64,000 nt of DNA from a virus. The position numbers were made by a program, and so were the translations under genes. The notes beneath the pieces were generated by a model. The model saw only the letters and a list, made by a program, of their open reading frames with translations, was not told where the DNA came from and did not search any database. Where the stretch lies: positions 1 through 64,000 of IMG/VR virus record IMGVR_UViG_3300027302_000005; one strand, written 5' to 3'. Below, in pieces: positions 1-64,000 of this stretch (its first letter is position 1; each line of letters opens with the position of its first letter).

Positions 1-203
1 GCCGGATGCCTCCTGTAAACACCGTTTCTTTCCTTATCTGACACAATAAGAGATGAGGGCAGATGATGTTATCCTGTTCAGGAAGTACTAAGCCACTTCC
101 CAACATTGTTAAAGATTTTTCTTATATGATTTTATATAGACAAATGGAGAATGATCGAAAGAACCGAAAAGAGAGGAGGGCAAGCGTAGAAGGTTTGACA
201 TGC
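1..203. other. left edge, no supported gene
   Basis: I see no convincing gene here. A 61-codon plus-strand frame (63-248) runs through the terminator at 204-231 and has no good SD, so it is not called. Confidence 0.4.
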
Positions 204-231
204 AAAAAGCCCAAGCTTATTAGGCAAGGGC
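204..231 (-). terminator. putative terminator of the left minus-strand cluster
   Basis: Read on the minus strand, GCCC (231-228) pairs with GGGC (212-209), with an inner GC/GC pair across a TT/TT mismatch, followed by five T residues. It lies downstream of the last small minus-strand gene. The stem is short and imperfect. Confidence 0.45.
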
Positions 232-283
232 GTTTTCTACAGAATTAGAAAATCTTTCTGGAAAGGTGGGGCGGGGTGAAATA

Positions 284-454
284 TCAACAACGAATAACAG
301 ATTGACTAAAGAGTTTACCCTTAATCCCTAAATTTCTAGCCTTTCTCACAGCCAACAACAATGCACATTCCCTATTGTTGGCGGCAATTGTCCCGCCAAA
401 CTCAGAAACATTACCGGCTTTTTCAAAACCAAGGGAAAAGTTATAGATTTTCAT
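284..454 (-). CDS. small hypothetical protein (56 aa)
   Basis: The ATG at 454 follows an AGGAG-type SD ending about 8 nt upstream and opens a 56-codon frame (MKIYNFSLGFEK...). The protein is soluble-looking, with a basic C-terminal third and no recognised motif. It is the last gene of the left minus-strand cluster, before the terminator-like hairpin at 204-231. Function unknown. The SD and the alignment with its neighbours are the main support. Confidence 0.6.
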   Translation of the reverse strand: MKIYNFSLGFEKAGNVSEFGGTIAANNRECALLLAVRKARNLGIKGKLFSQSVIRC

Positions 455-502
455 GTCACTTGCTCCTGTTGTTTAGTTTCTTTACTTGTTCATATGCTAC
501 AC

Positions 503-532
503 TGAAACAAGAAGCCTTACCATAAGTAAGGC
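503..532 (-). terminator. intrinsic terminator-like hairpin
   Basis: On the minus strand GCCTTAC (532-526) and GTAAGGC (520-514) form a 7-bp stem with a 5-nt loop, followed by TTCTTGTTT. It overlaps the last codons of the 38-aa gene at 517-633, a common arrangement in compact phage genomes. The T tract is interrupted, so termination may be partial. Confidence 0.6.
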
Positions 533-633
533 GTCTCGCAAACAATTCTAGATGTTTCCCTGTCAATAATCACAGGCTTATTGTGCTTGTCTATTTGCAC
601 GATATACCGATTAACAACAGGGAAACGCTTCAT
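517..633 (-). CDS. small hypothetical protein (38 aa)
   Basis: The ATG at 633 has GAGG 8 nt upstream and follows the stop of the previous gene (648) by 14 nt. The product (MKRFPVVNRYIVQIDKHNKP...) is short, basic and without a recognisable domain. Its 3' end forms the terminator hairpin. Function unknown. Confidence 0.5.
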   Translation of the reverse strand: MKRFPVVNRYIVQIDKHNKPVIIDRETSRIVCETPYLW

Positions 634-647
634 TTGTCAAGCCTCAA

Positions 648-836
648 TCATTCCGACTTTTCAGCATATCGGCCTATATCGTTGCCGTTAATGTCCCGGA
701 TTGTCTGATAAAACCCCGGAACATCGCCGGATTGCTCAATCTTGTTGGCAATCTCCCGCAAGATGCGAACCACTTCTACCTCTTTCGCATCTTCAAAGGC
801 TACGTTTTCAGTGTCAAACCAAAGTTTAAAAACCAT
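648..836 (-). CDS. hypothetical protein (62 aa)
   Basis: The frame from ATG 836 gives a small acidic helical protein (MVFKLWFDTENVAFEDAKEV...). It lies 36 bp below its own TTGACA promoter (872-900). No domain is recognised. It resembles small host-takeover-type genes only in size and place, and no function is claimed. Confidence 0.6.
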   Translation of the reverse strand: MVFKLWFDTENVAFEDAKEVEVVRILREIANKIEQSGDVPGFYQTIRDINGNDIGRYAEKSE

Positions 837-871
837 GATGTTTCTCGCTGCGTGCTGTGTTAGTAATTGTT

Positions 872-900
872 AATTTATAGCAATCCTTTGCCCTTGTCAA
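872..900 (-). promoter_or_regulatory. promoter with TATAGCAA motif
   Basis: The minus strand carries TTGACA (900-895) and, 17 nt later, TAAATT (877-872); TATAAA at 15 nt is an alternative -10. The motif TATAGCAAT (plus 876-884) overlaps the -10 side and recurs in the other left-cluster promoters. It should drive the 648-836 gene. Confidence 0.6.
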
Positions 901-908
901 TCCTTCAA

Positions 909-1457
909 TCAATAATCTTGCAACAAGTCGCGAAGTGTTACACGTTGCATGGGCGTAAAAATTTTCCGCATTTGCTTGCCAATGCCACAACACGCATTGT
1001 AGACGCCAAGGGCTTTAATGCTATCGTCATCATACCCAAAGTCGCTACACCAATCAGAAAAACACTGATCGATTGCCCCCGAATCTGACAGAAGTGAACA
1101 CAAAACGCTTGCAATATGAGGCGTTACAGGGGAGCGCAAAGCCTCTACAGCCGCGAGATAACGTTTGCCGTAGCTTGTTTCCCCTTTCATATCGTTTTCA
1201 GTAAGTCCGACAAACCCAGATTTTGCGGCCTGTTTTTGGCGTTCAGTTGGTTTTGCGCGTAACCCCGTCCCGGTGTAATAACGGAATGTTTCTTCTATCT
1301 TATCCTTACGAATAATAACGCGCCATTCGTCACATTTCCAATTATTGTCGCGAGTAGTTTCGCCAACAAGGGAAACAGTGTAAGAAATGCCGCACTCCTT
1401 CAACAAGTCTTCAATTGCTTGGTTAGCCTGTTCTGTAGTCAGTTGCTCGGTTTGCAT
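909..1457 (-). CDS. conserved phage hypothetical protein (182 aa)
   Basis: A longer frame opens at 1523 with TTG, but that codon is part of the -35 hexamer of a promoter. The ATG at 1457, with AGGA 9 nt upstream, is the better start. The product (MQTEQLTTEQANQAIEDLL...) ends in a region with DWCSDFGYDDDS and LRDLLQDY, a pattern I associate with a family of unknown function common in phages and prophages. It is probably cytoplasmic, with several Cys residues but no CxxC zinc signature. Transcribed alone or with 648-836. Confidence 0.75.
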   Translation of the reverse strand: MQTEQLTTEQANQAIEDLLKECGISYTVSLVGETTRDNNWKCDEWRVIIRKDKIEETFRYYTGTGLRAKPTERQKQAAKSGFVGLTENDMKGETSYGKRYLAAVEALRSPVTPHIASVLCSLLSDSGAIDQCFSDWCSDFGYDDDSIKALGVYNACCGIGKQMRKIFTPMQRVTLRDLLQDY

Positions 1458-1493
1458 GGTTGCAGTTCCTGCGTTGTGTTGTTCAATGTGGCA

Positions 1494-1523
1494 ATTATGC
1501 CCGAGTTTATAGCAATGTGTCAA
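1494..1523 (-). promoter_or_regulatory. promoter with TATAGCAA motif
   Basis: TTGACA (1523-1518) and CATAAT (1499-1494) are separated by 18 nt on the minus strand. TATAGCAAT occupies 1508-1516 in the spacer. It drives the 182-aa gene at 909-1457. Confidence 0.65.
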
Positions 1524-1543
1524 CTGTTTTTCGCTTGTTTTCG

Positions 1544-2155
1544 CTAGAAAATCTCCCCATCTTCCGTGAATTGGTAATCATTGCACAAGATAGCCTCTTC
1601 TATCTGTTCATCACTGTTCAGGAACTCGTATTCAGCCTCAAGGCTTTTATAAATGTCCCTCGCCAAGTCGCGGAATATGTCTGCCACATCCTCCTCTAAT
1701 CCTTCAGGTATATCATACCTCCCCCCCACCCCTTCAATATACACCGACACATTGAAAGACATTGTCATTTCATGCGAATAGCGGCCACTTTGCGAAATGT
1801 CAACACTAACGCCATAGAAATTAGGCTTTTGCATTTGCGTTAAACGCTTGCAAATGTCGTGCAATTCCGTCCATTGTGGAAACTCTTTTTTAAGGGTTTG
1901 CAATGCACCCTTTTTATAAGAATACGTTCCTGTAAAACTTGCACCATCGCCTTGACTCCAAAACCCTGAAAACATAATGCGGCTAATGTCAAGCCCAAAC
2001 AATGCACAGGCTGTGGTGTATTGTTCTTCAACCCCTTCCCACCATTCATAATCAAGGTTGCCGTTCCTGTACCATTCGCGGGCTTTTTCTTTAGCCTGTT
2101 CGCTCAATTCACTGTAGGCGAAAACTTCAGTTTCTGTTGTGACAGTGTGCGGCAT
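1544..2155 (-). CDS. conserved phage hypothetical protein (203 aa)
   Basis: The start chosen is ATG 2155 with GGAG 8 nt upstream; the in-frame TTG at 2167 would place the SD inside the gene. The N-terminus (YSELSEQAKEKAREWYRNG) is an amphipathic helix rich in Lys/Glu, followed by a WWEGVEEQ segment and an acidic C-terminus. Related proteins occur in many phages and are sometimes labelled antitoxin-like in annotations, but I see no partner toxin here, so function is left open. It has its own promoter at 2198-2226. Confidence 0.75.
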   Translation of the reverse strand: MPHTVTTETEVFAYSELSEQAKEKAREWYRNGNLDYEWWEGVEEQYTTACALFGLDISRIMFSGFWSQGDGASFTGTYSYKKGALQTLKKEFPQWTELHDICKRLTQMQKPNFYGVSVDISQSGRYSHEMTMSFNVSVYIEGVGGRYDIPEGLEEDVADIFRDLARDIYKSLEAEYEFLNSDEQIEEAILCNDYQFTEDGEIF

Positions 2156-2197
2156 GATATGCTCCAAAGCTTTTAAGCTTGTTTGTGTATGTCTGGC

Positions 2198-2226
2198 ATT
2201 GTAGCAAATGGCTTGTTTGATAGCAA
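2198..2226 (-). promoter_or_regulatory. promoter with GATAGCAA motif
   Basis: TTGCTA (2226-2221) and TACAAT (2203-2198) are 17 nt apart on the minus strand. The -35 is itself part of GATAGCAAG (2219-2227); a second partial copy, TAGCAAAT, lies at 2202-2209 over the -10. Drives the 203-aa gene. Confidence 0.55.
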
Positions 2227-2235
2227 GCCTATTTT

Positions 2236-2412
2236 CTACTTTTCGCTAACTTGTTGAACTGTAAATGTCCTGTGCGGATAGTCCATCTGCTTTGAAATAA
2301 ACACTTGACATTCTTTCAATGTCATAGGTTGCAAATAGTCCATCAAAATACGCTTGATAATTTCAGGTTGTTTCGATTTAGACCAAAACAACATAACAGG
2401 AAGATATTGCAT
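2236..2412 (-). CDS. small hypothetical protein (58 aa)
   Basis: The ATG at 2412 lies 3 nt past the stop of the upstream gene (2416-2418), suggesting translational coupling. The product (MQYLPVMLFWSKSKQPEIIK...) is basic with no predicted membrane helix of full length. Function unknown. The same promoter as 2416-2610 probably serves it. Confidence 0.55.
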   Translation of the reverse strand: MQYLPVMLFWSKSKQPEIIKRILMDYLQPMTLKECQVFISKQMDYPHRTFTVQQVSEK

Positions 2413-2415
2413 GAT

Positions 2416-2610
2416 TCATTCCCCAGTGTTTTTAATCGTGTACTTGTCAAGGGCTTCTCGGACAAAATCAGTAAAGCTAATCCCTTGACGCTGAATATCC
2501 GCTATTTTGTGGATACGTTCAATATCCGCACACTTGTTCGTGTGCAAGCGAATGGGAAATTGCTTGTAAACGCTGAAATCAAAGGCTTGCTTTTTGGGGT
2601 TGTCAGTCAT
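2416..2610 (-). CDS. ribbon-helix-helix-like protein (64 aa)
   Basis: The middle of this basic 64-aa protein (FPIRLHTNKCADIERIHKIA, then ISFTDFVREALDKYTIKN) has the strand-helix-helix pattern of small CopG/Arc-type DNA-binding proteins. The later F-x-x-E-A-L-D-K-Y segment would be the second helix. If right, it could be a regulator acting on the nearby GATAGC palindrome (2681-2698) in its own promoter. The family call is from pattern only. Confidence 0.6.
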   Translation of the reverse strand: MTDNPKKQAFDFSVYKQFPIRLHTNKCADIERIHKIADIQRQGISFTDFVREALDKYTIKNTGE

Positions 2611-2678
2611 AGTTGACTTCCTCTCACGTTCTGTTGTATGTTGCCGCCTATGTCGTCACAAGCGGCTTGATGTTTGGA

Positions 2679-2707
2679 ATGATAGCGGGTTTGCTATCAA
2701 GCGTCAA
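2679..2707 (-). promoter_or_regulatory. promoter with GATAGC palindrome
   Basis: TTGACG (2707-2702) and TATCAT (2684-2679) are 17 nt apart on the minus strand. The spacer and -10 hold a perfect inverted repeat, GATAGC (2681-2686) and GCTATC (2693-2698), separated by 6 nt, a good operator candidate. The -35 lies in the last codons of the 2697-2897 gene. Drives 2416-2610 and 2236-2412. Confidence 0.65.
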
Positions 2708-2897
2708 CAGGTTTTGTAGAAAGTTTTAACTCTTTCGCGGCTACGCTTTCAAAATCTTGCAAAGCAAGCCAAAGAATGTGTCCGGCGTCCCTTGCGAAAT
2801 CATTACCGGAATGCAACTTATCACAAACCGCTTTGATCTTTTTAAATGTGTCTGAGTCTATCAGGTAGATAGTGTCATCTTGTCTAGTTGCACACAT
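2697..2897 (-). CDS. hypothetical protein (66 aa)
   Basis: The frame from ATG 2897 (MCATRQDDTIYLIDSDTFKK...) encodes a small mixed alpha/beta protein with no familiar motif. It is the first gene of the left minus-strand cluster, 39 bp below a candidate promoter. Its 3' end overlaps the -35 of the next promoter. Function unknown. Confidence 0.55.
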   Translation of the reverse strand: MCATRQDDTIYLIDSDTFKKIKAVCDKLHSGNDFARDAGHILWLALQDFESVAAKELKLSTKPVDA

Positions 2898-2935
2898 GTT
2901 GTTGCCTCACTTGGTTGTGTTGTTTCGATAGAGTC

Positions 2936-2964
2936 AATTTATAGCAATGTTGAATTGATAGCAA
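2936..2964 (-). promoter_or_regulatory. promoter with two ATAGCAA motifs
   Basis: TTGCTA (2964-2959) and TAAATT (2941-2936) are 17 nt apart on the minus strand. Two motif copies, TATAGCAAT (2940-2948) and GATAGCAAC (2957-2965), are 17 bp apart centre to centre. Likely drives 2697-2897. Confidence 0.5.
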
Positions 2965-3130
2965 CCACAAGAATGTAACAGATTGTAAAAGACATAGATC
3001 GGAACGCTTCATTATATATGACTAAAAATTGCGGAATGTTGGCGTTATTAGGCAAAAACAGCGTCATTAGGTGTGAACTGTCGCGCCTTGCGCTCCATTT
3101 CTGGCTGACACCGTTCCAGTTACAATCCTC

Positions 3131-3270
3131 TGGCCAGTTTGAAAAATCCCTTCCAGTTTCTAAAAATCGCTCTAGTCCCCAAATTTTCCCCATTTCTAGC
3201 TAATTTGAAATTCCTCTAGTTTTCCAAAAACCTATCGAGTCCCTTGCTTTTCAGGAAAACACACTAGTTT
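3131..3270. repeat. phased AT-tract repeats, about 20 bp period
   Basis: Short C(C/T)AG(T) cores, each next to T or A tracts, occur at about 3135, 3154, 3172, 3196, 3216, 3236 and 3264, i.e. with spacings near 19-24 and 28 bp. A period of about two helical turns suggests bent DNA or a degenerate protein-binding array. No gene is supported here on either strand. Confidence 0.4.
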
Positions 3271-3888
3271 TTCTAAACCCAAACACACTTCCATCCCTTG
3301 CTACACAAAGATTTCAATTAAATCTAGGTGAAATCAATTACAAACACAACATTCTTACTAGAAATAATTATTGAAGCTGTTGCTGAAAACACAACAATCG
3401 TTGCTGAAAGAGCAACAGATATACAAAACTCAAGAGCTTACGCACAACACAATAATAAAAAATGGCTCCGACAGGAGACATTTCCCACAGAATTAGAAAA
3501 TCTTTTACAGCAGGAAATATCTGGTAAAATATCCACCTACTAAAATATCTACAGAAGTAAGTTTTTGTTTGGAGCTTACATCTGGTACGGAAATATCAAC
3601 TAAGGGTTGAATTACACAACACAAAATAAACAACATCCCTATTGTTGAAGTATTCAACAAGACATTGTAGCTCTGGAAGCGAAGCGAACAGAAGCGAGAA
3701 GCTGTTGGAGGATACAACAAAACAGGTTACAACCAAAGTTGAAGCCTACACAACAACAAGACTGAAAGAACGTAGTTCTTAATCTTAGCCTCAGTCAGCT
3801 TCAGTACGAACACAGCAGTCGAAACTGGTTAGAGAAGTTGTGTTTTTGTATTGCTTTAAATCCAACTCCCCTTCCTTATTTATATTAT
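3271..3888. other. long AT-rich intergenic region, possible origin/control
   Basis: About 620 bp between the divergent left cluster and the plus-strand early genes, with no ORF having a credible start. It contains many GTTG/CAAC motifs (GTTGCTGAAA twice near 3380-3410) and three GAAGCGA copies near 3678-3700. It also carries a duplicate of CAGAATTAGAAAATCTTT shared with the left edge (239-257 and 3488-3505). An origin or regulatory role is inferred only from position and composition. Confidence 0.4.
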
Positions 3889-3917
3889 TTGTTTAATTAT
3901 ATATTCAATTATATATT
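3889..3917 (+). promoter_or_regulatory. early promoter upstream of RHH gene
   Basis: TTGTTT (3889-3894) and TATATT (3912-3917) are 17 bp apart in a very AT-rich stretch. The first of four TGACA-CTA-TGTCA palindromes begins 4 bp after the -10, so transcription would start at the repeat array. Confidence 0.5.
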
Positions 3918-3920
3918 AGG

Positions 3921-4000
3921 GTGACACTATGTCAGTATGGTGGGTGACACTATGTCAGGTACTAGTGACACTATGTCAGCCACTCATGACAAGATGTCAG
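3921..4000. repeat. iteron/operator array, GTGACACTATGTCAG
   Basis: Three exact 15-bp copies start at 3921, 3944 and 3965, and a diverged copy lies at 3986-4000. Spacings are 23, 21 and 21 bp, i.e. two helical turns. Each unit is an inverted repeat, TGACA-CTA-TGTCA. The array overlaps the first codons of the RHH gene at 3937 and the predicted transcription start. It could be an autoregulatory operator array, or iterons for the winged-helix protein at 4214. Confidence 0.75.
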
Positions 4001-4284
4001 TGGTTGACAACGGAATTGTGTGCTTGTATAGTCCCCCAGATGACAGTGCTGTTGCTGTAACCATAGGAGACACATACATGATTATCAACCTGAAGATTCC
4101 TGCGTACATTGTTGACTCTATCCAGTCACAGACTGGTGGGGACAAGAGTGTTACAAAGTACATCATGGATTTGTTGAAAGAAAACACAAGGGTTCCAAAG
4201 GAGGAACAAAGAAATGAAGATAAAGAACCAATTCGAGCTAACAAAGCTTATTGTTCGTGCAAGCTGCAATCTGACAACATCTGA
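3937..4284 (+). CDS. ribbon-helix-helix DNA-binding protein (115 aa)
   Basis: The N-terminal ~25 residues read as a DTMS-containing repeat because they are encoded by the operator/iteron array. ATGs at 3952, 3973 or 3994 are alternative starts, and none has a strong SD. After a linker, MIINLKIPAYIVDSIQSQTG and SVTKYIMDLLKEN fit a beta strand plus two helices of an RHH dimer. The gene overlaps the next by 71 nt. Inferred role: binding the palindrome array in its own 5' end, as repressor or copy-control factor. Confidence 0.65.
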   Translation: MVGDTMSGTSDTMSATHDKMSVVDNGIVCLYSPPDDSAVAVTIGDTYMIINLKIPAYIVDSIQSQTGGDKSVTKYIMDLLKENTRVPKEEQRNEDKEPIRANKAYCSCKLQSDNI

Positions 4285-4582
4285 GTGGAGTGTGCTGATC
4301 GTGATAGCTGACCACGTAAGCCACTTGAATGAGTGGGAAGGGTGGCCTACAATTGAACAGATTGCAAAGTACAGCAGATTGTCTGAGCGAACTGTACATA
4401 GAAGCGTTAAGAGTTTAGTTCAGAAGAAGATGTTGTGTGTGAAATCTGGAAAGAGCGGTGTGGCTTCTCACTACAAAATTCTTGTGGAAGCTCTTGATAA
4501 AGACGCTTCGTATGGGATACAATCAACAAATCAAACACATTACGAACTTGACGAGGACGAATATGAAAACGCACCATTTTAA
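4214..4582 (+). CDS. winged helix-turn-helix (HTH_36-like) protein (122 aa)
   Basis: A near-perfect SD (AAGGAGG) lies 9 nt before ATG 4214. Residues about 20-90 hold the pattern SEWSVLIVIADHV ... GWPTIEQIAKYSRLSERTVHRSVKSLVQKKMLCV, typical of the HTH_36 winged helix in phage and plasmid replication initiators. It is short (122 aa), so it is the DNA-binding part alone, with an acidic C-terminus. Next to the palindrome array, a role in origin recognition or early gene control is plausible. Confidence 0.75.
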   Translation: MKIKNQFELTKLIVRASCNLTTSEWSVLIVIADHVSHLNEWEGWPTIEQIAKYSRLSERTVHRSVKSLVQKKMLCVKSGKSGVASHYKILVEALDKDASYGIQSTNQTHYELDEDEYENAPF

Positions 4583-4593
4583 GGAGACAAACA

Positions 4594-4857
4594 ATGAAAT
4601 TCGATGACTTCCTAGACACCCTATACGAAGCTGGCTGGCGTAATACAAGTGATGCTCAATACACAAACATTCGTGTTGCATGGGAAAAGATGTTCCCTGT
4701 TCATGCTGAATTGAGCAGGGTGAAGGATGAGCTTGGACAGGCTGAAGATGTGCTAATGAAGATTGGGGATATTGCCCACGACGCTTCAACTGGCCCTGCT
4801 GTTGAAGATACATATTGGACAATTCGTAGAATGGCTTATCATTGGGAGAGTGTGTAA
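4594..4857 (+). CDS. hypothetical protein (87 aa)
   Basis: The ATG follows AAGGAG with an 8-nt spacer. The protein is helical and acidic (MKFDDFLDTLYEAGWRNTSD...) with a short coiled-coil-like middle (LSRVKDELGQAEDVLMKIGD). It is start-stop coupled (TAATG) to the next gene. Function unknown. Confidence 0.7.
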   Translation: MKFDDFLDTLYEAGWRNTSDAQYTNIRVAWEKMFPVHAELSRVKDELGQAEDVLMKIGDIAHDASTGPAVEDTYWTIRRMAYHWESV

Positions 4858-5186
4858 TGAAAAACAACATTGTAGAGTTTAAGCGGTATCCACACAAAGA
4901 CTTCAAGTTCTTTCTGTATGACCCGAACAATCAGCACATGATGTACTTCAAGTCCAAGGAAGATCGTCAGTCTTTTATTAAAGATACAATTGAATGGTAT
5001 CTTGAAGATGAGTGGTCAAAGGAAGTTGAAGAAATCTGTATGGGTGAAGTTACACACATTGTTCAAGCCACCAATGTTCAACAACGGCCTGAGGAGCTTG
5101 ATGAAGAAGGTTGCGATGGAAGTGGCGACTACTGGCCTGATGATATTGAAACTAAGTGCGATTATGAGATGGTGGAACTGGTATGA
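4857..5186 (+). CDS. hypothetical protein (109 aa)
   Basis: The ATG at 4857 overlaps the preceding stop (TAATG) and has GGGAGAG upstream; the in-frame ATG at 4842 is less likely. The product (MKNNIVEFKRYPHKDFKFFL...) ends in a strongly acidic tail (EELDEEGCDGSGDYWPDD). It lies next to the methylase, with its stop overlapping the methylase start. Function unknown. Confidence 0.7.
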   Translation: MKNNIVEFKRYPHKDFKFFLYDPNNQHMMYFKSKEDRQSFIKDTIEWYLEDEWSKEVEEICMGEVTHIVQATNVQQRPEELDEEGCDGSGDYWPDDIETKCDYEMVELV

Positions 5187-5935
5187 ACAATCTTGATGTA
5201 ACAACAGAACGCTACACCCTTATGCTTGGTGATTGTCTTGAACGAATGAAAGAGATTCCCGGTGGAAGTGTTGACATGGTGTTGGTAGACCTTCCATATG
5301 GAACTACACAAAACAAATGGGACTCTGTAATTCCGTTCAATGGTCTCTGGAAAGAATATTATCGTGTATGCAAAGAGAATGCAGCAATTGTGATGTTTGC
5401 AGCACAACCTTTTACGTCATTGCTTGTTGCTTCCAACATCAAGGATTTCAAGTATGATTGGGTGTGGCAGAAGCCTAAAGGCACTGGTCATTTGAATGCC
5501 AAGAAACAACCAATGAGGGACAAGGAAGATATTCTTGTGTTTTATCGTAAGCAACCAACTTACAATCCACAGATGACTGAAGGGACTCCGTATAAGGATA
5601 AAGCAGGTAAAGATCACTCGTCAAACTCCAGCATGACAGGAAGTTATGGAAGCTACACCAACTTTCGTAATGATAACAACGGGTTGCGCTACCCTAAGCA
5701 AGTGATTAAGTTTGGTGTTGTAGAGCGCAACACTGTACACCCAACACAAAAACCTGTAGACTTGCTGGAATACCTTATCAAGACATACACAAACGAAGGA
5801 AATACAGTTCTTGACAATACAATGGGTAGTGGAAGTACGGGCGTTGCTTGTGTGAATACTTCTCGGAAGTTCATTGGTATTGAAATGGATAAGGGGTATT
5901 TTGAGATTTCTAAGAAGCGGCTGGAGACAACATGA
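5183..5935 (+). CDS. DNA adenine-N6 methyltransferase (250 aa)
   Basis: The motif IV sequence DLPYGTTQNKWD lies near residue 36, followed by a long middle region. A C-terminal SAM-binding part holds HPTQKP (motif X-like) and DNTMGSGSTGVAC (motif I). DLPYG places it with DPPY-class amino-methyltransferases and the motif order (IV before I) with the beta group, so N6-adenine (or N4-cytosine) methylation of phage DNA is expected. No restriction partner is visible, so protection against host restriction is the likely role. It overlaps its neighbours by 4 nt on both sides. Confidence 0.9.
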   Translation: MNNLDVTTERYTLMLGDCLERMKEIPGGSVDMVLVDLPYGTTQNKWDSVIPFNGLWKEYYRVCKENAAIVMFAAQPFTSLLVASNIKDFKYDWVWQKPKGTGHLNAKKQPMRDKEDILVFYRKQPTYNPQMTEGTPYKDKAGKDHSSNSSMTGSYGSYTNFRNDNNGLRYPKQVIKFGVVERNTVHPTQKPVDLLEYLIKTYTNEGNTVLDNTMGSGSTGVACVNTSRKFIGIEMDKGYFEISKKRLETT

Positions 5936-6141
5936 ACTACAAACAAGACATCAGCCCTGAAGCTCTAGAGACAATGGAACTCATTGGTTATTTCTCACCA
6001 ACTGTAAACATTGAAAGACGGCAAGTGAAAGGGTATGTTGATGACTGCAAATGCTATCTTGACAGCAAAGAGCTTCGTGAAATGTCGAAGCATTTCATTG
6101 AGGTGGCAGATTGGCTGGATAAGCGGGCAGAATCGAATTAA
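5932..6141 (+). CDS. hypothetical protein (69 aa)
   Basis: The ATG overlaps the methylase stop (ATGA). The protein is acidic and helical (MNYKQDISPEALETMELIGY...) with one CKC pair and no recognised fold. It is the last gene before the 6151 promoter. Function unknown. Confidence 0.65.
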   Translation: MNYKQDISPEALETMELIGYFSPTVNIERRQVKGYVDDCKCYLDSKELREMSKHFIEVADWLDKRAESN

Positions 6142-6150
6142 AGATTGCTG

Positions 6151-6205
6151 TTGACACCCCTTCCCCATTCCTATATCCTCCCAACATCAGCCGCATATTG
6201 CGGCT
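6151..6205 (+). promoter_or_regulatory. promoter plus leader hairpin
   Basis: TTGACA (6151-6156) and TATCCT (6174-6179) are 17 bp apart. The transcript would begin just before a 7-bp hairpin, AGCCGCA (6189-6195) and TGCGGCT (6199-6205) with a 3-nt loop, followed by TCTT. A promoter directly followed by a stem-loop resembles the promoter/stem-loop cassettes described in T4-type phages. The hairpin may also stop read-through from upstream. Confidence 0.65.
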
Positions 6206-6227
6206 TCTTACGAGAGAGAAATACATC

Positions 6228-7115
6228 ATGCGTGGATACAAAGTTTTCAATTCTGACTGGACTTGCCGTGGATTCCAGTTTGCTGTAGGTGAAACCTATA
6301 CCCTACCTAAAGGACAAAAACCAATTGCTTGTAAGCGAGGATTTCACTTCTGCGAACGTGCAGTGGATTGTTTCAATTACTATTCTTTTAACCCCTCTAA
6401 TAAGGTGGCAGTTGTTGAGGCTGTAGGGGAGGTTGTTACAGATGGGGATAAATCCTGCACAAACTCCTTGAGGATTGTTGAGGAAGTTAGTTGGGAGAAG
6501 CTGTTGACTATTGTGAATACAGGGGTTGGTAACTCTGGTTACCAAAACTCTGGTAACCAAAACTCTGGTGACTGGAACTCTGGTAACCAAAACTCTGGTG
6601 ACCAAAACTCCGGTAACCGAAACTCTGGTAACCAAAACTCTGGTAACCGAAACTCTGGTAACCGAAACTCTGGTGACCAAAACTCTGGTGACCGAAACTC
6701 TGGTAACCAAAACTCTGGTAACCAAAACTCTGGTATCCGAAACTCTGGTGACTGGAACTCTGGTAACTGGAACTCTGGTAACTGGAACTCTGGTAGCCTA
6801 AACAGCAACACGCCAGATACAATCAGGATATTTAACAGAGAAATCAAACGCTCCGAGTGGGAAAAGGCAAACATTCCTGACTTCTTTTATTTTAATTTGA
6901 CAACTTTTGTTTTTGAATATGCAATGACACAAGAAGAAAAAGAACAAAACAAGAGATGGGAGAATGTTGGTGGATACTTGAAAACCTTAGACTACAAAGA
7001 AGCATGGCAAGAAAGTTACCGGAAAGCCAGTCAGGAAGATAAGGACAAAGTGAAGAAACTACCTAACTTTGATGCAGATGTATTCTTTGAGATTACAGGG
7101 ATTCGTGTAGAATAA
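6228..7115 (+). CDS. DUF7666-type protein with pentapeptide-like repeats (295 aa)
   Basis: The start is ATG 6228 with GAGAGA 8 nt upstream; the TTG at 6198 lies in the leader hairpin. Residues 1-95 (RGYKVFNSDWTCRGFQFAVG, GFHFCERAVDCFNYY) match a phage domain of unknown function I know as DUF7666. Next come about 18 five-residue units of the type NSG(N/D)(Q/R/W), likely a right-handed beta-helix. A charged C-terminal domain of about 100 residues ends the protein. Pentapeptide-repeat proteins can mimic DNA or act as scaffolds, but no activity is claimed. Confidence 0.75.
   Translation: MRGYKVFNSDWTCRGFQFAVGETYTLPKGQKPIACKRGFHFCERAVDCFNYYSFNPSNKVAVVEAVGEVVTDGDKSCTNSLRIVEEVSWEKLLTIVNTGVGNSGYQNSGNQNSGDWNSGNQNSGDQNSGNRNSGNQNSGNRNSGNRNSGDQNSGDRNSGNQNSGNQNSGIRNSGDWNSGNWNSGNWNSGSLNSNTPDTIRIFNREIKRSEWEKANIPDFFYFNLTTFVFEYAMTQEEKEQNKRWENVGGYLKTLDYKEAWQESYRKASQEDKDKVKKLPNFDADVFFEITGIRVE
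6526..6795 (+). repeat. 15-bp tandem repeat within the coding region
   Basis: About 18 head-to-tail copies of a 15-bp unit close to AACTCTGGTAACCAA encode the NSG(N/D)x pentapeptides. Variation is confined almost wholly to the fourth and fifth codons (GGT-AAC/GAC, CAA/CGA/TGG). The unit lacks stop codons in several frames of both strands, so long false ORFs appear across it. Copy number should vary by slippage or recombination. Confidence 0.9.
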
Positions 7116-7132
7116 TTCTCTGTCAAGAATTA

Positions 7133-7161
7133 TTGACAAGCAAGGATGCTTCCTATATCAT
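7133..7161 (+). promoter_or_regulatory. promoter with AGGA palindrome in spacer
   Basis: TTGACA (7133-7138) and TATCAT (7156-7161) are 17 bp apart. The -35/spacer junction holds AAGCA-AGGA-TGCTT (7138-7151), a palindrome with an AGGA centre shared with the promoters at 13224 and 29823. Confidence 0.7.
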
Positions 7162-7196
7162 CCTCCTATTCCATCAACAAACAACGGAACATTGAT

Positions 7197-7385
7197 ATGA
7201 GCATCTACCAAGAAAACGGCTACACCTGTCGTAAGGATTATCTTTCTTCTCTTGCAGAAGAATACGGTGTAGATTACCAAACTGTAGCTTGCTTGGCTGC
7301 ATTACTTGGCTGTGAGGAGGATTTTGACGCTTTGGTTAGTGCTGTAGAAGATATTGCTTGTCAGATTGAAGACGGGGAGATGTAA
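7197..7385 (+). CDS. hypothetical protein (62 aa)
   Basis: ATG 7197 lies 35 bp after the -10 of the 7133 promoter; the longer frame from 7146 would start inside the promoter. The acidic product (MSIYQENGYTCRKDYLSSLA...) includes YGVDYQTVACLAALLG, a helix that could belong to a small HTH, but evidence is thin. Its stop is 1 nt before the next ATG. Confidence 0.65.
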   Translation: MSIYQENGYTCRKDYLSSLAEEYGVDYQTVACLAALLGCEEDFDALVSAVEDIACQIEDGEM

Positions 7386-7386
7386 C

Positions 7387-7815
7387 ATGAACAGTAAGAT
7401 TGAAGAAGTTACAATGTATCGCACAGCAGATGGAAAGCTTCATTGCAGCCTACGTTCTGCTGAGATGCACCAAGAAGACGAGGAGCTTGGTGAGAAGGCT
7501 ACATCATTACTGAGAAGTGGAATAAGTTTGTATCAGTCTTTGCTTGCGATTGACCGTTACAAACGTCTTGAAATGTACGACGAAGATGAACTAAATCTTT
7601 TGAAGAATACATATCACACAACAGGTGTGATTGTCAGTCATTTACAATGTTGTGAAAAGCCTGTATATTTCCCAATAGAAATATGTTGCAACCTGTCAGT
7701 CTGGTTGTATGGTAACGAAGGGCATTGGAGTAGTCCACGTGGATATGGAAGCTGGTGTACTCTCGATGATGTTATCCGCTACCTGAAACGTACATTCGAT
7801 AAAGAGGGGATGTAA
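7387..7815 (+). CDS. hypothetical protein (142 aa)
   Basis: ATG 7387 with GGGGAG upstream is preferred to the upstream in-frame start at 7354, which lies within the previous gene. The protein (MNSKIEEVTMYRTADGKLHC...) is mixed alpha/beta. Its N-terminal 'YRTADGKLHxSLRSAEMHQ' segment is reminiscent of small phage proteins of unknown function. Function unknown. Confidence 0.65.
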   Translation: MNSKIEEVTMYRTADGKLHCSLRSAEMHQEDEELGEKATSLLRSGISLYQSLLAIDRYKRLEMYDEDELNLLKNTYHTTGVIVSHLQCCEKPVYFPIEICCNLSVWLYGNEGHWSSPRGYGSWCTLDDVIRYLKRTFDKEGM

Positions 7816-7816
7816 C

Positions 7817-8032
7817 ATGGGTACTCGCTATAACATCAGCTTGCAAGACATCAAGAAAGCCGGATTGGTTGTACAATACCGGGAAGATACCCAACTATAC
7901 CATGTTGTCGGTGGGATTTGCGGTTGGGATTTCTCTAGTTACGGTGGGAAGGATTTTTCTGGCCCTAACATTGGAAAACCAGAACTGAATTGGTTCTTCA
8001 AAGGGTTAGACATAACCCCGGAGTATTACTGA
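7817..8032 (+). CDS. hypothetical protein (71 aa)
   Basis: The ATG follows GAGGGGATGTAAC and begins 1 nt after the previous stop. The Gly/Tyr/Trp-rich product (MGTRYNISLQDIKKAGLVVQ...) has no known domain. It is coupled to the next gene, whose ATG lies 1 nt after this stop. Function unknown. Confidence 0.65.
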   Translation: MGTRYNISLQDIKKAGLVVQYREDTQLYHVVGGICGWDFSSYGGKDFSGPNIGKPELNWFFKGLDITPEYY

Positions 8033-8033
8033 C

Positions 8034-8489
8034 ATGGGAACAAATCACTACCTCGTCTATCCTGAACAAGTGGATGTTGAATGTCGTTGCTGTGGCCACG
8101 TAAAGACAGAACACAAGAAGCTTCATCTCGGTAAGAGTAGCTGTGGGTGGGTGTATAGCTTACATATCTATCCCCACGACAAAGACTTCCCTATCTCATC
8201 CCTTGATGACATGCTTAGTAAGATTAGTGATGTGGTTGAAAAGGGTGGGTGGATTGAAAATGAATACGAGGAGAAGCTTACGAAGGATGAATGGCTCAAA
8301 ATCGTAAAAGATTGCTCCCACCCTATCCCAATTGAGGAGCGCGAAAAGATTGCTGGCTCTAAGTGGCAGTATCATGCGCGTTACAAAAACCCACACGGCC
8401 CAAACAACTTGTACAGGCATCACATTGATGGGTTCTGTATTGGGTATGGTGAAGGGACTTGGGACTTATTTGTTGGAGACTTTTCGTGA
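8034..8489 (+). CDS. hypothetical protein with putative zinc knuckle (151 aa)
   Basis: Residues 15-25 contain CRCCGHVKTEHKK, a Cys/His cluster that could bind zinc, followed by a Trp/Lys-rich body and HARYKNPHGPNNLYRHHIDG. Similar small Cys-rich proteins are common in phage early regions. No catalytic motif is seen and function is unknown. The stop overlaps the next gene's GTG (GTGA). Confidence 0.65.
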   Translation: MGTNHYLVYPEQVDVECRCCGHVKTEHKKLHLGKSSCGWVYSLHIYPHDKDFPISSLDDMLSKISDVVEKGGWIENEYEEKLTKDEWLKIVKDCSHPIPIEEREKIAGSKWQYHARYKNPHGPNNLYRHHIDGFCIGYGEGTWDLFVGDFS

Positions 8490-8692
8490 ACCGTTTACAA
8501 TTCGTCACTATCAAAGATAGTGATAAAATTAAAGTTGTCAGGTATCACCTAGTCTATAAACACACCCAACCTATTGGTTGGATTGAACACGAGAAAGATG
8601 ATTGGAATAGTTGGTATTTTTATTCTGATGAAGGTGTGCTGCTAGATACTTCAGATATGAAAGCTATTATTGCAAAGATTGAGAGTTTGTGA
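8486..8692 (+). CDS. hypothetical protein (68 aa), GTG start
   Basis: GTG 8486 overlaps the preceding stop (GTGA) and has GGAG 7 nt upstream, better than the in-frame start at 8459. The product (NRLQFVTIKDSDKIKVVRYH...) is a small beta-rich protein. Function unknown. Confidence 0.6.
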   Translation: MNRLQFVTIKDSDKIKVVRYHLVYKHTQPIGWIEHEKDDWNSWYFYSDEGVLLDTSDMKAIIAKIESL

Positions 8693-8964
8693 TGTACCCC
8701 TTAATCAAGAAACGTGATTTCACTGTCATCAAGCGTTATTGGGACTATGAGAACAATTGTGAACCAACATATCCATTCCCCTGCATTGTCTGGTGGAAGA
8801 AAGGAAATGACATTGATGGATATTGGTACAAGGGAGAAGCATTGTGTAGAGACTTCCCAAATGGGGAGGTTGTGACGATTGCTTCTAGTAAAGATCACTT
8901 GGTTGACAGGTTGTATGACATTTACATTGAAATGTGGGAAGAGAGGGGCGATGAAATTACATGA
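8692..8964 (+). CDS. hypothetical protein (90 aa)
   Basis: The start overlaps the preceding stop (TGATG). The product (MYPLIKKRDFTVIKRYWDYE...) contains WWKKGNDIDGYWYKGEALC, an aromatic-rich beta segment, and no known motif. The next gene starts inside its last codons. Function unknown. Confidence 0.65.
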   Translation: MYPLIKKRDFTVIKRYWDYENNCEPTYPFPCIVWWKKGNDIDGYWYKGEALCRDFPNGEVVTIASSKDHLVDRLYDIYIEMWEERGDEIT

Positions 8965-9184
8965 AGCTATTGAAACCTTGATGCTTCCAGAGAATTATGA
9001 ACAGTGGACTCGCCCAATAAGCTGGAGAGGGTGTCAACAGGCTTTCTGCTTGAGTTCTGATAAACAGGATGTACAGATTGTACCGGGAAATGGCGGTGGA
9101 AGGAGTTACATGTCGTGTTCTGTCTCTGTATTGACAGGTGAATGGGAAATTGTAAGTCCCGATATTGTCCTTGATGGAGAGTGA
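8951..9184 (+). CDS. hypothetical protein (77 aa)
   Basis: ATG 8951 with GAGAGGGG 3 nt upstream overlaps the previous gene by 14 nt. The product (MKLHEAIETLMLPENYEQWT...) has an amphipathic N-terminal helix and a beta C-terminus ending SPDIVLDGE. It resembles small phage 'DUF-type' accessory proteins in size only. Function unknown. Confidence 0.65.
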   Translation: MKLHEAIETLMLPENYEQWTRPISWRGCQQAFCLSSDKQDVQIVPGNGGGRSYMSCSVSVLTGEWEIVSPDIVLDGE

Positions 9185-9185
9185 A

Positions 9186-9461
9186 ATGGGAATCTGGTTA
9201 GGTGTGGTTGTAGAAGCTACGACACGAAATGTCAAGCACATTAGCGTTGTGAAGATTGTTGAGGAAGTGAGTGCTGGACATGATTTTGTGTTCAGTAACA
9301 AACAATCCAGTCTGTTCTTCTCCCTCACAGTACATCAAGTGGTTTTCAGGATTGAACTTGACGGACAACATGCAATAAATTATTTAAATAAATTAAATAA
9401 AGCCTTGCAAGAGAAGTGTGAAAGCCATACAATAACGGCTGACAACTTGATTTTGTTTTAA
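9186..9461 (+). CDS. hypothetical protein (91 aa)
   Basis: ATG 9186 is preceded by GGAGAGTGAA and begins 1 nt after the previous stop. The product (MGIWLGVVVEATTRNVKHIS...) alternates strands and a helix (LDGQHAINYLNKLNKALQEK). Unknown function. Confidence 0.65.
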   Translation: MGIWLGVVVEATTRNVKHISVVKIVEEVSAGHDFVFSNKQSSLFFSLTVHQVVFRIELDGQHAINYLNKLNKALQEKCESHTITADNLILF

Positions 9462-9473
9462 GTGGAGACAACC

Positions 9474-9884
9474 ATGTTTGATACACACATCTTGCATCAA
9501 CACCGAGGCACACATTTCATTGATAGAAATGTTACAATCAACGAACATCGCGCTCCAACAGATAAGAGTGTTGCTTTGCTAAAAGAGATGGAGCAAGCTG
9601 CTGAAGACAAGCTCATCTGTCGTGGTGAAGTGAAGGATAATCTGCTTTCAGCACAGTGGGATGTGTTTGAAGATTATATGACAATGCGCCTTCGCTGTAT
9701 TGTCAGGGTGAAACTAAACGGTAAGGAACATTTACTGAAGTTCTACATCGACAGGGCTACAATGTATGAAGAACATGCTGTCTATGATGTAATACTGGAA
9801 AAGCTCTCGTCTCTTGTTGCTAAGGAAATCTTTATGGCATCCTCCGGTAACAAACCTGCTATGCAAACTATCTGGAGAAAGTGA
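9474..9884 (+). CDS. hypothetical protein (136 aa)
   Basis: ATG 9474 with GTGGAG 7 nt upstream is preferred over GTG 9462, which contains that SD. The product (MFDTHILHQHRGTHFIDRNV...) is alpha/beta with no recognised motif. Its stop overlaps the next ATG (TGATG). Function unknown. Confidence 0.65.
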   Translation: MFDTHILHQHRGTHFIDRNVTINEHRAPTDKSVALLKEMEQAAEDKLICRGEVKDNLLSAQWDVFEDYMTMRLRCIVRVKLNGKEHLLKFYIDRATMYEEHAVYDVILEKLSSLVAKEIFMASSGNKPAMQTIWRK

Positions 9885-10048
9885 TGCACAACTATATTGT
9901 AAAGATATGTGACTGGCACGGTCATAGGACAATTCACTGTGAAACTGAAGATGAAGTGTGGGTTGCGATAGGTAGTAGGGCTTTTGGTGGCCTATATGAA
10001 GTTTATTCCGAAACTGGAAAAGAATTGGCAATGTTCACAGTATTTTAG
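9884..10048 (+). CDS. small hypothetical protein (54 aa)
   Basis: The start is coupled to the preceding stop (TGATG, SD GGAGAAAG). The product (MHNYIVKICDWHGHRTIHCE...) is a compact beta-rich peptide with two Cys and four His residues. Function unknown. Confidence 0.55.
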   Translation: MHNYIVKICDWHGHRTIHCETEDEVWVAIGSRAFGGLYEVYSETGKELAMFTVF

Positions 10049-10057
10049 GAGAAACAC

Positions 10058-10243
10058 ATGAACACCATCTACATCCTTCTATTCATCGTTGGCAGCAGTA
10101 TTGCTCCAGACCGATATGAATCAATGACAAGTATTCAGCAAGAGTTTAGCAGCGAACAGTCTTGTAAAGATGCACTTGCAAGCCTAAATAAACAAGTGTA
10201 TCGTAAGGCTGATGTCCTTTCAGCGCAATGTGCGCGTAAATAA
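10058..10243 (+). CDS. putative exported small protein (61 aa)
   Basis: An AGGAG SD precedes ATG 10058. Residues 1-16 (MNTIYILLFIVGSSIAP) are hydrophobic and could be a signal peptide or membrane anchor, and the rest is polar with two Cys residues (SEQSCKDAL, SAQCARK) able to form a disulphide. It sits beside a second exported protein (10257), so both may act in the periplasm. Function unknown. Confidence 0.6.
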   Translation: MNTIYILLFIVGSSIAPDRYESMTSIQQEFSSEQSCKDALASLNKQVYRKADVLSAQCARK

Positions 10244-10256
10244 TTGAGGAAACGTA

Positions 10257-10568
10257 ATGAAACCAACTCTTGCTGTCGTATTACTGCTTGCTACATCCAG
10301 TGCTAATGCTGGAACATTTAACGAAACTCCTTGGTGCAACACTGTCCTCAAGTATGTCATGCGTGGCTTTGATGCTGCACATAACAAGAAAAAGACAGTG
10401 GAAAGCATTATTGCCATCCCTTCTCAACAAGAACGTTTGTTGGCATTGCAGGGGTGGCGTGCAGCTAAGGATGGCGTTACCAAGGCTCAGGCTTATGTGT
10501 ATTTTATGACACAGTGTTTGAGTGCTAATTCCAAGAATGATGAAGCCGATGAGAAGGAGAGCTTTTGA
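10257..10568 (+). CDS. putative periplasmic protein with signal peptide (103 aa)
   Basis: A classical Sec signal is visible: MKPTLAVVLLLATSSANA followed by G, with an A-N-A cleavage site near residue 18. The mature protein (~85 aa) has two Cys residues (WCNTVL and TQCLS) and resembles small host Rap1a/Tai-like immunity proteins in outline (two Cys, helical). That likeness is weak. An exclusion or lysis-timing role would be a guess. Confidence 0.65.
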   Translation: MKPTLAVVLLLATSSANAGTFNETPWCNTVLKYVMRGFDAAHNKKKTVESIIAIPSQQERLLALQGWRAAKDGVTKAQAYVYFMTQCLSANSKNDEADEKESF

Positions 10569-10861
10569 TGACATCTGATTTCAAAGAACTGACAGACGAA
10601 GAATACGCTCTGTTACAACCTATCCAAAAAGCTCAGTATCAGCGTGCTTATAACAAGCATTTCGGTATCTCTAAAGGAGCATCCGACGAAGCTTTTGTCA
10701 GTAAGAAACAGCTTCGTGATGCTATTCGTGACAAGTGCTTGGAATGCTGCTGTGAGCAACGTGGAGAAATTGCACAATGCCGGATTACGAAATGTCCTTT
10801 GTGGCAACATCGTCCGTATCAGAAGATGAAAATTGTAGACATCGAGGAAGAAGCAGCTTAA
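10568..10861 (+). CDS. zinc-binding phage protein (97 aa)
   Basis: The ATG overlaps the previous stop (TGATG). The C-terminal half has DKCLECCCEQRGEIAQC then CPLWQHRPYQ, a Cys cluster of the form CxxCC...C...CPLW found in many small phage and prophage proteins of unknown function. The N-terminal half is helical and Lys/Glu rich. A structural zinc site is likely; nucleic-acid binding is possible. Confidence 0.7.
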   Translation: MTSDFKELTDEEYALLQPIQKAQYQRAYNKHFGISKGASDEAFVSKKQLRDAIRDKCLECCCEQRGEIAQCRITKCPLWQHRPYQKMKIVDIEEEAA

Positions 10862-11022
10862 ACTGTTGTCAGGAATAGGGCTAGAATCTTTTAGCCCATA
10901 TAGCCACGTAATGACAGAGACACATAACAGCTTCAGGGAATACTAAGGTACTGCTTAGAAGCTATTGTGTTTTATTTCAATCAGGGCTATAATGCTTTTA
11001 CTAAACAGTTGGGAAACACAAC
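10862..11022 (+). promoter_or_regulatory. intergenic control region with promoter
   Basis: The stretch holds a hairpin, GGGCTA (10878-10883) and TAGCCC (10891-10896), which may end the upstream unit. AGCTTC and GAAGCT arms near 10930 and 10957 form another. A promoter then follows: TTGTGT (10965-10970), 17 bp, TATAAT (10988-10993). It drives the replication gene block from 11023. Confidence 0.6.
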
Positions 11023-11259
11023 ATGCACATCAAAATGACATCACTATCCATCCGTAATGGACATTGGTTAGCTACATTGGAAACTAAGCATCTGTTCTTT
11101 TGGAAGAACAAGATTATGGCTGCTGGAATCATTGGCAGTTCTGGTGAAGTGTTTGTGGACAATGCTTCTGTTGTATCGGATTATGCTGTAGATTGTGAAA
11201 GTGTTAAGAATGCCATTTATAAGCAATGGCGTTGTTTTTACATGCCAGAGGGGGATTGA
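11023..11259 (+). CDS. hypothetical protein (78 aa)
   Basis: First gene after the 10965 promoter. The ATG is preceded by GGGAAACACAAC. The product (MHIKMTSLSIRNGHWLATLE...) is beta-rich with conserved-looking aromatic residues. Its stop is 1 nt from the next ATG. Function unknown. Confidence 0.65.
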   Translation: MHIKMTSLSIRNGHWLATLETKHLFFWKNKIMAAGIIGSSGEVFVDNASVVSDYAVDCESVKNAIYKQWRCFYMPEGD

Positions 11260-11260
11260 A

Positions 11261-11554
11261 ATGCCTACACAGTTTTTGGCTGCACAAGTTGTAATTCCAG
11301 ATGATTACGATTGGTGGGATGAAAATGCAGAAGCCTATTACGTTTCTACAATCAATCGTGACTCTGATGTATGGGAAGGGGATATGTATTCTGAAACAAT
11401 TGTGTTTGAGTGGGATATTAAGAGCCAGAAGAAAGGGAAGATTTTGTATCAGACAAGTCATGCACGTAATAGCTTGTACTTGCACAAGCGTATAGTACAT
11501 GGTCTTGAGGAAAGTGGGATGAAATACATCGAAGAAATCAATAATCAGGAATGA
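11261..11554 (+). CDS. hypothetical protein (97 aa)
   Basis: ATG 11261 follows GGGGATTGAA. The product (MPTQFLAAQVVIPDDYDWWD...) is acidic at the N-terminus and Lys-rich later. It lies directly before the helicase gene (4-nt gap), so it may be a helicase accessory protein, but only position supports this. Confidence 0.6.
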   Translation: MPTQFLAAQVVIPDDYDWWDENAEAYYVSTINRDSDVWEGDMYSETIVFEWDIKSQKKGKILYQTSHARNSLYLHKRIVHGLEESGMKYIEEINNQE

Positions 11555-11558
11555 GAAC

Positions 11559-13220
11559 GTGGCATATCAAAAAGGTAAGACAATGAAACAAGCTGTACGT
11601 TATAACAACCGGGAAAAGCAAGAAACTATTGATGATGTTCTGTCATTGCCTTTCCTTGCAGTTCCAGAACGAGGAATGTGTCAAGAAGATGCTGAATACT
11701 TTGGTATTCGGTCTTCTGTAAGCGAGGCGGATGGAAAAACTATCACAGCAACATACTTCCCTTATTACAACAAGGAAGGTAATCTCACCGGCTTCAAGAA
11801 ACGTGATTGGACAGTTCCGAAAGAAGATGACTTCCATTTCACTGTGGTGGGGAATATCCGCATTTCTTGCCAAATGTTCGGACAGCACGTAGCAAAGCGT
11901 GGCTCTAAGGCAATCTACATTGCTGAAGGGGAGGAAGAAGTGGTGGCTATTCGCCGCTGCATCATCGACTCCTTGAAAGGGAGCCAGTGGGAAGGGAAGA
12001 TAAATCCTTCTGTTGTTGGCCTATCAATGGGAACAGCTAATGCTCAGGAGTGTGTTGCTCACAATGAAGATTTCATTCGTTCCGCCAAGGAAGAAGTGGT
12101 GTTGTGTTTGAACAATGACCATGCAACACCGAAAGAAACTCTGAAAGGTATTAAGAAAGGGAAGGAAGCAACAGAGGATATTGCAGCTTTCTTACTTCTT
12201 GACAATATGTCCACTGTCAAGTTGCCGCCAAACATCAATGATTTCCGTGAAGCCTACATGAAAGGACATGGCAAGTTGATGGGTAAGCGTCTTGCCTTTG
12301 AGCGAGAAACATATTCCCCTGAGAAGATTATTAGTGGGGACAGCGTTTCAATGGAAGAGTTGCTTCTCCCGTTGCAGGAGGGGGTGAAGGTTGATCGGTT
12401 CCCTAGGTTGATGGATAAGCTACACGGCTTTCGCCACATGCCCACAGGAGAGCTTACGCTGTATGCAGCTTTTTCGGGGGTGGGGAAGAGTACCGTTTGT
12501 CGTGAAGTGGCTTGGGAAATTATTCGTCAGACAGAGTTGTCCGTAGGGTTTATCTTCCTAGAAGAAACTCATGTTAAAACTCAACAGGCCATGCTTGCAC
12601 TTGAGCTTGGCATCCCGTTGAACAAGTTTCGCCGTGACCCGTTAGCTTGTGCTACGATGGAAGCTATTGAAAAAGCTAAGAATGCTGTACTGAGCAATGG
12701 ACGTACATACTTCCTTGACCATTTTGGCAGCATGAATGCGGAAAAGCTGATGAACCAGATTAAATATCTGCATTTCATCTGTGGCTGTCAGCACATTGTT
12801 CTTGACCACATTTCTATGGTCGTGTCTGGGCAAGAAAGTAACAACGAACGCAAGGATATTGATATTATTATGACCGAGTTGGCATCTTTTGTGTCAGCCA
12901 ACCCATGCCATATCCACGTTGTTAGTCACCTGAAGCGGGTGGAAGACCCTAATCTGTACAAGAAAAAGAAAGACGATGAAGAACCTCAACCATACTGGAG
13001 AGAATTGAATATTCAGTTGTTGCGTGGTAGTGGCGGGCTTGAACAGATGGCTTTCAATATCATTCTTGTTGAAAACGAAGTGATGCCAGACGGTACACGA
13101 GGGCGGGTGCGGCTGAAGCTTGGCAAGAACCGGGAATGGAGTGAGCTTGGTGTGTGTGATGTATTGATTCAAAAAGAAGACGGAAGGTTGCATAACGCAG
13201 AAGATGATTGTAGTTTCTAA
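11559..13220 (+). CDS. T7 gp4/Twinkle-like replicative helicase with degenerate Toprim domain (553 aa)
   Basis: The GTG at 11559 (AGGA 8 nt upstream) is used; ATG 11583 is an alternative. Residues ~115-230 form a Toprim-like domain: IYIAEGEEE (catalytic Glu region, 123-127) is kept, but the acidic DxD site reads LNND (184-187). Walker A is AFSGVGKST (304-312), with a FIFLEET strand and later LDHISMVVSG and VVSHLKR segments of the RecA-like hexameric helicase. No N-terminal CxxC zinc-binding domain, which T7 primase uses for template recognition, is present. Helicase activity is secure; primase activity is doubtful. Confidence 0.9.
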   Translation: MAYQKGKTMKQAVRYNNREKQETIDDVLSLPFLAVPERGMCQEDAEYFGIRSSVSEADGKTITATYFPYYNKEGNLTGFKKRDWTVPKEDDFHFTVVGNIRISCQMFGQHVAKRGSKAIYIAEGEEEVVAIRRCIIDSLKGSQWEGKINPSVVGLSMGTANAQECVAHNEDFIRSAKEEVVLCLNNDHATPKETLKGIKKGKEATEDIAAFLLLDNMSTVKLPPNINDFREAYMKGHGKLMGKRLAFERETYSPEKIISGDSVSMEELLLPLQEGVKVDRFPRLMDKLHGFRHMPTGELTLYAAFSGVGKSTVCREVAWEIIRQTELSVGFIFLEETHVKTQQAMLALELGIPLNKFRRDPLACATMEAIEKAKNAVLSNGRTYFLDHFGSMNAEKLMNQIKYLHFICGCQHIVLDHISMVVSGQESNNERKDIDIIMTELASFVSANPCHIHVVSHLKRVEDPNLYKKKKDDEEPQPYWRELNIQLLRGSGGLEQMAFNIILVENEVMPDGTRGRVRLKLGKNREWSELGVCDVLIQKEDGRLHNAEDDCSF

Positions 13221-13223
13221 GTA

Positions 13224-13252
13224 TTGACACAAGGATGTGTCTGTGTCATTAT
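13224..13252 (+). promoter_or_regulatory. promoter with AGGA palindrome in spacer
   Basis: TTGACA (13224-13229) and CATTAT (13247-13252) are 17 bp apart. GACACA-AGGA-TGTGTC (13226-13241) is a perfect 6-bp inverted repeat with AGGA centre overlapping the -35 and spacer, matching the elements at 7138 and 29829. Confidence 0.7.
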
Positions 13253-13288
13253 CCTTCTACACCAACAAACAATGCGTGGAGAAATAAG

Positions 13289-13627
13289 ATGTCCTTGACC
13301 AAACTTGAAATGTTGATTATTCGTGCCTGCAAGAGCCAAGACCCTATCAAACGTCTAACCTCGGTGTATCGTCGATTCTATAACTTCGGTGTGACAGATA
13401 GGGAAGATGTTTCACCACACGTTGCCGATATTTTAGGGCAAGTTGTTGATAAGTATTTTCCAATACTTCCTTCTAGGGTAGCTCGTGAACTGCTATCAAA
13501 CGACATTTGGTACAGATACGATAGTCCAACAGAGAAGTGTGTGCGTATGTTTATGAATCGTATCCGTTTTGAACGTGTAGATATGTGTCCAGAAGGTATG
13601 ATTTGGCCAAAGAAATATAGTGGTTGA
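13289..13627 (+). CDS. hypothetical protein (112 aa)
   Basis: ATG 13289 with TGGAG 7 nt upstream. The frame's earlier start at 13235 lies in the promoter. The basic, helical protein (MSLTKLEMLIIRACKSQDPI...) has RxxSVYRRFY and FMNRIRFERVD segments and sits between helicase and DNA polymerase. A nucleic-acid-related role is suggested only by location and charge. It is followed at once by a terminator. Confidence 0.65.
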   Translation: MSLTKLEMLIIRACKSQDPIKRLTSVYRRFYNFGVTDREDVSPHVADILGQVVDKYFPILPSRVARELLSNDIWYRYDSPTEKCVRMFMNRIRFERVDMCPEGMIWPKKYSG

Positions 13628-13652
13628 CATCTGCAACAACATGCCCGACAAT
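13624..13652 (+). promoter_or_regulatory. promoter for DNA polymerase
   Basis: TTGACA (13624-13629) and GACAAT (13647-13652) are 17 bp apart. The -10 overlaps the terminator stem at 13643-13662, so a transcript starting here would keep only the 3' arm and avoid the hairpin, while read-through RNA would form it. Confidence 0.55.
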
Positions 13653-13673
13653 ACGTTCGGGCTTTTTCTATTT
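13643..13673 (+). terminator. rho-independent terminator
   Basis: GCCCGA (13643-13648) and TCGGGC (13657-13662) form a 6-bp GC-rich stem with an 8-nt loop, followed by TTTTT and CTATTT. It separates the helicase unit from the polymerase gene. Confidence 0.8.
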
Positions 13674-13684
13674 AAGGGTTTGTA

Positions 13685-15793
13685 ATGAACAAAAACGGTT
13701 GGTACTACGACATAGAGGCTGATTCACTCTACTTACAATCCTCGAAGATTTGGTACATCAAATTCAAGTCCTTGGATGGAAAGAAGGAACTGTCTGTCTT
13801 TCCTTTCCGGGAAGATTGCAAGGACAAGATTGTACAATGGATTAACTCATTCGATGACGGTTGTTTGGTTGTCGGTCATAATATCCTGTCTTACGATGCT
13901 TGGATGATGTGGAAGTTTTTTGACATCAAGCCGCGAGTAGGGAAGGGTGGAAAAGACACTTTCAATGGGAAGGTTGTTCAGTTTGTAGATACGCTTGTCT
14001 TATCTCAGTACTTGCAACCAGACCTGCAATCACACTCACTGGATTTTCTGTCTAGTGGTAGTGATAATGAGAAAATGAACTACCGTAAAGCACTGGTTGA
14101 AGCTGGAGCTATGATTGGAAATGAACCTAAAGGACATGAGTTCAGTCTCTGGCATCCACTGATGCAAAACTACTGCGACGATGACGTTGATGCAGGAATT
14201 GGTGTATTCAACCGTTTATGGAACAAAGCTATTGAGATGTACGGTGAAAAGAACTGGATTCACCCATCGTTCCGCCAAGTACAAAAGGATTTCTTTCTCT
14301 ATGCAGCACAGGCATATAGTGGCGTTAAGTTTGACAAGGAAAAAGCACAAGCACTTGTCGAACACATTACCAAGCAAATGGATGAGTTGAAGAGTCAAGT
14401 TGACCCAGTTCTCCCTGCACGAGAACTGAAAGAAGGTGAGAAGAAGGAATACAAAATCCCTGCCAAGCCTTTTACAAAATCCGGCGAGATGTCAGCAACA
14501 ATGGTGAAATGGCTTGACAAACATCAAGCTAAGGTGATTGACGGAAAGATTCATGCTTACGGGCATGTTGTAGACATTGTGGCCAATGAAATCCTACCAG
14601 TACGTCCACCAATGGAAATCGAAGACAATGCTGAATTGAAGCAATATTTCCTAGATCATGGCTGGATTCCAAGTGACGATCATTGGAACTTTAAGAAAGG
14701 AGAAGATGGTAAGCCTATTCGTGACGATAGGAACAACTACATCAAGACAACACCGAAGATTATGAATGCTGGTGTTATCTGTCCTAATCTTTTGAAGATT
14801 GAAGCGGATGTTCCAGCTAAGGTGGTGAAGTTCTTGTCGTATCGTAATAGACGTTCTGTCGTTGAAGGATGGTTGAGCAATTGGCGTGTTGAGTGGGATG
14901 GGAGGTTGAGTGCTGAAATGAGTGGCTACACGCCAACATTCCGTGTAAAACACAAGACAGTTTGTAACGTCCCTAAAGCAGACCCAAAGGTGTTGCTTGG
15001 TAATGAAATGCGTGAACTATTCACCGTTGACCAAGGAAACTACTATGTAGGTACTGACTCTGCTGCATTGGAGAATAGAACACTGGCAGCATACACAATG
15101 AAATACGATGATGGGGCGTTTGCCGACCTTATTCTACGTGGGGATTCGCACACCTTTAATTCGTTTGCTTTCTTCCCTCACCTACATCAGAAGTTTGATA
15201 TTAATCAGGAAGGGTTGAAGGATGTACCAGAGTTTAAGCCTTGGCGTAATAAGGCCAAGACAGGAGCTTATTTGCTGGCGTATGGTGGAGGTGTGGCTAA
15301 GCTGGCTTCAAGTCTAAGTTTGTCTAAGAAAGAGGCACAAGAATCTTACGACAACTACTGGTCAGCTAATCCGGGCTTAGGTAAGTTGAAAGAAAATGTT
15401 GAGAAGTATTACGACACAACAGGGAAGAAAAAGTATGTTCCGGGGTGGGATGGACGTATTCTCTCTATCCGCCGTAAGAACGTACTAATCAACTGTCTTG
15501 GTCAATCACTCGGAGCTATCTGTCAATCTGTAGCAGCTTGTATGATGGACAACAAGCTTGGTGAAATGTACCTTGATGATAAGTTCCGACCATATTATTT
15601 ATACAAAGGACATACAGTAAAACGCACCAGTTTGGTGCATGATGAATACTCTTGGGAAGTTGAATCAGGGGCTGAAGAGGATATACGCTTACTTACAGTA
15701 GAATGTATTATCAAAGCTGGTGAATACCTTAAACTTCCTATCCCGCTTGATGGGGAGGGAAAGATAGGAAATAATTGGAAAGAAGTTCACTAA
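13685..15793 (+). CDS. T7-type (family A) DNA polymerase (702 aa)
   Basis: The N-terminal 3'-5' exonuclease shows Exo I DIE (9-11), Exo II VVGHNILSYD, and Exo III NYCDDDVDAG. The polymerase domain shows motif A YVGTDSAALENRT, motif B AKTGAYLLAYGG with the conserved Lys and Tyr, and motif C LVHDEYSWEV. Length matches T7 gp5 (704 aa). It replicates phage DNA with the helicase at 11559 and SSB at 16658. No thioredoxin gene was seen in the window, so any processivity factor is host-derived or absent. SD AAGGG precedes the ATG. Confidence 0.95.
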   Translation: MNKNGWYYDIEADSLYLQSSKIWYIKFKSLDGKKELSVFPFREDCKDKIVQWINSFDDGCLVVGHNILSYDAWMMWKFFDIKPRVGKGGKDTFNGKVVQFVDTLVLSQYLQPDLQSHSLDFLSSGSDNEKMNYRKALVEAGAMIGNEPKGHEFSLWHPLMQNYCDDDVDAGIGVFNRLWNKAIEMYGEKNWIHPSFRQVQKDFFLYAAQAYSGVKFDKEKAQALVEHITKQMDELKSQVDPVLPARELKEGEKKEYKIPAKPFTKSGEMSATMVKWLDKHQAKVIDGKIHAYGHVVDIVANEILPVRPPMEIEDNAELKQYFLDHGWIPSDDHWNFKKGEDGKPIRDDRNNYIKTTPKIMNAGVICPNLLKIEADVPAKVVKFLSYRNRRSVVEGWLSNWRVEWDGRLSAEMSGYTPTFRVKHKTVCNVPKADPKVLLGNEMRELFTVDQGNYYVGTDSAALENRTLAAYTMKYDDGAFADLILRGDSHTFNSFAFFPHLHQKFDINQEGLKDVPEFKPWRNKAKTGAYLLAYGGGVAKLASSLSLSKKEAQESYDNYWSANPGLGKLKENVEKYYDTTGKKKYVPGWDGRILSIRRKNVLINCLGQSLGAICQSVAACMMDNKLGEMYLDDKFRPYYLYKGHTVKRTSLVHDEYSWEVESGAEEDIRLLTVECIIKAGEYLKLPIPLDGEGKIGNNWKEVH

Positions 15794-15797
15794 CCTG

Positions 15798-15826
15798 TTG
15801 ACAAGGACGTTTCAGCTTGATAAACT
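15798..15826 (+). promoter_or_regulatory. TTGACA promoter
   Basis: TTGACA (15798-15803) and TAAACT (15821-15826) are 17 bp apart, 34 bp before the ATG at 15861. The spacer begins AGGACG, a partial version of the AGGA element. Confidence 0.6.
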
Positions 15827-15860
15827 TCTCACATCAACTACTTGAGGACGTACACCTACT

Positions 15861-16181
15861 ATGAAAATCTATGAAGCTTCTCTGTGCCTACGCTTCTATC
15901 GTTCAGATGGCTGGACACGTAGCGATGTTTTAAATCTATTGGTAAATCCTATTCAAGAGGTGGATGTATCAATTTATTTCGTATGCCCGCGTTGGTTTGT
16001 AAACAGCGAGAAAGATACGATGTATTCTGGTTTCCTGTATCGGGACTATTGTGAGCATAATGACTGTGATTATTATGCTGTGTATCATCCGTCTATCAGT
16101 TTTGATGAAGAGAAGCTGAAGCAGCATGACATTATTCCCTTCGGGAACATTCCATTTGGTAGCGGTACAGGAGATTGGTAA
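15861..16181 (+). CDS. hypothetical protein (106 aa)
   Basis: First gene after the 15798 promoter. The product (MKIYEASLCLRFYRSDGWTR...) is rich in aromatic residues and Cys (YRDYCEHNDCDYYAVYH) without CxxC zinc pairs. Its stop overlaps the next start (TAATG). Function unknown. Confidence 0.65.
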   Translation: MKIYEASLCLRFYRSDGWTRSDVLNLLVNPIQEVDVSIYFVCPRWFVNSEKDTMYSGFLYRDYCEHNDCDYYAVYHPSISFDEEKLKQHDIIPFGNIPFGSGTGDW

Positions 16182-16387
16182 TGACTTCTAAGAAAGCAAA
16201 CGTTGGACAATACATCCGTACAACCGTTTCTGACCCTGAGTATTTCTCTCTTGGTCAGGTTGGTGAGATTGCTGAAATTGTTGTTGACAATGAAAGTCCA
16301 GACGGGTATGCTTACTACGTCAAGTTCGACGAAGAAGTGTTCTGGTTCTTGGATTGTGATGAATTTGAGTTAGTAGGAGAACATTGA
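16181..16387 (+). CDS. SH3/KOW-like small protein (68 aa)
   Basis: ATG 16181 (SD AGGAGA) rather than TTG 16175. The body (VGQYIRTTVSD...FSLGQVGEIAEIVVDNES...YYVKFDEEVFWFLDCDEFELV) has the five-strand pattern of a small SH3-like/KOW barrel, as also seen in 22494 and 23358. Possibly a nucleic-acid or protein-binding module; function unknown. Confidence 0.65.
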   Translation: MTSKKANVGQYIRTTVSDPEYFSLGQVGEIAEIVVDNESPDGYAYYVKFDEEVFWFLDCDEFELVGEH

Positions 16388-16388
16388 A

Positions 16389-16583
16389 ATGAAAAACAAA
16401 CAAACCGGACAAACATCTTTCCCTATTCTTGGAATCATGTTTCTAATCTTCCTTACACTGAAACTTGCGGAAGTTGGTGTCGTAGCAACGTGGAGCTGGT
16501 GGGCTGTCACATCCCCATTATGGGGAGGAGTGTTGTTCATCATCATTCTTATAGCTATCGTGATGTGGCTTGAAGAGAAATAA
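16389..16583 (+). CDS. small membrane protein, two TM helices (64 aa)
   Basis: Two hydrophobic segments, residues ~11-34 (FPILGIMFLIFLTLKLAEVG) and ~42-60 (SPLWGGVLFIIILIAIVMWL), with charged ends. AGGAG SD 8 nt before the ATG. It could be an early membrane protein such as an exclusion or inner-membrane modulator. A holin role is unlikely given its place in the replication block. Confidence 0.65.
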   Translation: MKNKQTGQTSFPILGIMFLIFLTLKLAEVGVVATWSWWAVTSPLWGGVLFIIILIAIVMWLEEK

Positions 16584-16584
16584 C

Positions 16585-16615
16585 GTAATAATATAACATT
16601 CCGTTGTGTTATTAC
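16585..16615 (+). other. 13-bp AT-rich hairpin
   Basis: The arms 16585-16597 and 16603-16615 pair along 13 positions (with two G-T pairs) around the loop ATTCC. There is no clean T tract afterwards, so it may be an attenuator, an mRNA-stability element or a weak terminator before the SSB gene. Confidence 0.6.
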
Positions 16616-16657
16616 AATTAGCGGCGTATGTCCGTATTTAAACTAGGAGAAATAAAC

Positions 16658-17548
16658 ATGGCTTTTAAGCCCCAAGGTAACAAAGACTTCACCCCTCGTT
16701 CTAGCAATGAACCGAAGTACAACTTCCCAATCCCCTCTGATGGGAATCAGGATGCACGTATTTCGTTGATTGTTGATCTTGGTATCCAAAACCAAGAAGA
16801 TGCTGAGGATGAAAAGACAGGTGAAAAACGTCCACGTAAGCCTTGTCAGCAAGTTGCTGTATTTGCTGATTTGGTAGATGAAGAAGTGGATTATGGCGGA
16901 GACATTGGGACTGCACAATACCGCCTGATGCTGAACAAGCAATTCAAGGGAGATATTCAAGGTGTAAACTTTGTTGCAGTCCCACCAAAGGATGCCGATG
17001 GTAATACTATCAAGGGAAAGATGTGGACGATTCATCCAGCCAACCTACTTGCTAAATTAGCCAAGGCCACGGGTAAGGAAGTGATTCTTGGTGGCAATTA
17101 CGAAGACAACATGAATCTTGAACTGTTGCTTGGTCAACCGCTGATGATTAATGTCGAAGTGAAGCAGACAGAATCTGACAAGAAGGATGACAACGGTAAG
17201 CCTATCGTTTATACCAATGTTCGCGCTGCTGGCTACTCCCCTATTCCGAAGAAGAAGGGTGTGCAGCTTGATGTTACTGAATTGAATGTTACACCGAAGT
17301 GTGTTACGTTTGATAATGCTACAGTGGAAGATGTCAAAGTGCTGCGCTACGCTATTCGGAAGAAGATTAAGCTGGCTAACAACTACGCAGGGAGCAAGAT
17401 GCAGGAAGCTATTGAGGAATATGAGGCTAGTTTGGAGCAGGGCAGCAACAACACTCCATCCTCTTCATCTAAGTCAATTAAGGTAGAAAGCAAGAAGCCG
17501 GTTCCGGCTGAAGCTGATGAAGACTTCGAAACCGAAGCACCCTTCTAG
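16658..17548 (+). CDS. T7 gp2.5-like single-stranded DNA-binding protein (296 aa)
   Basis: ATG 16658 with AGGAG 8 nt upstream is chosen over 16628. Like T7 gp2.5 it has a beta-rich core followed by a Ser/Lys-rich linker and an acidic tail ending in Phe (ADEDFETEAPF). That tail binds polymerase and helicase in T7. At 296 aa it is longer than gp2.5 (232 aa). It coats ssDNA and coordinates the replisome with 11559 and 13685. Confidence 0.85.
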   Translation: MAFKPQGNKDFTPRSSNEPKYNFPIPSDGNQDARISLIVDLGIQNQEDAEDEKTGEKRPRKPCQQVAVFADLVDEEVDYGGDIGTAQYRLMLNKQFKGDIQGVNFVAVPPKDADGNTIKGKMWTIHPANLLAKLAKATGKEVILGGNYEDNMNLELLLGQPLMINVEVKQTESDKKDDNGKPIVYTNVRAAGYSPIPKKKGVQLDVTELNVTPKCVTFDNATVEDVKVLRYAIRKKIKLANNYAGSKMQEAIEEYEASLEQGSNNTPSSSSKSIKVESKKPVPAEADEDFETEAPF

Positions 17549-17562
17549 TCTGTAACAACAAG

Positions 17563-17586
17563 CCACAAGGATGTGGTTATTATTTT
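17563..17586 (+). terminator. weak terminator / AGGA-loop hairpin
   Basis: CCACA-AGGA-TGTGG (17563-17576) is a 5-bp stem with AGGA loop, followed by TTATTATTTT. It is the same AGGA-centred element found in promoter spacers, here behind the SSB gene without a good -35. Confidence 0.5.
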
Positions 17587-17599
17587 AGGAATAACTTAA

Positions 17600-17752
17600 A
17601 TGACTGAAGAAATGGTTATAATTACTCGGAAAGAGTATGAATCTTTGAAAGACGATTCGTTGATGCTAAGTTGTCTTGAAAACGCTGGTGTTGATAACTG
17701 GACTTGGTATGACGAAGCAATGAATGAATATCGAGAGGCTAAGAATGATTGA
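17600..17752 (+). CDS. small hypothetical protein (50 aa)
   Basis: TTTTAGGA lies 8-11 nt before ATG 17600. The acidic product (MTEEMVIITRKEYESLKDDS...) starts like many small phage and anti-sigma-type peptides with an ITRKEYE(S/E)L segment and a short helix after it. It overlaps the next gene by 8 nt. Function unknown. Confidence 0.6.
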   Translation: MTEEMVIITRKEYESLKDDSLMLSCLENAGVDNWTWYDEAMNEYREAKND

Positions 17753-18089
17753 ACAAAAACGTAGCGTAGGGAGGCCGAAAAGCGATGATAAACTCGCTCT
17801 TGATGAAATCCTGAAGAATGAAACCACACGCAAGAAGTTCAAGCAAGTGGTGGATGGGCTGGTAGAATCCAAAGTAGCTTTGAAATACAAGCAAGAAACC
17901 CATGCTGAAGATGTAGCAGGGGCTAGTGAAACGTTCAAGCTTTCTAAAGGTTGGATTAATGCCTTGGTTAATGGGCTTGCTGCTGATAAGATTCAGGAAG
18001 TGGCTGAGAAGGGGAGCTTGATTGCTGAAGCTGTTGAAGAATTGGGATACGGTGAGACAATCTCGCCTAGCGAAGCTGGGGAAGAATAA
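17745..18089 (+). CDS. hypothetical protein with AT-hook-like GRPK motif (114 aa)
   Basis: ATG 17745 follows GAGAGG. Near the N-terminus SVGRPKSDD resembles a single AT-hook, followed by long helices (LDEILKNETTRKKFKQVVDG, LSKGWINALVNGL) and an acidic end. This layout is seen in phage DNA-binding or small terminase-like proteins. With a TerS candidate elsewhere (56510), a role in DNA transactions during replication is more likely, but unproven. Confidence 0.6.
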   Translation: MIEQKRSVGRPKSDDKLALDEILKNETTRKKFKQVVDGLVESKVALKYKQETHAEDVAGASETFKLSKGWINALVNGLAADKIQEVAEKGSLIAEAVEELGYGETISPSEAGEE

Positions 18090-18322
18090 TGTCATCAACT
18101 ATATATCTAGTTCGTAAGGTTGGAACCGAAGAATATCATTGTGGTGGGAACTATTTCTATGGAAGTAATTGTTATGCTGCACACCACTATTCTTCTTCTA
18201 ATCCTGCCAAGGCTCTTGTTAATCGGTTTAATAGTCCAACAAGCAGATGGGGGCGGCAAGGTGATAAGTTTGAAGTGGTGGAAATGAACATTCTACTTTC
18301 TGAAACTAAAGTTGTTGGATAA
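18089..18322 (+). CDS. hypothetical protein (77 aa)
   Basis: The start overlaps the previous stop (TAATG). The product (MSSTIYLVRKVGTEEYHCGG...) is rich in Tyr, Ser and Asn with KALVNRFN, a small alpha/beta protein. No known domain. Function unknown. Confidence 0.6.
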   Translation: MSSTIYLVRKVGTEEYHCGGNYFYGSNCYAAHHYSSSNPAKALVNRFNSPTSRWGRQGDKFEVVEMNILLSETKVVG

Positions 18323-18334
18323 GGGGAATAAATA

Positions 18335-18646
18335 ATGTGTGCATCTGGTAAAGGTGAAATTATTAAGTGGGATTCGCTTTCAGAAGAACTTCAAGAATCT
18401 TTTCAATACGGTGATTTTGAAAACGAAGATGACTTTGTTGTAGTGGAGAAAGGAGAGTGGGTTGTTGATTATAAGTATGAAGTATGTACCAACATTTTTC
18501 AGCGTAAGTCTGACGGGAAGTATTTTGCTCAAGACCGTACTCGCTCTGGAAGCCACTATTCTGACTACTATTATGAAGACCCCGAAGACTTGTACGAAGT
18601 GGTGAAGCAAGAAGTTGTCAAGCATGAATGGAAAATGGTGAAATAA
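18335..18646 (+). CDS. hypothetical protein (103 aa)
   Basis: SD AGGGGAA precedes ATG 18335. The acidic product (MCASGKGEIIKWDSLSEELQ...) has a beta-rich middle (YKYEVCTNIFQRKSDGKYFA) and a DYYYEDPEDLYEVVKQEVV tail. It is directly followed by the exonuclease gene (no gap). Function unknown. Confidence 0.65.
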   Translation: MCASGKGEIIKWDSLSEELQESFQYGDFENEDDFVVVEKGEWVVDYKYEVCTNIFQRKSDGKYFAQDRTRSGSHYSDYYYEDPEDLYEVVKQEVVKHEWKMVK

Positions 18647-19657
18647 ATGTCTCGTGTGCTGCTTGACGATGAGTTGTTCTCATCAATTGATTTGTCTAAA
18701 CGTACAGTGGTGATTGATGCTGACACTTTGTTGTTTCAAGCAGCCGTTTGTCAGCAAAAGACAACCTACCTTGTAACACACAATCAGTCTGGCAACGGTG
18801 GGTGGTTTGTAGAGAACAAGAGGCAATTCAAGGAATGGCTACTAACTGAAGAAGCTGAAGGGTTTACTGAAGAGGATTACACACTCTCACCTGTCACGAC
18901 ATTGCATGGCGAGATTAGCTACGCTTGCCACACGTTCAAACAACGTATTGAAGAGGTTGTCCGTAACACTGGTGCAGACGATTTCCGTATCTGTATTCAA
19001 GGAAGTGATAATTTTCGAAAACACAAGGAATCTAAGTACGTTCGCTACAAGGCAAACAGGTCAGGTGATAAGCCAATTTTGCTAAAAGAGCTTGCTGAAT
19101 GGGTGAAGGTGAAGTACAAAGATAAGTGTCTTGTATCTAAGGGGGAGGAAAGTGACGATGTTGTGACACGATTCTCTTACTGGTTCCTGAAGCAAGCAAA
19201 ATCTCGTGACCAATACAAAGCTGTTATTGCTTTTGTTGATAAAGATATTGCAGCCAATCATGTCGGGTGGAGCTACAACTACAACAAACCTGAAGACGGG
19301 GTGTGGTGGAATAGCAAGAAAGATATGCAATTCAATCACTGTATGATGGTGCTAACAGGAGATGCAGCAGATAACGTTACAGGACTTGGTAAGCTATCAC
19401 CTCAGATTATTGAGAAATACAGCCTGCGCTCTACCAAAGGGGTTGGTAAGGTTAGTGCTGAAGCTATTCTTTCTGGCGCTGAAACTGAAAAAGAAAGGTG
19501 GGAAAGGATTATTGAAGCTTACAGAGCTTCGTGGCCTGAAGACGGAATGAAACGTCTTGAAGAAATGAACTGGTTTATGTGGCTTCGTCGTACAGAAGAA
19601 GAAGATTTCTGTTTAGATAAGTATCTTACTAAAATTGGAGTAGAGATGAATGTTTGA
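18647..19657 (+). CDS. 5'-3' exonuclease, FEN/T7 gp6-like (336 aa)
   Basis: Acidic metal-site motifs of the 5'-nuclease superfamily are in order: VVIDADTLLFQAA (20-33), FRKHKESKYVRYKANRSG (helical-arch region), KGEESDDVVTRF (EADD-like), FVDKDIAA, and LTGDAADNVTGLGKLS followed by TKGVGKVSAEAIL, an H3TH DNA-binding element. It should remove RNA primers and degrade DNA 5' ends. Placement beside the polymerase/SSB genes matches T7 gp6. It overlaps the next gene by 8 nt. Confidence 0.85.
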   Translation: MSRVLLDDELFSSIDLSKRTVVIDADTLLFQAAVCQQKTTYLVTHNQSGNGGWFVENKRQFKEWLLTEEAEGFTEEDYTLSPVTTLHGEISYACHTFKQRIEEVVRNTGADDFRICIQGSDNFRKHKESKYVRYKANRSGDKPILLKELAEWVKVKYKDKCLVSKGEESDDVVTRFSYWFLKQAKSRDQYKAVIAFVDKDIAANHVGWSYNYNKPEDGVWWNSKKDMQFNHCMMVLTGDAADNVTGLGKLSPQIIEKYSLRSTKGVGKVSAEAILSGAETEKERWERIIEAYRASWPEDGMKRLEEMNWFMWLRRTEEEDFCLDKYLTKIGVEMNV

Positions 19658-19988
19658 AACAATCGAAGAAACGCTACACACGTTTGAAGATGGCCTAGAC
19701 TTAGCAGATGTCCTTGCTGTCCTACAACAAATCCAAGCTGAAACCCAAGGGAAATATATCAGTATTGATATACGGACTAATGAATACACAGACTATGATT
19801 ACGTTGTACACCAGATTCAAGTGATCGGTACTCGTCTTTCTACAAAAGAGGAAGAAGAACGAAACCGAAAGCGTTATGCTGAATACCTGACTGGCACTCT
19901 TGAGTCAACGGTTAGGAACCTAATCGACACAGATGCAGAGATTGCTAAAACTGTATTGGAGAAGCTACAGAGTGATTATTTCAAGTAA
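19650..19988 (+). CDS. hypothetical protein (112 aa)
   Basis: ATG 19650 overlaps the exonuclease end. The product has an acidic N-terminus (FETIEETLHTFEDGLDLADV), a beta core and a charged coiled-coil-like segment (TKEEEERNRKRYAEYLTG). Function unknown; possibly a replication accessory protein given its coupling to the exonuclease. Confidence 0.65.
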   Translation: MFETIEETLHTFEDGLDLADVLAVLQQIQAETQGKYISIDIRTNEYTDYDYVVHQIQVIGTRLSTKEEEERNRKRYAEYLTGTLESTVRNLIDTDAEIAKTVLEKLQSDYFK

Positions 19989-20226
19989 TAAAGTGTATGT
20001 AGCACGTACACTTGACGGGAAAGATATTGTTGCTCGGAAGGTGAATGTTTCTGGTGATGCAACGTTGTGGGCTTGGTTCCACAAGCAATCTCCCGTCTCA
20101 CCAGCATTGCCAGAGAATGTTCTGAAGCTGCAAAGTGAGATTGTTCAAGGGACATTCCGAGAAGGTTGGTGTACTGAGACGGTTTATGATATTGTGGATG
20201 AAAATAAAGGAGAGGAAATTGACTAA
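19972..20226 (+). CDS. hypothetical protein (84 aa), GTG start
   Basis: GTG 19972 has GGAG 11 nt upstream and gives IISSNKVYVARTLDGKDIV..., a natural-looking beginning; the ATG at 19933 lies far inside the previous gene. The protein is alpha/beta with no known motif. Function unknown. Confidence 0.55.
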   Translation: MIISSNKVYVARTLDGKDIVARKVNVSGDATLWAWFHKQSPVSPALPENVLKLQSEIVQGTFREGWCTETVYDIVDENKGEEID

Positions 20227-20815
20227 AAAGAAAGAACAAGAAGATAAGTTTTATTACGAACCTTGGAATGATACTGCTATCTGGAAAACCAAAGCAGAGT
20301 TTTTCAAGTATATTCGTGGTACTTTGCGTATGGGGTGGAAAAGGTATCCTTTAAAAATTGAATACCGTAATTCCATGACCATCCCCAACTTTGAAGGAAG
20401 TGGTGTGACGAATCCTAAAGTAAAGAAAGTTGGGCAATGTGACATCTGCAAGAACTGGTTTGCTCAGTCGGCTCTGGAATCAGACCATATCAAACCTTGC
20501 GGTACAATTCGAGATTGGGAGACAGCGGGGCAGTTCCTCCATAACATGTTTTGCGATAAATCCAATATCCGTCTTTTGTGTCAGGTTTGCCATGGCCATG
20601 TCACTTACGCAGAACGAATGAAAATGTCAATGGAAGATGCCATTATCGAGAAACAATGTGTAGCCTTTGGTAAGCTCTCAGCTTCAGACCAAGCTGCCAA
20701 GTTTCGTGAAGTTGGGATAGACCCAACCGAATACAGCACCAAGGAAAAGCGTAGGGATAGGTGGCGTGAACATCTTAAATCTTTAGACAAAGAGAAGAGT
20801 TATGAAAATCATTGA
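20219..20815 (+). CDS. HNH nuclease, endonuclease VII-like (198 aa), TTG start
   Basis: TTG 20219 follows GGAGAGGAAA; the in-frame ATG 20135 lies deep in the preceding gene. The HNH core is CDICKNWF, then SDHIKPCG, then NIRLLCQVCHGHVT, a treble-clef zinc site with DH...N...H residues. The C-terminal ~70 residues are basic and helical. In T7 a Holliday-junction resolvase (gp3) occupies the comparable genomic place, so a branched-DNA nuclease role is the favoured inference, but a homing-type enzyme cannot be excluded. Confidence 0.75.
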   Translation: MTKKKEQEDKFYYEPWNDTAIWKTKAEFFKYIRGTLRMGWKRYPLKIEYRNSMTIPNFEGSGVTNPKVKKVGQCDICKNWFAQSALESDHIKPCGTIRDWETAGQFLHNMFCDKSNIRLLCQVCHGHVTYAERMKMSMEDAIIEKQCVAFGKLSASDQAAKFREVGIDPTEYSTKEKRRDRWREHLKSLDKEKSYENH

Positions 20816-21008
20816 CCGACAGATATTCCCGTTATCTGTGTTAAAAGATTGTTACACTGTTGCTAGAACTGACAAGAAGATAATGGAATTGCTTGGGCTT
20901 TCTACAGACATTCCATTACCAAGTAATCAGCGCATCTATCATTTCTGTTTATATGAGCAAGGGATTGTTGTTGCAGAGCTATATCAATTTGATGACAAAG
21001 AGGACTGA
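20802..21008 (+). CDS. hypothetical protein (68 aa)
   Basis: ATG 20802 overlaps the HNH gene by 14 nt. The product (MKIIDRQIFPLSVLKDCYTV...) has a short LLGLSTDIPLPSNQRIYHF segment and an acidic end. Function unknown; its coupling suggests co-expression with the nuclease. Confidence 0.6.
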   Translation: MKIIDRQIFPLSVLKDCYTVARTDKKIMELLGLSTDIPLPSNQRIYHFCLYEQGIVVAELYQFDDKED

Positions 21009-21016
21009 GACACAAT

Positions 21017-21961
21017 ATGAAAATTGAACAACCTGAATGGGTGCAAGAATACTTCCATCTTATTGACAACGGCTTCAGTCAACGGGGGGCTGCTGCTGTA
21101 CTAGGTATTCCACGAACTACAATCCAAGACTACTTGAAACGTGTTGAACGTAACAAAGAGATGGCAAGCAATACCAAACCTAAAGGAATGCGCGTGCTTC
21201 TCGTGGATTTGGAGAGCGCACCAACTTTAGCTTACGTGTGGCGACGTTGGAAGCAGAACATCGGTAGTAACCAAGTTGAGAAAGAAGGGAGCTACATGCT
21301 CACAGCAGCTTGGAAATGGCTTGGTGAAGATGAGATGCACTGTGCTTTCGCCAAAGACCCGGTTGAGGGGGATGATAGCAATATCTGTGCATTGTTATAT
21401 GAAGCTATTGAAAACTCAGACGTGATTGTGGCTCACAATCTCAATGGGTTCGATTATCCAATCCTGAATGCTCGGATGATTCAGAACGGCTTCCCGCCAA
21501 TGAAAACCGTCAAGAAGGTTGATACGCTTGCAATTGCAAAGAAGAACTTTCGATTTAACACGAACAAGTTGGATGACTTGGGTAAGTATCTGGGTGTTGG
21601 ACGTAAGATTGAGACTGGTGGGTTTGAGCTTTGGCACAAGACAATCAAAGGAGACAATGAGGCATTCTGTCAGATGATGGACTATAACAAGCAAGATGTT
21701 CTGTTGCTTGAGCAAGTTTATCTAAAGCTTCGTGCCTTTGACACCAATCCAGCAGCTAATGCTGGCCACTACTACGAAGATAACCTTAGTCGCTGTCCTG
21801 TGTGCGGAAGCAGTGAAGTTGTGGAAACAGGAAACAATGTCTACACACCCGTAAGCCGCTTTGCTGAGATGATTTGTAACGATTGTGGGCATCGTAGCCG
21901 TCAACGACACAATATCAGTGACATCGAGAAGCGCAGAGGAATGCTCATCACACCTAAATAA
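21017..21961 (+). CDS. DnaQ-like 3'-5' exonuclease with HTH and zinc ribbon (314 aa)
   Basis: Residues ~1-45 contain an HTH (GFSQRGAAAVLGIPRTTIQD). The RNase H-fold exonuclease follows: Exo I LLVDLES, Exo II VIVAHNLNGFDYPILN, Exo III MDYNKQDVLLLEQVY (DEDD, with Tyr in the last motif). The C-terminus is a zinc ribbon, CPVCGS...ICNDCGHRSR. The three-part architecture suggests a DNA-guided exonuclease. The polymerase already has proofreading, so this is a separate activity, e.g. recombination or host DNA breakdown. Confidence 0.85.
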   Translation: MKIEQPEWVQEYFHLIDNGFSQRGAAAVLGIPRTTIQDYLKRVERNKEMASNTKPKGMRVLLVDLESAPTLAYVWRRWKQNIGSNQVEKEGSYMLTAAWKWLGEDEMHCAFAKDPVEGDDSNICALLYEAIENSDVIVAHNLNGFDYPILNARMIQNGFPPMKTVKKVDTLAIAKKNFRFNTNKLDDLGKYLGVGRKIETGGFELWHKTIKGDNEAFCQMMDYNKQDVLLLEQVYLKLRAFDTNPAANAGHYYEDNLSRCPVCGSSEVVETGNNVYTPVSRFAEMICNDCGHRSRQRHNISDIEKRRGMLITPK

Positions 21962-21992
21962 AGTCCAATTTTCTGTACACTACCCCCTAAAA

Positions 21993-22033
21993 CAGCACAT
22001 AATGGTCAATAAAGAGGCCATTATGCTGCTTCA
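21993..22033 (+). terminator. terminator-like hairpin
   Basis: CATAATGG (21997-22004) pairs with CCATTATG (22017-22024), extended by AGCA/TGCT across a one-base bulge, with TTCATCT after. It follows the exonuclease gene and precedes the promoter at 22089. The T tract is poor. Confidence 0.45.
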
Positions 22034-22088
22034 TCTATCGAACATATCCCTTCGATATGCCCCATCTGTAAATCTTTTCTCAAAGCTG

Positions 22089-22117
22089 TTGACACATATC
22101 TTCCTTTTCAGTAAACT
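22089..22117 (+). promoter_or_regulatory. TTGACA promoter
   Basis: TTGACA (22089-22094) and TAAACT (22112-22117) are 17 bp apart, 33 bp before ATG 22151. This has the same -10 as the promoter at 15798. It starts a run of short genes up to about 24180. Confidence 0.65.
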
Positions 22118-22150
22118 CCCCTTATCGAAACAAACAACGCGAGAAGAACA

Positions 22151-22507
22151 ATGTACACAATCTCATTCTCAGCAACATTCCCTGAAGATTTCTATCAAGA
22201 AATCAAGACAACATTTCTTGAGAAGAAGCTATCTTGGCGAAGCATTGATTCTGTTGGGTTGACAATGTGGCAATCAATGGCATTTCGTCGATTTGCAAAT
22301 CACCGAGACAGCTATTACATTGGTGGAAACTACGGAGAGAAGGACACAACACTATTTCAAGATGCTAATTGTTGTGTTACAATGACCTGTACAATTCCGG
22401 CAGAATACAATGAGGAATTTAAGATGCTGTTACAACAGTTCCTTATTAGTTGTGCTGATGATTTTGATCTCTATGTGAACAAAGGGGAAGAATATGAACA
22501 AGTTTAA
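22151..22507 (+). CDS. hypothetical protein (118 aa)
   Basis: First gene after the 22089 promoter, with GAGAAG upstream of the ATG. The product (MYTISFSATFPEDFYQEIKT...) has several helices, a FRRFANHRDSYYIGGNYGE segment and two adjacent Cys. It overlaps the next gene by 14 nt. Function unknown. Confidence 0.65.
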   Translation: MYTISFSATFPEDFYQEIKTTFLEKKLSWRSIDSVGLTMWQSMAFRRFANHRDSYYIGGNYGEKDTTLFQDANCCVTMTCTIPAEYNEEFKMLLQQFLISCADDFDLYVNKGEEYEQV

Positions 22508-23129
22508 AGTCGGGGATAAGGTGGAACTGAAGCACGACACTTACGGCTTTCTAGCAAAGGCTGGATTTCGTATGGGCAAGGTGTATACAGTTAAAGAGGT
22601 GGACACTGAAACTGATCGGGTATATGTCAAAGAAACTCTTGGTTGTATACATTACACTCATTTTGAACTTTACAAAGAACCAACTCAGGAGAAACAACCA
22701 ATGAAAACCAAACACATCCCTTTCAGTGAAGATTCATGGACAAAGAACAGAACGTGTAGCGTATTCTGGAAGCCTACGAATACAGTGATTCTCTATTTTA
22801 ACCGTTGGTTAGATGGGCATGATAGCCGATTCATTGGTGTGTGTAAAGCAACTGAATCAGAATACTGTGCAACAACTTTTAGCCAGTACGACTTTTCCAA
22901 CATGGAACTGGAAATCCCCGTAACAACCAAGCGTATTCCGTTTGATGCTAGTCGGAAAGATGCGAAGGTGCTGCTTGCTCATGCAAACAGTCGGGTTGAA
23001 TTGATTGAATGGGTACAGATGGAAAAGAGTAGCGTTGTAGTCGGGGTTACTGAAGATAAGCTAGATTGCGGTGGGTTTTTCACCGCAATATATCACCCTA
23101 ATGATCTTGAAATGGAAATTGAAGAATAA
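22494..23129 (+). CDS. SH3-like domain protein (211 aa)
   Basis: The N-terminal 60 residues (FKVGDKVELKHDTYGFLAKA...GKVYTVKEVDTETDRVYVKE) form a KOW/SH3-like barrel also found at the start of 23358. The remainder has two related stretches beginning TKHIPFSEDSWTK and TKRIPFDASRKDA, suggesting an internal duplication. Function unknown. Confidence 0.65.
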   Translation: MNKFKVGDKVELKHDTYGFLAKAGFRMGKVYTVKEVDTETDRVYVKETLGCIHYTHFELYKEPTQEKQPMKTKHIPFSEDSWTKNRTCSVFWKPTNTVILYFNRWLDGHDSRFIGVCKATESEYCATTFSQYDFSNMELEIPVTTKRIPFDASRKDAKVLLAHANSRVELIEWVQMEKSSVVVGVTEDKLDCGGFFTAIYHPNDLEMEIEE

Positions 23130-23365
23130 TGTCTGACACAATTTCCTTTACATTGCGACATCACATACAGTATGATGTTGTCAATGCAACAGCGTATGAA
23201 CGTGATATTATTCTAGCTGAATTGAATGGAAAGAAAGTTGAACAACAATTCAATTCAACAGTGGAAGCTCTTATTTGGTTGGTAGAACAAACCACTGGAA
23301 AAAATGTTAAAATCAAACATTATTTCAGTGGCCCTTTTAAGCAGGAGAAGAAAGAAGATGAATGA
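23129..23365 (+). CDS. hypothetical protein (78 aa)
   Basis: Coupled start (TAATG) with the preceding gene. The product (MSDTISFTLRHHIQYDVVNA...) is an alpha/beta peptide with a basic C-terminus. It overlaps the next gene by 8 nt. Function unknown. Confidence 0.6.
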   Translation: MSDTISFTLRHHIQYDVVNATAYERDIILAELNGKKVEQQFNSTVEALIWLVEQTTGKNVKIKHYFSGPFKQEKKEDE

Positions 23366-23915
23366 CTTCAAGGTTGGGGATATTGTAGTTTGGAATGGAA
23401 TGTGTGGTGACAAAACATTTGAAATTGGTAAAAAGGGAAAGGTTATGGAGTATTACACTACACATGACGTAGATTTTTTAAGGGTTGATGTTGCTGGATA
23501 CCAAGACTCTTACTTTGCTTGGCGTTGGGATTTGGTTTCACCAGAAACTACGATTTCAACCACTGTTGAAACAGAGCAACCCACTGAAACCAAAGCTACA
23601 CAAACAGGTGGAAGCACACCAAACCAATATCGTCTTTCTATCAACCTCCCTTTGACAGAAGATCGTACACAATACGTTGATGTTGATCTTGAAGCAATGG
23701 ATGTTATTGATGCTTTGGATTTGTCTGGTAATCTGAAAGATGTTCAGAAAGCCTTGTTCCGTATGGGGAAGAAAGATGGAACGCCAGAAACATATGATTT
23801 CAACAAGTGCATCTTCTTCTTGTTGCGGGAGATGAAGAAACGTGGCATTATTAGTCATGGGAAGTTTTGGGAAGCTACTAAAGCTATTGATGAAGTGCTG
23901 AGTAAATGTGAATGA
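23358..23915 (+). CDS. SH3-like domain protein (185 aa)
   Basis: ATG 23358 has AGGAG 9 nt upstream, better than 23304. Residues 1-60 (FKVGDIVVWNGMCGDKTFEI...) resemble the N-terminus of 22494, so the two share a module. A Thr/Gln-rich linker leads to a helical C-terminal domain with DRTQYVDVDLEAMDVIDALD and NKCIFFLLREMKKRGIIS. The latter resembles phage proteins that depend on dnt or ORF partners, but no function is recognised. Confidence 0.65.
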   Translation: MNDFKVGDIVVWNGMCGDKTFEIGKKGKVMEYYTTHDVDFLRVDVAGYQDSYFAWRWDLVSPETTISTTVETEQPTETKATQTGGSTPNQYRLSINLPLTEDRTQYVDVDLEAMDVIDALDLSGNLKDVQKALFRMGKKDGTPETYDFNKCIFFLLREMKKRGIISHGKFWEATKAIDEVLSKCE

Positions 23916-24181
23916 AAACCTATAATTACATCCCCTACCAAGAGTATTGTCCGATTGATTGCACTGTAGAATATCGTCGGAAATACAATGTTGGGGATGT
24001 GTTCGAGAATAAAGCTAAGTGCTTGTCATGCGGGGATGTGATTACATCAAAGCATGTACATGATTTTGTCTGGTGTAGTTGTGGGAAGTTGGGTGTTGAT
24101 GGGGGTAGCCACTATGCTAAGCGTAATTTCCAGAATGTTGATGGGTGGGAAGAGATGTCTGTTGCATATGAAAATGTGTAA
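23912..24181 (+). CDS. zinc-ribbon protein, DUF7695-like (89 aa)
   Basis: Overlaps the preceding stop (ATGA). The core KCLSCGDVITSKHVHDFVWCSCGKLGVDGG has two C-x2-C / C-x-C pairs plus HVHDF, a pattern I associate with a small phage family annotated DUF7695. A structural zinc is expected; function unknown. Confidence 0.75.
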   Translation: MKTYNYIPYQEYCPIDCTVEYRRKYNVGDVFENKAKCLSCGDVITSKHVHDFVWCSCGKLGVDGGSHYAKRNFQNVDGWEEMSVAYENV

Positions 24182-24190
24182 TGGTATAAT
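24162..24190 (+). promoter_or_regulatory. extended -10 promoter for MazG-like gene
   Basis: TTGCAT (24162-24167), 17 bp, TATAAT (24185-24190), with a TG two bases before the -10 (24182-24183). It overlaps the end of the zinc-ribbon gene and lies 34 bp before ATG 24224. Confidence 0.65.
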
Positions 24191-24223
24191 TATTTTCCGG
24201 TACGGTGAAATAGGAGAAAGTTA

Positions 24224-24736
24224 ATGCGGAAGTATGGGCTAAAAGAATTTGAAGAGGATATTGCTTTCTTCAACGAAGCATGTGGTGTGGCGTCTTACGA
24301 TGAAGACAGTAAGCCAGAAGATGTGTATCAAGGTGTTCTAAGGCAATACAACATCATTCAAGAAGAACTGAATGAACTCAAACATGCTGCTGAAACACAA
24401 GACGAAACAGAAATGTTGGATGCTGTTGTCGATGTCCTATTCACATCCTTACGGTTGGTTAGTCTACTTGATAAGCGTTACAATATAATGGCTGGATGTA
24501 AAGCTGTTGCAGAGAACAACGCTTTAAAATATACAAGCAGTAAAGATAGAGCGAGACAGTGGCAGATGACTAAGAAAGAGAAAACGATTGACTGTGAATT
24601 AGTTGAAACTAACGTATTTACAGGCTATGATTGTGGAACGGACTATGACACCTACTATTGCATCAAGAACGCAAAAGGTAAGGTGCTGAAGTATGAAGGA
24701 TTCCCTCAGGTTGATTTAAGCGTTATGAGGAACTGA
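24224..24736 (+). CDS. MazG-like NTP pyrophosphohydrolase (170 aa)
   Basis: The N-terminal ~110 residues are the all-alpha fold with EELNE (48-52) and EMLDAVVD (63-70), the EExxE...ExxD magnesium-binding pattern, followed by AENNALKYTSS. Phage MazG-like enzymes hydrolyse dNTPs or regulatory nucleotides. A C-terminal ~60-residue extension (KTIDCELVETNVFTGYDCGT...) is beta-rich and not part of the usual fold. Fits with the nucleotide-metabolism genes at 25931-29818. Strong SD TAGGAG. Confidence 0.8.
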   Translation: MRKYGLKEFEEDIAFFNEACGVASYDEDSKPEDVYQGVLRQYNIIQEELNELKHAAETQDETEMLDAVVDVLFTSLRLVSLLDKRYNIMAGCKAVAENNALKYTSSKDRARQWQMTKKEKTIDCELVETNVFTGYDCGTDYDTYYCIKNAKGKVLKYEGFPQVDLSVMRN

Positions 24737-24739
24737 AAA

Positions 24740-24928
24740 ATGTCATTTGATGGGTTTACCGGAGCAATGCTTGTGCTGCTTGCGATGTTTTTCCTGATGT
24801 TGGGGTTTGCTTTTAGTGAAACTGCAACCCTAGATGACTGTGTTTCTATGGGTAAAACACGCATTCAAGGAAAGGTTTACATCTGTTATCCAGAACAACG
24901 GAAAGAGAATAATGCAACAGAAAACTGA
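24740..24928 (+). CDS. small membrane protein (62 aa)
   Basis: One hydrophobic segment (residues ~9-26, MLVLLAMFFLMLGFAFSET) is followed by a polar part with two Cys (DDCVSMG, VYICYPE). It may be a membrane anchor or an uncleaved signal with a periplasmic domain. It overlaps the next gene by 17 nt. Function unknown. Confidence 0.6.
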   Translation: MSFDGFTGAMLVLLAMFFLMLGFAFSETATLDDCVSMGKTRIQGKVYICYPEQRKENNATEN

Positions 24929-25109
24929 AATTGACAACGAATTGGTTGGTTGGCTATATGCTGAAGCTATGAATCTTTGTGCTGTAGCCAATCGTGTTGA
25001 AAATACATGGTTCAGAGAATCTCCGCAGATGAAAGATGACGTGGCTTCGCTACGGAACATTCTGAACCAGTTTAATATGATTCTTTACGGGAAGAAATAT
25101 GATGCGTGA
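24912..25109 (+). CDS. hypothetical protein (65 aa)
   Basis: ATG 24912 with GGAAAGAG upstream is chosen over 24834, which would lie inside the membrane-protein gene. The product (MQQKTEIDNELVGWLYAEAM...) is wholly helical. Function unknown. Confidence 0.6.
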   Translation: MQQKTEIDNELVGWLYAEAMNLCAVANRVENTWFRESPQMKDDVASLRNILNQFNMILYGKKYDA

Positions 25110-25269
25110 TTTCATTGACGTATATGTTGGAAAAGATGTAATGTGGTTTGGTTGTCGCTGTGTTGTTACAGAGATTATTGAACATATTGGGGGCAACCAT
25201 GAAGTATCGCTATCGCTCAATGGGCGAGTGTATTGGGATTATCTTAGTGAGCTTGAAGAGGTGGAATAA
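25102..25269 (+). CDS. small hypothetical protein (55 aa)
   Basis: Start at ATG 25102 (25099 is also possible), overlapping the previous gene by 8 nt, with GGGAAGAA upstream. The product (MRDFIDVYVGKDVMWFGCRC...) is beta-rich and ends EELEEVE-like acidic. Function unknown. Confidence 0.55.
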   Translation: MRDFIDVYVGKDVMWFGCRCVVTEIIEHIGGNHEVSLSLNGRVYWDYLSELEEVE

Positions 25270-25270
25270 A

Positions 25271-25411
25271 ATGGCTGAGACAAAACGCATCATTGTGAGA
25301 ATTACCCTACCAGATGAAAGCGGCTGGACGTTGGAAGATGTCTGCGACGAATTAGAATCAGCCCTTTCTGATGTTGCTGACTATACAGGTGCTGTGGTGG
25401 AGTTTAATTAA
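25271..25411 (+). CDS. small hypothetical protein (46 aa)
   Basis: ATG 25271 follows GAGGTGG and lies 1 nt after the previous stop. The product (MAETKRIIVRITLPDESGWT...) has a strand-helix-strand outline with an acidic helix (LEDVCDELESALSDV). Function unknown. Confidence 0.5.
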   Translation: MAETKRIIVRITLPDESGWTLEDVCDELESALSDVADYTGAVVEFN

Positions 25412-25561
25412 TTGGGAAGAACAATCCGTAAATCTGAGATTGATGAATACATTTCAGAAGCAGAGGCACGAAAACAAGTCAAGCTGAAGAAGCAGGCTAC
25501 CAAGGAAACACGCAACAAGCGTAAAGAGAAGAAACAATATGACACAGACATTGAACAATAA
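25412..25561 (+). CDS. small basic protein (49 aa), TTG start
   Basis: TTG 25412 immediately follows the previous stop, with GGTGGAG about 10 nt upstream. The product (GRTIRKSEIDEYISEAEARK...) is a highly charged Lys/Glu/Arg-rich helix and overlaps the next gene by 23 nt. Nucleic-acid binding is possible. The unusual start lowers confidence. Confidence 0.4.
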   Translation: MGRTIRKSEIDEYISEAEARKQVKLKKQATKETRNKRKEKKQYDTDIEQ

Positions 25562-25928
25562 CGATATTGTTGTAGAACAATGTTGGTATGACAAGGCTAG
25601 TGCCTATCGGGAATGTCCTACTGGTTGGCAACACATTGCAAAGCAAGTGGAAGCCGTGTTGCTTGCTGAAGGGTGTGATGTTGAACAGATGAAAGAGAAG
25701 TTTGGTGAGTTGCGTGTCTACTACATTGAACCGCCAGAATGGGATGATTTGACACAGGATGGATACGAAGATAAGCTTGTTCAGATTGACACATTGATTG
25801 AGATAGCCGATCATGTGTGCCAGCGAACGTGTATGGTTTGTGGAGAAACTGGCGAAGAGCGGGTACACTTTGGTTGGATTGAAGTGTTGTGTGATGAACA
25901 TTGGAATGAATTGAATAAGGGGAATTAA
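25539..25928 (+). CDS. putative zinc-binding protein (129 aa)
   Basis: The frame begins at ATG 25539 inside the preceding small gene. The C-terminal part has CQRTCMVCGETGEERVHFGW and LCDEHW, a four-Cys zinc-site pattern. The N-terminal part includes GWQHIAKQVEAVL and MKEKFGELRVYYIEPP. Similar proteins are widespread in phages, function unknown. It precedes thyX by 2 nt. Confidence 0.65.
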   Translation: MTQTLNNNDIVVEQCWYDKASAYRECPTGWQHIAKQVEAVLLAEGCDVEQMKEKFGELRVYYIEPPEWDDLTQDGYEDKLVQIDTLIEIADHVCQRTCMVCGETGEERVHFGWIEVLCDEHWNELNKGN

Positions 25929-25930
25929 GA

Positions 25931-26584
25931 TTGTACAATTTCATTAAAGTAAGGGCTATTGGTGTTACACAACCACTGGTAGATTTCATTCCCAACAGTG
26001 AAGGGATTATTAGCTACGCAGCGCGTGTAAGCGCCCCTAACAACCAGACAAACTTTGAGACAGCAGATAAGCTACTTGGTTATTGTGCTAAAAATGCACA
26101 TTGGAGTGTTTTTGAAACGTGTAGCATCACAATGGAAATTGAAGCTCCTCGTGACATTTGCCGCCAGATTCTTCGACATCGAAGCTTTAGTTTTCAGGAA
26201 TTTAGCCAACGTTATGCAGAAGCTGCTAAGTTTTGTTATCGGGATGTTCGCCTGCAAGACCACAAGAACCGACAGAATAGTATTGCAACTGACGATGAAG
26301 AACTGAAGGCTTGGTGGAATGAGGAACAGGAATGGTTGATTGGTCACATCTCTCGCCTGTATGAAGATGCTATTGCTAAGGGTATTGCAAAGGAAGTGGC
26401 TCGTGTTCTCTTGCCAGAGGGGTTGACAATGAGCAAGATGTACATGCAAGGAAGTGTACGTAGTTGGATGCACTACATCAACCTACGTTCAGATAACGGA
26501 ACACAACTGGAACATTGCGATGTGGCACTGAAAGCAAAAGAAGAATTTATCAAATTGTTCCCATCTTTGGAGAAGTTTGTATGA
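25931..26584 (+). CDS. FAD-dependent thymidylate synthase ThyX (217 aa), TTG start
   Basis: The ThyX signature RHRSFSFQEFSQRY occupies residues 82-95. ISYAARVSA (27-35) and QGSVRSWMHYINLRS supply further substrate and flavin contacts. ThyX makes dTMP from dUMP using methylene-tetrahydrofolate and reduced FAD. The start is TTG with a strong SD (AAGGGG, 7 nt). With RNR and MazG-like enzymes it forms a nucleotide-supply block. Length is typical. The stop overlaps the next ATG (ATGA). Confidence 0.95.
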   Translation: MYNFIKVRAIGVTQPLVDFIPNSEGIISYAARVSAPNNQTNFETADKLLGYCAKNAHWSVFETCSITMEIEAPRDICRQILRHRSFSFQEFSQRYAEAAKFCYRDVRLQDHKNRQNSIATDDEELKAWWNEEQEWLIGHISRLYEDAIAKGIAKEVARVLLPEGLTMSKMYMQGSVRSWMHYINLRSDNGTQLEHCDVALKAKEEFIKLFPSLEKFV

Positions 26585-26952
26585 CACGGTTAGTTAGTTT
26601 TAAGAACATCAGCCTGAGTGACCTCATAAGGTGTCCCGGTTATGACGGAACTGAAGCAAAGACAAAAGAACTGTTGTGGCAGCTTGGTGTAGATACGAAG
26701 CATGAAATAGAAATTTTAGTGGTTCAACACAGAAATATGCAGAATCAAGTAGTCACTTGTGAATACTACATGGGACGGGAACGTACCGACCGTGAGTACA
26801 TTCAATCAGGACATGCCAGTATTGAAGCATTGTATGCCAGTAAACCTGATGCAGAATTGCAGAAGGACATGATTAAGATGAGTCGGCAAGGGCAAGGAAG
26901 TAGGGAGTTTAAGATTAACAAGAGCGATAAGAACAAGGGGATGGATGAATGA
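26581..26952 (+). CDS. hypothetical protein (123 aa)
   Basis: ATG 26581 overlaps the thyX stop; GGAG lies 8 nt upstream. The protein (MTRLVSFKNISLSDLIRCPG...) is alpha/beta and ends in a Lys/Arg/Ser-rich tail (SRQGQGSREFKINKSDKNKG). It sits between thyX and nrdA and is coupled to both. Function unknown. Confidence 0.65.
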   Translation: MTRLVSFKNISLSDLIRCPGYDGTEAKTKELLWQLGVDTKHEIEILVVQHRNMQNQVVTCEYYMGRERTDREYIQSGHASIEALYASKPDAELQKDMIKMSRQGQGSREFKINKSDKNKGMDE

Positions 26953-28814
26953 CAATGAAAGGGAATAATTCGGTTGTAGAATATAACGGCATCATCATTG
27001 ACAACTCACGAAACAACATCATCCCTGAAAAGGGATTGGCAATGCTGACAGCTAAAGGGTTTTACAAGAAAGACCATGAGGATAGCCCGCAACAGTCATT
27101 TGCCCGCGCAGCAGCGTGTTATTGCTTCGGGGATTATGAGTTCGCACAACGCATCTATGATTATGCAAGTAAGCAGTGGTTTACAAATGCAAGTCCTGTT
27201 CTGAGTAATGCTGTAGATGTTGATTGGCCTACATTCACTAAGGAACAGTTTGAAGAAGCAGGTGACTGGTTGGAACGGAATGTTGAACCAGACGGGATGC
27301 CAATTTCTTGCTTCCTTGTCGAAATTCCTGATAACAAACGCGGGATTGTAAACAGCCGTACTGAAACAGCTTGGTTGTCTATGATGGGTGGGGGAGTTGG
27401 GGTGTATGCAGCCAACCGCTCTCCAGATGAGAAGAGTACAGGAGCAATGTCTCATCTTCGTGGATATGATGCTGATACGCTCTCATACAAGCAGACAGCA
27501 AGCCGACGAGGGAGCATTGCAGCGTATCTTGATGTAACACATCCTGAGATTATGCAATTCATTGAGATGCGTAATCCTGTAGGTGGAGATGCAAACAAGA
27601 AATGCTTCAATCTTAATAACGCTGTAAATATTCCAGATTCGTTTATGGAAGCTGTTATCAATGAACAAGAATATGAGCTAGTTGACCCCAAGCATGGCCC
27701 TACAGGGCGTAAGCTGAAAGCAACTGAAGTGTTCGAGAAGATTCTTGAAATGCGTTTTGAAACGGGTGAGCCGTATATTCATTTTATTGATACGACTAAT
27801 CGTTCATTGCCGAATCAGATTAAGAATCCGCTATACAAGGTGAAACAGTCCAATTTATGCAGTGAAGTGACGCTAATGACTTCAGAGAAGCGTACAGCAG
27901 TTTGTTGTCTGTCTTCTCTGAATCTTGAGAAATATGACGAATGGAAAGACACTAATATTGTAGCTGACCTTGTTCGCTACCTTGACAATGTACTGGAATA
28001 CTTCATTCGTCTTGCACCTCCTGAATTGCAGAAGGCTGTCTATTCTGCATCAAAGGAGAGGGCTATTGGTTTGGGAACTCTCGGTTTCCATTCCTACTTG
28101 CAAAGTAAGCTGATTCCGTTTGATAGCGGTGGATACAACAGTGCTGCACAACAGACAAGCATCATCTACGGACGAATCAAGCGCGAAGCTGAAGCTGCTT
28201 CTATGCAATTGGCTCTTGAACGTGGTGAGGCTCCAGATTGTGTTGGTAGTGGGTTCAGGAACAGTCATTTGTTAGCGATTGCTCCTAACGCTTCATCTGC
28301 CGATATTGTTGGTGCAAGCCCAAGCGTTGAGCCTTGGAGTAGTAATGCTTTCAATAGTCAAGGACGTGCTGGCTCATTCCTTATCAAGAACAGGTATCTT
28401 GAACGGGAGCTTGAGAAAGAAGGAATGAACACCAAGGAAATCTGGGATAGCATTATTGCTAATGAAGGTAGTTGTCAGCATCTAAAAGGGTTGTCTGAAG
28501 AAGTGAAGGCTGTATTCAAAACCTTTGAAGAGATTAACCCAATGTGGGTGGTGGAGTTGGCAGCTATTCGACAGCAGTTTATCTGCCAGAGCCAGAGTAT
28601 TAACATCAAGGTTCCTAGCGATATTACACTGGAAGAGATGGCCGATATTCACATTGCTGCATGGAAGAAAGGGTTGAAAACGTTGTACTATTGCCGATCT
28701 AAAGCTGCTAATAAGGCTAGTGTCGGGACAGGGCAAGAAACCCCACTGAATGCTGTTCCAGTACGACAGAAGATTGAGTATGATGAGACAACCTGCCTTT
28801 CGTGTCAGGGCTAA
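26949..28814 (+). CDS. ribonucleotide reductase large subunit NrdA (621 aa)
   Basis: Class I features are visible: MPISCFLV (first redox Cys), QSNLCSEVTL (active-site Asn-Cys-Glu), VCCLSSLN (second redox Cys), LYYCRS (radical-transfer Tyr pair) and the C-terminal CLSCQG shuttle. The N-terminal ATP-cone is absent: the frame starts just before the catalytic core, so dATP feedback may be lost. It reduces NDPs to dNDPs with NrdB (28826). Uninterrupted, no intron. The ATG overlaps the previous stop. Confidence 0.95.
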   Translation: MTMKGNNSVVEYNGIIIDNSRNNIIPEKGLAMLTAKGFYKKDHEDSPQQSFARAAACYCFGDYEFAQRIYDYASKQWFTNASPVLSNAVDVDWPTFTKEQFEEAGDWLERNVEPDGMPISCFLVEIPDNKRGIVNSRTETAWLSMMGGGVGVYAANRSPDEKSTGAMSHLRGYDADTLSYKQTASRRGSIAAYLDVTHPEIMQFIEMRNPVGGDANKKCFNLNNAVNIPDSFMEAVINEQEYELVDPKHGPTGRKLKATEVFEKILEMRFETGEPYIHFIDTTNRSLPNQIKNPLYKVKQSNLCSEVTLMTSEKRTAVCCLSSLNLEKYDEWKDTNIVADLVRYLDNVLEYFIRLAPPELQKAVYSASKERAIGLGTLGFHSYLQSKLIPFDSGGYNSAAQQTSIIYGRIKREAEAASMQLALERGEAPDCVGSGFRNSHLLAIAPNASSADIVGASPSVEPWSSNAFNSQGRAGSFLIKNRYLERELEKEGMNTKEIWDSIIANEGSCQHLKGLSEEVKAVFKTFEEINPMWVVELAAIRQQFICQSQSINIKVPSDITLEEMADIHIAAWKKGLKTLYYCRSKAANKASVGTGQETPLNAVPVRQKIEYDETTCLSCQG

Positions 28815-28825
28815 GGAGAATAAGA

Positions 28826-29818
28826 TTGTCAGTGTTTAAAGAAAGTGCTTCATACCGCCCATTCACATATCCTTGGGCAATGGAAGCAAGTAAGAAACAT
28901 GCAGTAGAGATGTTCTGGGATGTGCATCAATTAGATTTACAAGATGACTTGCGTCAGTACAATACAGTTGGTGGACTCGCTACAAAGAATGTAAGTCACG
29001 AAACAAACAAGTATATCATTGACCAGTTGCTTTGTGTATTTACTGAAATGGACAAAACCGTTGCAAGCGGATATATTCAGTTGTTGCCATACATTAAGAA
29101 CAATGAAGCTCGTACTTGGTTCTTGACAGCAGCGCAGCGAGAGACGGTTCATCAGCGTGGATATGCCTTGGCTGCTGAGACGTTTGGATTCTCTGATAAG
29201 GATTGGAGTAAGTTTGCTGAATACGCTGAAATGCGTGAGAAGCTAGATGCAATGACTGCTGAAAACCTGAATGGACGAGACGAATATAAGGCTGCTGTCA
29301 TCTTGGCTACAATTCTGCTAGGGGAGGGCATTGGCTTGTTTGGTGCGTTTGCTTGTTTGTTGAATTACAAGCGCCAAGGTTTGATCATGGGCTTTAATGA
29401 TGTCAACCAATGGTCGTTAAGCGACGAACAAGACCATGTGACGCAAAACATTCGCTGGCTGGAAGAGATGCGTAAGGACTTGACTGAAGCTGAGAATTGG
29501 CAACTTAACAAGGTTATTCGTCAAGTTGTACATCGCTTTGTTGAAGCTGAACATCGTTTTATTGAACTTGTCTACTCTCTTGGTCAACAAGAAGACATGA
29601 CAGAAGAACAGTTGAAACAATACATCACATTCTTAGGTCAATTGCGGTTGTTCCAGTTGGATTTGCTGAGCCTTGAGGAAGTTCCTACGAATCCGCTTGA
29701 TTGGATGGAGTGGATGTTGTCTGCCGGTAAACATGATGCTTTCTTTGAGAAGCGCGTTACGGACTACTCTCATCGTAAACTAGATGGGAAAGTGGATTAC
29801 AGTAAATACCGTAAATAA
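28826..29818 (+). CDS. ribonucleotide reductase small subunit NrdB (330 aa), TTG start
   Basis: AAGGAG lies 7 nt before TTG 28826; the GTG at 28802 would overlap nrdA and place this SD inside. Metal ligands fit class Ia: REThV-type ETVHQRGY (Glu-x-x-His with the radical Tyr four residues after His), LLGEGIGLFGAF and SDEQDHVTQN. It generates the tyrosyl radical used by NrdA. Followed by the promoter at 29823. Confidence 0.9.
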   Translation: MSVFKESASYRPFTYPWAMEASKKHAVEMFWDVHQLDLQDDLRQYNTVGGLATKNVSHETNKYIIDQLLCVFTEMDKTVASGYIQLLPYIKNNEARTWFLTAAQRETVHQRGYALAAETFGFSDKDWSKFAEYAEMREKLDAMTAENLNGRDEYKAAVILATILLGEGIGLFGAFACLLNYKRQGLIMGFNDVNQWSLSDEQDHVTQNIRWLEEMRKDLTEAENWQLNKVIRQVVHRFVEAEHRFIELVYSLGQQEDMTEEQLKQYITFLGQLRLFQLDLLSLEEVPTNPLDWMEWMLSAGKHDAFFEKRVTDYSHRKLDGKVDYSKYRK

Positions 29819-29822
29819 CTTG

Positions 29823-29852
29823 TTGACAAGCACAAGGATGTGCTGTTATGCT
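29823..29852 (+). promoter_or_regulatory. promoter with AGGA palindrome in spacer
   Basis: TTGACA (29823-29828) and TATGCT (29847-29852) are 18 bp apart. AGCACA-AGGA-TGTGCT (29829-29844) fills the spacer as a perfect 6-bp inverted repeat with AGGA centre. Drives the last early genes. Confidence 0.65.
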
Positions 29853-29894
29853 TCACTTACTTTAACAGACAAGCCGAATGGTTGGAGAATTGAC

Positions 29895-30458
29895 ATGAAC
29901 AAACCTAAACTGAAAGACATCGGTATTACCACAGAAAACTACCGGGAACATCTGAAAATTGGTGATAAGGTATGGGTGGATGAGGGTGGAGAGAGTGTTG
30001 CTACTGTTGTGGAGTTCGATGATAGGGTTAAAACTGACCTCAAAGTTAAGGTGGATGGGGATTGCGATTCGTGGCCTTGGTTGTATAACATCCACCTCAT
30101 TGACAACGAAGCACCTGAAAGCCATGATACCACTCAATTCAAAGCAATGAAGATTCGTATCAAAGATGAAGAACATTCTCGTCTTGTGCAGGAGACACTG
30201 TTTGGGATGGGGTGTGGGTGGGATTATGACAGTAAAACGGTGAAACACACAGGCGAAGAGGTTCTCTGGGTAGATGATGGAACTATCTCTTACTCTGATA
30301 TGAGTAGTTTCAATGAGTTTCCAAATAAGGAGATGGAACTTGTCACTTCCTACTCTCTTCGGCCTATACCGAAGTCAGAAAAAGACTTGCAAATTGAAGC
30401 CCTGCAAAAGCAGATTGAAGCTTTGCAAGAACAACTGAACGAACTGAAAAATGACTAG
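29895..30458 (+). CDS. hypothetical protein with C-terminal coiled coil (187 aa)
   Basis: ATG 29895 (SD TTGGAG) rather than 29784, which overlaps nrdB. The N-terminal part has an SH3-like outline (LKIGDKVWVDEGGESVATVV). The last ~30 residues (KDLQIEALQKQIEALQEQLN) are a canonical leucine-heptad coiled coil, so it should oligomerise. Function unknown. Confidence 0.7.
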   Translation: MNKPKLKDIGITTENYREHLKIGDKVWVDEGGESVATVVEFDDRVKTDLKVKVDGDCDSWPWLYNIHLIDNEAPESHDTTQFKAMKIRIKDEEHSRLVQETLFGMGCGWDYDSKTVKHTGEEVLWVDDGTISYSDMSSFNEFPNKEMELVTSYSLRPIPKSEKDLQIEALQKQIEALQEQLNELKND

Positions 30459-30741
30459 AGAAGAACTTTCTTCACATCTTCTGTCCCTTGGGTGGGAGAT
30501 GTCACATTTCGGTAATCTATCCACTCTTGTAACACAAGTGGGGAGACATGGATTGCCAGTTGTTGTAAAATACACTATCCGCTTCACCAAGGTTAGTGCT
30601 ATAATTTACAAGGAAGACGTAGAAGCTCCGTTGACACTTGGTTGGTTTCAACGTAACATCCGGCTAGGAAGCAGTAAGCTGATTGGCATAACGCCTAGAG
30701 AGGATGGGAGTGTTTGTATTGGTGGCGTTGTTATTAAATGA
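30451..30741 (+). CDS. hypothetical protein (96 aa)
   Basis: ATG 30451 overlaps the previous gene by 8 nt. The product (MTREELSSHLLSLGWEMSHF...) begins with a helix and continues in strands (TLGWFQRNIRLGSSKLIGIT). Function unknown. Confidence 0.6.
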   Translation: MTREELSSHLLSLGWEMSHFGNLSTLVTQVGRHGLPVVVKYTIRFTKVSAIIYKEDVEAPLTLGWFQRNIRLGSSKLIGITPREDGSVCIGGVVIK

Positions 30742-30756
30742 CTAGAGAGAAGAATC

Positions 30757-31020
30757 ATGCTTGAAGCAGTGTATTTGGTAGGGTGTGTTGTATTTGTTGG
30801 TATCTATGGATACTGGTGTCAGACACACATTGAGAACAAAGCCTTGATGTTCTTTGCTTCTCTGGTTGGTGGGATGATTATTGGGACAGCTATTCATGTT
30901 GTTCTGGTTGATTCAGTCAACAACACAAACACAGATGTAGGTTTTTGGATGGAAGCTGCAAAGATGCAGATTATTGACATTGAACAGGAAGATCGTTCAG
31001 TTTTTGAAGCAGGAAATTAA
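30757..31020 (+). CDS. small membrane protein, two TM helices (87 aa)
   Basis: Hydrophobic segments at ~4-20 (AVYLVGCVVFVGIYGYW) and ~30-51 (MFFASLVGGMIIGTAIHVVL) precede an acidic tail (IIDIEQEDRSVFEAGN). Last clear gene of the plus-strand region. It might be an early membrane modulator. Function unknown. Confidence 0.6.
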   Translation: MLEAVYLVGCVVFVGIYGYWCQTHIENKALMFFASLVGGMIIGTAIHVVLVDSVNNTNTDVGFWMEAAKMQIIDIEQEDRSVFEAGN

Positions 31021-31038
31021 AAGAGAGTGGTGAAGGAA

Positions 31039-31158
31039 ATGTTTGAAATGATGCGGGTGGAGACGCTACAATCCTTTGTAGCGTTTTCTATTACAGTTGT
31101 TGTCGCTATGGCGATGCTTTGGTTGTTCTACAATAATGACAACGACAGGTGGCCGTAA
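31039..31158 (+). CDS. possible small membrane protein (39 aa)
   Basis: GAAGGAA immediately precedes ATG 31039. The frame has one hydrophobic span (SFVAFSITVVVAMAMLWLFY). A strong terminator-like hairpin (31064-31092) lies inside it, so either the hairpin modulates expression of this gene or the ORF is fortuitous. Confidence 0.35.
   Translation: MFEMMRVETLQSFVAFSITVVVAMAMLWLFYNNDNDRWP
31064..31092 (+). terminator. terminator of plus-strand early region
   Basis: CGCTACAA (31064-31071) and TTGTAGCG (31076-31083) form an 8-bp stem with 4-nt loop, followed by TTTTCTATT. It stands where the plus-strand early and minus-strand late units converge. On the minus strand the stem lacks a T tract. Confidence 0.7.
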
Positions 31159-31159
31159 A

Positions 31160-31573
31160 TCATGGCAACTTAGGATTACTCACGTTCATTCTAGTCTCTA
31201 GCACTTGAATGCGTTGACTCACTTCGCTTATCTTCCCTTCATGCTCTTTGATGTTGGTTAGTCCATCTTTAGCTATGAACAGACCGAGAGCGGCAACAAT
31301 ACTCACTGTCACCCCACCTACAGCGAAAGCTCCCTTCAACCATCCCATCCCTTGATCTATCTGTTGTTTCTTCTTGTCGTAATCTTCCCTGAGCTTATCC
31401 ACTTCCTTGGACAAGTTGTCGTGCTTTTCATTGTAGACAATAGCCTTGTCAATCTTGGTTTGAATATCCATCAGCACTTTCTGGATACCATTCAACACCA
31501 CATCGTTTGTCCCTTTCTCAGCTTCCAGCCTTGTAACACGATTAAGAATATCTTGTTGTTGCTCAGGTGTCAT
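31160..31573 (-). CDS. membrane-anchored coiled-coil protein near holin (137 aa)
   Basis: Heptad-rich N-terminus (residues 1-70, RVTRLEAEKGTNDVVLNGIQ...LREDYDKKKQQIDQG), one TM segment (~78-103, AFAVGGVTVSIVAALGLFIA) and a second short coil with ISEVSQRIQVLETRMN. This layout resembles XhlA-type haemolysin/holin-associated proteins. Last gene of the late operon, overlapping the holin candidate, so a lysis role is likely. Confidence 0.65.
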   Translation of the reverse strand: MTPEQQQDILNRVTRLEAEKGTNDVVLNGIQKVLMDIQTKIDKAIVYNEKHDNLSKEVDKLREDYDKKKQQIDQGMGWLKGAFAVGGVTVSIVAALGLFIAKDGLTNIKEHEGKISEVSQRIQVLETRMNVSNPKLP

Positions 31574-31865
31574 TTGATTCCATCCCTCTTGTCTTGGTTT
31601 CCGTATTCTTAGTCATTACGTAAGAGACGCTGCTTCCAGTAATCAACAAACCAATAATCCACAACAACGTTTCATTCAGTGTAGAATATACAAACTGAAA
31701 CTGAATAGCAGGAACACCAATACTAAGGCCAACGATAACACCTAACATTGTGAAAGAGACAATAGCGGCAACCAACACACCTATTACATATCCAAGACGT
31801 TTTGTACTAGGGAAAGATGTCTTTGCATCTGACATTGCTTTCTGAATAAACTCAATCCATTTCAT
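31563..31865 (-). CDS. putative holin (100 aa)
   Basis: Two TM segments (~24-50, YVIGVLVAAIVSFTMLGVIV; ~66-84, LLWIIGLLITGSSVSYVM) with a charged C-terminus (KNTETKTRGMESNDT) fit a class II holin. It overlaps the endolysin gene by 4 nt upstream and the coiled-coil gene downstream. It would form the inner-membrane lesion releasing the endolysin. Confidence 0.7.
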   Translation of the reverse strand: MKWIEFIQKAMSDAKTSFPSTKRLGYVIGVLVAAIVSFTMLGVIVGLSIGVPAIQFQFVYSTLNETLLWIIGLLITGSSVSYVMTKNTETKTRGMESNDT

Positions 31866-32509
31866 TTCTTTTTATTCTCCGATAGCAAATCAGCCAATAT
31901 CTTCTTTCTCAATGTTTCACGTTCTGGGTGACCAAGAGCAGCACTTCCGTTAATCCCTTTTGTAACAGATAACCAATTGCCAGCATCTACACTGGCATTC
32001 AACAACCTGCTTTGCCACCACCAAGCCCCACATAGAACGGCATACCAAGGCTCTTCCAGAAACTCAGGATGTTGAACTACATCGACACCAGAAGCTTTGA
32101 AGAAAGCTTTATAGTTGTCCTTGAACGTCAGATGGCAAGCCCCTCTTCCCCTGTATCTATACCCATCACCAGACTGTTCATCTCCGTTGCCATATTTATT
32201 GGCATATACACGGTTGGCAATGTTAGCCGGTTTCCCGGCATACAGCTTGGCTAGATAAAGAGAGGGAAACTTACTTGGGAATACAGCCATAAGTCGCTCA
32301 GGGGACGTGTAATTGGTGTTCTCTACCAACCTAGTCCACCCCATTGTCTCATGTCCAAACTGCCCTAAAAAGGCAGATAGACGCTCTGGCGTGGCATTGA
32401 TTCCATCCTTAGTTAGAAGCTGATTGAAGGCTGCTACATAGTCTCTGGTTTCCTTACATTTAGGGAACCAACGTTTCAGTTGTTCTTCGGTTAGTTGAAT
32501 TGCTGTCAT
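31862..32509 (-). CDS. GH19 (chitinase-like) endolysin (215 aa)
   Basis: The catalytic-domain signatures are FLGQFGHETMGWTRLVEN (catalytic Glu after GH), YRGRGACHLTFKDNYKAF and WWWQSRLLN, typical of family 19 phage muramidase/endolysins. No signal peptide or cell-wall-binding domain is visible, so it needs the holin for export. Length is usual for single-domain GH19 endolysins. Located downstream of tail-fibre genes, with holin candidates after it. Confidence 0.9.
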   Translation of the reverse strand: MTAIQLTEEQLKRWFPKCKETRDYVAAFNQLLTKDGINATPERLSAFLGQFGHETMGWTRLVENTNYTSPERLMAVFPSKFPSLYLAKLYAGKPANIANRVYANKYGNGDEQSGDGYRYRGRGACHLTFKDNYKAFFKASGVDVVQHPEFLEEPWYAVLCGAWWWQSRLLNASVDAGNWLSVTKGINGSAALGHPERETLRKKILADLLSENKKK

Positions 32510-32530
32510 GTTGTATGTTCCCTATTTATT

Positions 32531-33610
32531 TTAATAACCGATTGCAAACCAAGTGATAGCTCTACCGTTGCTTCCAGCAACAACCTTATCTGCATGAAAT
32601 ACAAAAGAGGATGCACTCATTGTACGCAACGATATAATCATTTCGCAATCAGATTGATTAGCCACGTTGTACAGGGTTGGTGTTACAACAAGGCAAGCTG
32701 TCGGGAAAGAAACAGGAAGGTTGATAGTGGTTTGCTCACCATCTGTAAAGTTACTTCCCTTGTCATACACTCCCCATTGCAGAATCAATCCACCGGGGAG
32801 CTTCTGATACCCGTTAGTTGTCAATCCTTGCTGACCAGAGTCATTGAAGAAGCCAGTGAAGGAGCCGGGAGTCATAAACTTGGTTGTGCTTGTCCCTGTC
32901 TTGGCATCAGCAATAGAAGCAGTCTTTGCAACAAGGTTGGTGGCCAGCTTCAAGGACGTAACGTATGCCAAGTCGTCAGCACCAGCATTCACTTCAGCCT
33001 GTGTAGCAATCTCACTAATACCAGCAGTAGTCTCAGTGGCTTGTCCTGTCTTAGCATCAAACTGACTCTTACGGACGGCATGATTACCACTTGTTGCAGT
33101 ACCAACCAAGAATGTCTGACTGCTATTCCCTGCCTTTGGGGCAAATGTAGCATCACATTCAGCAATCGAATATACAGAGAGATTAGAACGTGCTGCTGTT
33201 ACATTAGACAATCCAGCCAAAGTTCCATAATTGGTAATATGACTTGTAAGGGCTGAATTAACAGTGGAAGCAGCACCATAATCATCAAAAGCACGAGTCC
33301 AATATCCTGTTTCAACGTCAGGGGTTTTGTTAGTGCCTGTCTGAATCGCTTTATAGACGATTCCGTTATATTGAACATAGCTTGCATACCCGGAAGCATA
33401 TTGGTATTCAGTAGTGCTGTCCCACTCACTAACCCCCATCTGGTAGGAATAAGCAATCCCTTTATCTTGACGATTCTGAATCCAGTTCATGTATTCGTTA
33501 GCTGGTTTCTCAACAACCCAACCAGTTTGTTTCTTTACATCACTAGGAACAGAAATACTTCCAGCTTGCGCCCACTGAATGCTAATATCGGGCTTACTAA
33601 TTTTAGCCAT
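32531..33610 (-). CDS. tail fibre protein (359 aa)
   Basis: N-terminal ~110 residues (KPDISIQWAQAGS, TGWVVEKPANEYMNWIQNRQ, YVQYNGIVYKAIQTGTNK) are shared with the neighbour 33628, an attachment/adaptor module. A low-complexity Ala/Thr shaft follows, then GYQKLPGGLILQWG and a C-terminal tip domain like those of gp53/H-type fibres. It should bind the host receptor. AGGAG-type SD. Confidence 0.8.
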   Translation of the reverse strand: MAKISKPDISIQWAQAGSISVPSDVKKQTGWVVEKPANEYMNWIQNRQDKGIAYSYQMGVSEWDSTTEYQYASGYASYVQYNGIVYKAIQTGTNKTPDVETGYWTRAFDDYGAASTVNSALTSHITNYGTLAGLSNVTAARSNLSVYSIAECDATFAPKAGNSSQTFLVGTATSGNHAVRKSQFDAKTGQATETTAGISEIATQAEVNAGADDLAYVTSLKLATNLVAKTASIADAKTGTSTTKFMTPGSFTGFFNDSGQQGLTTNGYQKLPGGLILQWGVYDKGSNFTDGEQTTINLPVSFPTACLVVTPTLYNVANQSDCEMIISLRTMSASSFVFHADKVVAGSNGRAITWFAIGY

Positions 33611-33627
33611 TATTTAGTTCTCCCATA

Positions 33628-34074
33628 TTACCAAGTAGCCAACGCAGCGCGTTTCCATGTGTTAGTGGCTGTACAGACATAAATATAATCTGAATCGACA
33701 GCCCAATCACCAGATGTTCCTGTAGCAGAAGCAGAAGCTGGAGCAGCGACCCATTTCTTCCCATACAATTTCCAATAAGCTGTTTCAGACGCTGGATTCT
33801 TGTTGGTTCCGGTTTGAATAGAAACGTATATATTTCCACTGTACGTTACAAAGCTGCTTCCATTCTGATATTCAATACTACTATCCCATTCAGGAATCCC
33901 TTGCTGATACAGATAAGCAATAGACTGGTCTTGACGATTCTCTACGTAGTTCCACCACTGGACAGGAGGTTTTTCAACAATCCAACCAAGCTCGATTTTT
34001 GCGTTTGTAGGGGAGGCCACATCCCCTCCCGATGCCCATTTATACGTCAATGACGGACGAGTTTCTTTTGCCAC
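33628..34074 (-). CDS. short tail fibre/adaptor paralogue (148 aa), GTG start
   Basis: Residues 1-110 parallel the N-terminus of 32531 (ELGWIVEKPPVQWWNYVENR, IPEWDSSIEYQNGSSFVTYS, IQTGTNKNP), but the shaft and tip are replaced by a short module ending WAVDSDYIYVCTATNTWKRA. Start is GTG with GGAG 9 nt upstream. It looks like a duplicated or truncated fibre acting as adaptor or connector. Confidence 0.75.
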   Translation of the reverse strand: MAKETRPSLTYKWASGGDVASPTNAKIELGWIVEKPPVQWWNYVENRQDQSIAYLYQQGIPEWDSSIEYQNGSSFVTYSGNIYVSIQTGTNKNPASETAYWKLYGKKWVAAPASASATGTSGDWAVDSDYIYVCTATNTWKRAALATW

Positions 34075-34097
34075 TTTATTATTCTCCTAATCCGTTA

Positions 34098-35621
34098 TTA
34101 AACGAAAGCAAATCCAGTACGAGTAGACGGGGTTGTAAACTTCTTTCCGATACTGCTAATCACCCATCCACGCTTCACACCACCTGCTGCCAAAGCTCCT
34201 GTGTGTACAACAGTTACAGCTTCGGACAGGCATTTACCAGAGGTAATAACACCTGTGTTATGTGTAGCAACTAGCGTTCCGTCAATCCAGAACTGAACAC
34301 TCCCATCTGTATTAATCTTAATTCGCAACGCTCTGAAAATATCAACAGCAGCGGTAACAGCCGTGACAGTTGTTTCAGTTGTAGCATCAGAACCAGATTT
34401 ACATTGCCAGTATGTAGATGTGTTGTCAGTGAAGAAATAGGCGGCTGATCGGTCATTGCTAGATGTGGAATCAATACTTGCAAACGGGTCAGCAGCATAG
34501 GAAGCATGTCCACCTGTTGTAGCAGCACTGTAATACCCATTATAGAAGAAACCGAATCGCTGTTCAAAATTGTTTCCAGCAGTCGGTACGTTTCCATACA
34601 GTGAGGCAAACATAATGGTCTGGAAGGTTGCCCCTGTTGTCCACACGGTATCGCTCAGATTCAGATTTAATAAATCTGGCCTGCGAATCAAGGATGCGGA
34701 ATATGTAGTGGATGACGTATTGGAATACAGAGCTACTGCCCCAATTGCCTTTTCATATCCGCTAATAGCTGCGAAATCTGTTTGATAGAAGTTTGTTGAA
34801 TTGGAAGCAGGAGTGATATAAGGCCCATCACCAAACGGGGTTGTTCTGTTTACAAAGTGGTAGATACCTTCTATTGTGGTAGAAATATTAGTTGTATTGC
34901 TACTTACAAGAGAATCTACATAGCTCTTAACTGCCCCTTGAGTTGGATACAATGTATTGCTTGTACCGAGAGACGTAGAAGAATCTTTGTTAGCAGCATT
35001 CTCAGCTACATACCCGATGTTGTTCTGACCAATAGCCCAATTAGCTTGAGTGTTGCCGGGAGTGTCAATCAGTGCTCGTACTGTATCGCCCACTTCAACA
35101 GTTTGTGCAGTGGGGAGAGTGCCAGCTACGCTGATAGTCCAAATATCCCCTTTCTTGATAGCGCCAGCGGTTCCAGAGCCACCAGACGAAGGATAGGAGC
35201 CACCAGAAGCATTGAAGTTTCCACGGTCATTCCACAGGCCAGTGATAACGCTATCAGCGTAGGCTCTGTCACCAAGGGGGTCTAGCACCCAAGCAGAGCC
35301 GTTATAGCCAATCAACCGTCCACTATTAACATCCTTAACAAGCCAGCCATTCTGAGGGGTGTAGAACGTCCATCCAGCGTCAAGATACACAGCCAGCTTT
35401 GTAGATTGTCCACTCCATGCGCCGGAAGCACCAGCAGCAACGATGTATCTATCGCCGGATGTAGGGGAAACGGGTGGAGAGGAAAGCGTATAATCCTTGA
35501 CAGAACATTGCATCAGTGTGTCAATGCGTTTAAGGTTGGCATCCATGCCAGTGTTCCAGCCATCTTCCCCGGCTGTCCAAGCGTATTGAATCCCGTTATT
35601 GGGAAGAGTTGTAGCTGCCAT
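34098..35621 (-). CDS. DUF2793-type tail protein (507 aa)
   Basis: The N-terminal ~130 residues include GDRYIVAAGASGAWSGQSTK, GWTFYTPQNGWLVKDVNSGR and LIGYNGSAWV, characteristic of DUF2793 in tail-fibre/spike proteins. The C-terminal ~300 residues are a beta-sandwich-like domain (FWIDGTLVATHNTGVITSGK), probably carbohydrate binding. It lies between baseplate and fibre genes. Confidence 0.75.
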   Translation of the reverse strand: MAATTLPNNGIQYAWTAGEDGWNTGMDANLKRIDTLMQCSVKDYTLSSPPVSPTSGDRYIVAAGASGAWSGQSTKLAVYLDAGWTFYTPQNGWLVKDVNSGRLIGYNGSAWVLDPLGDRAYADSVITGLWNDRGNFNASGGSYPSSGGSGTAGAIKKGDIWTISVAGTLPTAQTVEVGDTVRALIDTPGNTQANWAIGQNNIGYVAENAANKDSSTSLGTSNTLYPTQGAVKSYVDSLVSSNTTNISTTIEGIYHFVNRTTPFGDGPYITPASNSTNFYQTDFAAISGYEKAIGAVALYSNTSSTTYSASLIRRPDLLNLNLSDTVWTTGATFQTIMFASLYGNVPTAGNNFEQRFGFFYNGYYSAATTGGHASYAADPFASIDSTSSNDRSAAYFFTDNTSTYWQCKSGSDATTETTVTAVTAAVDIFRALRIKINTDGSVQFWIDGTLVATHNTGVITSGKCLSEAVTVVHTGALAAGGVKRGWVISSIGKKFTTPSTRTGFAFV

Positions 35622-35636
35622 TATTATTTTCCATCC

Positions 35637-36410
35637 TTATTGTAAATCTGCAATATACCCACCAACATCGGGGTCGGCTGCTGGCGTTCCATAAGAGCCT
35701 CCATAACCATATCCATACCCGCCATCTAGCGTACTTAATGTAGAAGCATTAGGGTCTTCATAGAAACCAAAGTAATCTTCTTCAAAGAATACATAATCAA
35801 CCGCTACACCGATAGGAATAGGGATGATACTTCCTTGCTCACTAAGCCCTTTAAGGAAATAGGCTTGGAAGTCAGTAAGGTTGTTCTGTACCTCAAGCGT
35901 TATATGAGCAAAAGGTTGTTCAACCAGCGTCGTATTGGCATTACCTGTAACAAAGTTAATCCCGCTGATAATAGCTTCAGGTGTTGCTCTGGTTGTATTG
36001 GCAATAATACGAGCCTTAATCAAAAACCTATACGTTTCATCATCAACTTCAGCACTAGCCCCTTCTGACTGATTAACGCTACGAAACAAACCACCAATCG
36101 TGCTATCAGATATTGTTCCGAAAGTTTCAGCAGCCGTTGCCCCATCAAATCCAAAATAAGGGAAAGCATCGTAATTCACCAATGTTCTGGGTTGACCAAC
36201 AATATCACCGATCAAATCGAGTTGTGCGCCTGTGGCAGTTTCAATACTACGCAACTGCATTAGGTCTTTATAAACCCCTTGAAGCTCATTCAAGGAATCC
36301 ATAATCAGTTTAAGATAGGCATCAAAGACAGGCTTGTTCTTAAACTGTTCCGTCACTCTCCCTCTGCCTTGAGACAAATAATCAACTTCGGTAAAAGCAT
36401 TAGTAGCCAT
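35637..36410 (-). CDS. baseplate protein, DUF2612-like (257 aa)
   Basis: The sequence YLKLIMDSLNELQGVYKDLM, TATGAQLDLIGDIVGQPR and DETYRFLIKARIIANTTRAT is typical of DUF2612 / baseplate-wedge tail proteins found directly after the J-like protein. A Gly/Tyr-rich stretch (YGYGYGGSYG) lies near the C-terminus. Expected to link baseplate and fibres. Confidence 0.8.
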   Translation of the reverse strand: MATNAFTEVDYLSQGRGRVTEQFKNKPVFDAYLKLIMDSLNELQGVYKDLMQLRSIETATGAQLDLIGDIVGQPRTLVNYDAFPYFGFDGATAAETFGTISDSTIGGLFRSVNQSEGASAEVDDETYRFLIKARIIANTTRATPEAIISGINFVTGNANTTLVEQPFAHITLEVQNNLTDFQAYFLKGLSEQGSIIPIPIGVAVDYVFFEEDYFGFYEDPNASTLSTLDGGYGYGYGGSYGTPAADPDVGGYIADLQ

Positions 36411-36427
36411 GTTGCTTTTCTCCGTTA

Positions 36428-37879
36428 TTAACTATTGACAACAATATCAGCAAGAGTGATAGTGGCTCGTTTATAATAATCTACAGTGACATTGGTAGTT
36501 GCAACAGGTGGGTTGACATCGTCCACCTTCAAAGATGTTACATAGTGACCAGCAACAGTGTTGATTGGTGTGTAGAGACGGCTGTATATAACATCATCAC
36601 CAATTCTCAATCCATCAATATAGTCTTTGATAGCTTGCTTAATCTGGTCATCGCCATTAACAGGATAATCAGCATCTGTGGTTACATCTACTTCAATATA
36701 GATGGGCAGATCGGTAGGGCGATCAAACGAAACATCATGGCTCACACCTTGACTGTCAACAACACTTTCTGTCACTGTACCATAGCTCAAGATACCGGCA
36801 GGTTTGTTGTCCCAAATGGCTTGAGCAATATCAATAGTGCTACCACCTAGAACAATAGGGTAGAATGAGTGAGCAGGAACACCAATCCCATTGGTTGTAT
36901 CTGTTTCATTTTCATAAATGATGACTTGTTCAACACCATCAATTTTAAGAATGGCAGCGTAGATAGCTTCGTATGTATTCACACTGTCTTGGAACTTAGC
37001 CAAAGCATATCGTGTACGCAGTTCACTATCTGTCTCAATGTTTGTCCCTTCCACAGCAGCCGAAGGGTTGGTAACTGTATCCCAACCAATAACAGGAGAC
37101 TGAATGCTCTGGATTGTATTAGCAGCTTGGCTATTAGGGCCAGTTTCAGTGCAGGTAGCACTAACACTCTTCTTAACTTTACTGATGTCCCAATCTGTAC
37201 CAACATCGAATGTACAAGTGTATCCCTGATTAACTTCCTGAATCAGTGCTTCGCTATCAACAAGCGTTGCAATCAAGTAAGTGTCATGGTTTGTATTAAC
37301 TTCGGTGATTATAGCGTTGACAATCTCCGATTCAGTAGCAGAAGAATCAGAAGTAATAGAAACAGTAACAGGAGAAGCATTGATACCAGAAATCTGATAG
37401 GTAAAACTATAAACCGTAGAGTTGGCAACAGTTGCCGGAGAAATCTGTACAGCAACACACAACCCTTCATCCAGAGTGATTTCACTGTCAGTGCTAAATA
37501 CTTTCCCCGTAGAAGAAGAACGAACATTACTATCAACAGGGATGATCGTGCCGTAGTCACCATAACATACAAGCTCCGCTGTAGATGCTGTAGCACTCTT
37601 ACGAGCCACACCACCAGTTAATGTGATATTCTCTAAGGCATTCCCTGTGGCTTCATTAATGTCATAAGCCGCATATACATCTTGGGCTGCTTCCCACAAA
37701 TCAGCAATAGGGGCGGCAAACAAATTAATGTATCGACCAAGAACAGATGTATCGCTTGTATTAACAATATCCCCCGGCTCGACAAGAGAAGCAAACTCGC
37801 TTTCCGCTTTAGCCTTCAGTTCCGCAATAATATCATTCAGGCGTTTTACTGAAAAGCCTGTGCTAGAAAGTCCAGCCAT
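36428..37879 (-). CDS. baseplate J-like protein (483 aa)
   Basis: The N-terminus (LNDIIAELKAKAESEFASLV) and the middle motif (TDSELRTRYALAKFQDSVNT, EAIYAAILKIDGVEQVIIYE) match the gpJ/gp47/JayE baseplate family, and a C-terminal PINTVAGHYVTSLKVDDV region follows. It forms the wedge with the gp25-like protein next to it. AAGGAG SD. Confidence 0.85.
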   Translation of the reverse strand: MAGLSSTGFSVKRLNDIIAELKAKAESEFASLVEPGDIVNTSDTSVLGRYINLFAAPIADLWEAAQDVYAAYDINEATGNALENITLTGGVARKSATASTAELVCYGDYGTIIPVDSNVRSSSTGKVFSTDSEITLDEGLCVAVQISPATVANSTVYSFTYQISGINASPVTVSITSDSSATESEIVNAIITEVNTNHDTYLIATLVDSEALIQEVNQGYTCTFDVGTDWDISKVKKSVSATCTETGPNSQAANTIQSIQSPVIGWDTVTNPSAAVEGTNIETDSELRTRYALAKFQDSVNTYEAIYAAILKIDGVEQVIIYENETDTTNGIGVPAHSFYPIVLGGSTIDIAQAIWDNKPAGILSYGTVTESVVDSQGVSHDVSFDRPTDLPIYIEVDVTTDADYPVNGDDQIKQAIKDYIDGLRIGDDVIYSRLYTPINTVAGHYVTSLKVDDVNPPVATTNVTVDYYKRATITLADIVVNS

Positions 37880-37906
37880 TGTGTTTCTCCTTTCTTGTTA
37901 TCTTTT

Positions 37907-38275
37907 CTATGCCGTAGGGACGATATTGAATGTTTGTGTTGCTGTAATAGCTCCGTTCTCTGTCCTCACTTTAAAAGAACAAGAGAACTTCCTATCTGTA
38001 GAAATGGACGAGGAATATGACAAGATTTGCAAAGCATCTGGTTCTTTCAATATCTGTTCTTGCAGCAAAGCATCTACAGCAGCTTTGGAACGATTCTTAC
38101 CAAACACTCTATTCCACCAATCCACACCTAACGTATTGTCCATAAACCACTCCCCTTGGAATGTATTTAAGCGGATACGAATACGTTGTGCCAAATCTTC
38201 AGCACCAATACTGGTTACAGAGCTTTCACCACCAGTGAAGCTAATATCGCCACTGTCATCTAATTTAATATCCAT
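37907..38275 (-). CDS. baseplate wedge protein, gp25-like (122 aa)
   Basis: Start ATG 38275 with AAGGAG 6 nt upstream is chosen over 38311, which overlaps the spike gene. The EDLAQRIRIRLNTFQGEWFM, GVDWWNRVFGK pattern is the gp25/W lysozyme-like fold lacking catalytic function. Adjacent to the J-like protein, as in other contractile tails. Confidence 0.85.
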   Translation of the reverse strand: MDIKLDDSGDISFTGGESSVTSIGAEDLAQRIRIRLNTFQGEWFMDNTLGVDWWNRVFGKNRSKAAVDALLQEQILKEPDALQILSYSSSISTDRKFSCSFKVRTENGAITATQTFNIVPTA

Positions 38276-38285
38276 GTGTTTCTCC

Positions 38286-39053
38286 TTAGACAACAGCAAC
38301 CGTATTGCCATTCCACGTAAATACAGGGCTTGTCACAACACAGCTTGTTGATGCACTGATTGCCACTAACGGCGAAGTGATAGTTGCGGATGTTACAGCG
38401 TTAATCGCCGCAATTGGTGCGGTAATTGTTGCCAGTGTCGTGGCTGTAGCATATATTGCCGGTGCAGAAACAGTGGCAGATGTTGAAGCCGTGACATTCA
38501 CAGTGGGGGCGATAGCTTCAATCTTCACAGGAGATGTTATTTTTATTTCCCCTGTAGGCTTCATCCGTATTTCACATTCATTGTCTGCCCCAATGTTATG
38601 GACAATAACAGCATCTTGTGTTGAATGTGGGAGAGTACGATTGGTTTGCTTATTGATTGACAATCCAAACGGGTGAATACCGGGGATAGCTACAGCATCT
38701 CTCTTGTCAAAACGTCTGTAATCATTAGGCGGTTGAACTGTTCCATCACCAGATTTGAATACATCCATACTGACTTGGCTGAACATCAACCACACCGTAT
38801 CACCCGCTTTAACAGGGAATGTAAAAGCACTTGTGCTGCTGGATTGGAATATCAACGGGACAGAGAGGATAGTGGGATGTTCTTCATCCTCAGTCCAGTC
38901 AGGGAAAACCATATTCACCATTGGCTTGACATCAACACGACATTCTTCTTCGTTTCTAACACCCATCACAATACCGGGCATAGCTGTATATACGCCACGC
39001 ATTTGGTATTCAAAGAAGGCTTTCATTGCGCTTTCAAAAGTCATGTCTGTCAT
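38286..39053 (-). CDS. Gp138-like tail spike / puncturing protein (255 aa)
   Basis: The N-terminal OB-fold region (MPGIVMGVRNEEECRVDVKP, PVKAGDTVWLMFSQ) matches phage Gp138-type/gpV-like spikes. From ~165 on, short repeats with alternating A/T/S/V (APTVNVTASTSATVSAP, ITAPIAAINAVTSATITSP) suggest a trimeric beta-helix needle. It sits at the tail tip to pierce the outer membrane. Confidence 0.8.
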   Translation of the reverse strand: MTDMTFESAMKAFFEYQMRGVYTAMPGIVMGVRNEEECRVDVKPMVNMVFPDWTEDEEHPTILSVPLIFQSSSTSAFTFPVKAGDTVWLMFSQVSMDVFKSGDGTVQPPNDYRRFDKRDAVAIPGIHPFGLSINKQTNRTLPHSTQDAVIVHNIGADNECEIRMKPTGEIKITSPVKIEAIAPTVNVTASTSATVSAPAIYATATTLATITAPIAAINAVTSATITSPLVAISASTSCVVTSPVFTWNGNTVAVV

Positions 39054-40039
39054 TGCTTTTCTTCTGCCTCTACGCTATCACCCCAAAGTTCCATATACCA
39101 TTCTTGCCCGCGAGTATCACCTTTGAAATTGACAGAGCGGACACGATAGAAGTTGTCGAATTGCTTATCGTCCGTAACAACCTTGAATAAGCTATTTGGC
39201 CTCACTTCAGGATTTAACAAAGCTTTAGCTCTTAGGCCATATCGGACAACGCGCAGCTTGCTAATCTTTCTAGGTGTTCCATCTTTCTTTAAGGAAGGTT
39301 TCTTGGATGGAAGGAACAACTCATCCTCTTTATCCAAGGCTTGCCCAACACTCTTACTCACTTCTTCGCTGTCAATGAATGGGATGTCGAGAAGCCCACT
39401 GTCCTTACTAAGAACAATAGCTCTTTCATATTCCCCACCATTCAATCCGTAGCGGTCAGTGACAAGCAGGTTTCCATCTACAATCTTCCATTCAATTGCA
39501 TATGTCTTTGCAATCTCGTCCAATACTTGCTTACCAGTGCCGTAAGCGGGGTAGCCGTACATACACTTGAGAGAGAGCCAATCCCCTTTAGCTGGCTTGT
39601 TGTAAGACAACGACAAGTCGGAAGCAATCTTGGCAATCACATTCTCAAGATAAATATCTTCAGGGAAGGAATAGTTGATTTTCTTGATAGCCAGCTTTGT
39701 ATAGTCAAGAGCCAATTCAAACGTAGTGATTCTGTCGCTTCCTTGGCGAGTGGTGCGGATATTGAGAACATCACCATTGACAATGGTTTTAATGTTCCCT
39801 TTATATCCAGCATCTAATGTAATACTTCCCCACCTTGTACCAATGCTTTCAATTGTACTATCTTGCAGGTTGTAGATGGAGATGGTTCCACGATTGGTTT
39901 TCTCTTTATTGTCTACATACAACTCAATATCAAACTGAATACGTAAGTCTTTAAGCTGGACAATATCCCCATTGACAGGGTTTTTGAATGTAAGGAGATA
40001 GTCTCTATCCCACTGAATGTTTTCATAAGTGGTAGCCAT
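39050..40039 (-). CDS. baseplate hub protein (329 aa)
   Basis: ATG 40039 (SD AGGGGAG) gives MATTYENIQWDRDYLLTFKN; the upstream in-frame ATG at 40057 is less likely. The segments LDAGYKGNIKTIVNGDVLNI and KQVLDEIAKTYAIEWKIVDG are typical of gpD/gp44-like hub proteins. It joins the tube end to the spike. It overlaps the spike gene by 4 nt. Confidence 0.75.
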   Translation of the reverse strand: MATTYENIQWDRDYLLTFKNPVNGDIVQLKDLRIQFDIELYVDNKEKTNRGTISIYNLQDSTIESIGTRWGSITLDAGYKGNIKTIVNGDVLNIRTTRQGSDRITTFELALDYTKLAIKKINYSFPEDIYLENVIAKIASDLSLSYNKPAKGDWLSLKCMYGYPAYGTGKQVLDEIAKTYAIEWKIVDGNLLVTDRYGLNGGEYERAIVLSKDSGLLDIPFIDSEEVSKSVGQALDKEDELFLPSKKPSLKKDGTPRKISKLRVVRYGLRAKALLNPEVRPNSLFKVVTDDKQFDNFYRVRSVNFKGDTRGQEWYMELWGDSVEAEEKQ

Positions 40040-40057
40040 ATTCTCCCCTTTATACAA

Positions 40058-40375
40058 TTAACCAAAAAACCCAAGAAGGAAGTTATCAGCCCAAGATTTT
40101 ATTGTTGTTTCATTTTCTTCAACATTGTCATTCAGCTTTGCAAGATAAAGACAACCGTTTATTCCCACTTCATACATCTCAGGTGAGAAGATGTTATAAT
40201 CACTAACAACTTTCTTACTGTCAAGGACAACAGTCCCGTCTTGTAAAGTGATTGTGACGTAGTAATACTTGCTTCTGAAGTTGTAGTTGAAAGTTAATGT
40301 ACAGGCTACATTGTTGAGGCTAGTAGAATATGTAAATGATGGAAGGTTGTACAGTGGAAGCAATGTGATGTTCAT
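40058..40375 (-). CDS. baseplate plug protein, DUF6983-like (105 aa)
   Basis: The small beta protein (SLNNVACTLTFNYNFRSKYY, TITLQDGTVVLDSKKV, INGCLYLAKLND) matches baseplate plug proteins commonly encoded between the Dit-like and hub genes. AAGGG SD. Confidence 0.75.
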   Translation of the reverse strand: MNITLLPLYNLPSFTYSTSLNNVACTLTFNYNFRSKYYYVTITLQDGTVVLDSKKVVSDYNIFSPEMYEVGINGCLYLAKLNDNVEENETTIKSWADNFLLGFFG

Positions 40376-40376
40376 A

Positions 40377-41192
40377 TTAATCCCTTATCATTCCCGGTGC
40401 TGACCTACTGCCTGTATATTTAAACTTCTTCTCTTGCTGCCTACGCAACTCTTCTTCAGCAGCAGCGTTTCTATCTATCTGTGGTTGGTGAGCTTCTTGG
40501 TTTGTTTCAGGAGCAGCATCCGTTGTCTTTCCCTTATCTCCAACCTTATTACCCTTGCCGTCAGTAGCAGACCCCTGACCAGCAACAGTAGAAGGGATAA
40601 TCTTTTCAGCATTAGCCTGAACAACTTTAACTTTGACAGTTTTAACTTGTTCAATGCTGATGTTAGGATAGATTGCATACCCGCTGTCAGGAGAGGTATC
40701 AAAAGACAAATCAGTAATGACACAATTCTCATAGCGTGTAATTTCGCTATCATTCCCAGTAAGAGTGTAGGCAAGAACAGTGACAAGCTCTTTATCTCGT
40801 TGAATACGAATCAACCTGTCCCTGACAACAAACATTGCAGCCTTGACAGAACTATTGTCTTTCGTAGCTGCATAATCTTGTGGAGCTTGAGCATCAGAGA
40901 ATGATGGATTAAGATTACTGTCAATCACCCCCATTGAATCAAAACGAGGGGTTCCTTGATTGTAATACGGAACAGCAGCATTAGCTGCATCTTTCAAAGG
41001 ATTCCAGAAGTTGTAATCACTCACCACTCCTTGAATCTTCAGCTTGATATTTTCAGTAACAATGTTGTCACTGATTTTAGTTCCATCTTCAACGGGATGA
41101 GACGTTACACTTCCTTGATAAGATTCAGAGAAAGAGAGAATGCTATCAAACAAGATAACATCATTGTTTTGTGTTTTTATGACGTAAATCAT
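40377..41192 (-). CDS. Dit-like / tail protein with disordered C-terminus (271 aa)
   Basis: Residues 1-180 (FSESYQGSVTSHPVEDGTKI, NIKLKIQGVVSDYNFW, VVRDRLIRIQRDKELVTVLA) resemble the Dit-like domain in myovirus baseplates. The last ~70 residues are low-complexity Gly/Lys/Gln-rich and likely flexible. It connects tape measure and hub. Confidence 0.75.
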   Translation of the reverse strand: MIYVIKTQNNDVILFDSILSFSESYQGSVTSHPVEDGTKISDNIVTENIKLKIQGVVSDYNFWNPLKDAANAAVPYYNQGTPRFDSMGVIDSNLNPSFSDAQAPQDYAATKDNSSVKAAMFVVRDRLIRIQRDKELVTVLAYTLTGNDSEITRYENCVITDLSFDTSPDSGYAIYPNISIEQVKTVKVKVVQANAEKIIPSTVAGQGSATDGKGNKVGDKGKTTDAAPETNQEAHQPQIDRNAAAEEELRRQQEKKFKYTGSRSAPGMIRD

Positions 41193-41210
41193 GCTGTAGC
41201 ATTCTCCTTA

Positions 41211-43244
41211 TTAACTGTAAATCCCTAACCCGCCGACACGAAGGACACTTCCCACACCAACACCAAACTCACGCATGTCTCCATTCTTCAATGCGTCAGC
41301 AGCTTGTGCAGGGAGGTCATTGAAGTTGATATTGAAGTTCATTATTGAGCTTTGCGGGTTTGTCAGTCTTTCAGAAATCTTTGGCTTATTTTGCTCATTG
41401 AACTTCTGAAACATTTCTTTAACTTGCTCAGGTGTCTTTCCGCTTGGCGTATTACCATTCATTTCCATTGACTGATAAATCTTCTTCTGAACTTCACCAG
41501 AATTATAGTTGAAAGAGTTTTTATCGAAGAAAGGATTAATCCCTCTTTTCATTTCTTCCCACCCATTCAACACTTTCAGAATAAACGTATCCCAAAGAAT
41601 CATGGCATATTCAATATCAAGCTGCCACCCATGAACCCAATTATCTTCGCCATTCATGTAGTCAGCTACGGATTGGGCTACATATATCAACCCGCCCATT
41701 AAGCCAACCAGCCTAGCCATTGGCGGAATAGCACCCCACAGCAGTTTGGTAAACTGATTCATGGAACTAATAGCACCGCCAATCCCTTGTGTCTTGAGAA
41801 GTACAAATGCTGCGAGTAGGCCGCCTGTTCCGAAGAACCCTGCCAAGAACCCTTTTATATCTTCCTTATTGTTTGATATAACAGTTCCAAGCTCTTTAAG
41901 TCCTTTTATAACAAGCAGCAACCCTTTGAACAACGGGGTAAGAACTGAAACAAGTTTAGTAAGGGCTCCGAACATCTCTGTCAACAACTCATCCAAGCCG
42001 CTTTCCATCATTACTTTGGAAAACTCTCGCATTTTGTTGTTGAAACGTTCTTGTGCAGCAGCAGACATTTTAAGCTGTTTCTGGAACTCAGGAGATGCTA
42101 GGGCAAAATCCCCCATAGCTTGCATTGCCTTAACAACAACGTCAGTGCCAACCTTCCCGTTTTCCATCATCTTGAACAGACCTTGTACATCTGTTCCAGC
42201 AGCCTGAGCGAAGTATTGCATCACACCAGCAGCATGTTCACCCAACTGCCCCTTCAGTTCTTCACTACTTACTTTCTGCTTGTTGAACATCTGTTCAATA
42301 GCTTTGTTAGCAAGATTGATCTTTTCAGCACTCATCCCCAACAAACGGAAATAACTTTGAGCGCCCTTAAAGCTCTTTTGAAGAACTTCAGTACTAAACT
42401 GTTCCTTGCCAGACATGAACATCTTGGCATAGCTCTGACCCATATCAAGGATAGAGATACCGAGTTCATCTGCTGTCTGTTTTACGAACTTTAGATTCTG
42501 ATTGAATGTTGCAGTATCACCGGAGATTGCCTTGAGCATATTCTCCATCTGCATCATTTCACGACCAGTTGCAATCAGTTCTTTGATTGCATACCCGCCA
42601 GCAACAGCATTAAACAATCCCATACCCGTTGGAAGCATAGGGCGAAGGAAGGCAGCAGGGCCAGACTTAGCAATGCCAGATGCTCTCCCCCAATACCCTA
42701 CATACTGATTAGATTCATATCCGTTTCCACGAGGGCGGCCAGCATTCTCTCTAGCCCCACCATATCCAGCACCTGTCTGACTAATAGCACTTGATGGAAC
42801 TTGTCTAAATCTACTAATTCCTGCTGTAGCAGCTTTCAACCTTTCAAAGTTAGCAGCAAGCAACATGATTGCTTGTGCATATTCAGCTACTTCATTCTTT
42901 CTACCAGTGATAGCTTGATGAAGTTTGAAGATGGAAGAAGCAAACCTATCAGCCCACATCTCAGATTTCTGAGCTTGTCCACTAACAGCAACTTGCATGT
43001 TGTTCAGGTGAGTGACGCTTTTCTCAATACCATCCATCCACTTCGTAACACCCTTGGTGTCAGTCATCTTCTGGAATGATTTGAATTGTGCTGTCAGCCC
43101 TGTAAGCTGATTCTTGAGCTTTCCTGTTTGTATTGCTGCTTCTTTCAGTTGTACTTTTAAATCAGCAATCTCAGCACGGAACGCTGTCAACCCTTCCTTG
43201 TCTACTTTAAAACCTACAGTAGCAAATAGCTTTGCCAGTTCCAT
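41211..43244 (-). CDS. tail tape measure protein (677 aa)
   Basis: Long helical N-terminus, the tape-measure core segment LGISILDMGQSYAKMFMSGK...ELKGQLGEHAAGVMQYFAQA typical of TMP proteins, and hydrophobic segments (~430-535, KGFLAGFFGTGGLLAAFVLL). At 677 aa the tail is predicted near 100 nm, using the general 0.15 nm per residue relation. Follows the tail chaperone as usual. Confidence 0.85.
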   Translation of the reverse strand: MELAKLFATVGFKVDKEGLTAFRAEIADLKVQLKEAAIQTGKLKNQLTGLTAQFKSFQKMTDTKGVTKWMDGIEKSVTHLNNMQVAVSGQAQKSEMWADRFASSIFKLHQAITGRKNEVAEYAQAIMLLAANFERLKAATAGISRFRQVPSSAISQTGAGYGGARENAGRPRGNGYESNQYVGYWGRASGIAKSGPAAFLRPMLPTGMGLFNAVAGGYAIKELIATGREMMQMENMLKAISGDTATFNQNLKFVKQTADELGISILDMGQSYAKMFMSGKEQFSTEVLQKSFKGAQSYFRLLGMSAEKINLANKAIEQMFNKQKVSSEELKGQLGEHAAGVMQYFAQAAGTDVQGLFKMMENGKVGTDVVVKAMQAMGDFALASPEFQKQLKMSAAAQERFNNKMREFSKVMMESGLDELLTEMFGALTKLVSVLTPLFKGLLLVIKGLKELGTVISNNKEDIKGFLAGFFGTGGLLAAFVLLKTQGIGGAISSMNQFTKLLWGAIPPMARLVGLMGGLIYVAQSVADYMNGEDNWVHGWQLDIEYAMILWDTFILKVLNGWEEMKRGINPFFDKNSFNYNSGEVQKKIYQSMEMNGNTPSGKTPEQVKEMFQKFNEQNKPKISERLTNPQSSIMNFNINFNDLPAQAADALKNGDMREFGVGVGSVLRVGGLGIYS

Positions 43245-43256
43245 GCCCTTCTCCTA

Positions 43257-43524
43257 TTATTCTTTTTGGCTACGTCGCCTGCTGTCATCTCTCAATGCAG
43301 CATTAACATCCATCATTTCCAGCATGTCATAAAAGTCGGGAACGCTATACACTGTCTGTAATTCGTGATACGTACAGTATCTTTCTTCAGCAGACAAGAG
43401 ATTGAGAATACGAACATCTACTGTGAACTTTTCTTCAATCTCTTTGTATAAGCGTTTTGTACCTGAATCAATTTCAGATTCGCTAGTGTTTAAGCCCCGA
43501 TGCCTAAACCTAGCTTTGAAAAAA
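43257..43524 (-). CDS. -1 frameshift extension of tail assembly chaperone
   Basis: A -1 frame relative to 43490-43879 opens after a stop near 43525 and runs 86 codons from AAA (43517) to TAA (43259-43257), reading KARFRHRGLNTSESEIDSGT...YHELQTVYSVPDFYDMLEMM. No usable start codon exists near its beginning. A run of six T residues (minus strand, 43524-43519) lies at the overlap. This reproduces the G/GT chaperone arrangement before the tape measure. Confidence 0.65.
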
Positions 43525-43879
43525 CATCAGAGAAGTTAACTTTCAACACTTCCTTAATCAAGTCAAACAGCACACCATACCGTTGTGCAAACTCCTGATC
43601 AAAGTTGATGGCCATTGTTCCCTTACTGACATTGCTCACCAATTCTTTAATCAGTGCCACGACGTCCACTTTATCCATTTGTCCAATCAAGACATTAATC
43701 GCTTCACCAAGGACAGCATCTTCGCTACCATCGCCTTGTGCGGCCTTCTGCAATTCCATGAATGCAGGGCCAAGTAGCTTAACCAGCTTCACTTCAATAG
43801 CCAGTCCCTTGGTTGCCACAAAAGGTGTAATCTTATAGTCAACGCCACCCAGATGAACATCTACTTGTTCAAGAGCCAT
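43490..43879 (-). CDS. tail assembly chaperone (129 aa)
   Basis: A small helical protein (MALEQVDVHLGGVDYKITPF...AIEVKLVKLLGPAFMELQKA) in the position of lambda gpG, between tube-like genes and the tape measure. It matches TAC families of myoviruses. SD TGAGG. The longer frameshift product (see 43257-43524) would be the GT-like form. Confidence 0.75.
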   Translation of the reverse strand: MALEQVDVHLGGVDYKITPFVATKGLAIEVKLVKLLGPAFMELQKAAQGDGSEDAVLGEAINVLIGQMDKVDVVALIKELVSNVSKGTMAINFDQEFAQRYGVLFDLIKEVLKVNFSDVFSKLGLGIGA

Positions 43880-43902
43880 TCTTATTTACCTCAGTTAAAT
43901 TG

Positions 43903-44337
43903 TTAGTATAGCAAATCAGTAAGAGCAGTGAATTGTAGTGCATTAACTACAAAACTCCATTCTGTTTCTGTTGCATCATTATCTCTGACCAAATCAGGTG
44001 CAGACATAATATATCCAGTCGATGATATATTTGGTTTTTGCATGTCAGTGGCATTTGCACCACTAACTTCAACTCGGAAGAATGAGTTGGCGTTTACTTC
44101 GGACGAAGCATATAGGTCTTGCAAGATAGCATTTGAAATGCTTGTTTGCAGAAGTTTGACAGTTAGGCGAAAGGGTCGAGTGAATTGTCTCACTCTTGCA
44201 GAATACACGGGGTCTATTCCATCAATATTCTTGAAAGAGTCTGTCCCGCGATTCACTCTAATGGATGTAACGCCTGTTAAGACGTAGCCAGCAATTCTCA
44301 CTTCATTCTGTGACGGGTCATAAACTACTGAAGTCAT
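43903..44337 (-). CDS. tail tube-like paralogue 3 (144 aa)
   Basis: Third tandem member of the tube-like set: it keeps IRVNRGTDSFKNIDGIDPVY, a helix and the terminal TEWSFVVNALQF that correspond to parts of 44930 and 44334. It is shorter and more diverged. Possibly a tube initiator or distal tube ring. It overlaps the 44334 gene by 4 nt. Confidence 0.65.
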   Translation of the reverse strand: MTSVVYDPSQNEVRIAGYVLTGVTSIRVNRGTDSFKNIDGIDPVYSARVRQFTRPFRLTVKLLQTSISNAILQDLYASSEVNANSFFRVEVSGANATDMQKPNISSTGYIMSAPDLVRDNDATETEWSFVVNALQFTALTDLLY

Positions 44338-44897
44338 TTTATCACCCTGATTGCAGCATCCACATAATTACGACTGATATTAAAAGTTGATTGCATTGCT
44401 GAAGCAATTGCAAGAGCCTCTGTAACACCAGATAAATCTTCGGCATTCCCGCCGATTAAACATTCAACATCGTTACACATGAATGTCCATTGTCTTGTAG
44501 CTAGCGATTGTCCAAACTCAAGTTCAGGCAGTGCTTCAATCCAAACATCCTTGGCAAAGAACATTGTTGTTCCGCTGTTGTCTTTAACAATCAATGGAAG
44601 ATATTGCATTGCGCTAATGTTTGAACCATAAAGTAGTTTTTGAACACCAGAAAGGAAATCATTGCTTTCACTGGATTGTTCAAGAAACACATCCACTTTC
44701 CATGTGCTGTATCGCTGTTGTGTAATGGATACAGTTCCATCCATTGCTCGTTTACTTGTATAAAGCGGGTCAACACGATTGATACGCACAACATTGTCAG
44801 CACTAAAGCCAGATATGTTGATTCCAGCAAATGTTATTCCAACATCACTTGGGGAATATGTGTACACTCTTGTTCTCCTATATAAAGAGTAGGGCAT
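44334..44897 (-). CDS. tail tube-like paralogue 2, DUF3277-like (187 aa)
   Basis: Shares YTYSPSDVGITFAGINISGF and RQWTFMCNDVECLIGGN with the gene upstream (STYSPSDVNVVIS, RDWVFHCTQMEDIIAGN). A tube-fold protein that may form a specialised ring such as a terminator/initiator. SD GGGCAAGG is close to the start. Confidence 0.7.
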   Translation of the reverse strand: MPYSLYRRTRVYTYSPSDVGITFAGINISGFSADNVVRINRVDPLYTSKRAMDGTVSITQQRYSTWKVDVFLEQSSESNDFLSGVQKLLYGSNISAMQYLPLIVKDNSGTTMFFAKDVWIEALPELEFGQSLATRQWTFMCNDVECLIGGNAEDLSGVTEALAIASAMQSTFNISRNYVDAAIRVIK

Positions 44898-44929
44898 CCT
44901 TGCCCTGTATTATTATTCCCTAGAAGCTA

Positions 44930-45457
44930 TCAAGCCTGCCATTCAGTAGGAACAGTTCCACCAAGCAGTTGGATAGCAGCAACATCTTCAGCAGAGATGA
45001 GCGAGTTACCAGCGATAATATCTTCCATCTGAGTGCAGTGGAAAACCCAATCACGGTTGTTCAAGCTGTTACCGTATTGGCTGTTAGGCACAACACCGAT
45101 GTATGCTTCCTGAGCAAAGGCAACAGAACGACCAGAGCCATCCTTCACAGTGAGAGAGAACAAGCCATCGCTATTCTTGCTTGCACGGTCATTAGCGTAC
45201 AGCAGGGTGAGGATGTCATTAGAAGCACTCCCTTGACCCAAGGAAACAGTAACCTTACCGGAAGTGTTAGCCTTATAGACGCGAGTAGCAATGTTATCAA
45301 CACCAGTAACGTGTTCGTAAGTTTCACTATCACGTTCAACATTAATGTGACTATCTTCAGCATAACCGGCAATGACATGAATCAGGCCAGTGGATTCTTG
45401 AGAGATAACAACATTAACATCAGACGGAGAATATGTAGAAGTACGAGTAGAAGCCAT
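44930..45457 (-). CDS. tail tube protein, DUF3277-like (175 aa)
   Basis: Direct neighbour of the sheath gene, with TYSPSDVNVVISQESTGL, KVTVSLGQGSASNDILTLLY and SGRSVAFAQEAYIGVVP, fitting DUF3277-type tube proteins of KPP10/Felix O1-like myoviruses. Best AGGAG SD of the three tube-like genes, so probably the major tube protein. Confidence 0.8.
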   Translation of the reverse strand: MASTRTSTYSPSDVNVVISQESTGLIHVIAGYAEDSHINVERDSETYEHVTGVDNIATRVYKANTSGKVTVSLGQGSASNDILTLLYANDRASKNSDGLFSLTVKDGSGRSVAFAQEAYIGVVPNSQYGNSLNNRDWVFHCTQMEDIIAGNSLISAEDVAAIQLLGGTVPTEWQA

Positions 45458-45473
45458 TTATTATATTCTCCTA

Positions 45474-46769
45474 TTAAGCCGTCACGGTGCCGGTGATACC
45501 ATCCACATACAGGATAGCGCCAGCAAGACGAGCAGTGAACGTAACATCCGGCAATACGCGAGTAGCCCGGACAGCAGACGAGATGTTGAGAACGTTCGGA
45601 ACAGAAACAATCGGAGCAGGCGAATCAGCCAAGCCACCAACTTGTACACCTTCTGCCAGAGCGCGACGAATCTCAGCTTCAATAACAGCAGTACCTTTAC
45701 TGGTGTAGCTAATCTTCTTGCTGTTAATCTGCTGGAACCAAATCCCTTCTTGGATACGAGCCTTCAGCCAGAATACAAACACCATCACATCAATCCATTC
45801 GCTGCTACTGACTTTGCCACCAATCACGACATCACGGCCACCAATAGAGGCTTCGTATGTAGAGCCATTCTTGTTCTTGATGTAATTGGCTTCGGACGAA
45901 GAGAGCGTATCCGCTGTAATACCGGAAAGCGTCTTATAGCACCAGTGGTTAGAGCCGGGTTGAGCAGGAGCGAAATAACCAACCCAAGCACATTCAATGA
46001 AATTGGTATCAGCAGAAGCATTCCAGATATAGAACGTGTTGTCGTAGTTCAGAGCCTTAATCTGGCTGAAAATATCAGACGTAGAAGAAGTTTTCACAGC
46101 ACTAGCTTGGCTAGAGAAAACATACATCTTTTCCAGCACTTCAACAGCAGCAGCAATATCCAGCACATCAGCATCAACATGAGATTCAGTAGACAACATG
46201 AACCAAGTATCATTGACATTCTGAACAGCAGTGATTGTGTCAGCCCATTCTTCCGTAGCAGCGTCATTAGCAGCCGACAGATTGGCGCTAAGCCCCTTCA
46301 GTTCATAGCCAGTACCAGACACAGACGGAGCGATTGTCAGAGTGGTTGTACCACCAGTAGTGATACCAGTAACACCAGCAGAAACAATAGCAGCCTTCAG
46401 ACCAGTAACAATCTCAGCAGCTGTGGCAGAAGAATCAGCCGTGAAGCTAATGCTTTCCCCTTCCAAAGTGAAAGAGTAGGTGGCGTCATTAACAACGGTC
46501 GGCGTAATCGTAACCAACGGAACTTGACGACGACCTACAACAATCTTGTCCAAGCCTTGATCTTGAGCAAAATACTTCTGAGCAGCCTTATACACATTGC
46601 TAGTAGAAGCAAAATCTGCACCAACTTCAGCAACACTGTTGTATTCTTTAGCACGTTCAGCAAAAGCTGTGTGGGCGGCAATAAAGCAAGGGACTGCAAA
46701 CGAAGCCCGCTGCACTGTAGCAGTTTCACGACTAATCGTGACGCTAATCAAATCATTAAGAACAGTCAT
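45474..46769 (-). CDS. tail sheath protein, DUF3383-like (431 aa)
   Basis: The N-terminus (MTVLNDLISVTISRETATVQ), the VGRRQVPLVTITPTV strand, the Ala/Thr-rich inserted domain and the C-terminal FWLKARIQEGIWFQQINSKK match DUF3383 sheath proteins. Together with 44930 it defines a contractile tail. AGGAG SD. Confidence 0.9.
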   Translation of the reverse strand: MTVLNDLISVTISRETATVQRASFAVPCFIAAHTAFAERAKEYNSVAEVGADFASTSNVYKAAQKYFAQDQGLDKIVVGRRQVPLVTITPTVVNDATYSFTLEGESISFTADSSATAAEIVTGLKAAIVSAGVTGITTGGTTTLTIAPSVSGTGYELKGLSANLSAANDAATEEWADTITAVQNVNDTWFMLSTESHVDADVLDIAAAVEVLEKMYVFSSQASAVKTSSTSDIFSQIKALNYDNTFYIWNASADTNFIECAWVGYFAPAQPGSNHWCYKTLSGITADTLSSSEANYIKNKNGSTYEASIGGRDVVIGGKVSSSEWIDVMVFVFWLKARIQEGIWFQQINSKKISYTSKGTAVIEAEIRRALAEGVQVGGLADSPAPIVSVPNVLNISSAVRATRVLPDVTFTARLAGAILYVDGITGTVTA

Positions 46770-46783
46770 GTTCTATCTATCTC

Positions 46784-47356
46784 CTAATAGTTAAATGTTA
46801 CAGGCAACGTACCGTCTACATTGTTGGCTTCAGTTAGTGTTCCCTTTACGGCTCCATCGTCGATGGACTGGAACGTAATCGTGGAATGTTTATCGTAAGC
46901 CAGCGATACATCCACTGTGAAAACAGAATAGAAATCTGTTTCTCTTTTTTGTTGTGAACGCTTGTTTCCACTCACACGTAGAACACTTAGGCCGTTATCA
47001 GCAAACAACTGCCGATAATAAACACTTCGCATTCTTTGACAGAAATCTTCTGCGTAATTGGCTGCATTAGTATCACTGCCACCTGACTGTTTATCCTTTC
47101 CAACAAATACAAACCTTACCAATCCTTCATATGTTTGGCACATGGTTGTTGTTCTGTTTGAGTTGTGAATAATCACACTCTCATAGGACATACCAACTGG
47201 CGTTTCACTAACAACAAATATATGGCAATAGGGGGAGGCAGGCTCAACACCATTCTGCATATCAAGATAAGCTGTAATGCCGGACAGTGTAGAAGTGAAT
47301 GCTGTATAGATACTATCTTCAATGGAAGTGAATGTACTGTTTGTCACTTTAGACAT
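46784..47356 (-). CDS. neck / tail terminator-like protein (190 aa)
   Basis: The pattern SIEDSIYTAFTSTLSGITAY...RVSGNKRSQQKRETDFYSV is that of phage neck/terminator proteins encoded before the sheath. It likely caps the tail and joins it to the head. The start overlaps the end of the upstream gene by one base (ATG within TAATG). Confidence 0.7.
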   Translation of the reverse strand: MSKVTNSTFTSIEDSIYTAFTSTLSGITAYLDMQNGVEPASPYCHIFVVSETPVGMSYESVIIHNSNRTTTMCQTYEGLVRFVFVGKDKQSGGSDTNAANYAEDFCQRMRSVYYRQLFADNGLSVLRVSGNKRSQQKRETDFYSVFTVDVSLAYDKHSTITFQSIDDGAVKGTLTEANNVDGTLPVTFNY

Positions 47357-47727
47357 TATGCTTTCTCCTTACGAACAGCTAATGCCATATAATGATCTAG
47401 CACATTAAGATTATAGAGATTCACTTCCCTAACTTCGTACACATCACCATTCCAAGTAACTTCATCCCCTTTCAGCAATCCACTGCCTTCTTGACTTGTA
47501 CGTACAGATTGTGAGATTCCATTAGTCAGGATGATAATACTGTTCTTGCTTCTATCCCCTTCAGGAAGAAGTTTAGTCATCTTTCCTTGAATGTTATTCT
47601 GAATGTTACAAGAGATTGTGAACGTTGAAGCTGTTCCATCAAGCCATCTACCATTAACGTAGCTTCCAGCCCGTCTGGTAAATGTGTAATTGCTCTTCCC
47701 TACGCATAAAAACAACGGAGTTGTCAT
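47356..47727 (-). CDS. head-tail connector / neck protein (123 aa)
   Basis: A beta-rich protein (LFLCVGKSNYTFTRRAGSYV, GDEVTWNGDVYEVREVNLYN) in the position of head-tail joining proteins of the gp9/gp10 type. No diagnostic motif; call is by synteny. AGGTGG SD. Confidence 0.6.
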   Translation of the reverse strand: MTTPLFLCVGKSNYTFTRRAGSYVNGRWLDGTASTFTISCNIQNNIQGKMTKLLPEGDRSKNSIIILTNGISQSVRTSQEGSGLLKGDEVTWNGDVYEVREVNLYNLNVLDHYMALAVRKEKA

Positions 47728-48257
47728 TTAATATCCACCTCCTTCTTTCGTTTGCCGTAGGCATCTCGATTAACTATCCTTGCTGTAATGCTGTCGTACA
47801 TTAAGCTTGTTTCACGTAATACACGAGTTTCAGGTGACTTCATGTCTAATGTCAATTCAGAGTTTAGCGGGAACTGAGCGTCGTCAATACTGGTCTTTAC
47901 TGTTTGTACAAGGCCAGCGCCAACCCTGAGCATTTCCTTTTCTACTTTGCCCAGAAACGATAGCTTGAATATGTGTGGTGCAACCCCTTTGATATAAGAA
48001 GCTGCATCTGGAATTGATTGGGTGAAGAATGGGCGAGGAGGGGAGAAGCCCCTTGGTGCAGCAAAACCAGTCTCTTGCATCCAAGCTACACTTGCTACAT
48101 ACATCCCTTGTCTGCTATCACCAGCAGGATATTTTTCTTCGTTAATAAATCCGTATTCAATTTCTTTCTGGTTAAGGTCTTGCAGACGTTTCCACAGAGC
48201 ATCAAGCTCTTTGAAATCGGTTGTCACTTCATAACCAAGTTTTGTACTCTTAGCCAT
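47724..48257 (-). CDS. HK97 gp10-like tail completion protein (177 aa)
   Basis: VASVAWMQETGFAAPRGFSP (with the PPRPF that follows) and LRETSLMYDSITARIVNR are typical of HK97 gp10-like/DUF-type neck proteins. It overlaps the next gene by 4 nt. Role: head-tail joining. Confidence 0.7.
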   Translation of the reverse strand: MAKSTKLGYEVTTDFKELDALWKRLQDLNQKEIEYGFINEEKYPAGDSRQGMYVASVAWMQETGFAAPRGFSPPRPFFTQSIPDAASYIKGVAPHIFKLSFLGKVEKEMLRVGAGLVQTVKTSIDDAQFPLNSELTLDMKSPETRVLRETSLMYDSITARIVNRDAYGKRKKEVDIK

Positions 48258-48271
48258 TACATAGCTCCCAA

Positions 48272-48736
48272 TCAGAAGCCAGAATATGAACCAGTTTCAA
48301 CCCAAGTTTCTTTCTCAAGGTAAGATGGAGCGCCATCATCGTTAGTAACACCACGATAAACTTTAGGTGACAATGTATCCGTATCGTTCATATTATCTTG
48401 CATGTCACTACGACTAATACCACCGGCGTAAGGTGTGAACTCAACATCGTAAATAGCTGGATTACTAATTGCCAGCTTCAGGGCTTGCATGTAGTTGTTG
48501 AATGTATCAGCACCATAGACTTCACACTGATAAGCACGTTCACGGCGCATCTTGGCAAGAGAGAACAGGATGATGGGCATCAATTCTCGTGCTGTACGCT
48601 TCTCATTGTTGTTGTTCTTATCCAAGTAATATTGATATGTTGCGTCATCAAGAAATACAAGAGATGTATCTGTATCACCTACAGCGATTCTGAGTCTATC
48701 CACTGCACTCGTAGCCGGAGAACCCGTGTACGCCAT
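48272..48736 (-). CDS. head-tail connector, gp6-like (154 aa)
   Basis: SAVDRLRIAVGDTDTSLVFL, ELMPIILFSLAKMRRERAY and FNNYMQALKLAISNPAIYDV match small helical connector (gp6/HK97-type) proteins. First neck gene after the capsid, now separated from it by an HNH gene cassette. Confidence 0.75.
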   Translation of the reverse strand: MAYTGSPATSAVDRLRIAVGDTDTSLVFLDDATYQYYLDKNNNNEKRTARELMPIILFSLAKMRRERAYQCEVYGADTFNNYMQALKLAISNPAIYDVEFTPYAGGISRSDMQDNMNDTDTLSPKVYRGVTNDDGAPSYLEKETWVETGSYSGF

Positions 48737-48760
48737 TGTATTTCTCCTGTTATTATGTTT

Positions 48761-48831
48761 CTATTGTTCAAATACACTTCTTTCAAACATACTTGTTAAA
48801 ATGTTCTTGAACAATAGCCCCCGAAGGGGCT
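48761..48831 (-). terminator. UUCG-capped terminator after HNH gene
   Basis: Minus strand: AGCCCC (48831-48826), TTCG, GGGGCT (48821-48816), then ATTGTTC. The exact inverted arms GAACAATAG (48809-48817) and CTATTGTTC (48761-48769) lie just beyond. Directly downstream of the HNH gene stop at 48836. Confidence 0.65.
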
Positions 48832-48835
48832 AAAG

Positions 48836-49546
48836 CTAAATTGTTTGTTTGAAGTCCTCCATGAACTTTTTACAAAGTTCCTCAGTAACTTCGTTATCTG
48901 GCAGTCTTCCGTGTTTTTCGATAAACGAATTGACAAGCTGTTCTCTAATAACTCTTGCCGATTCTATATCTTTGAAAAACCCTACCACATATTTTCTTTT
49001 TGATTTTAACGAAATTTTTAAAACATACCCATCTCGTTCTGTGTAGTCTAATCCGATTACACCAAATTTGTTCCTACACCCTCGGTTTAGGCAGTTAGCA
49101 ACCCTATTCACGAACCTACAATTCTCTGGTGTATAGTTACCGTCGTTGTCAATTCGGTCGATTTGCAACCCCTCTACATATCCAGCAGAAAAGGCCCAAT
49201 CCCTAAATGTTTCAAACTTACTCCACTCGTCACATAGAGTGATTCCTTTTGCAGTATATGTCTTGTGTTGCGGGTGCACTTTAAAGCACCTGATACGGAT
49301 ATTTCTATACATATCATGCAGTTTAGTACCACAAAGTCCGTGTGAGGTATTATCTTTAAGTCCAATATACTTCCCACATCCACAAGTTTTTGTGTTACCA
49401 CTTGTGAGATTGTTTGCTGGTACAATTGTTTTGTTCCCACAAGAACAGATACATTCCCAAGCAATCCGTTTACCAATGTTGAAATCTGCCCGCTTAATTA
49501 CGAGCAGATTTCCATACTGCTTACCTGTCAAATCCACTACTTGCAT
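48836..49546 (-). CDS. HNH homing endonuclease (236 aa)
   Basis: ATG 49546 with AGGTGG 5 nt upstream; GTG 49555 contains part of that SD. N-terminal zinc-type Cys pairs (CICSCGNKTI, KTCGCGKY), the HNH core LQIDRIDNDGNYTPENCRFV and a C-terminal AP2-like DNA-binding part (GVIGLDYTERDGYVLKISLK). Freestanding, with its own promoter (49573) and terminator, it interrupts the capsid-connector gene order. Confidence 0.85.
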   Translation of the reverse strand: MQVVDLTGKQYGNLLVIKRADFNIGKRIAWECICSCGNKTIVPANNLTSGNTKTCGCGKYIGLKDNTSHGLCGTKLHDMYRNIRIRCFKVHPQHKTYTAKGITLCDEWSKFETFRDWAFSAGYVEGLQIDRIDNDGNYTPENCRFVNRVANCLNRGCRNKFGVIGLDYTERDGYVLKISLKSKRKYVVGFFKDIESARVIREQLVNSFIEKHGRLPDNEVTEELCKKFMEDFKQTI

Positions 49547-49572
49547 TATGTCCACCTCTGATTAAAAAGATG

Positions 49573-49600
49573 AATATAACACAAGTAGATTCATTGTCAA
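49573..49600 (-). promoter_or_regulatory. promoter of the HNH gene
   Basis: TTGACA (49600-49595) and TATATT (49578-49573) are 16 bp apart on the minus strand, 27 bp before ATG 49546. It lies between the capsid stop (49609) and the HNH gene. Confidence 0.7.
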
Positions 49601-49608
49601 CCTATAAA

Positions 49609-50643
49609 TCAGGTCGAGCTATAGAGACGGACAACAGCAGCCGGACGGCGAGCAACAGCCAGCAGGTTCATTTCCGAACGGATGATGACAGAGCCATCAA
49701 TCGGGTCGCGGTGAGTAAACAGATAAGACTCTTGACCTTGGGTATTTATCGTGCTCATCGTGTTAGCCGGAGCGGCATACACACCGAACACATCCATAGT
49801 ACCAGCAGGAACAAGGCGTGCTTCGTTAGCGGTCATAAACGCAGTGCCACCGAAGTCAGAACCACGATATTCGATGAAGCGTACACCACCGTATTCAAAC
49901 ACGCGAGTACCCATCGGCAGATTGCTCTCCAGACGCTGACGCAGCGGCTCTTGAGTGGACGAGTAGTAGGTGTAGGCAGCTTGCACCTTGGCGTGCTTAA
50001 TCAGGTTGCTGAAGAAGCCCGGAGAGCAGAAGGCGATAAAGCCAGTAGCCACTTCACCACCTGCTTGCAGGTTGTCGATGATGTGGGCAATACCTTCTTC
50101 CACTTTACCCATGATGTCAGTGGTGGACGTACCAAACACGAAATCAATTTCCTTACGGGTGATACCAAACTCAGTATAGAAGTTGGTAGAAATCGTACCG
50201 TTCGGGGCGTAGATCGTGCCGTCAGCCAGCAGTTGAGCAAACGCCTTTTCCTTCAGTTGCATATGCGACATACGGATACGTTCGATCTTACGAGCCAGAG
50301 CCAACCCTTCTTGTTCAGCTTGATCGACAGTGCCGTAGGCAGAGCGAGAAGCAATATCTTCCGGCTTCAGAACATCATCCAGCGGGAAGTGAGGAACGTT
50401 GAAGGAATACAGCTTACGCACATAATCCTTAGAAACGTTGTTACGTTCACCACGAATCCGGTCAACCATAACAGCGCCAGACTTGGTGATTTGTTCCATG
50501 CTAACAGTGGAAGTGGTGACACCTTCAGTAGCGGGGAAAATACCAGATTGAGTGATAATACCCCACTGGTTAGGAATCAGATTAATTTCCGGTGTGCGGT
50601 CGATGATCTGAAAAGCATCGGTGTAAGAGCGAACTACGGCCAT
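49609..50643 (-). CDS. major capsid protein, lambda gpE-like (344 aa)
   Basis: The whole length fits the phage capsid E family: MAVVRSYTDAFQIIDRTPE, the VDRIRGERNNVSKDYVRKLY E-loop region and YAAPANTMSTINTQGQESYL near the end. It follows the decoration and protease/scaffold genes, as in lambda-type head modules. AAGGAGA SD. Confidence 0.9.
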   Translation of the reverse strand: MAVVRSYTDAFQIIDRTPEINLIPNQWGIITQSGIFPATEGVTTSTVSMEQITKSGAVMVDRIRGERNNVSKDYVRKLYSFNVPHFPLDDVLKPEDIASRSAYGTVDQAEQEGLALARKIERIRMSHMQLKEKAFAQLLADGTIYAPNGTISTNFYTEFGITRKEIDFVFGTSTTDIMGKVEEGIAHIIDNLQAGGEVATGFIAFCSPGFFSNLIKHAKVQAAYTYYSSTQEPLRQRLESNLPMGTRVFEYGGVRFIEYRGSDFGGTAFMTANEARLVPAGTMDVFGVYAAPANTMSTINTQGQESYLFTHRDPIDGSVIIRSEMNLLAVARRPAAVVRLYSST

Positions 50644-50662
50644 TACCTATATCTCCTTATTA

Positions 50663-51364
50663 TTAGATTTGAGCTTCAGCGATAATGCCGACAGCAGCCA
50701 TTTGAGCGTAGATAGCATCCTTCTCAGGAGTGGTATCAATCGAACTACCCAGAGTGAGGGCATTCTTGGCAACAATGGCAGGGCCACGCTCCAGAATCAG
50801 CACAGTGGTATCAGTGGTGGCAGCAACAGAAGTATCGCCATAAGCACCGACAGTTCCGCCAATGTAGATACCGGCAAACACGTTGCTTCCATCGGTTGCG
50901 TTGTTTTCCAGAATCTTGTACTTTTCAGTGCCGGACACAGTGATGGTGAAAGTGTCACCAACGATGAAATCGGTAGAGCCGTCAGCCAGCGTGAAGGCCA
51001 GACCAGCGCCAACGAAAGCCGAAGCTACGTTACCAGTGCCAACCAGCGCACCATTTTGGTTGCGAATTTCAAAAGCACCAGCGTTGCTGGCAGCAGCGGT
51101 AATACGCAGGGTGTAGGTACCGATACGAGCATGAGAGGAAACAGTGATGCTTCCCATCGCGCCGTTACCAGTGTTACCAGAGCCAGCTACGGCAGCAGCA
51201 GCGCCGCTAACCAGAGTTTTACCCAGAACAGTACCGGGGGTGTAAGTCTTCAGGGACGCTTCATAAGCGGTTACAGCCTTGCGGCAGAAGCCAGCGTTAG
51301 GCTCAAACTCGTACTTGACGACATTGCCAATACGTGTACCTTCAGTGGCAATCAATGCAGCCAT
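50663..51364 (-). CDS. head decoration protein (233 aa)
   Basis: Residues 1-70 (GTRIGNVVKYEFEPNAGFCR, YTPGTVLGKTLVSG) match lambda gpD-like decoration proteins. An inserted repeat-like region (SITVSSHARIGTYTLRITAA) is common in longer versions. It trims or stabilises the capsid after expansion. Located immediately upstream of the capsid gene. Confidence 0.8.
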   Translation of the reverse strand: MAALIATEGTRIGNVVKYEFEPNAGFCRKAVTAYEASLKTYTPGTVLGKTLVSGAAAAVAGSGNTGNGAMGSITVSSHARIGTYTLRITAAASNAGAFEIRNQNGALVGTGNVASAFVGAGLAFTLADGSTDFIVGDTFTITVSGTEKYKILENNATDGSNVFAGIYIGGTVGAYGDTSVAATTDTTVLILERGPAIVAKNALTLGSSIDTTPEKDAIYAQMAAVGIIAEAQI

Positions 51365-51385
51365 GTTTATTCTCCTTGTTTGTTA

Positions 51386-51838
51386 TTACTTAGGTGCGTA
51401 CTTGGCTTTCAGGACAGCCGACGCTTTGTCTTCTTGCACCGGCTCAGCATCGCCACCAGTGATTCCTTTTTCGGCAAAAGCCTTTTCTTCCTCAACAGCC
51501 TTGGATTGCAGGGATGCAACAACTGTAGCGAAAGCAGCATCATCAAGACCGGACAGCGAGGCATGGAGAACCTTGGCTTGATCTTGGTCAACAACAGCTT
51601 CCAGAGCAGCAAGACGCTTGTTAGACGCTTCCTGAGCAGCGGCAGTTTGCATTTGAGCAATCTGAGCCTGAGCATCAGCAACAGCCTTTTGCAGTTCAGC
51701 AGCTTGAGCCTGAGCAGCTTCAAATGCTTCATTCTGAGCATTCAGAGCGGCAGCCAGTTCGCTATTCTTTGCTACAGCAGCTTCCAGATCAGCTTGCAGC
51801 GAAGCAACAGCTTCTTGTTCAATGACATCAGTAGTCAT
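51386..51838 (-). CDS. nested scaffold protein (150 aa), internal start
   Basis: Inside 51386-52714 an in-frame ATG at 51838 is preceded by AAGGGG about 11 nt upstream. It would give a separate 150-aa Ala/Gln/Glu-rich, coiled-coil protein (VASLQADLEAAVAKNSELAA...), as lambda Nu3 lies within gene C. The scaffold would guide capsid assembly and be removed by the protease. Confidence 0.7.
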   Translation of the reverse strand: MTTDVIEQEAVASLQADLEAAVAKNSELAAALNAQNEAFEAAQAQAAELQKAVADAQAQIAQMQTAAAQEASNKRLAALEAVVDQDQAKVLHASLSGLDDAAFATVVASLQSKAVEEEKAFAEKGITGGDAEPVQEDKASAVLKAKYAPK

Positions 51839-52714
51839 GTTTTTATTTTCCCCTTTAGATTTGAAAGAGAATCGCATAGGTTTCTCCACTAGGTCAGCTA
51901 GATAGTTACTAAAATCTTCTCGTGTCATCACCTTATCGGCAAATCCAATATCAACAGCGTCTTTAGCCATCAACACTTTTGCTTGAGTAGACTTAACAAC
52001 ACCTACGTCGATTCCCGTCATATCCGCAACATACTCAGTAAACTGTTGATATAGAGCATCGACTTTATATTGGATGTCAGCCAAGAAATCTTCTCGGAAA
52101 CTACCATCCTCTTTGAAAGGAATCTTACTATCACCTGCATAAATATAAGTGTCTTCAACACCCATATTGTTCATGGCTTTATTCATATTCCTAAGTTTTA
52201 CAACAACACCAACGCTTCCTAATTCAGCGTCAGGATTGGCAACAATTTCATGTGCAGCGACAGAAAGACCAAAGGCAGCAGAAGCACTTAATCCGTCAAC
52301 ATAGGCAACCAGATGAATACCTTTCTGGTCTGCTTGTTTGCGAAGATAACGACCAGTTTCCATCATCCCATAAGCTTCGCCACCCGGACTGTCAACATCC
52401 ATTACAATTGTCTTGGCTCCCATACTAGCAAGTTTATCAAAGTCATCTACGACTTGCTGATAAGAGCTATTTTGTTCACCGCACATTGCTTCATATTCAA
52501 TATAAGTGAGTGGGCCTTTTACAGACAGCACTCCCACTTGCGTTTCAGCAACATATTGAACACTTCGTTCTTTTGGTTTCTTTTCCAACTGTACAGCAAG
52601 CTCTGCATGATTATTTCGATCATCCAGATAAGTAAACACTCGCTCAAGAGATGCCGGAAGCATCAAATGAGGGGTGTTGTACAACTTGTTAGTCAAGCGT
52701 AACAACTTCCCCAT
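51386..52714 (-). CDS. S49-type head maturation protease fused to scaffold (442 aa)
   Basis: N-terminal S49/SppA-like protease: VMDVDSPGGEAYG, the nucleophile region GLSASAAFGLSVAAHEI and GSVGVVVKL, followed by DALYQQFTEYVADMTG and DIGFADKV. From ~290 the sequence changes to an Ala-rich coiled coil, i.e. the scaffold portion. This is the lambda gpC/Nu3 arrangement in one gene. Confidence 0.85.
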   Translation of the reverse strand: MGKLLRLTNKLYNTPHLMLPASLERVFTYLDDRNNHAELAVQLEKKPKERSVQYVAETQVGVLSVKGPLTYIEYEAMCGEQNSSYQQVVDDFDKLASMGAKTIVMDVDSPGGEAYGMMETGRYLRKQADQKGIHLVAYVDGLSASAAFGLSVAAHEIVANPDAELGSVGVVVKLRNMNKAMNNMGVEDTYIYAGDSKIPFKEDGSFREDFLADIQYKVDALYQQFTEYVADMTGIDVGVVKSTQAKVLMAKDAVDIGFADKVMTREDFSNYLADLVEKPMRFSFKSKGENKNMTTDVIEQEAVASLQADLEAAVAKNSELAAALNAQNEAFEAAQAQAAELQKAVADAQAQIAQMQTAAAQEASNKRLAALEAVVDQDQAKVLHASLSGLDDAAFATVVASLQSKAVEEEKAFAEKGITGGDAEPVQEDKASAVLKAKYAPK

Positions 52715-52733
52715 TATTGTATTTCTCCTTTAT

Positions 52734-54212
52734 TCATCCCTTGTTTTCAGCGTTAAGGCTACTATTATCGTCCTCTGCTACAGAATCAGAAGTTCCGTTA
52801 CCGGCTCCCTTATCCATACCATCCCCGCTTCTTGATGTGGGCTTACCAAGCAAGACATTCAATTCTTCTTGGTCAATATCATCTTCAACTTCATCAGGAA
52901 GTCCCAACACTTCAGCAATGTAATTAACATTCTTGGCAGTGGGTGTAATCAGCCCGACAGCTTTGATTCGCTGGATAGCTTTACTGAATGCTTCAAGGTC
53001 AATCTCATCCAAATCCCCATAAACAAACTTAGGCATTTCTTCATCACGCCATCCGTTCATCTTGTACAACCAAGGAATCAGGTCATTATTGAGCGTGTCT
53101 TGAATCTCTTTCAGACGGGCTTCAATGCCCATAGCCAACAGGTTGGTTTTAGAATCAGCAAGGGAATAACTCCCAACACCATCCTGCCCAAGCCGCATAA
53201 CGTCACTAAAGAGAGCAGTAAGAATCTTGTTGTCGTATCTGGTAATCGCTTGAGCAATATATTGTGCTGTCGTATTATCTACGGAAAGAAGCTCAAAATC
53301 GAACATTTTGTTCTTCCCTTCATCATACATGAGCGGCATAACAATACCTGTTTGCTCATTCATCTGAAGGTTGCGAACCATGTTCTTATAGTAGGTATAG
53401 ACTGCTTGGTCGGCCTCACTAGCATCATCAGCCATAAACTTGGGATGCAGCCAGACAATCGGAACACCGTTAATGTTCTTGCTATAACCAACAGCTTCAA
53501 TCTCTTCCAATTCTTTACGGAAGCGATAAGCAATGTAGCAATTGGACAAAGGAGATGTCCCTTCTGGATTATCCTTCGTAGCATCTGTACGGAACAACAT
53601 GAACCTGTCACGAGGGATGAAGATTGGTGTCCCTGTGGGTTGATAACGAATATAGTCACCGTTGTTGACAATGGTCTGTTCAAGCCCAATCAGTTCTCGC
53701 CCATCCTCGCTGAACACCCACTTGGTAATACTATCTTGACTTCGTGGAGCAAGCTTACGTAAGCCAACAAACCCGTCATTATATTTACTACCATTGGCGT
53801 AGCGCCTACGATAAGGAACCTTCTCGATTACGGCATGTCCATATGTAAATACTGTAGTAACTTCCTTGATAAACTCAAGCCAACTTCCTTGCATATCGTT
53901 CATACAGGATTCAATAAACTCTGCACGAAGTTTCTGTTGGTCTGTTGCATCTTCACATGCTTCAACATCCCACTTGACACGACTAATCATTAGTTCGTAT
54001 GCTTTAAGGGCGGCAGAGATTGTTGTATCTTTACGCATTTCCTTGTAGGTTTTAATGCTGGTAGGCCAGCGAAGTTCTCGTCTAGCCTCTTCAAAGATAA
54101 TCCCGCTGCTGACATTCAAGCCGCTATAGCCGATTTCAGTCATCTTCATTCGGGGGATTGGAGCGCCATCAGAACTAAGCTGAGTGAAATCTTCTAGCTC
54201 TTTTTCAGCCAT
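52734..54212 (-). CDS. portal protein, DUF935-like (492 aa)
   Basis: LRWPTSIKTYKEMRKDTTIS, EFIKEVTTVFTYGHAVIEKV, RFMLFRTDATKDNPEGTSPL and ADSKTNLLAMGIEARLKEIQ match Mu gp29/DUF935-type portals. Forms the dodecameric DNA channel. It directly follows terL in the transcription order. Confidence 0.85.
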   Translation of the reverse strand: MAEKELEDFTQLSSDGAPIPRMKMTEIGYSGLNVSSGIIFEEARRELRWPTSIKTYKEMRKDTTISAALKAYELMISRVKWDVEACEDATDQQKLRAEFIESCMNDMQGSWLEFIKEVTTVFTYGHAVIEKVPYRRRYANGSKYNDGFVGLRKLAPRSQDSITKWVFSEDGRELIGLEQTIVNNGDYIRYQPTGTPIFIPRDRFMLFRTDATKDNPEGTSPLSNCYIAYRFRKELEEIEAVGYSKNINGVPIVWLHPKFMADDASEADQAVYTYYKNMVRNLQMNEQTGIVMPLMYDEGKNKMFDFELLSVDNTTAQYIAQAITRYDNKILTALFSDVMRLGQDGVGSYSLADSKTNLLAMGIEARLKEIQDTLNNDLIPWLYKMNGWRDEEMPKFVYGDLDEIDLEAFSKAIQRIKAVGLITPTAKNVNYIAEVLGLPDEVEDDIDQEELNVLLGKPTSRSGDGMDKGAGNGTSDSVAEDDNSSLNAENKG

Positions 54213-54239
54213 AAGGCTTCTCTCCTTTTTGTTAGTTGA

Positions 54240-55939
54240 TTATGCAAAACCAAACCTTGATGTTGATGTAGTTTCAGGAAGTGAGAATGTTGGAATTGAT
54301 ATTCCAGTTGCTAGCATGGAGAATCCATCTCCGCATGTGTCCACAATATCATCGTGGACTCGCCTGCTACCATCAAAGCCTTCTAGTTCTTGGATAAAGG
54401 CATCATTCCATTCACCGGCTACAATCTTGACATTTCCAGATTCACATGCTGCACAGAATGGGGCAAAACGTTGAACTTTAGACTTAGATGTATGTTTTGA
54501 CTTAGCATAAAATCCATGTTCAGCAAGATCACGAACTAATGTGGAGGCATATTGCTTACCCGCGCTGCCGGGGTCTTGAGGTACTACAATAAGTACGTCA
54601 TCTCCGTCTTGTCTTGCGGTTTCAAGAATCCGTTGAAACACTTCACCATGCCTAGCTCTAAATCTTACAACATCCTCAACATAGTAATTTCCGTACTTGT
54701 CTTTCGATATTAAAGTTCCAACTGTCCAGTCAGGGTCAGGCATTAGTTCAGACGGAACACTTCCGCTAATATCCCATGCTCTTACTTTCTTTGTGATATT
54801 TACAGGGGGGAGGGGTATAATTTCACACCACTCTTTCTTCCAATATCCCGTCCCTTCAGCCGACACATTCCAGTTGCCCCACAGAAGCCTAGCTTTTTCA
54901 ACCCTACCAAGAGCTTCAAGCCATCCAACATATTCAGGCTGATTTTCCATAAGAACTGGATTATCGTAGCATGTGGCATTAATGAAAGTGAAGCTCATCA
55001 CAAGCTCACGCTTCACTTTAAACTGTTCCATCAACTCTTCGGGTGTGTCGGCATAGTAGTTAGTATTGTCTCTACGGACAAAATACCTTATCTGGCCACA
55101 CCTTTCTTCGATAGGATACCCTTCCTCATCAAGCCACCAACTAATCCACTTCTTCACCCATGAGCTAGAATCTGGGTTCATTGTGCAACGGACTCTTGGC
55201 TTCACTTCTGGACAACTCGGATTACGGAGGCGGGAGAGAATGTACATGAACATTTCTTCTTCGTACTGAACGCACTCATCAATAAGTGCTTCAGATATTT
55301 CCATACCTTGCCAGTTGTCTTTATCTTTTAAATGTTCAAAGTGCCTAAGATATATCTCAGCACCAGACGAGAAAACAAACTTGTTTTCCATGCTTTTATA
55401 GCGAACCTTCGGGTCAACCCGCTTGAATAAGTCCATCGCCTTATCAAGCAATCCACCCGGCCCTTTTAACTGTGTAGTAGTTCTTCGGGTAAATACCCCA
55501 CGGAAATTCCTATGATGAATGTGTTGCAGAAAGTCCATTACACCCAAGTATGACTTGCCGCTACCTGCTGCCTTTCAGTTTTAGAGACGCTACCCTCTTT
55601 CCACCATTTATGATGTTGTCGGACTATATCTTCATACCGTTAGGTATGCCCCCCGTTTCGATGTCGCTTGACACCTACTGGCTTACACTCATCGGCCATA
55701 GTCTCTGCACGTTCTTAGTAGTCACTTCGTAACTCTTACCTACGCTTGGGTAGACTAAGCTTCGCTCAGGATTGCCCTCGACTTTACGTTAGGGTTTCCC
55801 TGAATTAGAGGGGTTTTTGTTTTTACAAAACAGGAGGCGCTTATTCACCACCAAAAAATACAATGTCGGCTTTAGAAGTAATAAACATTTCCTGCTTACG
55901 ACTTTTCGGGCCAATCACTTCTTTAGTTTGTTTAGTCAT
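54240..55939 (-). CDS. terminase large subunit, split by a group I intron (474 aa after splicing)
   Basis: Exon 1 is 55939-55847 (31 codons, MTKQTKEVIGPKSRKQEMFI ... ending IVFFGG) and exon 2 is 55571-54240 (443 codons, starting AAGSGKSYLGVMDFLQHI). Only joining them gives the conserved terminase ATPase start IVFFGG-AAGSGKS, the Walker A motif. Exon 2 continues with the acidic LIDECVQYEEE region (Walker B-like), the nuclease-domain DISGSVP and HDDIVDTCGD, typical of TerL RNase H-type nuclease. Unspliced RNA ends after a few intron codons (GAA TAA). It packages DNA with the portal at 52734. Confidence 0.9.
55572..55846 (-). ncRNA. group I intron (275 nt) in terL
   Basis: Core sequences appear in the right order on the minus strand: P-like CAGGGAAACC, Q-like GGCAATCCTGAGC, R-like GTGCAGAGACTA and S-like AAGATATAGTCC. 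The 5' exon ends in T (GGT), the intron starts with G and ends in G (CTGAAAG), as group I splicing requires. No ORF lies inside. The R/S pair (AGACTA with TAGTCC-type bases) forms P7. The Q element closely recalls the cyanobacterial tRNA-Leu intron type, and the S element recalls T4 introns. Confidence 0.92.
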
Positions 55940-55969
55940 ATCCACCTGCTGTTATTATCCTATAAAAGC

Positions 55970-55997
55970 AGAATAACACCACTTTCCTACTTGTCAA
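55970..55997 (-). promoter_or_regulatory. promoter upstream of terL
   Basis: TTGACA (55997-55992) and TATTCT (55975-55970) are 16 bp apart on the minus strand, 31 bp before the terL ATG at 55939. It overlaps the end of the lipoprotein gene. Confidence 0.6.
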
Positions 55998-56157
55998 TAC
56001 CCTTTACGCAATCAATATCCGTATTATTTCTTTGGCAATAGTCTTCCCACTGTTTGTGGGCAGGGATTTGCTTCCCTAGGATTGGTTGTTCATTATTACT
56101 AACAACACAACCATTCATTATCATTGCCAACCAGACAACTGATACCATTTTCCATTG
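55987..56157 (-). CDS. small lipoprotein (56 aa)
   Basis: Read from ATG 56157 it begins MQWKMVSVVWLAMIMNGCVV, an N-terminal hydrophobic stretch ending in a lipobox-like NGC. The rest is polar (EDYCQRNNTDIDCVKGIDK). It overlaps the BTLCP gene end. The SD is weak. Function unknown; possibly an outer-membrane modulator or spanin-like peptide. Confidence 0.5.
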   Translation of the reverse strand, partial: QWKMVSVVWLAMIMNGCVVSNNEQPILGKQIPAHKQWEDYCQRNNTDIDCVKGIDK

Positions 56158-56492
56158 CATAACATACTGTCCCATTTATAAGGGAGAAGAGATGGTGTGG
56201 CTGGATTTGAATATCTGTTATCCAGAATGAAAGCACCTTTATCTGTGTTAACGTACAATACACAATGCCCTTCATTTGTCTCAGTAAAACAAATACACAA
56301 ACCAAGCTTATCGCTATCCCAACCAATCTCTAACAACCTTGCTCTCTTCAGCAAGGCATAATCTTCACAATCACCATATTTTCCAGCAATTGTCCAATAA
56401 TCTGGCAGCGAATACTGTTCTAAATCCTTTTTGTATTCTACTGACTTATTCACATCCCTGTGAATCTTTGCAGCAACATCGTACTTATTCAT
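56121..56492 (-). CDS. transglutaminase-like cysteine peptidase, BTLCP family (123 aa)
   Basis: A papain-like triad is visible: Cys42 in GDCEDYALLKRARLL, His76 in GHCVLYV and Asp91 in FILDNRY. This is the pattern of bacterial transglutaminase-like cysteine peptidases (BTLCP), common in phages next to terminase genes. The substrate is unknown. AAGGAG SD. Confidence 0.8.
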   Translation of the reverse strand: MNKYDVAAKIHRDVNKSVEYKKDLEQYSLPDYWTIAGKYGDCEDYALLKRARLLEIGWDSDKLGLCICFTETNEGHCVLYVNTDKGAFILDNRYSNPATPSLLPYKWDSMLCNGKWYQLSGWQ

Positions 56493-56509
56493 AGATGTTG
56501 CTCCTTACG

Positions 56510-56875
56510 TCAGGCTTGCTTTACGAGATACGGAGTGAATTCAAATCCTACTTCCGTATTATCTTCGTTCTCAAGCTCTTTACCACCATTCTCTTTCTTG
56601 AGCTTTTCAATGGTGTAGCGTTGCAGCTCTTGACGATCAACTTCTTTCAAGCTATTCATCATTGTGCTGACAATCCATTGAGCATTCTTGGTACGTTCTT
56701 TCATAGGTTCATTGGTATCTCGCATAGCCGCGATAATCAAGTCCATTGCTTCAGGGGCTACGTTACCAAGCTTACGCGCTACCATCGTATTAGAAGCCCT
56801 ACCAAGGGGCTTCTCTTTCAATGTCGGGCGTCCGCCTTTATTGGATGAGACAATAACTTCGTTATTCTCTTCCAT
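56510..56875 (-). CDS. putative small terminase subunit (121 aa)
   Basis: ATG 56875 has GAGGTGG 6 nt upstream; GTG 56884 is inside it. The protein is helical and basic in the first half (SNKGGRPTLKEKPLGRASNT, containing GRP), followed by EAMDLIIAAMRDTNEPMKER and MMNSLKEVDRQELQRYTIEK. Small, near the large terminase gene, in the usual place for TerS; the DNA-binding fold cannot be confirmed by eye. Confidence 0.65.
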   Translation of the reverse strand: MEENNEVIVSSNKGGRPTLKEKPLGRASNTMVARKLGNVAPEAMDLIIAAMRDTNEPMKERTKNAQWIVSTMMNSLKEVDRQELQRYTIEKLKKENGGKELENEDNTEVGFEFTPYLVKQA

Positions 56876-56891
56876 ACTGTCCACCTCTTAT

Positions 56892-57233
56892 TTACATTGT
56901 TTCTTCTGTCTGAAGATATTCACCGTAAGTCTCAAGCCACTGAGACGTATCTGAGATATAATACGATGACAGATTAGACGGAAGCGTTGTCCCATACATG
57001 CGACACAGAAAATGCACACCGTCCAGATAAATCCAATCTGCATTGGGGTCGGGGTTGTTGGGGTCTGGAACTAATGGAACACCAATAGGGTCAAACCCTT
57101 CTCCCCAAAACTTCCCATATCCATTAGAATGGATAAAGCTGTAGTTGCTACCTTCTTGCAACTCAAATCCAGCGGCAACAATAGCAGCATCCGCTGTAGC
57201 TTTATTTGGAAAAATATAATAGCCATCAATCAT
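56892..57233 (-). CDS. hypothetical protein (113 aa)
   Basis: Acidic alpha/beta protein (MIDGYYIFPNKATADAAIVA...GYGKFWGEGFDPIGVPLVPD). Start overlaps the previous gene by 4 nt. Probably a virion or fibre-associated protein by position. Function unknown. Confidence 0.6.
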   Translation of the reverse strand: MIDGYYIFPNKATADAAIVAAGFELQEGSNYSFIHSNGYGKFWGEGFDPIGVPLVPDPNNPDPNADWIYLDGVHFLCRMYGTTLPSNLSSYYISDTSQWLETYGEYLQTEETM

Positions 57234-58486
57234 GGTATGTATCGTCCTAGTTGTGCCAAACGTTGAGGGGATAGCGAGTTTTTATAAATCTCAAGTTTCA
57301 ATATAGGGTTGGAGAACTGATTACCAAATGTTCTTGTACTCCCTATGTATAACGTAACTGCTTGTGTTGGCCTTGTAGCGGAACTACTGTTAATGTACTT
57401 ACCATCTACAGATAATCTGGAAAGACCACGAGAAAATCCAGCAGCAAGAGTGTCAAGTCCTTTACGAGCAGGAAGGGTTGCTAGAACTGTTATACCACTA
57501 GCAGAATTTTGCGTATTCATTTCACCAGAAGCAAAGTTAAAATAAACTTGACCAAGATTTCCAGCATTGAATGCCATAGCAAATAATGAACCAGTGCTAT
57601 TGGCTGGATACGGAAGAATCGCGTAGTCGGCTACAATGGATGTATTATTGGAATCGAACCGCGAAATGTTTGCTGCCGGAATAGACAACGAATCGGCGGT
57701 GAGGGTTACTGTTCCAGAAGTTGTAACAATTACAGGAGGTAGCGATCTAGCAGATGTTTGCTGAATGTTAAACCACCAAAACCCCTTGGCTGTATCTCCT
57801 GCATATGTTGTCGTAGTCGAAGGAACACCAGTATCACTACACCCCACAATTGACATCGTACCTGTGGCGGTAGCAGCAGCAATTGCTGTAGCATAAATCT
57901 CAACAAACCCATTCCTATCATAAATCCCACAGGGAATGTTTGACGGATTAGAAAAGATTGTTTTGTTTGTCAAATCAAAGACAACAGTTTCTCCAGCAAA
58001 TACACTGTTTGTAGTCTTGAACAGGATAGCAACATATCGCCTTCCTTCTGCTTTCACAACTCCGTGAATGCAATACACAGCACCACTAGATGCAGATTGC
58101 GTTCTACTTACTTCATGCACTGCTGTTGTAGCAGTCTCACTAATGAAATAGGCACTCAGTCCAGACATAGGGGAAGCTATTGTAGTTCCCGGTACAGTAT
58201 ATCCTGTTTTAGTCCAAGAAGAATTAGAGGGAGTGTTACTTTGAGTCCACCTAGAAATAACTGCAAACTCTGGTTTATAGGCCCATCCGATACCGGGTGT
58301 CCAAGTAATCGGCATTGTATCCGATGCCAGATTAGTCAAACTGCCGTCTGCATTCCAGCGGTAGCGTGTTTGTGAACGAGAGAATGTTGCACCTAAAGCA
58401 GTAAGAATTGCAGGTGCATCACCTGACTTGGTAAAATCAATAACAATTTCTTGAGGATTTTCAGCAGTCAGGTATTTTACATCCAT
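57230..58486 (-). CDS. virion protein with lectin-like C-terminal domain (418 aa)
   Basis: Residues ~35-75 (ARYRW-like SQTRYRWNADGSLTNLASDT, PITWTPGIGW) recall phage head-spike or fibre N-domains. The C-terminus (LSRLSVDGKYINSSS, SNPILKLEIYKNSLSPQRLA, ending QLGRYIP) resembles LamG/concanavalin-type beta-sandwich repeats. Likely a carbohydrate-binding surface protein. Confidence 0.65.
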   Translation of the reverse strand: MDVKYLTAENPQEIVIDFTKSGDAPAILTALGATFSRSQTRYRWNADGSLTNLASDTMPITWTPGIGWAYKPEFAVISRWTQSNTPSNSSWTKTGYTVPGTTIASPMSGLSAYFISETATTAVHEVSRTQSASSGAVYCIHGVVKAEGRRYVAILFKTTNSVFAGETVVFDLTNKTIFSNPSNIPCGIYDRNGFVEIYATAIAAATATGTMSIVGCSDTGVPSTTTTYAGDTAKGFWWFNIQQTSARSLPPVIVTTSGTVTLTADSLSIPAANISRFDSNNTSIVADYAILPYPANSTGSLFAMAFNAGNLGQVYFNFASGEMNTQNSASGITVLATLPARKGLDTLAAGFSRGLSRLSVDGKYINSSSATRPTQAVTLYIGSTRTFGNQFSNPILKLEIYKNSLSPQRLAQLGRYIP

Positions 58487-59080
58487 TTAGTCCACCACTA
58501 CAGAAAGGGTTAGTTTTTGAATATCGCTGGTAGTAGAAGGGGTGATTGCTGCTTCAGTAACAAGAGCTGCATATACAACGCCGTTTGTAGTACCACTGAT
58601 AGGCATAGCCGCAGGGCCACTGTTATATACAGACTGGATACCACTTCCACCACCAGCATTACCAGTAGCGGCATTGACTAGGCTAACAACCCCAATACGT
58701 TTTGCCACATCATTCTTGTGAAGCACGAAACCTGTCTTATCAGAAATCGTAGATGCTGTCGGGTTAGCATTAAACAACCAGAGAGTGAGGTTTGTAGAGC
58801 GATTATCAATCAAATCACAAGAAGCATATTGCAGAAGCCCAGATTCAATACCTGCACGCAATACACCATTGAGTGTAAGCAACCCACCAATACAATCATA
58901 TGCGCTGTATGCGGCAGCAGTGTTGGTAATGGATGTTACAGAAACACGATTAATCTTTCCGCTATTATACGACTCAACATAAACCTGACCATTTGCTCCA
59001 ACTTTAAGCTGTCGGGTTTGATCGTCCGGGTCACGGATTATGCTCATTTCATTTTCTAGTTTAGAAGCGTCAACGCTCAT
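58487..59080 (-). CDS. putative virion protein (197 aa)
   Basis: MSVDASKLENEMSIIRDPDD, a VGANGQVYVESYNSGK segment and a C-terminal Ala/Thr-rich beta region. The gene lies between the 418-aa lectin-like gene and 59101, and starts 1 nt before the former. Probably a surface-exposed structural protein. GGAGAATAGGGATT SD. Confidence 0.6.
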   Translation of the reverse strand: MSVDASKLENEMSIIRDPDDQTRQLKVGANGQVYVESYNSGKINRVSVTSITNTAAAYSAYDCIGGLLTLNGVLRAGIESGLLQYASCDLIDNRSTNLTLWLFNANPTASTISDKTGFVLHKNDVAKRIGVVSLVNAATGNAGGGSGIQSVYNSGPAAMPISGTTNGVVYAALVTEAAITPSTTSDIQKLTLSVVVD

Positions 59081-59100
59081 AATCCCTATTCTCCTAATAA

Positions 59101-59769
59101 CTATGTGGCAGCACGAGGCTGCAATGTATATTTGATAAAGAATCCGCCAACTTTCACTGTGGCGTTATCGTCTGACAAGATGTATATCTCACCCGGATTA
59201 TTCAACGTCAATTCATTACCAATATAAAAGCTGGTGATTGCGTGAACCTTATATGTTCCAGAGGCTTTGTAGATAAGGGGAGAGGATGCTACAATTGTGT
59301 ATGCGTTCGGGTCGCTAACACCTAAATGAAACTCTACACGAGCCTCCTGATTGTTAGCATTGGTTGTGATGTCAAACTCGATACGGAAATCAACCGTATC
59401 TCCGATTTGAAACTCACTGAAACTAAGCTGATTGGTAGATGTGTTCCAAATGTCTGTAATGTATTTTGACTGATAGACGCGATTTGTGTACTGTCCCAAT
59501 CCATCATTAGTGAGCTTCTTGGCCACGTTAGGAACAACTACCAAAGGGGTAGATTGTGTTGCTGTATCGTTGTAATCAACCCACCCGTGCCATTGCCTTG
59601 AGATGTTATCAGGTAACACCATCTTTACACGTTTGTTTGTAGGGGAAACTGGAACAAATTCATTTGGTAAATGAGCAACAACTGTGTTGCTACCATCCCC
59701 ATCTACAATAACAATTTCATCATTTGAATTGACAGGCCAGCATGTCGATTCCTTAGTTGTATCAACCAT
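59101..59769 (-). CDS. putative virion protein (222 aa)
   Basis: Beta-rich (MVDTTKESTCWPVNSNDEIV...VDFRIEFDITTNANNQEARV), ending near FFIKYTLQPRAAT, in the style of capsid or fibre accessory proteins. The SD AGGA lies 8 nt before the ATG. It is the first late gene after the tRNA/HNH region. Function unknown. Confidence 0.6.
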   Translation of the reverse strand: MVDTTKESTCWPVNSNDEIVIVDGDGSNTVVAHLPNEFVPVSPTNKRVKMVLPDNISRQWHGWVDYNDTATQSTPLVVVPNVAKKLTNDGLGQYTNRVYQSKYITDIWNTSTNQLSFSEFQIGDTVDFRIEFDITTNANNQEARVEFHLGVSDPNAYTIVASSPLIYKASGTYKVHAITSFYIGNELTLNNPGEIYILSDDNATVKVGGFFIKYTLQPRAAT

Positions 59770-59791
59770 GCTAAAATTCCTGTATTTTGAT

Positions 59792-59840
59792 TGGTGCTGT
59801 CTATCCGATTCGAACGGATGTGGGATTTCTCCGCTGGATT
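59792..59840 (-). tRNA. 3' half of split class II tRNA
   Basis: From 59840 down the sequence reads (AA)TCCAG, a 14-nt variable arm with GGA-GAAA-TCC, a perfect T arm (ATCCG-TTCGAAT-CGGAT), the acceptor strand AGACAGC, A and an encoded CCA (59792). AGACAGC is the exact complement of the 5' half acceptor at 60292-60286. It starts 2 nt after the HNH stop codon. Confidence 0.85.
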
Positions 59841-59842
59841 AC

Positions 59843-60238
59843 CTACCTTTCCCTTTTAGAATTAGTATTCCTGTTCTTGAATGTAGGGGTGAGTGAGTGG
59901 CAATTAGGGCAGAGTATTCTTAGATTCTCTAATGTGCAATTTTCAGCATCGCCATCTATGTGATCTATTTCTGTTAAAATAGAACCATCGGAGTGGCGCT
60001 TATCCCACCCACAGACCTCACATTGTGTCCCCCTAGTGGAATGCAGATATTTTCTTACAAAGCTTTTTAATTGCTTGGTTTTACCTTTCCAGCCAACTAA
60101 GTTCCCAGACAACCACTCCTTAATGTTACTTTCGTATCTGTGATCCGCTTGGCAAGCATTACTACAGTAGATGTTCTTATTCCCATAAGATTTAGGTACA
60201 AAAACATTTCCACAGCTTAGGCACGTGAAGTGGTTCAT
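59843..60238 (-). CDS. HNH endonuclease inserted in a tRNA gene (131 aa)
   Basis: N-terminal zinc pair (CLSCGNVFVPKSYG, YCSNACQAD), a basic middle, and the HNH core CEVCGWDKRHSDGS, TEIDHIDGD, NLRILCPNCHS. No SD; a run of 11 A residues lies just before ATATG. It occupies almost all of the ~415 nt between the two tRNA halves, so it is inserted in the anticodon loop. Homing-type nuclease is the likely class. Confidence 0.8.
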   Translation of the reverse strand: MNHFTCLSCGNVFVPKSYGNKNIYCSNACQADHRYESNIKEWLSGNLVGWKGKTKQLKSFVRKYLHSTRGTQCEVCGWDKRHSDGSILTEIDHIDGDAENCTLENLRILCPNCHSLTPTFKNRNTNSKRER

Positions 60239-60255
60239 ATTTTTTTTTTTCTCTA

Positions 60256-60292
60256 TTAAAACCAGTGCAATCGGCCACTATGCGAAGACAGC
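60256..60292 (-). tRNA. 5' half of split class II tRNA
   Basis: Starting at 60292 the minus strand reads acceptor GCTGTCT, TC, a D arm (GCAT-AGTGGCCGA-TTGC), A, the anticodon-stem strand CTGGT, then TTTAA. With the 3' half it would give an 83-nt tRNA plus CCA with a long variable arm. Anticodon UAA (Leu) follows if the break lies after TTTAA, but the exact junction is uncertain and a 31-39 mismatch remains. Confidence 0.85.
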
Positions 60293-60358
60293 GAAATACC
60301 CCAGTCTTATCGGCGACGAGGTGGTGCCACGATTCAAGACCGTAGGTAATGAATCAAC

Positions 60359-60402
60359 AAATAAAAAACCCCAACGTAAGCCTACGCCAAGAGGGAGGGG
60401 CC
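60359..60402 (-). terminator. terminator of the structured RNA unit
   Basis: Minus strand: CCCC (60401-60398 region) with GGGG (60372-60369) enclosing an inner GCGTA/TACGT stem, followed by TTTTTTATTT (60368-60359). A strong intrinsic terminator between the RNA unit and the split tRNA. Confidence 0.65.
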
Positions 60403-60826
60403 ATCTATCTTAAAATAAAGTGTGCTGCGCTCAACCGTTGCTTCCAGCGGTTCCATGTCAATTGCTACAATCGGTGTAGCCCACGCAGCAAAGAGAGAAT
60501 GAGAGCTGCGACCGGGAAACACCCAATCCATATACACCTCTCATTATATACAAGCCATTTAATTATTTAATTAAAATAATTGTATTCGTATGGCTTGGCC
60601 TGAATACTCGGAGTTTAGACAGGTCTTGCTAGGCTTCCCACTTCCCGTTACCTTTGATTAAAGTGAGTTCGGCTTCTCACTAGGAATTTGTTGCACGGCG
60701 GTAGTCAGCATCCTCGCGCTGATACACTACAAGAGTGTTCTGGCGACTTTCCCAACTACAGTCCGGCAACAAGCAGCACCACAACCTTCCGTGAATGTTA
60801 TATTGTAACACAAAAGATGCTGCCTA
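60364..60826 (-). ncRNA. candidate large structured phage RNA
   Basis: Between a strong promoter (60834-60861) and terminator (60359-60402) lies ~460 nt with nested, mutually consistent helices: GTTGC/GCAAC (60770-60766 with 60694-60690), GTAGT/ACTAC (60759-60755 with 60705-60701), hairpins ACACT/AGTGT (60738, 60728), TCAGC/GCTGA (60722, 60709) and AGTGAG/CTCACT (60681, 60667), and AAGCCAT/ATGGCTT (60596, 60558) with an inner AATTATTT/AAATAATT. Next to a tRNA, it fits the genomic habit of ROOL/GOLLD-type ornate RNAs, but I cannot match a consensus. Confidence 0.75.
60382..60531 (-). CDS. possible small ORF inside the RNA unit (49 aa)
   Basis: ATG 60531 has GAGAGG 6 nt upstream and opens 49 codons (MDWVFPGRSSHSLFAAWATP...). 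The 3' end overlaps the terminator. It is GC-richer than its surroundings. It may be part of the RNA structure rather than a gene. Confidence 0.3.
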   Translation of the reverse strand: MDWVFPGRSSHSLFAAWATPIVAIDMEPLEATVERSTLYFKIDGPSLLA

Positions 60827-60833
60827 CAAGACA

Positions 60834-60861
60834 GTTATAACATACTGTTCCAGTTTGTCAA
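60834..60861 (-). promoter_or_regulatory. strong promoter of the structured RNA
   Basis: TTGACA (60861-60856) and TATAAC (60839-60834) are 16 bp apart on the minus strand. It lies directly behind the zinc-knuckle gene at 60866-61069 and points away from protein genes, into the non-coding unit. Confidence 0.75.
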
Positions 60862-60865
60862 CCCC

Positions 60866-61069
60866 TTATTCACTATACTTTGTAAATTTATTTCCAAAGC
60901 AAGCCAAAGGTTCTGTTAGATGTTCCAATTGGTACTCATGCCAATCCTTCGGATGGAAAGAAGCTGTACGACAAGTAGAACACATATCTTCAGGTGTTCC
61001 ATCAGGCAGCTTTCTGGCCAATTCAGCCGGGAATAGTTTGTTATCACAACAGACACATCGTCCTGACAT
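60866..61069 (-). CDS. zinc-knuckle protein (67 aa)
   Basis: Two CxxC pairs (GRCVCCDNKLF and EDMCSTCRTA) fit a compact zinc knuckle or treble-clef. No catalytic residues are evident. The product is soluble. Lies downstream of the spanin genes. Function unknown. Confidence 0.65.
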   Translation of the reverse strand: MSGRCVCCDNKLFPAELARKLPDGTPEDMCSTCRTASFHPKDWHEYQLEHLTEPLACFGNKFTKYSE

Positions 61070-61072
61070 AAT

Positions 61073-61378
61073 TTATTTCTCCAATTTATTATTGTTGTTT
61101 TTAGACATATCGCTGTATGTCTTAACGATTTGTTCCAAGCTTCCGCTGTATTGCAATAGCTGTTCTATCGTAACACGATAGGCTACAACAACATCTCCAT
61201 CACTGCTATCTTTCCCAATCTTGCTTATTTCCAGAACTGGTCTAGAAACCAATGGTGGAGAAGGGATAGCTGTAGCAACATATACTGGCTTGCATGTAGA
61301 GCAAGCTGAAACAGTTCCGGCAAAGAACACAACACCGAGAAGAGGTTTGAAACTCCGTTTAAAACAATTTCCATTCAT
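61073..61378 (-). CDS. outer-membrane spanin / lipoprotein, Rz1-like (101 aa)
   Basis: ATG 61378 (GAGGAAGAT before it) gives MNGNCFKRSFKPLLGVVFFA followed by the lipobox GTVSAC, i.e. lipidated Cys at ~26. The mature part is polar with a proline-containing stretch (VATAIPSPPLVSRP). Together with 61386 it forms a separate i-/o-spanin pair joining the membranes at lysis. Confidence 0.75.
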   Translation of the reverse strand: MNGNCFKRSFKPLLGVVFFAGTVSACSTCKPVYVATAIPSPPLVSRPVLEISKIGKDSSDGDVVVAYRVTIEQLLQYSGSLEQIVKTYSDMSKNNNNKLEK

Positions 61379-61385
61379 ATCTTCC

Positions 61386-61739
61386 TCATTTCCAATCTGC
61401 TGTAGCAGCATTGTCTTTCAAATACGTCATAGCTTCAACACAAGAAGAAGGTTTCTTTACAGACAACATCTTCTTCACAACAACAGAATTATTCTTTTGT
61501 TGCTGTTCCAGTTGTGTGTTTAATGCTTCCATTTGCTTTTCATTCTGTTCTGTCCTAGAAGCTATGCTTTGAAGCACGATTCTTTGCTGTTCAGCATTAG
61601 CTCTTGATATAACAAGCTCACCTTCCAGCTTCAGGCTATGCCTATGTACTACCCAACCATAAGCTAGTGACGAACACAATAGGGCTATGTAACAAATACG
61701 AATCCAACCAATCTTCTTAATCAGTTCTAGCCACAACAT
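61386..61739 (-). CDS. inner-membrane spanin, Rz-like (117 aa)
   Basis: From ATG 61739 (SD GAGGTGG) there is one N-terminal TM segment (IRICYIALLCSSLAYGWVVH) and a long coiled coil (ISRANAEQQRIVLQSIASRT, EKQMEALNTQLEQQQKN). It is the inner-membrane partner of 61073. Confidence 0.75.
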   Translation of the reverse strand: MLWLELIKKIGWIRICYIALLCSSLAYGWVVHRHSLKLEGELVISRANAEQQRIVLQSIASRTEQNEKQMEALNTQLEQQQKNNSVVVKKMLSVKKPSSCVEAMTYLKDNAATADWK

Positions 61740-62100
61740 ACCCCACCTCACTGAACACCTTCTCAAACACATCCCATCTGTTGTACATTTCGTCCTGTGT
61801 TTTCAACACAAACATACAAACATACTTATCATCAATGTACAACAAGATTTTCTCTACGAAGTCCCATAGACAGTCGCTGCTGCCACGAATGATTTCAATT
61901 CGTGCTTTGTTGTGTTTGATACGAAGTTTAAACAACACAGACTGTATGGCATCGGAGAGTATTCCGTTCCATTCAGTGTAGCATTCTGGAAACAACAAGT
62001 TCTTCCCTTCTTTCCAGACAATGTGTTCCTTTGTCTTGTTGTTTGTTTTTACACACAACACAATCTTATCTTCTTGTACACTGTAAGAAAGAGTTTTCAT
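61717..62100 (-). CDS. hypothetical protein (127 aa)
   Basis: ATG 62100 with AGGTGAAG upstream, 31 nt below the promoter at 62131. Mixed alpha/beta protein (MKTLSYSVQEDKIVLCVKTN...) with no known motif. It overlaps the i-spanin gene by 23 nt. Function unknown; lysis-related by location only. Confidence 0.6.
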   Translation of the reverse strand: MKTLSYSVQEDKIVLCVKTNNKTKEHIVWKEGKNLLFPECYTEWNGILSDAIQSVLFKLRIKHNKARIEIIRGSSDCLWDFVEKILLYIDDKYVCMFVLKTQDEMYNRWDVFEKVFSEVGYVVARTD

Positions 62101-62405
62101 TTACTTCACCTATAAGTAGTATCTAAACGGAATGTAACATCCCTTTTGCTATCTGTCAATAGCTTATTTTTATACAAACACAAATTTCTATAACTTTAAT
62201 TTCTTTATTAAAATAATTATACTAAACAACTAAAAGCAAAGGCGGGCTTGGTTGGCTGAAAAGCCAAACAAAACGCCCTACTCTAGTCATACCTTTAGTA
62301 GCATCTCTAATTCTACACTTATAGCAACATTGTGTTGACTTTGGTGCGGTGTGGTGTACAATTTGAGCATGAAGGGTAGATTGTTGCTACCTGTTGTGGA
62401 TTGTC
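62101..62405. promoter_or_regulatory. bidirectional promoter region
   Basis: Leftward: TTGACA (62159-62154), 17 bp, TACATT (62136-62131), with TTTGCTATC (62145-62153) in the spacer. Rightward: TTGACT (62334-62339), 16 bp, TACAAT (62356-62361) with TTATAGCAAC at 62319-62328. The GATAGCAA-type motif of the left-end promoters thus returns in both. A GAAA-loop hairpin, TTGGCT/AGCCAA, lies near 62255-62270. Confidence 0.6.
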
Positions 62406-62507
62406 ATGCGACATATGCTATCTCAAGAATATGAAAAAGTTCAACAAATTCAGCGTGTTAAAAACGGTTTGTTAGATAACATATCCTTCCAACACGCTAT
62501 TAACTAG
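62406..62507 (+). CDS. possible leader peptide / small ORF (33 aa)
   Basis: ATG 62406 opens 33 codons (MRHMLSQEYEKVQQIQRVKN...) ending 9 nt before the helicase ATG. It is helical and charged and has only a weak SD (GTGG). It could be a coupled leader or an unrelated frame. Confidence 0.35.
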   Translation: MRHMLSQEYEKVQQIQRVKNGLLDNISFQHAIN

Positions 62508-62516
62508 AGGTAAAAA

Positions 62517-63818
62517 ATGACTAACAAAGTAGAGATTTTAGATGCAATCATGTCTTCTGGTAAGACTACTGCTATCTTGAACTGGTTTGATAACAACCTA
62601 AACCAAAGGTACATCTACGTAACACCACTGCTGTCGGAAGCTGAAGGAAGAATTGCTGATACAGAGTATGGTTGTAAGTATGCTAAGTTCTACAGTCCTG
62701 AACATGCTACAACAACCTATTTCGATGAAGATGGTGTTGAACGTATAATCAGTGGGAAAGGTGTAGACTTCCTGAGACTGCTAAAGGAAGGAAAGAATGT
62801 AAGCTGTACACATGCTTTGTTCTCAGAGATGACAAAGCACCATCTTGACTGGATTAAGTCACAGAAGTACATTGTTGTACTGGACGAAGAGCTAGATGTA
62901 ATCTCTGGTCTTGATGGATTCACTAAGACAGACAAAGAGTTCCTGCTTGACAACAACACAATCTCTATTGATGAAGAGAATGGTAAGGTTAGTTGGATAA
63001 AGCAAGTACCTAACAATGGATTCAAGTATGGGAAGTTCAAATGGTTGTGTGATGAGGGGATGTTGTATGCAGCCAAACGTTCACAACACATGATGGTGGT
63101 GCAGCTTCCGATTGAACTGATTGCTGCCGCTGAACGGTTCATTGTCCTAAGTTATTTGTTCAAGGGGAGTGTATTTGATAAGTTCCTACAACTTCACAAG
63201 ATTGATACAGCAGATTTCACTGATGTTGTTGTGGATAGTAGGGGCGTGAAGGAACGGATTGCTTCACTGATTGAAATTGTTGGGTTTGAACACACAAGTA
63301 AGTTCCGAACTGGCTCTTTGTCATACAATTGGTATGATGAGTCTAATAATAAGTTGAAACCGATTGAGAATGCTATTACTGGCCTTGGTAGAAGTTTAGG
63401 AATGAAAGCAGAAGATGTGATGTACACATTCCCTAAGACTTATGCCTATCCTTCAAGAAGCAATAGTAGAAAGATTTCAGCTAAAGGCTACAAGCCAGAG
63501 AGCATTATCAAAGGAGTGAGAGATGAATACGGTAACACTGTAATCAATAAGTGTTGGGTGGATTGCTCTTGTCGTGCAACCAATGAGCTTGCCAACAAGA
63601 AGTTGCTTGTACACTGCCTGAACCGCTATCCTAATGCTGTTGTGCAGGCTTTCTTGCAAGACTATGGATATGGTATTGACGAAGACAACTTTGCTTTGTC
63701 AGAGATGTTGCAGTGGATGTTCCGTGGATGCGTACGCAAAGGTGAGAAAATGTATGTTTGCATTCTCAGTAAACGTATGCTAGGATTGTACAATAAATGG
63801 CTGGAGAGTATTAAATGA
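62517..63818 (+). CDS. phage helicase-like ATPase (433 aa)
   Basis: Walker A is SSGKTTAIL (13-21) and Walker B VVLDEELD. THALFSEMTKHH (~98-110) and the later CILSKRM...  fit the two-domain helicase core, SF1/SF2 type. AGAGG SD 6 nt before the ATG. Its stop overlaps the next start (ATGA). First gene of a new plus-strand unit; replication or DNA-processing role expected. Confidence 0.75.
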   Translation: MTNKVEILDAIMSSGKTTAILNWFDNNLNQRYIYVTPLLSEAEGRIADTEYGCKYAKFYSPEHATTTYFDEDGVERIISGKGVDFLRLLKEGKNVSCTHALFSEMTKHHLDWIKSQKYIVVLDEELDVISGLDGFTKTDKEFLLDNNTISIDEENGKVSWIKQVPNNGFKYGKFKWLCDEGMLYAAKRSQHMMVVQLPIELIAAAERFIVLSYLFKGSVFDKFLQLHKIDTADFTDVVVDSRGVKERIASLIEIVGFEHTSKFRTGSLSYNWYDESNNKLKPIENAITGLGRSLGMKAEDVMYTFPKTYAYPSRSNSRKISAKGYKPESIIKGVRDEYGNTVINKCWVDCSCRATNELANKKLLVHCLNRYPNAVVQAFLQDYGYGIDEDNFALSEMLQWMFRGCVRKGEKMYVCILSKRMLGLYNKWLESIK

Positions 63819-63970
63819 GTAGCATCAAACAACGCACCAAAGCAAAACGTATGCGAATGTGGGGATGGCGTCAGTTGTACACGATCAACCCATATGACAT
63901 GGGTAGAGATTTTCGTACATTTGTTGGGTATACAAATGGTTGGCATGACACAGAAGGGTGGGGGTATTAA
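63815..63970 (+). CDS. small basic protein (51 aa)
   Basis: The ATG overlaps the helicase stop (ATGA). The product is very basic at the start (MSSIKQRTKAKRMRMWGWRQ) and Gly/Trp rich at the end. It is followed at once by another ATG. Function unknown; nucleic-acid binding possible. Confidence 0.55.
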   Translation: MSSIKQRTKAKRMRMWGWRQLYTINPYDMGRDFRTFVGYTNGWHDTEGWGY

Positions 63971-64000
63971 ATGAATACTTGTAAAAACTGTAAGTTCTTT
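63971..64000 (+). CDS. partial CDS with CxxC start
   Basis: ATG 63971 directly follows the previous stop and encodes MNTCKNCKFF up to the window edge. The CxxC pair suggests a zinc-ribbon protein continuing beyond the window. Confidence 0.45.
   Translation, partial: MNTCKNCKFF

Follow-up and report, generated by a model that had tools for sequence, protein, structure and literature searches.

Our analysis suggests that positions 3876-3999 of the window (the whole 64,000-nucleotide stretch of DNA studied here, which belongs to an 82,457-bp virus record of a tailed phage) probably constitute an iteron-type replication origin bound by a winged-helix protein, whose gene lies nearby at 4214-4582 on the plus strand. 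This assignment, which comes from sequence comparison, rests on the array, the initiator type, the recognition helix and the melting region taken together. Three hallmarks of iteron origins are found here: tandem, regularly spaced copies of a candidate protein-binding site (four units, 21-23 bp apart), an AT-rich candidate unwinding element adjoining the repeats (3878-3917) and the gene of a predicted cognate initiator, an HTH_36 protein with a TGACA-type recognition helix encoded about 215 bp off. The original prediction of a plasmid-type origin is strongly favoured by comparison as regards shared iteron, initiator type, recognition helix and melting region, albeit with the winged-helix protein rather than a ribbon-helix-helix (RHH) protein as the partner of the array.

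The array is made of four exact TGACANNNTGTCA palindromes of 13 bp each, spaced by 23, 21 and 21 bp. Iterons 1 (3922-3934), 2 (3945-3957) and 3 (3966-3978) read TGACACTATGTCA with CTA at their centres, whereas iteron 4 (3987-3999) reads TGACAAGATGTCA with AGA in this place. Since iteron 4 keeps both arms while its centre differs, the arms apparently are the conserved part of the unit. An earlier description of four TGACA-CTA-TGTCA copies at about 21-bp spacing was right as to their number, although the fourth centre differs. The array is far above chance: no further exact TGACA-NNN-TGTCA unit occurs elsewhere in the 64-kb window (uniform-base expectation 0.06) and no second tandem pair of units in the whole 82,457-bp record. 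A likeness of the first repeat to a phage SP6 RNA-polymerase promoter was set aside, as the palindromic arms are constant in all four copies and the centre is variable.

The phage encodes a T7-like primase-helicase at 11559-13220, a family A DNA polymerase at 13685-15793, a terminase and a ribonucleotide reductase, and about 1 kb without good ORFs separates its leftward genes (beginning near 2.9 kb) from its rightward genes (from 4.08 kb), with the array at the right end of this gap. GC skew has its minimum near 3-4 kb; we left it out as origin evidence since gene direction also flips there. To the left of the array, the non-coding DNA also holds imperfect GTTG...CAAC palindromes (3606-3621, 3643-3659, 3703-3720), possible sites for a second protein. 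Farther afield in the window, we noted a group I intron (Rfam RF00028, 90.6 bits; 55600-55856, minus strand) beside the terminase large-subunit ORF (54240-55547), a run of NSGN/NSGD pentapeptide-like repeats in ORF 6198-7115 (plus strand) and, at 62517-63818 (plus strand), a 433-aa ORF with a P-loop-like start (AIMSSGKTT) that falls into PHROG 2467 of unknown function and has no Pfam match.

Immediately left of iteron 1 lies an AT-rich stretch (3876-3917; 40 bp at 95% A+T), our putative DNA unwinding element. It includes 3878-3917, the 40-mer with the lowest stability in the 64-kb window (-35.6 kcal/mol versus a mean of -53.0, sd 3.2), which stops 4 bp short of iteron 1. Across the 64 kb and both strands, only five sigma-70-like promoter sites match the consensus at 11 of 12 bases and two of these flank the array, oriented away from each other. 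The leftward site (3908-3935, minus strand) has its -35 box CTGACA within iteron 1 and its -10 box TATAAT within the AT-rich stretch; the rightward one (4004-4032, plus strand; TTGACA-17-TATAGT) lies just past iteron 4 and is the best rightward promoter. Since it begins beyond iteron 4, transcription likely starts after the array and not, as had been proposed, where the array begins. With two of the five best promoter-like sites of the window either overlapping the array or directly adjoining it, in the very gap between leftward and rightward genes, the layout would suit a scenario in which the winged-helix protein binds it solely as a repressor or switch of divergent promoters while replication starts elsewhere. 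To our minds, such an operator-only role is unlikely, partly as the DNA that melts most easily in the window directly adjoins the array. In the origin reading which we prefer, the array probably doubles as an operator of the winged-helix gene.

The 68-aa RHH-like ORF between array and winged-helix gene had been given a start at 3937, so that the array would encode its first residues. We place its start at 4078 instead (4078-4284, plus strand) since Shine-Dalgarno signals, codon scores and a promoter that lies after the array all point this way. ATG 4078 follows a good Shine-Dalgarno sequence (AGGAG, 4065-4069), whereas the ATGs at 3929-3994 are without one. The codon score is 0.175 for 4078-4281 versus 0.029 per codon for 3937-4077; the latter value falls short of the 5th percentile for real coding sequence (0.052) yet narrowly exceeds the 95th for wrong-frame stretches (0.011). 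While the codon evidence on 3937-4077 is borderline and not decisive, most likely the gene starts at 4078 with the array upstream, which speaks against overlap of array and coding sequence. The RHH label itself is weak: the ORF is there, but it gives no significant Pfam or PHROG match, no RHH_1 hit and a low-confidence structure model too poor to use, with strand-helix-helix order. A single-protein scan of viral contigs found no close relatives either. RHH repressors often bind tandem palindromes in their own promoters and the array sits immediately upstream of this gene, so a CopG- or Arc-type autorepressor with the winged-helix gene as a mere neighbour deserves consideration. We regard this as improbable, given the poor RHH identity, the absence of any match to the RHH-like protein among the ORFs tested at array loci and our observation that elsewhere such arrays accompany a winged-helix gene, with covariation between the iteron and the recognition helix which that gene encodes (see below).

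In agreement with the original prediction of an HTH_36-like gene at 4214, ORF 4214-4582 encodes a 122-aa putative initiator with domain matches to HTH_36 (1.6e-8) and DnaD_N (2.3e-7). It is the sole HTH_36 gene of the 82-kb record, and the array ends about 215 bp before its start codon. The protein falls near PHROG families of replication initiation or O-like proteins and scores 2.4e-13 against a profile of array-linked initiators from which it had itself been left out. Its model reaches a pLDDT of about 90 over most of the domain, and fold matches include phage O protein B0FEC8 (Min27). The predicted recognition helix (SERTVHRSVKSL, residues 57-68, 4382-4417; model helix 58-70) carries Arg59 and Arg63 and, with SERTVHRS, is of the R-x-x-x-R type seen with arrays. 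We found no Rep_3 match, only weak hits in Pseudomonas phages, and no close winged-helix relatives in viral contigs (single-protein scans) or in plasmids. Among solved structures, transcription regulators such as 3r0a come closest in both fold and sequence, and the protein is short compared with the 200-380 aa of most relatives; both points would favour an operator-only role. Against the latter, the relatives linked to arrays are genes of initiator type that take the place of lambda O and contain the array themselves, a position in which an operator role is unlikely.

These relatives emerged from a pattern scan of 2.9 million viral contigs for two tandem TGACA-NNN-TGTCA units. Such tandem arrays occur in at least 119 viral stretches versus 3 for a control with the palindrome read backwards, and among the matches listed their spacing peaks at 21-22. 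Clustering of the array loci among these matches revealed one neighbour family common to 37 of them, namely HTH_36/O-like proteins. In 41 of the 119 listed loci, the array follows the winged-helix domain at a distance of 0-144 bp, nearly always in the same ORF, where it encodes repeats like TDKMS or LTKCQ; no listed locus has it at another distance from such an initiator, and the remaining 78 show no such initiator. Since the profile was built from array-linked loci, the scores of its own members are circular, which applies neither to array position nor to the score of the window protein. In named phages, initiator genes of this type sit where lambda has O, and P or a DnaB-type helicase often comes next. 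When bacterial genomes were scanned separately for three units in tandem, 17 loci emerged, and in four of them such a gene contains the array. Arrays outside the gene are not unique to our phage, since contigs L036 and L061 also hold short winged-helix ORFs with the array outside. DNA directly after the array is unusually unstable in the 41 array-linked loci (median percentile 94 versus random stretches, KS p=1.3e-12), which is not the case for the stretch before it; iterons followed by an AT-rich region correspond to the lambda arrangement (PMC7466680). In contrast, the melting region of our phage lies on the opposite side of the array, away from the gene.

Not every array belongs to a winged-helix gene: some are upstream elements of heat-shock or transporter genes or belong to initiators such as Rep_3. 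In viral contigs, tandem TGACANNNTGTCA pairs occur near Clp/HSP20/HSP70-type genes (L020, L034, L043, L058, L083, L090, L121), where they perhaps form a heat-shock operator, and also near a Rep_3 initiator, while in genomes of Lachnospiraceae and related bacteria triple TGACANNNTGTCA arrays lie beside EamA-type transporter genes (L265, L271, L274, L279, L280). Since tandem TGACANNNTGTCA adjoins heat-shock, transporter and Rep_3 genes, the array alone is not diagnostic. One might hence envisage a generic operator captured by the phage and bound by a host regulator, be it a TetR-type repressor or a heat-shock regulator, as the heat-shock and transporter neighbourhoods would suggest; with the only HTH_36 gene of the record about 215 bp away and its recognition helix matching, we consider this very improbable. 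As for plasmids, the HTH_36 genes examined (L259-L262) contain no TGACA arrays. One of these (L260, Treponema plasmid pTS1) encodes, downstream of ParA, an HTH_36-type protein with two winged-helix-like stretches, and its gene has in-gene coding repeats (MLQNSPC..VAKFPNR) on a plasmid.

The link between recognition helix and iteron helps to tie the winged-helix protein to the array. An R-x-x-x-R helix is present in 40 of the 41 array-linked initiators and in all four array-linked proteins of a separate genome-collection sample, compared with only 8 of 124 records in a sample gathered by protein similarity without array selection, whose proteins mostly are without the second Arg. Under a strict test for tandem TGAC...GTCA, 3 of these 8 but none of the 116 others are positive (p=2e-4); counted by unique helix, p is 0.004, the fairer test since many records are near duplicates. 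When the other five R-x-x-x-R proteins were inspected by eye, four showed TGAC- or GACAC-type repeats and one (L248) a different repeat. The best contrast comes from within one close family, in which genes with the SKRSVMNH helix (Shigella phage SfV and about 70 relatives) are without any TGACA unit, whereas those with SKRSVMRH have arrays (three units in L021 and L150, four in L215).

How might such a short protein start replication? Its C-terminus ends in an acidic tip (YELDEDEYENAPF, 4541-4579, plus strand) that is disordered in the model and, with DEDEYENAPF, has the acidic tail and short hydrophobic motif with terminal Phe of single-stranded DNA-binding (SSB) proteins. Among 110 non-overlapping ORFs of the window, it ties for the most acidic C-terminus with the product of 16628-17548, and both end in APF. 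The latter, a putative SSB only, groups with unnamed PHROG 2544, and we found no Pfam or PDB relative of it. Each of five related stretches has exactly one ORF with an acidic tail ending in PF, and that of L126 is a Gp2.5-like SSB by PHROG profile. C-terminal tails of SSB proteins are known partner-binding elements (PMC9917605), and we infer that the initiator may borrow an SSB-type tail for docking onto replisome partners, although an acidic APF-type tip is not generally shared by the array-linked relatives.

Taken together, this points to a probable origin made of four palindromic sites, two helical turns apart, beside an easily melted AT-rich stretch. Judging from covariation, the winged-helix protein would bind each TGACA-NNN-TGTCA through Arg59 and Arg63, and its loading onto the array would, by analogy with the lambda O model, destabilise the adjacent AT-rich DNA. 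In what is the weakest step, the acidic APF tip, like that of the putative SSB, might then recruit the phage primase-helicase or DNA polymerase. With one promoter-like site partly inside the array and another directly beside it, protein binding to the array is also predicted to repress the RHH-like and winged-helix genes. Some observations speak against an origin: the protein is short and has no other replisome-contact domain, and both array and melting region precede the gene, a mirror image of the order in the relatives. Moreover, in phages with primase-helicases about 55% identical neither array nor winged-helix gene was found, so such phages can replicate without the module, a point in favour of an operator-only role. 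As these are the nearest phages by primase-helicase, their lack of the module also suggests that it was acquired from elsewhere.

A bolder and rather doubtful extension of the origin reading would see a minimal two-part initiator, in which an iteron-reading winged helix is joined to an SSB-like tip that docks directly, without a helicase loader, on the T7-like primase-helicase or polymerase. On this view, a lambda-style origin module would have left its gene and been grafted onto a T7-style replisome, with a helix code (Arg at helix position 7 reads TGAC half-sites) that holds across dozens of phages. Most phages known only from sequence have no assigned replication start. With a helix signature linked to a specific iteron, one could match origins with their initiators by sequence, and exchanging a single residue (SfV-type Asn versus Arg) would put specificity to the test. 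The module of the present phage also hints at a way of coupling a lambda-type initiator to a T7-like replisome that the phage encodes itself.

Known systems share parts of this design. Closest in iteron, spacing and helix signature are HTH_36 (PF13730) initiators with in-gene arrays (for example Vibrio phage 1.216.O, L146), in which the array encodes a segment that follows the winged-helix domain and an unstable stretch comes next, whereas in our phage the array precedes the gene and the order is a mirror image. Among plasmids, the winged-helix N-terminal domain of staphylococcal pSK41 (RepA_N) binds four Rep boxes centrally within rep, and a pPR9-type hybrid initiator, whose N-terminal PF13730 domain is like that of a phage protein, supports autonomous replication (PMC5703833). 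We liken both to the window by domain type and, for pSK41, by the four boxes; their Rep proteins have a C-terminal domain for host partners where ours has a short acidic tail only. pSK639, a Rep_3 plasmid, has tandem 22-bp repeats upstream of rep near the rep promoter, a proposed origin and operator (PMC5703833); its layout is like that of the window, but its initiator is of a different family with two winged helices. Lambda O and ori-lambda, including their Stx-phage versions, use inverted-repeat iterons of about 19 bp that are bound by a dimeric initiator beside an AT-rich region (PMC7466680). Our phage likewise combines repeated inverted-repeat iterons and an AT-rich region with a winged-helix domain of the O-like/HTH_36 group, near O-like PHROGs. 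It differs in iteron sequence, in a far shorter protein, with a short low-confidence tail after the domain in place of a C-terminal domain that recruits helicase via P, and in encoding its own primase-helicase; no P-like helicase loader was seen. The lambda origin sits inside the O gene, while iterons and AT-rich region are here outside and upstream. The module may function as a lambda O/ori-like pair located outside the gene, and our best reading by analogy is that it would resemble lambda O/ori in its working while departing from it in the in-gene feature.
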